NCBI GenBank assembly: GCA_945957135.1
Contig: CAMFLK010000010.1
Span: 1-35,373, forward strand
Direction: 5' to 3'
Length of the DNA stretch: 35,373 nucleotides
Origin: an uncultured Rhodospirillales bacterium
GTDB taxonomy: Bacteria; Pseudomonadota; Alphaproteobacteria; Acetobacterales; Acetobacteraceae
The notes under the pieces were generated by a model that did no database searches, was not told the DNA's origin, and saw only the letters and a program-made list of their open reading frames with translations. Positions 1 through 35,373 of the stretch are shown piece by piece. Position numbers and translations under genes: made by a program. The first letter of the stretch is position 1. The number at the start of each line of letters is the position of its first letter.

Positions 1-318
1 GACCAACACAACAAACGCAATCCTCATCATGCACACGATGTGTGCATCACGAAGGAGAAAATCCGGCCACGCCGCCGGCGCCTTGGCCTGGAAGGGCCGC
101 GAATACTTGCCGATATCGTGCAACGCGATCAGCGCGAGAAGACTCGGCCGCATCGCCGGATCCCGCCACCCCACCGGCGGCCGGCATACGCCCCCCTCCA
201 GCAACGCCCCGGCCACCGCGGCGACATCGAGCCCATGCCAGGCATTGGGGTGCCATTGCACCCCTGCCCCGGCACCGGGCTGCGCCTTGCCCCAGAACAG
301 ACGGAAACGATCGGTCAT
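1..318 (-). CDS. cas3: CRISPR-associated helicase/nuclease Cas3, N-terminal HD domain, partial (runs off left edge)
   Basis: Reverse complement from ATG at 318: MTDRFRLFWGKAQPGAGAGVQWHPNAWHGLDVAAVAGALLEGG...ALIALHDIGKYSRPFQAKAPAAWPDF...; the HD motif (LHDIGKYSRPFQAKAP) and preceding WHP..WH..DVAAV match Cas3'' HD domains of type I-E. Not in the ORF track because it has no stop within the window. Confidence 0.9.
   Translation of the reverse strand, partial: MTDRFRLFWGKAQPGAGAGVQWHPNAWHGLDVAAVAGALLEGGVCRPPVGWRDPAMRPSLLALIALHDIGKYSRPFQAKAPAAWPDFLLRDAHIVCMMRIAFVVLV
29..47. repeat. Perfect 8-bp inverted repeat ATGCACAC-GAT-GTGTGCAT inside the partial cas3 frame
   Basis: Direct reading of 29-47. 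Confidence 0.7.
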
Positions 319-356
319 GGCGATGGGCACCTGGCTGGAAGGGGAAGGTAGCAAGT

Positions 357-380
357 GGTTCTTTTTTGAAAAAAAGAACC
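357..380. repeat. Hairpin GGTTCTTTTTT-G-AAAAAAAGAACC, intergenic, 39 bp upstream of cas3 start
   Basis: 11-bp perfect inverted repeat followed by AAAAAACTTTTT; looks like a terminator or repetitive intergenic element between the 542-943 ORF and cas3. Confidence 0.7.
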
Positions 381-541
381 AAAAAACTTTTTCACTTTGG
401 CTGCGCCGTGGCTTGTTCTTCCAAACTCCCCGGTTTCGTCTTGTCCACGCGCCATCGCCCCGGGAATGACCCAGGGTAAAAAAATTCGGGATAGCCGGTT
501 CGGGTTGAGGAAAAGGCGCGAAACGCGGGCGGGCCGGGGCG

Positions 542-943
542 TCATCCCGACCACTCGTCCGCGCGCGGCACGGTGACCCCCCGCCGCTTGCCGCTTGGCC
601 CGATCCGCCTGGGAATGACCGACCAGTTGACCGGCCGGAGGCGGATGATGATCCGCCGCCTTGCCTCCGGCTCGGCCGGCCCCCGGCGGCGGGGAGAGGC
701 GGCGCGGGCGCGGTGCGTCCGCACGCGCGGCTTGCGAACACGGGCGGGCGCCTCCTCCTCCACCTCCGGCACCAGGGTGCCGGCGCGCCACTGGGCGAGC
801 AGCTCGTCGAACGCCCGCATGGTCTCCATCAGGAAATTCGCCTCGGCCTTTTCCTTCCGGCCAAGGAACAACCGCCCCCACACCCCACCCAGCAAGGCAG
901 AGAGCATCTGCACGATCTGGGTGAAGGGGCTGGGCGGATGCAT
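542..943 (-). CDS. Small hypothetical protein (133 aa), hydrophobic N-terminus and basic C-terminus
   Basis: ORF MHPPSPFTQIVQMLSALLGGVWGRLFLGRKEKAEANFLMETMRAFDELLAQWRAGTLVPE...; GGAG upstream of ATG. Confidence 0.6.
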   Translation of the reverse strand: MHPPSPFTQIVQMLSALLGGVWGRLFLGRKEKAEANFLMETMRAFDELLAQWRAGTLVPEVEEEAPARVRKPRVRTHRARAASPRRRGPAEPEARRRIIIRLRPVNWSVIPRRIGPSGKRRGVTVPRADEWSG

Positions 944-1119
944 CGGAGGTCTCCTGCGAATGTTGATGCCAACTACCCAACAAGATACTCATTCACATCA
1001 CCGTTGCAATGGGAAAATTCAGTTTTATTGTGACATATTGTATCTAGCGAGCGTTTTTTGTGATCGCTTCCGCCCTGCGGGGTATCCGACGGAACCCGCA
1101 ATACGATTTGCGGCACCGG

Positions 1120-4100
1120 CGATTCATCCCCGAGCATGCGGGGAACTCCACGGTACGCTGCTGTGGTCGCGCGTAGAGGACGGGGCATCCCCACGAGTAT
1201 GGGAGCACCCGGTGGGCCCGCAATGGAACATGCCCGGCGGCGGTTCATCCCCGTATGCGCGGGGAACACCGGGGGCGCGTCCCACAAATCGGGGCGCAGC
1301 TCGGTTCATCCCCGCATGCGCGGGGAACACCGCCGATCTCGACGTAAAAGACGGCGCCTATGCGGTTCATCCCCGCATGCGCGGGGAACACCCACGCGCG
1401 CTACGCCCCGTCGAGGGGCTGCCCGGTTCATCCCCGCATGCGCGGGGAACACTTGGCGTATTGCTCGGCACTCTCGCCCTCCGGCGGTTCATCCCCGCAT
1501 GCGCGAGGAACACGTCTCGGGGATCGTCACCGTGCCGGGGCCCACCGGTTCATCCCCGCATGCGCGGGGAACACGCCATCGGGCAATGGCGGCTGGCTCG
1601 CTATCGCGGTTCATCCCCGCATGCGCGGGGAACACGGCATGCACATCACCCCAACCGGGATCATCGTCGGTTCATCCCCGCATGCGCGGGGAACACTAGC
1701 GCCGCAATGGACACTACGAAGCGAACCTCGGTTCATCCCCGCATGCGCGGGGAACACCGGCGACGTCCTATCTGGTGCAGGAGCGCATCCGGTTCATCCC
1801 CGCATGCGCGGGGAACACGTGTGGTCCTGCCGCAGGGAATTGAAGATCAGCGGTTCATCCCCGCATGCGCGGGGAACACCCGCTGCTCAGCACGGGCGAG
1901 CTGCGCGACAGCGGTTCATCCCCGCATGCGCGGGGAACACCGAGATGTCGCGTTCGGGCGGCGGCGCGTCGTCGGTTCATCCCCGCATGCGCGGGGAACA
2001 CATTCGTCTCTAACCGGATGCCGTGTTTTGATCCGGTTCATCCCCGCATGCGCGGGGAACACTCGATTGGGCGGTTTCGGAAATCGAGGTAATACGGTTC
2101 ATCCCCGCATGCGCGGGGAACACATCCGCCAGGCCATGGATGTGATGATGTTCCGCGGTTCATCCCCGCATGCGCGGGGAACACCCTGGCTTCATCCGCA
2201 CGCGCACCGCCGAACTCGGTTCATCCCCGCATGCGCGGGGAACACGCCGGCAGCGACGCGCTGGGCGGCCTGGGCGGCGGTTCATCCCCGCATGCGCGGG
2301 GAACACGTCGATCAGCGCGGCGTTGGCGGTGGCCTGCACGGTTCATCCCCGCATGCGCGGGGAACACACACCAACGGCGACCCGTTTCCGGCCGAGACGC
2401 GGTTCATCCCCGCATGCGCGGGGAACACTGGTCCGCCTACGCCGACTCAAGGGGCTAAGCCGGTTCATCCCCGCATGCGCGGGGAACACTCCGGAATGGT
2501 CGTGTCGTAGTTCGGGATGAGCGGTTCATCCCCGCATGCGCGGGGAACACATTTGATAGGCGTCCCCATCTCGGGGGCGCTCCGGTTCATCCCCGCATGC
2601 GCGGGGAACACCAGGCGAGCTAGCGAGGCAGGCGCCAATAGATCGGTTCATCCCCGCATGCGCGGGGAACACATCGACGATGCCTTGCCGGGGGTGATGG
2701 CCAACGGTTCATCCCCGCATGCGCGGGGAACACATCGACCATCTGATCGGCAACGTGATGCACCGCGGTTCATCCCCGCATGCGCGGGGAACACAGGGGT
2801 GGCAGTGCCAGCGATGCCGCGTGCCCCGGTTCATCCCCGCATGCGCGGGGAACACACGTCACGGCCGCCGCTGATCCAGCGCCAGGTCGGTTCATCCCCG
2901 CATGCGCGGGGAACACCCGTCCCCTGTCACGAAATCCGCTGTATCAGCCGGTTCATCCCCGCATGCGCGGGGAACACAAGATGCCAGGGGCATCTATCTA
3001 GCCATTCATCGGTTCATCCCCGCATGCGCGGGGAACACATAAATCGCATATCAAGCCCATGCCAAAGAGCCGGTTCATCCCCGCATGCGCGGGGAACACG
3101 CGGCCCGGCATTTCGCCTCCAGCGCCTCGCCCGGTTCATCCCCGCATGCGCGGGGAACACTCGGACACAGGCGCCACGGCAGCCTCGCTGGGCGGTTCAT
3201 CCCCGCATGCGCGGGGAACACGAGGCATCGCTGAAAGAGCGTAGCGTCGGCAGCGGTTCATCCCCGCATGCGCGGGGAACACGATTCATTGCGCCAAGGC
3301 AATATGACCGTCGGCGGTTCATCCCCGCATGCGCGGGGAACACGCGGGATGGTAGTCACCAGTCTCGATGCCGTCCGGTTCATCCCCGCATGCGCGGGGA
3401 ACACGTCGGATGTGGGCGTTGTCATTCCGCTGCCTCCGGTTCATCCCCGCATGCGCGGGGAACACGCAAGCGGCGTGGCCACCGACCAGCGTTCGCGCGG
3501 TTCATCCCCGCATGCGCGGGGAACACGTGATTGCGGGGATAGGTGATTTCGATCTGGGCCGGTTCATCCCCGCATGCGCGGGGAACACGCGTAGGGCGGG
3601 GTGGATGGTGATCCAGCCCTCGGTTCATCCCCGCATGCGCGGGGAACACCCCCCACCGCCCCGGAAATTCGACGGCTCGTCCGGTTCATCCCCGCATGCG
3701 CGGGGAACACGTGCTCTCCAGCGACCCGCGGGCGCTGGACATCGGTTCATCCCCGCATGCGCGGGGAACACTACTGGCGTTTCTTCAAACGTGGAACTGG
3801 CGGCGGTTCATCCCCGCATGCGCGGGGAACACTGGCAGGCCACCTCGTGTGGGAAGAGATGTTCCGGTTCATCCCCGCATGCGCGGGGAACACCGATTGC
3901 AAATATTGGTTTGACGAATACTATCCGGTTCATCCCCGCATGCGCGGGGAACACTTCGCGTCCAGCGAATGGGAGGCTTCAAGCCCCGGTTCATCCCCGC
4001 ATGCGCGGGGAACACGGTCGCGGAGGTGCCGGAACCATATCGCCAGCCGGTTCATCCCCGCATGCGCGGGGAACACCGTTTTCTCTTAACATGACTGGGT

Positions 4101-6700
4101 TCTGTCGGCGGTTCATCCCCGCATGCGCGGGGAACACCGGCATGGCCTTGTTGACGGCGGCGGCGCAGGCGGTTCATCCCCGCATGCGCGGGGAACACCC
4201 CAACGGCCGCTGGTATCTGCCACTGACGTTCGGTTCATCCCCGCATGCGCGGGGAACACGCGCAGTGCATCTGAGCGTCCGCTGAGAGACGCGGTTCATC
4301 CCCGCATGCGCGGGGAACACAATGCCTGGAACGACTACAGCCAGCAGAAGGCCGGTTCATCCCCGCATGCGCGGGGAACACCGCCACGCCCAGAATCGGG
4401 TTGAGGCCCGCGGCGGTTCATCCCCGCATGCGCGGGGAACACCATCGCGCAGACGCCCTCGAGGATGCCGGCGCCGGTTCATCCCCGCATGCGCGGGGAA
4501 CACTTAGTCAATTTCCCTCCCATGTTCTGCCGGCTCGGTTCATCCCCGCATGCGCGGGGAACACCCACAGCAGCAGAACATGATTGCCCGAAACCTCGGT
4601 TCATCCCCGCATGCGCGGGGAACACGGCCGACCGAGCCACTGGCAGCCTGACCACCGCGGTTCATCCCCGCATGCGCGGGGAACACGGCGGCGGGGTGGT
4701 GACGTCTGGGCCAGTCGGCGGTTCATCCCCGCATGCGCGGGGAACACTGAAGGTTTGTATCGATACTCGGCGTAGCGCTCGGTTCATCCCCGCATGCGCG
4801 GGGAACACTCATACTCACGATAATAGTCCGTGCGTTTGGCCGGTTCATCCCCGCATGCGCGGGGAACACTGCGCCCCTGGCTTATCGCCTCGCAGCATGC
4901 TCGGTTCATCCCCGCATGCGCGGGGAACACTTTGATGGTGGCACAGCGTCAACTGACGTGGACGGTTCATCCCCGCATGCGCGGGGAACACCGGCCCCAC
5001 TACCACGTGATCCTTTTTGGTCACGGTTCATCCCCGCATGCGCGGGGAACACTTCGCCGCCGTTCAATCTCACGCCTCATAAAATGGTTCATCCCCGCAT
5101 GCGCGGGGAACACCTGGAGCAGATCATGATCACGGTGAACGTGGCCGGTTCATCCCCGCATGCGCGGGGAACACACCGTGGAATTCCTCGCCGCCACCGA
5201 GGCGAGCGGTTCATCCCCGCATGCGCGGGGAACACATGGACACGATCAACCGGGTGAAGCCGTCTCGCGGTTCATCCCCGCATGCGCGGGGAACACTTCG
5301 GCGCGGGTGAGATAGACCGCTATCTCGACGGTTCATCCCCGCATGCGCGGGGAACACGCCTGGATGGCGGCGAAGGCGGTGGCGCTGGCCGGTTCATCCC
5401 CGCATGCGCGGGGAACACGGTCTCGGCGTTGACGCCCATGAGGATCAGCCGCGGTTCATCCCCGCATGCGCGGGGAACACATCATCCCAGGACGCAGCGA
5501 TGGCGGGCGAACCGGTTCATCCCCGCATGCGCGGGGAACACCCGGGCATCCACAGCGGGCGGCCGGTGGAGTCCGGTTCATCCCCGCATGCGCGGGGAAC
5601 ACGACAATGTGCGGGATTGCACGTTGCCGCCGTTCGGTTCATCCCCGCATGCGCGGGGAACACTGCTTGACCCACGCCTCAGCGTTCGTGGTTTCCGGTT
5701 CATCCCCGCATGCGCGGGGAACACTCCTGATGAGCTACTACGGCACCGGCGGTCAGCGGTTCATCCCCGCATGCGCGGGGAACACACGTCCGCTCGCTGG
5801 AAATGCGCATCGCAGCCCGGTTCATCCCCGCATGCGCGGGGAACACTGGTTGCGCAGTTTCGAGAAGAACTGCGCCGCCGGTTCATCCCCGCATGCGCGG
5901 GGAACACTATTGGCGCCTGCCTCGCTAAGCTCCCCTGCCCGGTTCATCCCCGCATGCGCGGGGAACACGGACGCCACGGTGTGAACCCCTCGCAGACCGG
6001 CGGTTCATCCCCGCATGCGCGGGGAACACTCTATCTGGCAATCCCGCTATGCATGCTCGCCCGGTTCATCCCCGCATGCGCGGGGAACACGTGTCTGTCT
6101 GTTGTGTGTTTCTTCGTTGTGTCGGTTCATCCCCGCATGCGCGGGGAACACTGATATGATGCATCTCCTCAATGATAATCGCTCGGTTCATCCCCGCATG
6201 CGCGGGGAACACCTTTTTCGCTGAATATGACCGGGTTCTGTCGGCGGTTCATCCCCGCATGCGCGGGGAACACGCCGACCGGCCACAGGCTGGGCGAGAC
6301 GCCGACGGTTCATCCCCGCATGCGCGGGGAACACAACCTTCTGATCGAAGGCAATCACGTCGCTGACGGTTCATCCCCGCATGCGCGGGGAACACGCCGC
6401 CCAGCATGCCCTGCGCGACGGGAAGTTCGGTTCATCCCCGCATGCGCGGGGAACACGCCTTCAATTCAGTCTGCCGCGCCTCGGTCGCCGGTTCATCCCC
6501 GCATGCGCGGGGAACACATGGCGGGGCCGATTCCGTCACGGTGCAGCACCGGTTCATCCCCGCATGCGCGGGGAACACAAGAGCTGATGCGGCCGCACTA
6601 TCATGTGATCCGGTTCATCCCCGCATGCGCGGGGAACACGTGTATTCTCTGTACGATACCAAAACGGCCCACGGTTCATCCCCGCATGCGCGGGGAACAC
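1120..6700 (-). CRISPR. Type I-E-like CRISPR array, ~92 repeats / 91 spacers; repeat (transcribed strand) GTGTTCCCCGCATGCGCGGGGATGAACCG
   Basis: 29-bp repeat CGGTTCATCCCCGCATGCGCGGGGAACAC on + strand, period 61 bp, from 1302 to 6672 essentially invariant; degenerate repeats at 1120-1148 and 1181-1209, one-mismatch repeats at 1241-1269, 1485-1513 and 5085-5113. The repeat resembles the E. coli I-E repeat GAGTTCCCCGCGCCAGCGGGGATAAACCG in reverse orientation, so the array is read on the minus strand. Confidence 0.99.
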
Positions 6701-6780
6701 TCTTCCTGGAAGCTATTGATCCACAATCCATATTCACCTGTCAAAGAACCTACCGATAAAATCGGCCTGGCGAACGCCGC
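6701..6780 (-). promoter_or_regulatory. Predicted CRISPR leader with IHF-like site at 6709-6721
   Basis: AT-richer segment adjacent to the conserved (right) end of the array; minus strand TTGACAGGTGAATATGGATTGTGGATCAATAGCTTCCAGGAAGA-GTGTTCCCC; GATCAATAGCTTC matches the IHF core WATCAANNNNTTR except for the first and last positions. Confidence 0.7.
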
Positions 6781-6868
6781 TGCGAAGCCTGCCTCGTTCG
6801 GCCGGGTTCAGGCAATGGTTGGGTGCCGGGCGCGATCGGCGCCGGCCCGGCGGGCCAGGTGGGGCGGC

Positions 6869-8026
6869 TCATGCGCGCAGCAGCGCGGCCGGCTCCGGCG
6901 TGTAGCGGGCGAGTTTTTCCGCGTCGATCGCCACCCCCAGCCCCGGCGCGTCCGGGATCGCGAGGCACCCGTCGGCGTCGAGCTGGAACGGCGTGGCCAG
7001 CAGCCCGTCCACATAGGGGCTGCCGCCGATATATTCGACCAGCGGGGCATCCAGCGCCGCGGCGAGCTGGAGGTCGGCGGCGAGGCCCAGCGCGGTGTTC
7101 CAGCCATGGCCGATATATTTCACGCCGTGATCGGCCGCCGTCCAGGCGATGCGCCGCTGCTCGCTGATGCCGCCCACCTTGGTCACGTCGGGCTGCACGA
7201 TGTCGAACGCGCCGCGCACCAGCCAGGGCAGGAAGGCCTGCCGCCGCGTCAGCACCTCGCCGCCGGCGATGGGCACCGGGCTGCGCCGGCGCAGTTCGCA
7301 GAAATCGTCCAGCGCGTCCGGACTCAGCGCCTCCTCGAACCAGCCCACGCGGTAGTCGGCCAGCATTTCCGCCGTGCGGAGCGCCCATTTCAGCCCTTGC
7401 GGCCAGTAGGCGTCGCTGGCCCCGGCATCCACGAACAGCTGCGCCCCCTCGCCCGCCGCCGCGCGCGCCGCGCGCACGATCGCCTCGTCCAGCCCCGGCT
7501 CGTCCGTGCGGCCGAACGGGCCCCAGCCGATCTTGAAGGCGCGGAACCCCTGCGCCCGGTAGGGGGCGATGACGTCCGCCATCGCCTCCGGCCGTTCCAT
7601 CAGCAGCGAGCAGTAGGGCTGCACCCGCCGCCGCCTTATGCCGCCGAGCAGCTGGCCCACGGGCAGGCCGGTGGCCTGGCCGAGAATGTCCCACAGCGCG
7701 ATGTCGATGCCGCTGATCGTGTGCGTCAGGCTGCCGCCGCGGCCCATCCAGAACGTGTTCTGGTGCAGCTTCTCCGTCACCCGCTCCGGCTCCAGCGCGT
7801 TCTCGCCGGCCCAGAGCGGCTCCAGCACCTTCACCGCCGCCTGCACCAGCCGCCCGTCGGTGAACACGCTGCCATAGCCGCTCAGCCCGCATTCGGTGTG
7901 CACGGCGATCAGCGCGTGGATGGAATCCTCGGGCCGGATCTCGGCGGACCAGCCGCCCTTCGGGCTCTCGCCCAGCAGCGGGGCCACGGCGATACGGCGG
8001 ATGCGGGCCGGGGGCAGGCGCGTCAT
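6869..8026 (-). CDS. Mandelate racemase/muconate lactonizing enzyme (enolase superfamily) protein
   Basis: MTRLPPARIRRIAVAPLL...GIDIALWDILGQATGLPVGQLLGG...FKIGWGPFG...WFEEALSPD...PIAGGEVLTRRQAF...DIVQPDVTKVGGISEQRRIA: typical enolase-superfamily barrel motifs. Start at 8026 overlaps the upstream regulator stop. Confidence 0.92.
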   Translation of the reverse strand: MTRLPPARIRRIAVAPLLGESPKGGWSAEIRPEDSIHALIAVHTECGLSGYGSVFTDGRLVQAAVKVLEPLWAGENALEPERVTEKLHQNTFWMGRGGSLTHTISGIDIALWDILGQATGLPVGQLLGGIRRRRVQPYCSLLMERPEAMADVIAPYRAQGFRAFKIGWGPFGRTDEPGLDEAIVRAARAAAGEGAQLFVDAGASDAYWPQGLKWALRTAEMLADYRVGWFEEALSPDALDDFCELRRRSPVPIAGGEVLTRRQAFLPWLVRGAFDIVQPDVTKVGGISEQRRIAWTAADHGVKYIGHGWNTALGLAADLQLAAALDAPLVEYIGGSPYVDGLLATPFQLDADGCLAIPDAPGLGVAIDAEKLARYTPEPAALLRA

Positions 8027-8772
8027 GATGCTCTCCGTTGGTTGCGGCGCCGGGCGATCACCGCCTCGAAATCCACGGCGTTGGTCTGCACCCGGATGTG
8101 TTCCTCGATCTCCGCCGCCATCGCCGCCTGGTCGCCGGCGCGGAAGGCGCGCAGCAGCACGCGATGTTCCTCCACGATCGCCGCCATCGGCTTGAGCAGG
8201 GTGGAGAGGCCGAACACGATAGTGGCCTGGCGCGCCAGCGTCTCCCACAGCTCGCAGATCACCGCGTTGCCGCCGCAGGCGCAGAGTTCGCGGTGGAAGG
8301 CGGTGTCGGCGCGGGCCACGCCATAGGCATCGCCGCGCACCGCCATCAGCTCCAGCTCATCCACCTGGCGCGCGAGGCCCGCGCTGTGCGCGGCGTCGTT
8401 GCGTCCGTCGCGGATCGCCCGGCTGGCCGCCACCGTCTCCAGCGCCACCCGCGCCTCCACCAGCTGCGCGATGCGCTCGCCCGTCACCGGCGTGAGCCGG
8501 ATGCCCTTGTACGGCGTGTTCACCACCACGCCCTGGCTTTCCAGCAGGCGCAGCGCCTCGCGCACCGGCACGCGGCTGATGCCCAGGCGCAGCGCCACCT
8601 CGCTTTCCATGATGCGGTCGCCGGGCAGGATGTCGCCGCGCGCGGCCGCGGCGATCACTTCCTCGATCACCCGGTCCACCAGCGTCATCGGCTTCAGCCG
8701 CTGCCATCCGCCCCCCACGCTTCGTTCGGCGATGCTTCGTTCCGCGCTCGGCTCGGCCACGCGGCCCTCCAT
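8023..8772 (-). CDS. GntR family transcriptional regulator, FCD domain
   Basis: MTLVDRVIEEVIAAAARGDILPGDRIMESEVALRLGISRVPVREALRLLESQGVV (wHTH) followed by an FCD-like helical domain. Confidence 0.93.
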   Translation of the reverse strand: MEGRVAEPSAERSIAERSVGGGWQRLKPMTLVDRVIEEVIAAAARGDILPGDRIMESEVALRLGISRVPVREALRLLESQGVVVNTPYKGIRLTPVTGERIAQLVEARVALETVAASRAIRDGRNDAAHSAGLARQVDELELMAVRGDAYGVARADTAFHRELCACGGNAVICELWETLARQATIVFGLSTLLKPMAAIVEEHRVLLRAFRAGDQAAMAAEIEEHIRVQTNAVDFEAVIARRRNQRRAS

Positions 8773-8833
8773 TCGATGCTTGACCTCTCACGCATCGTAT
8801 ACAATTCTACAATTCGGTCAAAAGGAGGGGACG

Positions 8834-10375
8834 ATGCAACGTCGGGATTTCGGCAAGGCGGCCCTGGGCGCAGCCCTTCTGGCGGCGGCGCCGCGCGCGG
8901 CGGGCGCGCAGGCCAGGCGCGGCGGCCAGGTGGTGATCGCCATCGTGCAGGCGCCGCCCTCGCTGGACGCGCACGTCACCTCCGCCCAGGTGGCGCGCAA
9001 CGTGTGCCTGCATATCTTCGAGACGCTCTACGCGCGCGACGAGAACGCCAAGCCGGTGCCGGAGCTGGCGAGCGGCGTCACCATCTCCGATGACGGCAAG
9101 ACCTATGTGTTCGCCATCCGCCAGGGCGTGAAGTTCCACAACGGCAAGGTGCTGGACGCGGCGGACGCCGCCGCCTCGCTCGAGCGCTACCGCACCATCG
9201 GCGCCTCGGCGAACCTGCTCGCGGCGATCGACACGGTGCGCGCCACCGGGCCGAACGAATTGACGATCACGCTGAAGGCGCCGCAATCCACCTTCCTCGA
9301 CAACCTCTCCTCGCCGCGCGCGCCGATCGCCATCTACCCCGCGAGCGAGGCGGCCAAGCCCGCCAACAAGATCGACTATATCGGCACCGGCCCGTTCCGC
9401 TTCGTCGAATACAGCCCGGACAGCCACGTCAAGCTCGCCCGCTACGATGGCTACAGCTTCAACCCCGGCGCCACCGGGCGCGACGGATTCGCCGGCAGGA
9501 AGGAGGTGTTTCTCGACAGCGTGGTGTTCCGCTTCATGCCCGAGGCGGGCGCGCGCGAGGCGGCGTTCCGCGCCGGCGAGGTGCAGTTCCTCGAGACCGT
9601 CGATACCGACGTCGCGAAGAAGCTTGGCGCGGACAAGGCGAACACGATCTACAAGGCGCTGCCTTTCGCTTTCCAGATCATCAAGTTCAACCACGCGCTC
9701 GGCGTGACCGGCGACGTCAATTTCCGGCTCGCGGCGCAGAAGGCGCTGGACATGGGCGAGCTGATGGCGCTCGCCTCGCCGGACAATTACGAGCTCGATG
9801 GCGGCTGGGTGTTTCCCGCCTCGGCCTATCACACGCTGGAGGGGGCGGAGAGCTACAACAAGCCGGACATCGCCGCGGCCAAGGCGCTGCTCGCGAAATC
9901 CGCCTACAAGGGCGAGAAGCTCACCTTCATCACCGACCCGCTGCGCGCGGACCAGGACACGGCGACGCTGTTCGCCGAACGGCTCAACGATATCGGCGTG
10001 AACGTGCAGGTGTCGGTCGCGGACTGGCCCACCGTCTCCAAGATGGGCTTCACGCCCAGCGGCTGGAATTTCTGGACGCACGGCCTGGGCATCGAGCCGT
10101 TCGAGGGCCCCGCCTCGGTGATGCTGCCCTGGGTGAACGGCCTGTCGCAGCAGAAGCCGGACCCGGAGGTGGACCGGCTCTACGCCGCCTTCAACGCCGA
10201 GATGGACCAGGCCAGGCGCAAGGCGATCTTCGCCCAGTTCCAGACCCGCCTCTATGCCCAGGCGATCGCGCTGAAATGCGGCAATTACGGATATTTCCAG
10301 GCCTCGACGGCGAAGTTGAAGAACTTCGTGCCGTTCCGCATCCCGCGCATGTGGGGCGTCTGGCTGGAGGGGTGA
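8834..10375 (+). CDS. ABC transporter substrate-binding protein, family 5 (dipeptide/nickel type)
   Basis: MQRRDFGKAALGAALLAAAPRAAGAQ (Tat-like signal) ...PPSLDAHVTSAQVARNVCLHIFETLYARDENAKPVPELASGVTISDDGKTYVFAIRQGVKFHNGKVLDAADAAASLERY; preceded by AAAGGAGG. Confidence 0.95.
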   Translation: MQRRDFGKAALGAALLAAAPRAAGAQARRGGQVVIAIVQAPPSLDAHVTSAQVARNVCLHIFETLYARDENAKPVPELASGVTISDDGKTYVFAIRQGVKFHNGKVLDAADAAASLERYRTIGASANLLAAIDTVRATGPNELTITLKAPQSTFLDNLSSPRAPIAIYPASEAAKPANKIDYIGTGPFRFVEYSPDSHVKLARYDGYSFNPGATGRDGFAGRKEVFLDSVVFRFMPEAGAREAAFRAGEVQFLETVDTDVAKKLGADKANTIYKALPFAFQIIKFNHALGVTGDVNFRLAAQKALDMGELMALASPDNYELDGGWVFPASAYHTLEGAESYNKPDIAAAKALLAKSAYKGEKLTFITDPLRADQDTATLFAERLNDIGVNVQVSVADWPTVSKMGFTPSGWNFWTHGLGIEPFEGPASVMLPWVNGLSQQKPDPEVDRLYAAFNAEMDQARRKAIFAQFQTRLYAQAIALKCGNYGYFQASTAKLKNFVPFRIPRMWGVWLEG

Positions 10376-10384
10376 GCGGCGCCG

Positions 10385-11329
10385 ATGCTGCCGTTCCTCG
10401 TCCGGCGGCTGGCGAGCATGGTGGTGATCCTGGCGCTGGTCTCGCTGCTGTCCTTCGCGATCATCGCGCTGGTGCCCGGCGATCCCGCATCGGCCTTCGC
10501 CGATGCGGGCGCCACGCCGGCGCAGATGGAGCGGCTGCGCCACGAGCTGGGCCTAGACCGTCCGCTGGCCGAGCAGATGGCGGAATGGTACTGGCGCGTG
10601 CTGCACGGCGATCTCGGCCAGTCCATCCTGCTGCGGCGGAGCGTGACGCAGGCGATCGTCGAGCGCCTGCCGGTGACGCTGTCGCTCGCCGCCCTGGCCT
10701 GGGCCTGCGCCATCGCCGGGGGCGTGCTGGCCGGCACCGCCGCCGCCGCCTGGCACACGCGCTGGCCGGACCAGGCGGTGATGGTGACGGCCCTGCTCGG
10801 CCTGTCGATTCCCGAGTTCTGGCTTGGGCTGATGCTGATCCTGCTGTTCGCGGTGCGCTGGGGCTGGTTCCCCACCGGCGGCTTCGTGCCGCTGGACCAG
10901 GACCCGTTGGGCTGGCTGCGCAGCGTGGCGCTGCCGGCCGGGGCGCTGGCCGTCACCCAGATGGGCTTCGTCGCGCGGATGACGCGCGCGACGATGCTGG
11001 ACGTGCTGCGGCAGGATTTTATGCGCACCGCCACGGCCAAGGGGCTCGGCCGCCGCACCGTACTGCTGCGCCATGGCCTGGCCAACGCGCTGGTGCCGAT
11101 CCTGACCGTGGCCGGCATCGTCGCCGGCGCGCTGCTCGGCGGCACGGTGGTGATCGAGCAGGTGTTCTCCATCCCCGGCGTCGGCCGCCTCGTCATCGGC
11201 GGCATCCTCTCGCGCGACTATCCGGTGATCCAGGGCGGGCTGCTGTTCGTGGGCACCGTCTATCTCGTCATCAACCTGGTGGTGGACATCCTCTACGCCG
11301 CCGCCGACCCGCGGATCCGGCTGGGATGA
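10385..11329 (+). CDS. ABC transporter permease, DppB type
   Basis: MLPFLVRRLASMVVILALVSLLSFAIIALVPGDPA...; conserved MTRATMLDVLRQDFMRTATAKGLGRRTVLLRHGLANALVPI. Confidence 0.95.
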   Translation: MLPFLVRRLASMVVILALVSLLSFAIIALVPGDPASAFADAGATPAQMERLRHELGLDRPLAEQMAEWYWRVLHGDLGQSILLRRSVTQAIVERLPVTLSLAALAWACAIAGGVLAGTAAAAWHTRWPDQAVMVTALLGLSIPEFWLGLMLILLFAVRWGWFPTGGFVPLDQDPLGWLRSVALPAGALAVTQMGFVARMTRATMLDVLRQDFMRTATAKGLGRRTVLLRHGLANALVPILTVAGIVAGALLGGTVVIEQVFSIPGVGRLVIGGILSRDYPVIQGGLLFVGTVYLVINLVVDILYAAADPRIRLG

Positions 11330-12171
11330 GCGCCGCAATCGGCCTGCCGCGCATGCGCTGGCGGCCGCGGCTCGGCCGGGGCATGCTGATCGGCGCGCTG
11401 CTGGTCGGCTTCGTGGCGATCGTCGCCCTCGCCGCGCCGGTGCTGACGCCGTTCGACCCGCTGCGCAGCAACGTTCGCCTGCGCCTGCACGCGCCGGACG
11501 CGGCGCACTGGTTCGGCACCGACCATCTCGGCCGCGACGTCGCGAGCCGGGTCATGGCCGGGGCGCGGCTGTCCATGCTCATCGGCCTGTGCACCGCGCT
11601 GGCCACCGGGCTGTGCGGCACCGCCATCGGCGCCGCCGCCGGCTTCGTGCGCGCGCTCGACAATCCGCTGATGCGGCTGATGGACGCGCTGATGGCCTTT
11701 CCCGCCATCCTGCTGGCGATCGCCATCAGCGCCACGCTCGGCGCCTCCGTCGGCAACGTGATCATCGCGCTGACCGTCGCGACCACGCCGCACACCGCGC
11801 GCATCGTGCGCGCCTCCGTGCTGGTGATCCGCGAGCTGGACTATGTGGAGGCGGCGCGCGCGCTGGGCATGCGGGAGGCGCGGGTGCTGGTGCGCCACGT
11901 GCTGCCGAACGCGCTCGGCCCGCTGATCGTGCGGCTGACCTACGTGTTCGCGACGGCGATTCTGGCGGAGGCGGCGCTGAGCTTCATCGGCGTCGGCCCG
12001 CCGCCGCCGGCGCCGACCTTCGGCAACATCATCGCCGGCGGGCGCGACTTCATGGGCGAGGCGCCGTGGGTGACGCTGTTTCCCGGCCTCGCGGTGATCG
12101 TGTCGGTGCTTGGCCTGAACCTGCTTGGCGACGGGCTGCGGGACTGGCTCGACCCCCGGATGAAAAGCTGA
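11326..12171 (+). CDS. ABC transporter permease, DppC type
   Basis: ...HWFGTDHLGRDVASRVMAGARLSMLIGL...ELDYVEAARALGMREARVLVRHVLPNALGPLIV; ATGA overlap with the upstream gene. Confidence 0.95.
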   Translation: MSAAIGLPRMRWRPRLGRGMLIGALLVGFVAIVALAAPVLTPFDPLRSNVRLRLHAPDAAHWFGTDHLGRDVASRVMAGARLSMLIGLCTALATGLCGTAIGAAAGFVRALDNPLMRLMDALMAFPAILLAIAISATLGASVGNVIIALTVATTPHTARIVRASVLVIRELDYVEAARALGMREARVLVRHVLPNALGPLIVRLTYVFATAILAEAALSFIGVGPPPPAPTFGNIIAGGRDFMGEAPWVTLFPGLAVIVSVLGLNLLGDGLRDWLDPRMKS

Positions 12172-12173
12172 GA

Positions 12174-13676
12174 ATGGAAGACACAATGCGGAAGATCCTG
12201 ATCGTCGAGTGCATCCAGGAAGTCTCGTCGTTCAACCCGATGCGAGGCGGGTACGACAATTTCGAGGTGCAGCGCGGCGAGGCGATGCTGAAGCAGCGCG
12301 CGCTGAACACCTCGATCGGCGGCGCACTCGGCGTGTTCGCCGAGCGGGCGGACATCGCCGTGGTCCCCGCGATGAGTGCCCGCTCGGGCAGCGCCGGGCT
12401 GCTGATGGAAGATGCCTGGCAGCGCGTGCGCCAGGAACTGCTCGACAGCGTGGCCGCGGCGAAGGACGGCGTGGACGCCATCTACTTTTCCCTCCACGGC
12501 GCGATGGCGGCCGAGGGCGAGCTGGACCCCGAGGGCGCGCTGCTGGAAGCGGTGCGACAGATGGTCGGCCCGCGCGTGCCCATCGTCATTTCCCTCGATC
12601 TGCACGGCATCCTCACCGACCGGATGCTGCGCCAGATCGACGCGCTGGCGCTGTACCACACCTATCCGCATGTCGATTTCGCCGATACCGGCATTCGCGC
12701 CGCACGGCTGCTGCTGGCCCTGCTGGACGGCGCGGCGCCGCCTTCCATCGTGCGGGTGACCATCCCCGCCCTGGTGCGCGGCGACGAGCTCATCACCCGC
12801 ACCGGCTGCTACGGCGACATCATCCGCGAATGCCAGCGGCTGGAGCGCGAGGGCACCGCCCGCGCCGCGGGGGTGATGATCGGCAACCCGTTCACCGACG
12901 TGCCTGAGCTGTGCTCGCAAGTGATCATCGTCGCCGATGACGCGGCGAAGGCCGAGCGCGAGGCGATCCGCCTGGCCGAGGAGTTCTGGGCCAACCGCGC
13001 GCGCATGCAGGGCAAGTTCATCGCCCTGCCCCGCGCCATCGCCCAGGCCGAGGTGATGGCCGGCCCGGTGCTGTTCACCGACGCGGCCGATGCCACCTCC
13101 TCCGGCGCCACCGGCGATTCCAACCTCATCCTGCGCGCCCTGCTCGAAGCGGGGTCGCGGCGCAAGGTGCTGCTGCAGATCGTCGATGCGCCGGCCGCCG
13201 CCGCCGCCCATCGCGCCGGCGTGGGCGCGACCATCGACGTGACGCTGGGCGGCACCTGCGACCCCGCCCGCTTCGCCCCGCTGCCCGTGCGCGCCCGCGT
13301 GCGCCTGCTGTCGGACGGGCGGGCGCGGCTCGAGACGATGGGGGCGTTGTTGGAGGCCGGCCCGTCAGCGGTGCTGGAATTCGGCACGGTCACGGCGGTG
13401 GTGATGTCGCGCTCCGTCAGCCTGTTCGACCGGGCGATGTACTACGCCAACGGCTGCAACCCCCGTGACTACGACACGATCATCCTGAAATCGCCGCACG
13501 CCGAATTCGCCATGTACGATGCCTGGGTGGAGAAGAACTTTAACATCGACATCCCCGGCGCCACCTCGGCCAACCTGCCCACGCTCGGCCACCGGATCTG
13601 CGCCCGGCCGATGTATCCGCTCGATCCCGACGTGAGCTTCACGCCGCTTGCCGTGCGCTACCAGCGCGCGCGGTAG
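12174..13676 (+). CDS. M81 family metallopeptidase (MlrC-like)
   Basis: MEDTMRKILIVECIQEVSSFNPMRGGYDNF...YFSLHGAMAAEGELDPEGALLEAVR...DLHGILTDRML...ADATSSGATGDSNLILRALLEAG. Confidence 0.92.
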   Translation: MEDTMRKILIVECIQEVSSFNPMRGGYDNFEVQRGEAMLKQRALNTSIGGALGVFAERADIAVVPAMSARSGSAGLLMEDAWQRVRQELLDSVAAAKDGVDAIYFSLHGAMAAEGELDPEGALLEAVRQMVGPRVPIVISLDLHGILTDRMLRQIDALALYHTYPHVDFADTGIRAARLLLALLDGAAPPSIVRVTIPALVRGDELITRTGCYGDIIRECQRLEREGTARAAGVMIGNPFTDVPELCSQVIIVADDAAKAEREAIRLAEEFWANRARMQGKFIALPRAIAQAEVMAGPVLFTDAADATSSGATGDSNLILRALLEAGSRRKVLLQIVDAPAAAAAHRAGVGATIDVTLGGTCDPARFAPLPVRARVRLLSDGRARLETMGALLEAGPSAVLEFGTVTAVVMSRSVSLFDRAMYYANGCNPRDYDTIILKSPHAEFAMYDAWVEKNFNIDIPGATSANLPTLGHRICARPMYPLDPDVSFTPLAVRYQRAR

Positions 13677-13776
13677 CGGGGTGGGAGAACTCTGACCGAC
13701 TTCCCCAAACCGGCGTGGCTGAGCCCGCCCCAGTGACAACCGCGATCTCGTCGTCGAAGAAGGTCTTGTTGCAGGC

Positions 13777-14889
13777 TCAGCCCGCGAGATTCCGATGCGC
13801 GTGCAGCGACGCGCCGCCATCGGTTTCGAAGAAGCGCGCCTTGTCCGGATCGGCGGGCGACAGGCCGATGGGGGCACCGGCCGGCAGATCGACGGAGGGG
13901 GGCAGGAAGGCGGCGATCAGCCGGTCGCCCAGATCGACGCGGACGAGGCTGCGCGAGCCGAGATATTCCACGGTACGCACCGTGCCGCTGATCGCCGCGG
14001 CGGCCGAGGGATCGTGGTGCAAATCCTCAGGCCGGATGCCCACCGAAATCCGGCGCCCCGCCGTCCGCGCCAGCGCGGGTAGCGCGATGTCGAAGCCCGG
14101 CCCGCGCAGCCGCCCGTCGGCCGCCTCGCCGTCGAGGATGTTCATGCCGGGTTCGCCGAGGAAGCGGGCGACGAACAGGTTGGCCGGGTTGTCGTACAGC
14201 TCGCGCGGGCTGCCCGCCTGCTCGATCCGGCCGTTCGACATCACCACGACCAGGTCCGACAGCGTCATCGCCTCGCTCTGGTCATGGGTGACGTAGAGCA
14301 TGGTCGCACCCAGCCGCTGGTGGATGTCCTTCAGCTCGGAGCGCATCTGCACCCGCAGCTGCTGGTCGAGATTGGAGAGCGGCTCGTCCAGCAGATAGAC
14401 CGTGGGCGTGCGCACCATCGCCCGGCCGAGCGCCACGCGCTGGCGCTGGCCGCCGGAGATCTGGCGCGGGAACCGGTCCAGCAGCGCCTCCAGGCCCAGC
14501 ATCTTCACGGCGGCGCGCACCTTGCGGTCCACCTCCGCCTCCGGCGTGCGGCGCCGGCGGGCGCGCAGCGGAAAGGCGATGTTCTCGTAGAGCGTCATGT
14601 GCGGGTAGAGCGCGTAGGATTGGAACACCATGGCGATGTCGCGATCCGCCGGCTTCATGGCGGTGACGTCGCGCTCGCCGATCATGATCTGCCCCTCGGT
14701 CGGCGTCTCCAGCCCGGCGATCATGTTGAGCGTGGTGCTCTTGCCGCAGCCGGAGGGGCCGAGCAGCGTGACGAACTGCCCCGGCGCGATGCTGATATTG
14801 ATGCCCGACACCGCCCAGCCGGAGCCGTAGCTTTTCCCGACGTTGCGAAAACGCACGGATTGCGCCGTGTTCGGCCGCGCCTCGGTCAT
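13777..14889 (-). CDS. ABC transporter ATP-binding protein, MalK/UgpC type
   Basis: VTLLGPSGCGKSTTLNMIAGLETPTEGQIMIGERDVTAMKPADRDIAMVFQSYALYPHMTLYENIAFPL...ISGGQRQRVALGRAMVRTPTVYLLDEPLSNLDQQLR plus TOBE-like C-terminus. Confidence 0.97.
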   Translation of the reverse strand: MTEARPNTAQSVRFRNVGKSYGSGWAVSGINISIAPGQFVTLLGPSGCGKSTTLNMIAGLETPTEGQIMIGERDVTAMKPADRDIAMVFQSYALYPHMTLYENIAFPLRARRRRTPEAEVDRKVRAAVKMLGLEALLDRFPRQISGGQRQRVALGRAMVRTPTVYLLDEPLSNLDQQLRVQMRSELKDIHQRLGATMLYVTHDQSEAMTLSDLVVVMSNGRIEQAGSPRELYDNPANLFVARFLGEPGMNILDGEAADGRLRGPGFDIALPALARTAGRRISVGIRPEDLHHDPSAAAAISGTVRTVEYLGSRSLVRVDLGDRLIAAFLPPSVDLPAGAPIGLSPADPDKARFFETDGGASLHAHRNLAG

Positions 14890-14894
14890 GCAAT

Positions 14895-15716
14895 TCAGCC
14901 TTTGACGGACCCGTCGGCGAAACCGCCGATCAGGAATTTTCGGAACAGGAGAAACACCACCACCGGCGGGATCGTCGCGATGATCACGCCCGCCATCAGC
15001 GAGCCCCAGTCGCGGCCGTGGAAGCCCTGGAAGAAGATCAGCGCGACCTGCAACGTGCGCAGCTCCGGCGCGTCCACCATGGTCGAGCCGGTGACGTAGT
15101 CGTTCCAGCAATGCAGGAAGCCGAAGGTCGCCGCCGCCAGCAGCGCGGGCTTCGCGCCGGGCAGCACGATCCTCCACACCGCCTCGGCGCGCGAATAGCC
15201 GTCGATCTCCGCCGCCTGCTCCAGCTCGCGCGGCACCGTGGCGAAATGCGACCGCGTGACCCACACCGTGAAGGGCAGGATGTGCCCGGCATAGAGGATC
15301 GGCAGGATCGCCCATGTGTTCTGCAGGCCGATACCCGCCGCCAGCATCTGGGTCGGCAGCAGCACGGCGAAGCCGGGCACCGCCATGGTGGCGAGGAAGA
15401 CGAGCAGCACCGCCGGCCTGCCGGCCACGGGGTAGCGCATCAGCGCGTAGCCCGCGGTCGCGCCGAACAGCAGCGCGGCCAGCACCGCCACGGCCGCATA
15501 GGCGAAGCTGTTCAGGAAAGCCCAGTGCACGCCTTCGGCGATCAGATTGGCATAGTGTGCCAGGGTGGGGCTTCGCGGCAGCAATTCAGGCGGCACCGCG
15601 AAGATGCGGTTGGCCGATTTGAACGAGGTGGAGGCGGCCCAGAGGATCGGGCCCAGGGCAACAATGCCGGCCAGCAGGCAGGCGAGGACCAGCGCGATGC
15701 GGGACAGGGTTCTCAC
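14895..15716 (-). CDS. Carbohydrate ABC transporter permease (MalG/UgpE type), GTG start
   Basis: MRTLSRIALVLACLLAGIVALGPILWAASTSFKSANRIFAVPPELLPRSPTLAHYANLI...EIDGYSRAEAVWRIVLPGAKPALLA. Confidence 0.93.
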   Translation of the reverse strand: MRTLSRIALVLACLLAGIVALGPILWAASTSFKSANRIFAVPPELLPRSPTLAHYANLIAEGVHWAFLNSFAYAAVAVLAALLFGATAGYALMRYPVAGRPAVLLVFLATMAVPGFAVLLPTQMLAAGIGLQNTWAILPILYAGHILPFTVWVTRSHFATVPRELEQAAEIDGYSRAEAVWRIVLPGAKPALLAAATFGFLHCWNDYVTGSTMVDAPELRTLQVALIFFQGFHGRDWGSLMAGVIIATIPPVVVFLLFRKFLIGGFADGSVKG

Positions 15717-16629
15717 GCGGCCGCTCCCCGCTGCCGGCCGAGGATGCGGATATAGATGGCGATCAGGCCCATGTTGATCAGGAACATCACCGCCGCGATG
15801 GCGTTGCCGCGCCCCTGGTCCAGCTCGACGAAGCCGGTGTTGTAGAGCGCATAGGCCAGGGTGGTGGTCTGCCGAATCGGCCCGCCCCTGTCAGGCCGAT
15901 GATGAGCTGCACTTCGTTGAAGTAGCTGATGGTCAGCATCGAGATCACGATCAGCAGCGAGGGGGCGAGCAGCGGCAGCGTGATCTTGCGGAAGCTCTCC
16001 CAGGCGCCGAGCCCGTCGACCGCCGCCGCCTTGGCGAGGTCGCGCGGTATCTGGCCCAGGCCGCCGATCAGGATGATCGTGGCGAAGGCGAAGTTGCGCC
16101 ACACCGCCACGACGATCAGCGTCGGCATGGCCAGCAGCGGGTTGGTCAGCAAATCCTGCGGCGGCAGGCCGAAGGCGGTGAAGGCGGCCCCCACCAGCCC
16201 GCCGGGCGAGGGCACCAGGATCCATTTCCACAGCAGCGCGACCACGATCGGGCTCATCGCCCAGGGCACCAGCAGCACAGTCAGCAGCACGCTGCCCCAG
16301 CTTCCCAGCCGGCTTATGCCCATGGCCGCCAGCAGCGCCAGCGGCACGGCGACGGCCAGGGCCGCGAAGGTGAAGAGCAGCGATCGGCCGATCGCCTGCC
16401 AGGCGAAGGGATCGCGGAACAGCGCGGCATAGTTGGCGAGCCCGACGAAGCCTTCGTTGCCGAAGAAGAACACCTTGTGCAGGCTGAGGTAGAATCCGTA
16501 GAGCGCGGGCAGGATGTTGATGGCGATGACCAGCAGCAAGGCCGGCGCCACCAGCGACGACCCCACCAGCCGCGCCTGGCGCGCGAGGACGTCCAGGCCG
16601 CGCGGCGTGGCGAGACGAATGGTGTGCAC
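15713..16629 (-). pseudogene. Carbohydrate ABC transporter permease (MalF/UgpA type), frameshifted near its 3' end
   Basis: N-terminal part in frame of 15787..16629 (MHTIRLATPRGLDVLARQARLVGSSLVAPALLLVIAINILPALYGFYLSLHKVFFFG...SYFNEVQLIIGLTG), C-terminal part in another frame (GGPIRQTTTLAYALYNTGFVELDQGRGNAIAAVMFLINMGLIAIYIRILGRQRGAAA). Joining requires one extra base in the C-run at 15885-15888. Confidence 0.88.
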
Positions 16630-16635
16630 GGCGCG

Positions 16636-17928
16636 CTACCAGCCCAGCGTGGATTTCGCCCGCCCGAGGATGGCGTCCACACTTTCGCTGGTGCCGATCA
16701 GCTCCTGCAGGGCCGTGTTCATCACGGGGAAGATCTTGGTGATGTTGGGCATGCGCTGCGGGAAGGTCATGACGCCGGGCGCCGCGAGCAGGGCCGTGAA
16801 GGCGTGGATGTCGGCCGCGGCCGGCGTCGCGAAATAGGGGTCCTGCAGCACCGAGCGCCGGTCGGGCACGAGCCCCGCGGTCTTCGCCCATTCCAGCGAC
16901 GCCTCCGTGCTGAACAGGCTCTCGACGAAGGCGGTGGCCGCGGACGGATTGGCCGATCTCGCGGAAATGCCCACCGTCCAGTACGGGCCGAGCAGCACCG
17001 CCGGCGGGTTCGTGCCGAAGGCCGGCCAGGCCGACACCGCCAGGCTCTTGCCGTCATAGCCGGCGGCGATCTGCTTGTATTGCTGGAAGCGCGGCGCGAA
17101 GGCCTGCACCATCGCGAAGCGACCGGAGGCGAACTGGTCCTGGATGTCGTCGCCCATCGCGTTCAGCAGCGTCGGCGACAGCGCGCCATTCGCCACGAGC
17201 TGCCTGACGACATTGGCCGCCTCCTTCGCCTCCGGTCCGGTCACGCTGAACTGCCCGGTCGCCGCGTCGAAGATCGAGGGACCGAAGCCGGTCATGATGT
17301 TGATGAAGGCGGAGACGCTGTTGTCGTTGGTCGGCAGGCCGAAGCCCAGCCGGTCGCCCTTGGTCAGCTTGCCGGCGGCGGAGATGAATGTGTCCCAGGT
17401 CAGCGGCGGGGCATCGAGGCCGAGTTCGCCCAGCGCGTCCTTGCGATAGAAGATCGCCTGGGCCGGGCTCGGCCAGATCGGCAGGGAGGTGCGTTTCCCG
17501 TCGAACACCGATTTCTGGACGAAGACCGGATAGAGATCGGGCAGCGCCTTGGCCTTGAACTCGGCCGAGAGCAGGTCGTCGAGATTGGCGAGCGCGCCGC
17601 GCTGCTGCACGAGGTCGAGGAAGGTGTCGCGCATCCAGATCACGTCGGGCGCGCGATTCTGGGCCGCGGCGGCGACGAATTTCACCTCCAGCTCCTGGAA
17701 GGGCTGGGACTCGATGCGGATCGCGACGCCGGGATGCGTGGCCTTGAAGCGCTGGATGATGTCGCGCAGCACCACCTCGCGTGGCGACTTCCCGTCCGCC
17801 CCGAGAAAGGTCCAGACCCGCACCGTGCCGGAAAGCGCCTGCGCGCGGGCCGGCTTCGGCAGGCCCGCGAGCGCCAGGGTCGCGGCGCCGGCGCGCAGCA
17901 TGAACCTTCTGTCGAACATCGTTTTCAT
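16636..17928 (-). CDS. ABC transporter extracellular solute-binding protein, family 1
   Basis: MKTMFDRRFMLRAGAATLALAGLPKPARAQALSGTVRVWTFLGADG...DIIQRFKATHPGVAIRIESQPFQELEVKFVAAAAQNRAPDVIWM. Confidence 0.93.
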   Translation of the reverse strand: MKTMFDRRFMLRAGAATLALAGLPKPARAQALSGTVRVWTFLGADGKSPREVVLRDIIQRFKATHPGVAIRIESQPFQELEVKFVAAAAQNRAPDVIWMRDTFLDLVQQRGALANLDDLLSAEFKAKALPDLYPVFVQKSVFDGKRTSLPIWPSPAQAIFYRKDALGELGLDAPPLTWDTFISAAGKLTKGDRLGFGLPTNDNSVSAFINIMTGFGPSIFDAATGQFSVTGPEAKEAANVVRQLVANGALSPTLLNAMGDDIQDQFASGRFAMVQAFAPRFQQYKQIAAGYDGKSLAVSAWPAFGTNPPAVLLGPYWTVGISARSANPSAATAFVESLFSTEASLEWAKTAGLVPDRRSVLQDPYFATPAAADIHAFTALLAAPGVMTFPQRMPNITKIFPVMNTALQELIGTSESVDAILGRAKSTLGW

Positions 17929-17958
17929 GACTTGGACTCTCCCCGATCGGCCGCTTGC

Positions 17959-18642
17959 CTACATCTGCAGGTCGCTGAGCACGCGCGTGCGGCCGGCCAG
18001 AAGGTGGCGGCGCATTTCGGCGCGGGCGCGGTCGCCGTCGCGCGCCGCGACGGCGGCGACGATGGCGCCATGTTCGAGAACGATCAGTTCGCGGCGTTCC
18101 GCCATGGTCAGCACGGAGCGCTGCGCCGATAGATTGCCCCAGCTGAAGATGTGCGAGGTCAGCCGCCCCAGCGCGTCCGACAGCTTCGGATTATGCGCGC
18201 AGGCCGCCAGGGCGGCGTGGAAGGCCACGTCCTCGCGCCCGCCCCGCCCGGTGAGCAGGCTGGCCAGCAGCGCCTCCTGCGCCGCGACGAGCCGCGCCAG
18301 ATCTGCTTCGGTCCGCCGGTCGGCCGCCAGCGCCGCGACCTCGCTTTCCAGCGCGAGCCGCACCTCGTGCCACTGGGCCAGTTCGCGCACCGAGGAGATC
18401 GCGGAGAGCCGGACCATCTCCGGCGCGCCGCTGCGCACCGCGTAGGTGCCCGAGCCCTTGCGGGAGCGGACGATGCCCTCCGCCCGCAGCCGCGCCAGCG
18501 CCTCGCGGATGCTGGCCCGCGACAGGCCGAACATCTCGGCGAAATCCGCCTCGGGCGGCAGCCGCGCCCCGTCAGCGACCGTGTCGATGAAGCCGGCGAT
18601 CTGCCGGTAGGCGATCGCGGAGCGGCTTTCCTCCGAGTCCAT
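17959..18642 (-). CDS. GntR family transcriptional regulator, FadR/FCD type
   Basis: MDSEESRSAIAYRQIAGFIDTVADGARLPPEADFAEMFGLSRASIREALARLRAEGIVRSRKGSGTYAV. Confidence 0.93.
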   Translation of the reverse strand: MDSEESRSAIAYRQIAGFIDTVADGARLPPEADFAEMFGLSRASIREALARLRAEGIVRSRKGSGTYAVRSGAPEMVRLSAISSVRELAQWHEVRLALESEVAALAADRRTEADLARLVAAQEALLASLLTGRGGREDVAFHAALAACAHNPKLSDALGRLTSHIFSWGNLSAQRSVLTMAERRELIVLEHGAIVAAVAARDGDRARAEMRRHLLAGRTRVLSDLQM

Positions 18643-18742
18643 CCTGGTGGCCCTGTTCCGTTGACGGCGTTAAATCAGTCTGTTTAAATTTATGTTGTCA
18701 GACAGCTTTGCCGCTGGCAAGTCGAAACTGTCAGGAAGCGCC

Positions 18743-19963
18743 ATGAACAGATTGATCGGCTCGCGGCCGGACGCGCGGATCGCACGGATCGAAATCCATG
18801 AGTTCGGCTATACGGTCGACGGGCTCGGCATCGATGCCAGCGGCAACCGCAGCGTGATGAAGGGCGCGCGGTCGCGGCTGACGGCCTTCGCCGTTCGCAT
18901 CGAGACCGAAGGCGGGCATCGCGGCGAGTATTGCAGCGTCCACAGCGGCAAGAACGGCGTGATGGTCGGCCAGGTCAGGGCCGCCTGCGGCCTGATCCTC
19001 GGCGAGGACGCCGAAGAACGAGAGGCGATCTACAACAAGCTGAAGCGCGCCCACCGCCACTACATGGCGATCGGCCATTCCGCGCTGGACATCGCGCTGT
19101 GGGACCTGGCCGGCAAGGCGGCCGGCCGCCCGGTCTGGCGCCTGCTGGGCGGCTACCGCCAGCGGCTGCCGACCTATGCGAGCACGCTGAACGGCGGCCG
19201 CGACGGAATTCTCGACAGCATCGAGGCCTATGCCGACTTCGCCGAGCAATGCCTGGCACTCGGCTATCGCGGCTACAAGATTCACGGCTGGGGCGAAGGG
19301 GACCCAGAGGAGGAAGCGGCGAACCTGCTGCTCTGCGCCCGGCGCGTCGGCGGCCGGATGGCGCTGATGTACGACGCCGCGAGCGAGCTGCGCACGTTGG
19401 CCGACGCGATCCATGTCGGCAAAGCCTGCGACGAGGGCGGCTATCTCTGGTACGAAGACCCGTTCATGGACGCCGGCTGGTCGCCGCACGCGGCCCGGCA
19501 GCTCAAGGCGAGCGTGCGCACCCCGCTGATGCTGACCGAGCATGTGCGCGGACTCGAGAGCAAGGCGGTCTGGCTCCACGAGCGGGCGACGGACTATCTG
19601 CGTGCCGACCCCGATTACGACATGGGCATCACCGGCACGATGAAGGTGGCGCATCTCGCCGAAGCCTTCGGCCTGGACTGCGAGATTCACGCGGCCGGCC
19701 CGGCGCAGCGGCACTGCATGGCCGCAATGCGGAATTCGGGTTGGTACGAGCTCTCGCTCGTCGCCCCCGGCGTCGCGAACCCCGTGCCGCCGGTGTTCGG
19801 CTCGGGCTACAGCGATGCGCTGGAGGATATCGGCGAGGACGGCTGCATGCCCGTTCCCGACGGCGCCGGGCTCGGCGTTGAGTATGACTGGGACTACATC
19901 CTCGCCAACCGCACCGCCTATCAGGAATTCACCCTGAAGAAGGACGGCGAACCCGCGAAATGA
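18743..19963 (+). CDS. Mandelate racemase/enolase-superfamily protein (second copy)
   Basis: MNRLIGSRPDARIARIEIHEFGYTVDG...HSALDIALWDLAGKAAGRPVWRLLGGYRQRLPTYASTL...YRGYKIHGWGEGDPEEEAANLL...WYEDPFMDAGW. Confidence 0.92.
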   Translation: MNRLIGSRPDARIARIEIHEFGYTVDGLGIDASGNRSVMKGARSRLTAFAVRIETEGGHRGEYCSVHSGKNGVMVGQVRAACGLILGEDAEEREAIYNKLKRAHRHYMAIGHSALDIALWDLAGKAAGRPVWRLLGGYRQRLPTYASTLNGGRDGILDSIEAYADFAEQCLALGYRGYKIHGWGEGDPEEEAANLLLCARRVGGRMALMYDAASELRTLADAIHVGKACDEGGYLWYEDPFMDAGWSPHAARQLKASVRTPLMLTEHVRGLESKAVWLHERATDYLRADPDYDMGITGTMKVAHLAEAFGLDCEIHAAGPAQRHCMAAMRNSGWYELSLVAPGVANPVPPVFGSGYSDALEDIGEDGCMPVPDGAGLGVEYDWDYILANRTAYQEFTLKKDGEPAK

Positions 19964-21646
19964 CGGCCGCCTATGACGACATCATCGTCGGCGCGGGGCC
20001 GGCGGGCTGCGTGCTGGCCAACCGGCTGTCCGCATCAGGGAGGAACCGCGTCCTGCTGATCGAAGCCGGACCCGATTTCGCGCCGGGGCGGGAGCCCGAG
20101 GAAATCCGCGACGTCTATCCCTACCGCGCCGCCTTCAACCCCGCCTATCAGTGGCGCGATCTGCGCGCCCGGCTGATGCCGGTCTCGCACAACGATCCGC
20201 GGCCTTCGCCGGCGGAACCCTATATCCAGCCGCGCGTGATCGGCGGCGGCTCCAGCATGAACGGCGAGATCGGCAACCGCGGCCTGCCCGCGGATTACGA
20301 TGAATGGGCGGCGCTGGGCGCGGATGGCTGGGACTGGCAGGGGGTGCTGCCGTATTTCCGCAAGCTCGAGACCGATATGGATTATGACGGCCCGCTGCAC
20401 GGCTCGTCCGGTCCGATCACCATCAGCCGGGTGATGCCGGAGGAATGGCCCGGCTTCACCCGCGCGACGATGCAGGCGCTGACGGCGGCGGGGTATCGCA
20501 ATATCGGCGACCAGAACGCGGTGTTCGCGGATGGCTGGTTCCCGATGTCGCTGACCACCGATCGCCAATCGCGCCGCTCGGCCGCGATGGGCTATCTCGA
20601 CACCACGACGCGCGGGCGTGCGAACCTTACCATCCGCGCGGGTGTGAAGGTCGATCGTCTGGTGATGGACGGCCGGCGCGCCATCGGCGTTCAGATCGGG
20701 GGGGGAATGCATCGCGGCGCGGCGGATCATTCTCTCGGCAGGCGCGCTGGAGAGTCCGGCGCTGCTTCTGCGGGCGGGCATCGGGGATGCGGGCCGGTTG
20801 AACGCCGCGGGCGTGGCGGTTCTGCACCACCTGCCCGGCGTCGGCCGGAACCTGAACGAGCATCCCTCCCTGGCGATGTCATCCTGGATCCGGCGCGGCC
20901 ATCGCCTGGGCAAGGCACCGCGCCGTCACGTGCAGGCGGCCTGGCGCTATTCCTCCGGGGTCGAGGGTTGCGGCCATGGCGACATGTTCATGGTCGTCGT
21001 CTCGAAATCCGCATGGCATCCGATCGGTCGGCGCATCGGCTCGCTGTTCAGCTGGATCAACAAATCCTATTCCACCGGCTGGGTCCGGCTGAATCCGGAA
21101 AACCCCGCCGGCCGGCCGGAAATCGCCTTCCAGATGCTGTCCGACCCGCGCGACATGGCGCGGATGAAACTGGCGGTACGGCGGATGTGGTCGCTCTATG
21201 CCTCCACGGAAATGCGCCGCGCCTGCAGCGATCCTTTCGCCGCGACGCACGGCGCGATGGCGAAGCTCGTCGGCGGGGTCAGCCTGCGCAACTGGCTGGT
21301 CACGCTCGGTCCGGCGCTTTTGACCGAAGGACCGGGACCGCTGCGCAAATTGCTGATCGACCGCCTCTTCGCCGGCGGCCACGACATCCGCACCGCGCTC
21401 GAGGACGACGAGGCGATGGAGGAGATGATCCGCAAGCATACCATCGGAGGCTATCATCCCTCCGGCACATGCCGAATGGGGCGCCCCGACGACGAGGCGG
21501 CCGTGGTCTCACCGCATAACGGAGCCGTCCATGGGCTCGGCGGCCTGCATGTGGTCGACGCGTCCGTGATGCCCTGCGTGCCGAGGGCCAACACCAATCT
21601 GCCGACCACGATGCTTTCGGAAAAACTCGCGGACGGACTGATCTGA
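19960..21646 (+). pseudogene. GMC family oxidoreductase (choline dehydrogenase-like), interrupted by a +1 frameshift
   Basis: MTAAYDDIIVGAGPAGCVLANRLSASGRNRVLLIEAGPDF...VIGGGSSMNGEIGNRGLPADYDEWAALG in frame 19960; continuation (AARRIILSAGALESPALLLRAGIGDAGRL...NEHPSLAM...GYHPSGTCRMG...GLHVVDASVMPCVPRANTNLPTTMLSEKLADGLI) in the frame of 20798..21646. The switch is at the 8-G run 20698-20705. Confidence 0.9.
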
Positions 21647-21701
21647 CCGGACGGAACTCGGCGAAATGACAACGCCGCAGCGTACTGATCTCGACGTTCG
21701 G

Positions 21702-23903
21702 CTACCGTTCCAGCCGGAGCGACCCGTGCCCTGCCGCCATCCGCACACACACGAAGCCATCTTCGTGGCTCCACGCGCATTCCGAGACAGCATGCCTGTC
21801 CGAGCCTGGTCGCTGACCATCACGAATGACCGCGGTAGGGGCGGTATCACAGCGGATTTCCAGCGCGATACCGCGGCCGGACCGAGTGATGTTCGGATGG
21901 CCGTGTGGAACACCAACATTCACCTCGATCGCCACTGCCGATTCGGTGCAGGTGATGTGGGTGATGGCGTGGACGCCCTGGCGCCATTGGTTCGTATGGC
22001 CGTCGTCCTCGTACAAGGTGAAGGAGCTCTCGCCGGAGGGATAGATCCGTAGCGTGAGTGCATCGGCCTGGCCGTCTCGTGCATTCCGGTCGGGTGAGCC
22101 CATTGGAATAATGCTGCCGGCGCGCACAAATATCGGCAGCCGATCAAGCGGGGCCGCCACTGTCACGCTGCACGGCCCCTGGTACTCGGCTTCCGAGCAG
22201 AAATCGAACCAACGCCCCGCCGGCAGGTAGACAGGCCAATGCGTGGCTCCCTCGCGCGTCACCGGAGCGACCAGTAGGTCGTCGCCCCACAGGTACTGGG
22301 TGCCGAGGTCCCAGGTCTTCGGATCATCCGGATAGTTCAGCACCAGCGGGCGCATCATCGGCAGCCCCTCGCGATGGGCCTGCCACGCCAGCGTGTAGGT
22401 ATAGGGCATCAGCCGATGGCGCAGCCTGATGATCTCGCGGCAGATCGCCTCGATCTCCGGGCCGTGGCTCCACGGCAGGTGCCGGCGCCAGACATGGCCA
22501 TGGCCGCGAAAGATCGAGGTGAAGGCGGCGAATTGCAGCCAGCGCACGAACAACTCGCCCGTGTCCGGCGCGACGCTGTAGAATCCGCCGGCATCGGTGC
22601 CCCAATGCGGCACGCCGGACATGCCGACGTTCAGCCCCGTGCGGATCTGCGCCTCCAGCGTGGCGAAACTGGTGTTGATGTCGCCCGACCACGGCATGGC
22701 CCCGAAGCGCTGCATGCCCGGACCGCCGGAGCGGCAGAGCAGCCAGAGCCGCGCGTCCGGCCGGTCGCGCGCCTCGCCCTCGGCGAAGGCCTGCTGGCGC
22801 AGCAGGTCGAAGCGGTTGTGCAGGTCGCGCGACGGGCCGGCTCGCAGCGCCACATGCTCGGGCGGCCCCTCCCCGCCATCGAGCCACCAGCCGGCGATGC
22901 CCATCTCCACCAGCGCGCGGTGCTGCCGCCACCACCAGTCCCGCACCTCGGCGCGCGAGAAGTCCAGCATGCGCTGGCCTTCCTTGTAGACGGCCGGGCC
23001 GCCGGGCCTGGCGGGCGGCAGGTCGGGATAGGCCCAGCCGAGCAGGTACCCCTCGCGCTCGGCCTCAGCGAAGAGCGGCGAGTCCGGATGCAGCACCGGA
23101 TATTCATGGGTGATCACCTGCATGCCCTGCGCGCGGATTTCCCGCACCATGGCGTCCGCCTCGGCGAACAGCGTCGGCTCCCAGTCGAGATGCCCGACGC
23201 CGGCGTTCCAGCCCTTCGCCGCGCCGTAGGTGGACAGGAAGATCAGCGCGTCGCAGGGAATGTCGCGGGCGCGGAATTCGGCGGCGAGGGCGCGGACCTC
23301 CTCCGCGCTGTCGAAATGGCGGGACGATTGCAGGTAGCCCAGCGCCCAGCGCGGCGGCATCGTCGCGCGGCCGAGCAGGGCGGCAGCCTCGCCCAGCACC
23401 GCCCGCATGTCGCCGGCGATCAGGTAAATGTCGATCGGCCCGCCGGCGGCGGCGCGGTATTCGATGAAGGCGCCGTCGCCGGCATCGCCGGGCTCCAGCG
23501 TCGCCCGGCGCGCGCAGTCGAAGAACACGCCGTAGCCGCCGGTGGACAGCAGCAGCGGCATGGCGATGTCCGCCCCCTGGCCGCGATTGGCCTGGAAGTT
23601 CCAGAAGCGCCGCACCACCCCCAGCCGGTCGAACTGCGCGCCGCCCTCGCCCAGGCCGTAGAAATGCTGTTCGCGGAAGAACTCGAAGCGCAGCAGCAGG
23701 TCCGGCGTCAGGCACGATTGTTCGAGGCAGAGGCGCAGCGCGGGGCGCCCTTCAGCGTCGTTCAGCACCACCGAACCGGGCGTGGCGACGACGGCCGCCA
23801 TCGTGCCCTGGTCCGGCCAGTCGGTGCGCACGCCGTAGGACGCGCCGCCCTCGCCGCCCAGCCGCACCCGCACCATGCGGCTGGTGCAGGCCGCCAGCGT
23901 CAC
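21702..23903 (-). CDS. Glycoside hydrolase family 31 (alpha-glucosidase/alpha-xylosidase-like), GTG start
   Basis: FREQHFYGLGEGG...PPRWALGYLQSSRHFDSAEEVRALAAEFRARDIPCDALIFLSTY...GWWLDGGEGP...WSGDINTSFATLEAQIRTGLNVGMSGVPHWGTDAGGF...LWGDDLLVAPVTREGATHWPVYLPAGRWFDF. Confidence 0.95.
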   Translation of the reverse strand: MTLAACTSRMVRVRLGGEGGASYGVRTDWPDQGTMAAVVATPGSVVLNDAEGRPALRLCLEQSCLTPDLLLRFEFFREQHFYGLGEGGAQFDRLGVVRRFWNFQANRGQGADIAMPLLLSTGGYGVFFDCARRATLEPGDAGDGAFIEYRAAAGGPIDIYLIAGDMRAVLGEAAALLGRATMPPRWALGYLQSSRHFDSAEEVRALAAEFRARDIPCDALIFLSTYGAAKGWNAGVGHLDWEPTLFAEADAMVREIRAQGMQVITHEYPVLHPDSPLFAEAEREGYLLGWAYPDLPPARPGGPAVYKEGQRMLDFSRAEVRDWWWRQHRALVEMGIAGWWLDGGEGPPEHVALRAGPSRDLHNRFDLLRQQAFAEGEARDRPDARLWLLCRSGGPGMQRFGAMPWSGDINTSFATLEAQIRTGLNVGMSGVPHWGTDAGGFYSVAPDTGELFVRWLQFAAFTSIFRGHGHVWRRHLPWSHGPEIEAICREIIRLRHRLMPYTYTLAWQAHREGLPMMRPLVLNYPDDPKTWDLGTQYLWGDDLLVAPVTREGATHWPVYLPAGRWFDFCSEAEYQGPCSVTVAAPLDRLPIFVRAGSIIPMGSPDRNARDGQADALTLRIYPSGESSFTLYEDDGHTNQWRQGVHAITHITCTESAVAIEVNVGVPHGHPNITRSGRGIALEIRCDTAPTAVIRDGQRPGSDRHAVSECAWSHEDGFVCVRMAAGHGSLRLER

Positions 23904-23919
23904 ATCATCGATCAGCGGA

Positions 23920-24363
23920 TCACGCCTTCTTCGCGAGGTATTCGGCGATCGCCTGGAAGGCGCGGCGGAACGTGCCGTTCTTCACCTGGTCGACGATCCG
24001 CGCCTCGTCCTCCGGCCTGATGCCGAACTCCGCCCACCAGTCGATGAAGGTGCGGTTGCCCTCAGTGATCGGCAGCACCCGGTACCCGGCCACGTAATCC
24101 GTCACCGGCAGCGGACTCTCCAGGATGCAGTAGATGCATTCATGGTCGCGGTCGGACAGCGACAGCAGCTGCTCGCGCAAGTGCCCGCCATTGGCGAGAT
24201 GGAAGTTGCGCACGCACCCCACCGCGTCGCTCGGCAGCCCGCCCTCGATATGGCTGTCGGCGATGAACGGATGCCATTCCGGCATGCCGTTGAAGTCGCG
24301 GATCAGCCCCCAGACCTTCTCGATCGGCGCGTCGATGACGTCGCTGACGTAGATGCGGACCAT
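23920..24363 (-). CDS. SRPBCC/START-like ligand-binding protein (polyketide cyclase/dehydrase family)
   Basis: MVRIYVSDVIDAPIEKVWGLIRDFNGMPEWHPFIADSHIEGGLPSDAVGCVRNFHLANGGHLREQLLSLSDRDHECIYCILESPLPVTDYVAGYRVLPI. Confidence 0.92.
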   Translation of the reverse strand: MVRIYVSDVIDAPIEKVWGLIRDFNGMPEWHPFIADSHIEGGLPSDAVGCVRNFHLANGGHLREQLLSLSDRDHECIYCILESPLPVTDYVAGYRVLPITEGNRTFIDWWAEFGIRPEDEARIVDQVKNGTFRRAFQAIAEYLAKKA

Positions 24364-24387
24364 GTCGTTTCCCCCTTGCGGATATGG

Positions 24388-24426
24388 CTCATGCCAACGG
24401 TCATGAAGAATGACCGTTGGCATGAG
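24388..24426. terminator. 17-bp perfect inverted repeat with 5-nt loop between ABC permease and SRPBCC gene
   Basis: CTCATGCCAACGGTCAT-GAAGA-ATGACCGTTGGCATGAG followed on the + strand by TTTTGGTTT. Confidence 0.65.
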
Positions 24427-24480
24427 TTTTGGTTTGGCGCGCCGCCGCCAGCCAACCCGGCGCGCGGTCCGCGCCGTGCC

Positions 24481-25317
24481 TCATCCCTTCACCGACCCCA
24501 TGGTGAGGCCCCGCACGAGATAGCGCTGCATCACCACGGCGAAGGCCACCACGGGCGTGGAGATCATCACCGCCGCGGCGCCGATCGCCGCCCATTGCAC
24601 GCCGTACTCGTTGCGGAACCCCACCACGGAAAGCGGAGCCGTGGCGGCGCGGGATTGGGTCAGCGCCAGTGCGAACAGGAACTCGTTCCAGGCGGCGATG
24701 AAGACGAACACGCCGGTGGCGACCATGCCGCCGGTCAGCAGGGGCAGCATCATGCTGCGGAAGACGCGGAATTCGGTGCAGCCGTCGATGATCGCGGCTT
24801 CACGCACTTCGGCCGGCACCTCGCGGAAGAAGCCGCGCAGCAGCCAGATGGCGAAGGGCAGGTTGAAGGCGGTGTAGATCACGATCAGCACGAGGCGGGT
24901 GTCGAGCAGCCCAGCATAGGAGGCGGTGAGATAGATCGGGATCAGCAGCGCGATGCCCGGCACCATGCGGGCGACCAGGATGGCGACCAGGAAGATGTTG
25001 CCCCGCATGCGCAGCTGCGTCAGCGCGTAGGCCGAGGGGGCGGCGACCGCCACCACCAGCAGGGTGGAGGGGATGGCGACCAGCGCGCTGTTCAGCATGT
25101 AGCGCTGGAAGCCGGTCTCGAAGAAGATGGTGCGGAACCCGTCCAGCGTGGGGGTGAAGATGAACCTCATCGCCAGCGTGTCCACCGGCTGGCGGATGCC
25201 GGTCAGCACCATCCAGACATACGGAAACAGGTAGAGGAAGGCGATGGCGCACCACAGCGCGGTCAGCGCCAGCTTGACGGTGCGGCGGCTGAAGCGCCGG
25301 GGCTTGAACTGGGCCAT
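24481..25317 (-). CDS. Carbohydrate ABC transporter permease (MalG type)
   Basis: ...FFREVPAEVREAAIIDGCTEFRVFRSMMLPLLTGGMVATGVFVFIAAWNEFLFALAL... EAA loop motif. Confidence 0.94.
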   Translation of the reverse strand: MAQFKPRRFSRRTVKLALTALWCAIAFLYLFPYVWMVLTGIRQPVDTLAMRFIFTPTLDGFRTIFFETGFQRYMLNSALVAIPSTLLVVAVAAPSAYALTQLRMRGNIFLVAILVARMVPGIALLIPIYLTASYAGLLDTRLVLIVIYTAFNLPFAIWLLRGFFREVPAEVREAAIIDGCTEFRVFRSMMLPLLTGGMVATGVFVFIAAWNEFLFALALTQSRAATAPLSVVGFRNEYGVQWAAIGAAAVMISTPVVAFAVVMQRYLVRGLTMGSVKG

Positions 25318-26231
25318 CAGCGGTCCGCCTGCGCGGTCTTGAACAGGTAGCGCAGCAGCGGCGAGCTGACCGCCAGCACGATCACCACGAAGATCCAGGC
25401 GATGGCCGTGGTGCGGCCGATGTCGAAGGACGAGAAGCCGGTCTTGTAGGTGAAGATCGTCATCGTCGTGGTGCGGTCGCCGGGCCCGCCGCCGGTGAGC
25501 AGCCAGATCTTGTCGAAATCGCCCATCGCCGCGATGCAGCGGAAGGCGGCGGCGATCAGCATGTACGGCAGCAGATGCGGCAGCAGGATGAAGCGGAACA
25601 TCTGCCAGGGCGAGGTGCCGTCCACCTTCGCCGCGTCGATCAGGTTCTCGTCGATCGAGTGCAGCCCGGCGAGGATCACCAGCATGAAGAACGGCGTGGT
25701 CTGCCAGACATCCATGACGATCATCGACGGCAGGGCGTTGGTCAGGCTCAGCCAGGCCACCTTGGGCAGGCCGAGGGAGGCGAGGACGTGGTTGAACACG
25801 CCGTCTTCCTGCTCGTAGAGCAGCTTGAAGAAGATGCCGATCACCGAGGGTGTGATCACCATCGGAATGATCATGATGGCGCGGAAGAAGCCGCGCCAGA
25901 AGAAGTCGAGATTCAGCAGCAGGGCGAGGCAGGTGCCAAGGATGAGCCCGCCGGTGATGGAGCTGAGCGCGTAGACGATGGTGACGCGCACCGCCGTCCA
26001 GAATTCCCGGCTGCGCAGCACGTCGGTGTAGTTGTCGAACCCGACGAGGTCGTTCTCGCTGCCGGGCATCACCATCACCCAGCCGGTGAAGCTGGCCTTC
26101 AGCGCGTAGAGCATCGGGCCGAGATAGACGCCGAGCAGCACCAGCACGGCCGGAGCGATGAAGCAGAGCGCGGCGCCGCGCGTGCCGAGGCGATGGCCGC
26201 GTCGCCGGACAGGAAGGGCGGCAGCGCTCAT
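25317..26231 (-). CDS. Carbohydrate ABC transporter permease (MalF type)
   Basis: MSAAALPVRRRGHRLGTRGAALCFIAPAVLVLLGVYLGPMLYALKASFTGW...IDAAKVDGTSPWQMFRFILLPHLLPYMLIA...LLTGGGPGDRTTTMTIFTYKTGF. The 1024-aa ORF in the track is a read-through of this frame. Confidence 0.94.
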   Translation of the reverse strand: MSAAALPVRRRGHRLGTRGAALCFIAPAVLVLLGVYLGPMLYALKASFTGWVMVMPGSENDLVGFDNYTDVLRSREFWTAVRVTIVYALSSITGGLILGTCLALLLNLDFFWRGFFRAIMIIPMVITPSVIGIFFKLLYEQEDGVFNHVLASLGLPKVAWLSLTNALPSMIVMDVWQTTPFFMLVILAGLHSIDENLIDAAKVDGTSPWQMFRFILLPHLLPYMLIAAAFRCIAAMGDFDKIWLLTGGGPGDRTTTMTIFTYKTGFSSFDIGRTTAIAWIFVVIVLAVSSPLLRYLFKTAQADR

Positions 26232-27526
26232 CCGGGCAGGTTGCCGCGTCGCTTCATCAATGCGTAGACCTTGTCCTGCATGTCGCGGCTCGCGTCCTCG
26301 GGCGATTTGGTGCCGGCGCAGGCCGCGTTGGTCTCGTCGGCGATGATGATGTTGACCTGGCCGTTGTCGGGGATGGGCATGTACATCGCCACCGGACCTT
26401 CCATGCTTTGCAGCACGGCCGGCAGCTGGCGGAACTTGGCACTCGCCTCCTTGTCCTTGAATGCGGAGACGCGGCAGGGCTGGCCGGTGATGCGCGCGAC
26501 CCGGGCGGAGATCTCCCGACTGGTCAGCCAGCCCACGAACAGCTTGGCCGCATCGAGGCTTTTCGACGACGCGTTGACCGAGAGCGCCCAGCCGCCCAGC
26601 AGCACCGCCCCCGGCGTCGGCGCCCAGCCGAGATCGTTCGCCACCTGCGAGCGTTGCGGGTCGAGCAGGGTGGAGAAGCCGCCCGGCCACATGAACCCCT
26701 GGGCGGAGGTGCCGTTGGCCACCGCGCTGACCATCTCCGGGAAGTCCCAGGTCAGGTTGCCCGGCGGGCTCACCTTCTGCAGCCGCTCGGCGATGAACCT
26801 GGTCGCCTTCTGCCCGGCCTCGCTGTTGAAGGCGGGGAAGCCCTTGGCGTCGGTGTAGCTGCCGCCCATGGCGTGGAACACGGTGATCCAGGCGCAGGCG
26901 CATTGGATCGCCTTTCCGGCCGGCATGTTGAAGCCGTAGCGCTTCTCGGCCTTCAGCTTCAGCCCGTTGTCGTAAACGCCCTGCCAGTCGGCGGGCGGGC
27001 TGTCGGGGTCGAGCCCGGCCTCGCGATACGCCTTCCTGTTCCAAACCAGGAAGGTCGCGCTGCCGAGCAGCGGAATGGCCATCATCTTGCCGCCGACCTT
27101 GGTGTAGACGTCGAGCGCGCGCGATGGGAAATCGGCGAGGTCCAGCGGCGGGCAGCCCTTCACCTCCTGGTCGATATGGGCGTGGTCGATCAGATACGGG
27201 GCGAGCTGCTGCTTCCACTGGTAGGCGTTCATGTAGATGTCGAACGCATTTGTCTTGGTCGTGGTGTCGAGGATCGATTTCTGCTGCCGGTCGTCGGAAC
27301 TGGCATTGGTGAAGTTCAGCGCGATGCCGGTGGCCTCGCTGAATTCCTTGCTGAAGGCGGCGAGGGCGATGCCCACGGGGTCGTTGGCCCAGAGGATGTT
27401 GAGCGTGGCGCCGGAATAAGTCTTCGGCAGGTTGCGCGTGGCTTCGCTCGGCGATTGCGCGCGGGCGCCGGTGGCGGCGAGCAGGAGGGCCCCGGTGGCC
27501 AGGGCGCGGCGGGTGATGCCGGACAT
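26228..27526 (-). CDS. ABC transporter extracellular solute-binding protein, family 1 (paralog B)
   Basis: MSGITRRALATGALLLAATGARAQSPSEATRNLPKTYSGATLNILWANDPVGIALAAFSKEFSEATGIALNF... Confidence 0.93.
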   Translation of the reverse strand: MSGITRRALATGALLLAATGARAQSPSEATRNLPKTYSGATLNILWANDPVGIALAAFSKEFSEATGIALNFTNASSDDRQQKSILDTTTKTNAFDIYMNAYQWKQQLAPYLIDHAHIDQEVKGCPPLDLADFPSRALDVYTKVGGKMMAIPLLGSATFLVWNRKAYREAGLDPDSPPADWQGVYDNGLKLKAEKRYGFNMPAGKAIQCACAWITVFHAMGGSYTDAKGFPAFNSEAGQKATRFIAERLQKVSPPGNLTWDFPEMVSAVANGTSAQGFMWPGGFSTLLDPQRSQVANDLGWAPTPGAVLLGGWALSVNASSKSLDAAKLFVGWLTSREISARVARITGQPCRVSAFKDKEASAKFRQLPAVLQSMEGPVAMYMPIPDNGQVNIIIADETNAACAGTKSPEDASRDMQDKVYALMKRRGNLPG

Positions 27527-27574
27527 TGCATTTCTCCCGGTATTGCCGTGGCGTGAATCCGCCGCGGGCGTTGT

Positions 27575-28882
27575 TCAGCCTTTCAGGTAGCCGCGGCGGC
27601 GCATGAACGTGGCGACCTTCTCGTTGAGGTCGCCGGCCGCCTGCTCGGGGGTCTTGGTCTTGGCGCAGGCGGCGTTCACCTCGTCGTAGATCATGATGTT
27701 GACCTGCTCGGACTCCTTGATCGGCGCGTAGGTGGCGACCCGGCCGGACATGCCCTTCACCACCGCCGGCATCAGCGGGAACTTCGCCACCACGGCGGGA
27801 TCGTTGAAGGCCGAGATGCGGCACGGCGTGCCGGTGACCAGCGCCGTCTGCTTGGAAATCTCGCGCGAGGTCAGCCAGCCCACGAACAGCTTGGCGGCAT
27901 CGAGGTTGCGGCTGGTCGCGTTGATCGTGACGCCCCAGCCGCCAAGCAGAACCGCCTCCGGCGTGGCCGACCAGCCCACCTCGCCCGCCATGGCCGACTT
28001 GGCCGGGTCGAACAGCGTGGAGAACCCGCCGGTCCACATATAGCCCTGGGCCGCCTGGCCGCTCGCCAGCCCGTTCAGCATCTCCGGGAAGTCCCAGGTC
28101 AGGTTGCCCGGCGGGCTGACCGCGCCGAGCCGATCGACCATGAAGCGGATGGCACGGATGCCCGATTCGGACCCCAGATTCGGCTTGCCCGCGGCATCGA
28201 ACCAGCCGCCGCCGAAGCCGTGGAACAAAGTGATCCACACGCAGGCGGTCTGGATGGACTTGCCCGCCGGCATGTTGAAGCCGAACTGCCTGTCCTTTGT
28301 CACCTTGCGGCCGGTCTCGTAGACCGCGTTCCAGTCGGCCGGCACCGCTTCGGGATCGAGCCCGGCCGCGCGCAGAACCTTCTTGTTCCACACCAGCATG
28401 GACGCGTCACCGATGATCGGCACGGCGATGAATTTCTCGCCCACCCGGGCATAGGCATCCAGCGCGCGGGCGGGATAGTCGTCCCACTCCAGGGGCGGCA
28501 TGCCCTTCACTTCCTGGTCGATGCGGGTGAGGTCGGCCACGTAGGGCGCCACCTCGTCCTTCCACTGATAGGCGGTGAGATACACGTCGTACGCGTTGGT
28601 CTTGGTGGTCAGGTCCAGCACCAGCTTCTGGTAGCGGTCGGCCTGAAGCAGCGGCTGGAATTCCAGCGCGATGCCGGTGGCCGCCGTGAAGGCGTCGCAA
28701 AACTTGGCCAGCGCGAGGTAGCTCGGCGTGTTGCCCCAGGTGATGCGCAGCGTGGCCCCGGCATGGCTGCGCGGAAGCGCGCGGGTGACGTCGGCGGTCG
28801 TGGCCTGCGCCATCACCTCCCGCAAGGGCAAAGCCGCGCTGAGTGCGGCGGCGGTCAGGCTCCGGCGCGTGATGCGTTGCAT
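27575..28882 (-). CDS. ABC transporter extracellular solute-binding protein, family 1 (paralog A)
   Basis: MQRITRRSLTAAALSAALPLREVMAQATTADVTRALPRSHAGATLRITWGNTPSYLALAKFCDAFTAATGIALEF...; start at 28882 chosen because a signal peptide follows. Confidence 0.92.
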   Translation of the reverse strand: MQRITRRSLTAAALSAALPLREVMAQATTADVTRALPRSHAGATLRITWGNTPSYLALAKFCDAFTAATGIALEFQPLLQADRYQKLVLDLTTKTNAYDVYLTAYQWKDEVAPYVADLTRIDQEVKGMPPLEWDDYPARALDAYARVGEKFIAVPIIGDASMLVWNKKVLRAAGLDPEAVPADWNAVYETGRKVTKDRQFGFNMPAGKSIQTACVWITLFHGFGGGWFDAAGKPNLGSESGIRAIRFMVDRLGAVSPPGNLTWDFPEMLNGLASGQAAQGYMWTGGFSTLFDPAKSAMAGEVGWSATPEAVLLGGWGVTINATSRNLDAAKLFVGWLTSREISKQTALVTGTPCRISAFNDPAVVAKFPLMPAVVKGMSGRVATYAPIKESEQVNIMIYDEVNAACAKTKTPEQAAGDLNEKVATFMRRRGYLKG

Positions 28883-28981
28883 CGTTCCTCTCCCATTTTT
28901 GCAGCCATGTTCTTGGCGGCCAGCTTCTTGATGGTGACTGAAGCAGCGAGGCAGGAGGCGCTCAATCGCGGCCGGCATGTG

Positions 28982-30799
28982 TTACGGGTAATTCCGGGTA
29001 ATCGGCGTCCGGTCGGTTGAGGCGACCAGCAGCCCCAGCGCCACCATCTTGTTGTACAGCGTCTTGCGCGACACGCCGAGGAAGCGCGCCGTCTCCGCCC
29101 GCCGGAACCGGTTGCGGCGCAGGCCGTCGAGAATCCATTCCCGCTCGCTTGCGAACCTGCCGCGCTGGTCGGGCGCCGCGTCGCGCTTCAGCGGCGGCAG
29201 GTGCGCGGCCAGGATCGTGCCATCGGTCGCCTGCAGCACCGCCCGCTGCAGCACGCCTGCCAGTTCGCGCCCGTTCCCCGGCCAATCATGCGCGAGCAAT
29301 GTGCGATAGGCCGCGGCATCGAGCTCCACTGGCCGCCCCCCGGTGCCCATGCCCTCCAGTAGGCGCTGGATGATCTGCGGCAGGTCGTCGCTGCGCGCGC
29401 GCAGCGGCGGCAGACGGATCGGAATCTCGCCCATCAACTCCAGCAATCGGCCGTCGAACCGCGCGGGCTCCAGCGCCGGGTCGAACCGGGTGATACCGAT
29501 CAGTCGCGCGTCCAGCTTCAAGTATTCCGCCCCGCCATGCCGCCGGAACCCCCCGCTCTCGATCGCCGCGCAGAGCAGCCGCTGGGTGCCGCGGTCGAGC
29601 TCGCCCAGATCGTCCAGCACCAGGGTGGAGCCGCTGGCCAGTTCAAGCCAGCCGATCCGCCGCCGCCCCACGCCGGGCGCCACGCCGGGCTCGGCGCCGA
29701 ACAATTCCACGTTCATCCGGTCCTGCCCGGCGGCGCAGTTGAGCCAGGTCAGCCGCCGCGACTTCCGTGCGCCCCCGGCGTGCAGCAACCGGGCGAGGTC
29801 GCGCCGCCCGGTTCCCGCCTCGCCCATGATCAACACTGGCAGCTCGGTCGCCAGCGCCTGCTCATAGGCCGCCCGCGCCCGTACCGTCGCGGCGGCGGCG
29901 CCGGTGACGCTGACGGGTGCCAGCCGAGGGGCGAGCTGCCGCTCCAGCCGCGTCACCCGCCGGCGCAGCGCCCCCATGGTCTTGAACGCGGCTGTCACCA
30001 GTTCGATCGCCGTTTCCAGCGGCACCCGGTCGATGGTGGAGCCGCCGACATAGCCATCGGCCTGCGCGGCGCGGCACACCTCGTCCATCTGCTCCGGCCG
30101 CACGATGGGCCCACCCTCGACGACGCAGATCGTGCTCGGCGCGGCCTTGCGCACGGCGCGGATCATGCGCGCGGCAACGTCGGACGCCTCCTCGATGCTG
30201 ACCTTGGTGGCGACGCCGAGCGCGCCGCCGGTATTCCAGCCGAGATCGACATTGACGATGTCCACGCCGGCCGCCGCCATCATCTGCGCCTCCTCGCGGG
30301 TGTGGACATAGGCGAGGGTGGCGAGCCCCCGCGCCCGGGCCGCCCGCAGCAGCGCGACCTCACGCGCCATGCCATGGCCGGTCGCCTCCAGCCAGCGGCG
30401 GAACTGCCCGTCGATCAGCGCCACGGTGGGGAAATTGGTCACGCCCTCGAAACCGGCCGTGCGCACGCCGTCGAGCGCCTCCTCGAAATCCAGCCGCGGA
30501 TCGAAAGCAGCCATGCCGACCAACACAGGCAGTCGGGTACGCGGCCGGATCTCCTCCCGCGCGAAATCGGCGACGAAACGGTTGGTGTCACGCAGCGCCA
30601 GCAGCGAGGCCACCGACGGCGCGCCCATGCTGCGCAGCCGCCCGGCGTTCAGCGCCAGCAGGAAATCGGCCCCCCCGCGCGTGGCCGCCTGCGCCGCCAT
30701 GCCAGTGCCGATCGCCGCCCCGACCAGGAACGCGCCCTGCCGCGTCTGCGCCTCCCGCAGCGCGGCACGCATGCGCTCGGCGGGGGTGGCCGGAAGCAT
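28982..30799 (-). CDS. Fusion: PF09370-like TIM barrel (PEP-hydrolase/TIM-barrel signal transduction family) + AAA+ (sigma54-interaction-like) + Fis-type HTH
   Basis: N-terminus RQGAFLVGAAIGTGMAAQAATRGGADFLLALNAGRLRSMGAPSVASLLALRDTNRFV...GFEGVTNFPTVALIDGQFRRWLEATGHGMAREVALLRAAR; middle LIMGEAGTGRRDLARLLHAGG...STLVLDDLGELDRGTQRLL...PLRARSDDLPQIIQRLL; C-terminus EREWILDGLRRNRFRRAETARFLGVSRKTLYNKMVALGLL. Confidence 0.9.
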   Translation of the reverse strand: MLPATPAERMRAALREAQTRQGAFLVGAAIGTGMAAQAATRGGADFLLALNAGRLRSMGAPSVASLLALRDTNRFVADFAREEIRPRTRLPVLVGMAAFDPRLDFEEALDGVRTAGFEGVTNFPTVALIDGQFRRWLEATGHGMAREVALLRAARARGLATLAYVHTREEAQMMAAAGVDIVNVDLGWNTGGALGVATKVSIEEASDVAARMIRAVRKAAPSTICVVEGGPIVRPEQMDEVCRAAQADGYVGGSTIDRVPLETAIELVTAAFKTMGALRRRVTRLERQLAPRLAPVSVTGAAAATVRARAAYEQALATELPVLIMGEAGTGRRDLARLLHAGGARKSRRLTWLNCAAGQDRMNVELFGAEPGVAPGVGRRRIGWLELASGSTLVLDDLGELDRGTQRLLCAAIESGGFRRHGGAEYLKLDARLIGITRFDPALEPARFDGRLLELMGEIPIRLPPLRARSDDLPQIIQRLLEGMGTGGRPVELDAAAYRTLLAHDWPGNGRELAGVLQRAVLQATDGTILAAHLPPLKRDAAPDQRGRFASEREWILDGLRRNRFRRAETARFLGVSRKTLYNKMVALGLLVASTDRTPITRNYP

Positions 30800-30802
30800 C
30801 GG

Positions 30803-31873
30803 CTATCCGAAACTGTGGATGTAGTCCTGCAGCTTCACCAGCGCGTTGGTCCGCGCCGAATGGATCGACCCGAATATCAACGCCGAGGCCTGCACATTGG
30901 CCTCCACATGCGTCTCCATCTCGGCCCCTCCCGTGCGCCACTCGGCGAATTTCTGGATCAGCCAATGGTTGATCCATTTCGGCTGCACCAGCAGCGGCAC
31001 CTTCTGGCCCGTGCCCTCGCGATGCTTCTGGCGCGGCAGGTCCTGGCGCGTGAACACCTCGATCTCGCGATGGTTCAGGATCGCAGTTCCGAACTCGCAA
31101 TCGACACGGATGTATTCCTGATACCAGTCGTTGAGCCCGACCGCCGTGCTGCTCGACCCCTCGTAGATCGCGCGCACGCCGTTATCGAACACCATGGTCA
31201 CCACGCCATCGGTATCTCCGGCATATTCAGCCCAGTCTGGCTTCCACGTGGAGGCGAACAGCGTCTCGCAATGGCCGCCGGCCAGATCGGCGACGATGTC
31301 GAGATGATGCACCGCCCCCTCGATGATCATCGGGTCCTGCATGGTGTGGCGGAACAGCGCACCCCAGGCCATGTGCTGCCGCATGTCCGACTGGTAGCGG
31401 CAGGAGATGTTGTTGACCCGGCCGAGCTTGCCGGAGCGGACAATGCGCCGCAGCGTCGTCTTGTCCTGGTCGAAGCGATGGCTCATCGTCACCGCCATCT
31501 TGCGGCCCGCCGCCTTGATCTTTCGCGCGATGCGCACCGACGCTTCCATCGTGTCGGCGATCGGCTTCTCGCTCAGCACGTCCACGCCATGGGCGATCGC
31601 CACGTCCACCACCGCCTCGTGAAAGTTCGGCGGTACCACCACGGTGCAGAAATCGGCCGCCACCTCGCTGAACGCCTTGTTCGCGTCGGTGTAGCAGGCG
31701 CTCTCCTTCACCCCGAGGATCGAGCGCCCGTATTCCAGCGCCTTCGGGTCCACGTCCACCAGCGCCACGATCTCGATCGTGCCGTCATCGACATTGGTCT
31801 TGAGGAACTCGCGGCACCAGCGCTTGCCGAAGCTGCCGATGCCGACATGGATCACCCGTTGTGGCCTGGCCAT
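30803..31873 (-). CDS. Gfo/Idh/MocA family oxidoreductase
   Basis: [49 protein letters not shown]...GVDVLSEKPIADTMEASVRIARKIKAAGRKMAVTMSHRFD. Confidence 0.94.
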   Translation of the reverse strand: MARPQRVIHVGIGSFGKRWCREFLKTNVDDGTIEIVALVDVDPKALEYGRSILGVKESACYTDANKAFSEVAADFCTVVVPPNFHEAVVDVAIAHGVDVLSEKPIADTMEASVRIARKIKAAGRKMAVTMSHRFDQDKTTLRRIVRSGKLGRVNNISCRYQSDMRQHMAWGALFRHTMQDPMIIEGAVHHLDIVADLAGGHCETLFASTWKPDWAEYAGDTDGVVTMVFDNGVRAIYEGSSSTAVGLNDWYQEYIRVDCEFGTAILNHREIEVFTRQDLPRQKHREGTGQKVPLLVQPKWINHWLIQKFAEWRTGGAEMETHVEANVQASALIFGSIHSARTNALVKLQDYIHSFG

Positions 31874-32502
31874 CAGACGCGCTCCGGTTGCGGCTGCGCG
31901 ACGCCGTGCGTGTGATTCCACAAATGGCCGGTGCGCTTGCGGCCCTGCAACGTCGTCTCGAAGAACACCGCCTTCACGTCCTCCTCCACCCAGGGGAAGT
32001 CGTGCGGATGGCCCATGCCGATGCACAGGCAGTCGCCGGGGCCCATGGCCTCCTGCGTGTCGTCCACCACCACCTGTCCCTTGCCCTCCAGCAGGATCCA
32101 GAACTCGTCGCAATCGTGATAGTGGCGGTCGATGCTGGTGTTCTTGCGATAGGTCACCGCATCGCCCTTGTTCGGCGCGTCGGACGGCTTCACCCGAAAG
32201 ATGCCGCAGCCGGCGATGTCGTCGCCCCAATGGCCGGACAGGCGCACGAATTGCGACGCGTCGGCATGGCCGGTCATTGTCCATTCGCCGTCGGACGGGT
32301 CGAGGTCGATGAACTGGCCCTCCTTGAGCAGCAGCGTGCGGGCGCCGCGACGAAGCTGGCAGGTGCCGAGCGTGCCGATCAGCCGTTCGGTCCGCGTGCC
32401 GGGCCGGCGCGCAACGGTCTCGTCCCGCGCGAGGGGGACGATCTCGAAGCTTTCCAGCTCGCTCCATGCCGGCGGTTTCGTGGTGCTGCGGAAGATCGTC
32501 AT
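31873..32502 (-). CDS. Cupin domain-containing protein
   Basis: [64 protein letters not shown]: cupin metal-binding motifs; start at 32502, stop overlaps next start. Confidence 0.9.
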
Positions 32503-33356
32503 GCGTTTGCCTCCTTGCGCGGCAGCGTTCGTGTCAGGGCGCGGAATTCGCGCGTCCGCGCCGTCAGCGCCGTCTCCACGGGCAGCCGCTCCATGGAACT
32601 CGCGCCGTAGAACCCGTCGCAGTGGCGGCAGTTGTCGAGAATGTACTGCGCATCCGCGGGCACCGCGATCGGCCCCCCATGGCACAGCACGATCAGGTCC
32701 GGCCGCACCCGCCTTGCCGCCGCCGCCCAGGCATCGATCAGGGCCGGGCACTGCTCCAGCCGCAGCGCCGTCTCCGCCCCGATGCTGCCACCGGTGGTCA
32801 GGCCCATATGGGCGATAATGATGTCGGCCCCCGCCTCCGCCATCGCCACGGCGTCCGCCTCGGAGAACACATAGGGCGTGGTCAGCAGGTCGAGCGCCCG
32901 GGCGGTGCGGATCATCTCCACCTCCAGCGCGTAGCCCATGCCGGTTTCTTCCAGATTCTGCCGGAAGATGCCGTCGATCAGGCCCACGGTGGGGAAGTTC
33001 TGGATGCCGGCGATTCCCATGGCCTTCAACGTGCCCAGGAAGTGCTCGGCCAGCATGAACGGGTCCGTGCCGTTCACCCCTGCGATCACCGGGGTGCGCC
33101 TCACCAGCGGCAGCACCTCGCGCGCCATGTCCAGCACGATCTCGTTGGCGTTGCCGTAGGCCAGCAGCCCGGCCAGCGAGCCTCGGCCGGCCATGCGGTA
33201 ACGGCCGGAATTGTAGAGGATGATGAGGTCGATCCCCCCCTCTTCCTCGCACTTCGCCGAGAGCCCGATACCCGCGCCGCCGCCGATAATCGGCTGGCCC
33301 TGCCGGACCATGTCGTGAAACCGGCGCAGCAGCGCCTTTCGTTCGAAGCGCGGCAT
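32499..33356 (-). CDS. Phosphoenolpyruvate hydrolase family protein (PF09370-like TIM barrel)
   Basis: [74 protein letters not shown]...[40 protein letters not shown]...[22 protein letters not shown]. Confidence 0.93.
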
Positions 33357-33368
33357 GACCGGGTCTCC

Positions 33369-34562
33369 TCAGGCAATCTCGCGATAGGCGGCAACCAGCG
33401 CATCGGCGAAGGCCGGGGCGTTGATGTCGCAAGGAAGGCGGACGACACGGCGGCGGTCGGTTGGTATCACCTGGGCGCGCAGGGTCTCGAACAGGGCGGC
33501 ATCGGCGGCCGGGTCGTGAAATGGCTTGCCGGGCATGTCGATGGCAGAGATGCCGCCCTCGGGGATCAGCAGCCGTACCGGCCCTTCCATGCGGTTCAGT
33601 TTGGCCGCCATGAACGCCGCCATGTGGCGGCATTCCTCCGCCGTGGTACGCATCAGCGTCACCTGCGGATTGTGCGGATACAGCACCCGGCCGCTGTATT
33701 TCTCCGGCACCGTCGTCATCGGGCCGAAATTCACCATATCGAGCGCGCCGAGTGAGACGACATAGGGGACGCGCGTGGCGATCACCGCGTCGAACCGGGT
33801 CTCGTCGGCGGGGAATATCCCGCCCATGAACATGTCGCACAGCTCGGTCGTCGTCGCATCGATCGCGCCCTGCATCAGGCCGGACGCGATCAGCTTCTCC
33901 ATCGCCCGGCCGCCGGTGCCCACGGCATGGAACACCAGGCAGTCATGCGTGCCCTCCATCTGCGCCGCCACGCGCTGCACGCAGGTCGTGGTGACGCCGA
34001 ACATGGTCAGGCCCAGCGCCGGCCGCGACGACACCTCTTCCGTCGCGGCAAACCGGATCATCCCCGCGAGCGCATGGGCCGCATTGCCCAGGATGCGGCG
34101 GGAAATCCGGTTCAACCCCTGCACGTCGGTGATCGACGGCATCATCACGATGTCCGAGGCGCCGACATAGGCCGCGACATTCCCGGCCGCGACGGTGGAG
34201 ACCAGCAGCTTCGGCACCCCCACCGGCAGTGCCCGCATGCCCGGCGCCACAAGCGCCGTGCCCCCGCTACCGCCAGCCCCGATCACGCCGCCAATGTCGC
34301 CTCGCGTGACGATGAACCGCTCGAAAGCCGCCACCATGCCCGCGATCGCAATTCCGCGATCCTCCAGCCCCAATACCGCGCCCATACCCTGCGGATGGTG
34401 CCTCGCTACCTCGGCTGCCGGCACGTCCACGATGCCTGCATGGGCCCGCGTCGACAGATCCACCGTGCACACCGGCAGGCCGGTCGCGCGCAAGGCGGAG
34501 GCCAGGAAGCCCAGTTCGGGGCCCTTGGTGTCGAACGTTCCACAAATATATGCCCTGGACAT
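33369..34562 (-). CDS. Tm-1-like ATP-binding domain protein (UPF0261)
   Basis: MSRAYICGTFDTKGPELGFLASALRATGLPVCTVDLSTR...GVIGAGGSGGTALVAPGMRALPVGVPKLLVSTVAAGNVAAYVGASDIVMMPSITDVQGLNRISRRILGNAAHALAGM. Confidence 0.94.
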   Translation of the reverse strand: MSRAYICGTFDTKGPELGFLASALRATGLPVCTVDLSTRAHAGIVDVPAAEVARHHPQGMGAVLGLEDRGIAIAGMVAAFERFIVTRGDIGGVIGAGGSGGTALVAPGMRALPVGVPKLLVSTVAAGNVAAYVGASDIVMMPSITDVQGLNRISRRILGNAAHALAGMIRFAATEEVSSRPALGLTMFGVTTTCVQRVAAQMEGTHDCLVFHAVGTGGRAMEKLIASGLMQGAIDATTTELCDMFMGGIFPADETRFDAVIATRVPYVVSLGALDMVNFGPMTTVPEKYSGRVLYPHNPQVTLMRTTAEECRHMAAFMAAKLNRMEGPVRLLIPEGGISAIDMPGKPFHDPAADAALFETLRAQVIPTDRRRVVRLPCDINAPAFADALVAAYREIA

Positions 34563-34633
34563 ACTTCCCGGTTCTGCTGGCCAGTTTCCCGCCACCACGC
34601 TAACAGGGCAGCCGTTGGGGGAAAGGTGGCAGC

Positions 34634-35251
34634 GTGACGCAATTGGGTAAAACTGGGCAACCTCACATCCGCCTCGCGCATAGCCTGCCATCCGGGCGCA
34701 CCGCGGGGGATGACCATGTGGTGCTCTGCCCGTTCCTCGGCGGCCCCGATCCCGCCGCCCTGTTCTGGCTCGGCGCCCTCGCCTGGCAGGACGCCAACGC
34801 CCGGCTGCTGGCAGCCTTGCGTGACGCCACGCCTCCGCGTTGCATTGTCTATGCCGGAGTCTTCGCCGTTGACCCGTTCCGCCGCGAGGAGGACATCTTC
34901 GCCGCCCTCACCGCCGCCGGCATTCAGGGCGTTGTGAACCTGCCGAGTGTCGATTTCATGGATGGCGAACTCGCCGCAATCCTTCGCAGCTTCGATCTCG
35001 GTATCCAGCGCGAAATCGAATTCCTTCGCCGCGCCCGCGCCGCCGGCCTGCGCATCGCCGGCTGCGCCGCCCATTCCGACGCCGCCGACGCCATGATCGA
35101 GGCCGGCGCCGAACTGATCATTGCCCATGCGGGCCCACCGCTCCCCGGCCGTCCCGACCCAGGCCAGGCCGCCGCTGTCCGCTTGCGCCGGCGCCATACG
35201 GCCGGGCCTGCGATCATCAGCGCGCGAGAACTGCTGGCGACACTGGGTTAG
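34634..35251 (+). CDS. Short divergent PF09370-like TIM-barrel paralog (205 aa), GTG start
   Basis: CIVYAGVFAVDPFRREEDIFAALTAAGIQGVVNLPSVDFMDGELAAILRSFDLGIQREIEFLRRARAAGLRIAGCAAHSDAADAMIEAGAELIIAHAG aligns by eye with [11 protein letters not shown]...[16 protein letters not shown]...[41 protein letters not shown] of 32499-33356. Confidence 0.75.
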   Translation: MTQLGKTGQPHIRLAHSLPSGRTAGDDHVVLCPFLGGPDPAALFWLGALAWQDANARLLAALRDATPPRCIVYAGVFAVDPFRREEDIFAALTAAGIQGVVNLPSVDFMDGELAAILRSFDLGIQREIEFLRRARAAGLRIAGCAAHSDAADAMIEAGAELIIAHAGPPLPGRPDPGQAAAVRLRRRHTAGPAIISARELLATLG

Positions 35252-35286
35252 GAGGAAGACGTGGTGCAGGACTCAACACACGAACG

Positions 35287-35305
35287 GCGCCCCTTTTGGG
35301 GGCGC
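35287..35305. terminator. Possible terminator hairpin GCGCCCC-TTTTG-GGGGCGC
   Basis: 7-bp GC stem between the 3' end of 34634-35251 and the 3' end of the tRNA; no strong U-tract. Confidence 0.4.
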
Positions 35306-35329
35306 TGTTGCTGGTATTGCGAGGATTGA

Positions 35330-35373
35330 TGGTTGCGGGGGCAGGATTTGAACCTGCGGCCTTCAGGTTATGA
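35330..35373 (-). tRNA. tRNA with CAT anticodon (Met/Ile2-type), 3' part only (cut by right edge)
   Basis: Reverse complement TCATAACCTGAAGGCCGCAGGTTCAAATCCTGCCCCCGCAACCA: anticodon loop with CAT, 5-nt variable region, perfect T-arm GCAGG-TTCAAAT-CCTGC, acceptor CCCCGCA + A + encoded CCA. Confidence 0.92.

Follow-up and report, generated by a model that had tools for sequence, protein, structure and literature searches.

Could a regulator built as a bacterial enhancer-binding protein (bEBP) give up sigma54 and go on working as an activator of sigma70-type promoters? This question is raised by one gene in the window, that is, the whole stretch of 35,373 nucleotides analysed here. The mechanisms of bEBPs and of sigma70 activators are distinct, and the conversion of one into the other is documented in few cases. 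NtrC of R. capsulatus, NtrC of Caulobacter and VpsR of Vibrio cholerae are bEBPs without GAFTGA that act at sigma70 promoters, while ATP binding (R. capsulatus NtrC) or the Walker motifs (Caulobacter NtrC) still matter (PMC10274813). GAFTGA-less bEBPs of sigma70 type are already known; what is new here is the family of barrel proteins, the operator of this family and the record of intact and decayed states in pairs. No functional study of any of these three was found in the literature, which is a weak negative, since subscription journals were thinly covered.

The gene in question (28982..30799; ORF call and Pfam; this and all other features of the window named here lie on the minus strand, except the gene SHORT) encodes a protein of 605 aa with a PF09370 barrel, a degenerate NtrC-type AAA+ domain and a Fis-type helix-turn-helix (HTH). 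The sensor barrel (aa 17-274; 29978..30751), which the sequence-only reading had called PF09370-like, is a full PF09370 domain, matching profile positions 8-266 of 267 with 272.5 bits. The AAA+ domain (aa 300-440; 29480..29902) is recognized by Pfam as Sigma54_activat (PF00158, 88.6 bits), which is the fold of a bEBP, and AAA_lid_14 was found at aa 467-545. The Fis-type HTH, earlier described as intact, is indeed retained (HTH_8 in Pfam, aa 552-585; 29045..29146) with the recognition helix SRKTLYNKM. Among solved structures, the best relative of the barrel is Mll9387 (PDB 2p10), and those of the remainder are NifA, ZraR and FleQ-type proteins; an AlphaFold2 model based on a two-sequence alignment was unusable (pLDDT 36.5). 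The opinion that the fusion of a barrel with an NtrC-like protein was already known fits the former name of PF09370, the TIM-barrel signal transduction domain, which reflects a suspected signalling role (PMC5028733).

The motor of this protein is broken at several points. As had been read from the sequence, Walker A is GEAGTGRR with Lys replaced by Arg (aa 326-333; 29801..29824), PGVAPGV stands in place of GAFTGA (GVAPGV at aa 372-377; 29669..29686), and Walker B reads LVLDD, with Asp-Asp instead of Asp-Glu. In addition, both arginine fingers (R162 and R168 in PspF), on which that reading was silent, are gone, being D449 and L455 within the segment FDGRLLELM, which is FREDLYYRL in the intact relatives. 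The sensor-II motif WPGNxREL is retained. The alignment that had been proposed as a check for a functional GAFTGA or Walker A revealed neither. A sequencing error is unlikely, since a Roseomonas homologue of 64% identity (L004) has the same Lys-to-Arg change in Walker A (GEEGTGRRD) together with an altered loop, GALPGI.

Then, is the broken motor a peculiarity of one genome? Homologues were searched for in the same family, class and phylum, in a second order and on plasmids, and 55 loci with full-length proteins, including the window and leaving out the near-duplicate L066, were surveyed. The motor is intact in six (L067 and L137-L141), half intact in one (L079) and degraded in 48, among them the window, whose protein is 44% identical to that of L067. 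The lesions vary in type, with substitution in the window clade and deletions in other clades. In the tree of the AAA+ domain, the intact barrel proteins are placed beside canonical NtrC-type proteins (99/99) and apart from the degraded ones. Many independent losses of the motor are not supported by this single split, although the lesions do differ by clade. One switch followed by decay is the simplest history, but it is uncertain because long branches may group the decayed sequences. The loss of RpoN as the cause of the switch was rejected, since RpoN is present in all of the 19 genomes tested and the sigma54 factor has therefore not been lost. As a separate case, L079 has a half-intact motor (GTGKS, LEE and FQRDLYYRL, with the loop altered), and its locus lacks both a good -24/-12 box and the direct repeat described below; it is possibly an intermediate or an independent case.

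The promoters differ in the same way as the motors. A -24/-12 box scoring 19.0-19.5 of a maximum of 19.5 occurs in the region of SHORT and the operon in 6/6 intact loci, while no box of at least 19 was found in any of the 48 degraded loci (957 kb scanned). The contrast has a Fisher value of 3.9e-8, without correction for phylogeny, but it probably reflects a single transition, so that 6/6 versus 0/48 should not be read as 54 independent events. Within the window no box reaches 19 of 19.5, and the best-scoring one, at 29207 with 18.0, is within the regulator gene itself. The check suggested earlier for -24/-12 elements upstream of 34562 and 28882 likewise found none, and revealed instead a direct-repeat operator with a -35-like spacing. 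Both the lost motor residues and the missing boxes support the earlier expectation that the protein probably does not activate sigma54. A protein that still activates sigma54, its motifs being just unusual, is thus extremely improbable, although RpoN occurs in every genome tested and PGAP names degraded homologues (for example, L052, L053 and L059) "sigma-54-dependent Fis family transcriptional regulator" in public records; the protein has lost GAFTGA, the Walker A Lys and both arginine fingers, and the degraded loci have no -24/-12 box of the quality seen in intact loci. The sigma54 part of that annotation is probably wrong. It should be noted that in three degraded loci, L142 (8280-8340, minus strand), L143 and L144, CTTCTGGCACGGATCTTCC comes after the repeat. 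It looks like a -24/-12 element in which -24 is intact and -12 mutated, and it is possibly a fossil sigma54 promoter; these loci are close relatives, so CTTCTGGCACGGATCTTCC counts as a single event.

The degraded loci share another element. A tandem direct repeat, TTACCCA-N3-TTACCCA, with a period of 10 bp, is found in 47/48 of them, L070 being the one without a clear repeat. In the window it occurs twice, as TTGCCCA-GTT-TTACCCA upstream of the UPF0261 operon (operator 1; 34644..34660) and as TTACCCG-GAA-TTACCCG upstream of the ABC transporter (operator 2; 28985..29001). Among half-site pairs scoring at least 13/14, the direct orientation with a gap of exactly 3 accounts for 42, and every other arrangement is represented by single cases. 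Repeats of at least 12/14 were observed 64 times against 0.7 expected from first-order Markov shuffles, in a count that takes in L067 and L079 (none in either) and leaves out L137-L150. The shuffles were used since TTACCCATT looks similar when read backwards, which inflates the reversed-sequence control across loci. Six loci added later and scored with the unchanged motif were all positive. Genome-wide counts were obtained by pattern searches: the degenerate pattern TKNCCCRNNNTTACCCR has exactly two matches in the 4.4-Mb genome of the window, both in the window, and none in the reversed control, which measures rarity and not independent discovery, since the pattern was fitted to these two sites. 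In a set of 42 genomes, the sites that match with one mismatch or none lie mostly in regulator loci, with three scattered singles in the genomes without the regulator. In the intact loci the same TTACCCA half-site is arranged in inverted tandem arrays, which lie at about -49 to -108 relative to the -24 box, the array of L067 being weaker.

Does the repeat belong to the fused regulator? The binding of one to the other is predicted from sequence, and GntR regulators are encoded in some loci, so the repeat could serve another protein while the fused one works elsewhere or is dying. However, the regulator is the common factor of the loci, no repeat of at least 12/14 was found in 20 PF09370 loci without it (1.5-kb flanks included), and the half-site recurs in the intact relatives, there in an inverted array. 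A dying gene, moreover, does not suit the dN/dS values, which are 0.00-0.11 for the HTH and 0.10-0.35 for the AAA+ domain, up to about twice that of the barrel, with synonymous sites close to saturation in some clades. The AAA+ domain is under relaxed purifying selection, and we regard this alternative as very unlikely.

The repeat also stands at a fixed distance from promoter-like boxes. TTG starts at +36 from it in 17/52 non-redundant sites against 0.65 expected (P ~9e-19), and TAG at +58 in 7/52 (P ~2e-8), both values taking the sites as independent and uncorrected for the positions scanned; TTG at +35 to +37 is found in 28/52. In degraded loci the distance from the end of the repeat to the TTG box is most often 19 bp, and 12/48 have no TTG at the expected place. 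At operator 1, the -35-like TTTCCC (34619..34624) occupies the conserved +36 offset and is followed after a 16-bp spacer by a -10-like TTAGCG (34597..34602); for operator 2, the -35-like TTGAGC (28960..28965) lies at +36. Overall, the -10 element is a weak one. The repeats of the intact loci have no TTG at +35 to +37. If the TTG is taken as the -35 box, the repeat extends over about -72 to -56, which is class-I-like. The boxes of -35/-10 type, fixed in their spacing across homologous loci, and the operator with such spacing at both of the promoters that had been named, would suit the sigma70-type mode proposed earlier. That proposal also had an ATP-independent mode as an alternative, and the barrel as a possible sensor of a small metabolite.

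What would be controlled from these sites? The apparent operon facing operator 1 consists of a UPF0261 (Tm-1-like) gene (33369..34562), an enzyme-type PF09370 barrel related to Mll9387 (32499..33356), a cupin protein (31873..32502) and a Gfo/Idh/MocA oxidoreductase (30803..31885; Pfam), the starts of the last two being approximate, with the regulator as its last gene. The sugar ABC transporter comes after the regulator gene, its solute-binding protein (27575..28882; Pfam) lying downstream of operator 2. The third, shortened PF09370 paralogue, SHORT (34634..35251, plus strand), is divergent from operator 1; its true start is probably to the right of 34660. Such a paralogue is conserved close to almost all regulator loci; as a rule it diverges, at the operator, from the target operon, and it may be a co-sensor or an anti-activator. 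Since the operator is also near the start of SHORT, the regulator may at least repress SHORT. A repressor of the whole operon, released by its ligand, is nevertheless unlikely: the operator precedes the -35-like box by a constant distance, which suits activators, and the regulator is encoded in the very operon that the operator faces. Under a simple coordinate rule, 41/48 degraded loci have the repeat directed away from SHORT.

As for the signal, 35 of the 69 columns that are near-invariant in enzyme barrels are kept in at least 80% of the sensors, mostly as Gly, Pro, Asn or Arg. The sensors keep the Gly/Pro/Asn pocket motifs of the enzyme and swap several of its polar invariants, namely H230 to E, H187 to N (D in the window), Y52 to L, T191 to N and E260 to D. 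The sensor barrel is probably a ligand-binding, non-catalytic relative of the enzyme in its own operon. Mll9387 and plant Tm-1 belong to the same barrel family, and here UPF0261 adjoins in the operon; unlike them, the barrel of the regulator is fused to a regulator and has lost several enzyme-invariant residues.

With motif loss, motif distribution, spacing, synteny and selection as its basis, we consider it likely that the protein is a metabolite-responsive, class-I-like, autoregulated activator of sigma70-type promoters, descended from a sigma54 enhancer-binding protein. Its barrel would bind a pathway metabolite, and its Fis HTHs would bind two head-to-tail TTACCCA half-sites, one helical turn apart, in a putative operator derived by footprinting. 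The complex at about -72 to -56 would recruit the sigma70 holoenzyme from a class-I-like position, as the fixed spacing to the -35-like TTG suggests. It would thereby turn on the sugar ABC transporter and the UPF0261-PF09370-cupin-Gfo/Idh-regulator operon and, because the latter contains its gene, itself. The AAA+ domain would no longer power open-complex formation and is probably an oligomerisation and signal-relay scaffold under relaxed purifying selection. A more specific history, which may equally well prove right or wrong, is that the barrel-regulator clade left sigma54 for sigma70 once, protein and promoters together, the inverted tandem UAS with its -24/-12 promoter giving way to one head-to-tail repeat that faces a -35 box, with the dead AAA+ domain retained as the head-to-tail scaffold that sets the operator geometry.

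Like R. capsulatus NtrC, Caulobacter NtrC and VpsR, the regulator has lost the sigma54 loop, has kept the AAA+ fold and the Fis HTH, and would act at sigma70-type promoters. However, it carries a TIM barrel in place of a receiver-type sensor, the tandem TTACCCA operator is specific to the barrel family, and its Walker A Lys and arginine fingers are all missing, whereas ATP binding or the Walker motifs still matter in the two NtrC proteins. The intact barrel-bEBPs share its barrel, HTH, half-site and nearby UPF0261 and SHORT genes, and differ in having an intact motor, a -24/-12 promoter and inverted tandem arrays. Head-to-tail direct repeats about one turn apart near the -35 box are also the operators of PhoB/OmpR-type activators, whose fold and sensor are unrelated; in the present case 19 bp lie between the repeat and the -35-like box downstream of it. 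The family would offer a natural before-and-after record of a gene switch changing its mechanism, and since relatives keep both states, with matched promoters and related operons, the switch is testable by chimeras.

The gene arrangement recurs on pNGR234a and pMLa, and a rearranged version on plasmids of Bosea, Terrarubrum, Azospirillum and Qingshengfaniella. The uncharacterised UPF0261/PF09370 pathway, found on symbiosis plasmids, gains a candidate operator and regulon. For rhizobia, y4pA has been listed as a sigma-54 factor copy (PMC9069715), and the widespread sigma-54-dependent naming of y4pA-type genes is called into question. We also found a tandem pair of solute-binding proteins in the window (26228-28978), 57% identical and the product of a duplication. 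Beside the sugar transporter lies a GH31 glycoside hydrolase (21702-23903), a hint that the substrate may be a glycoside.
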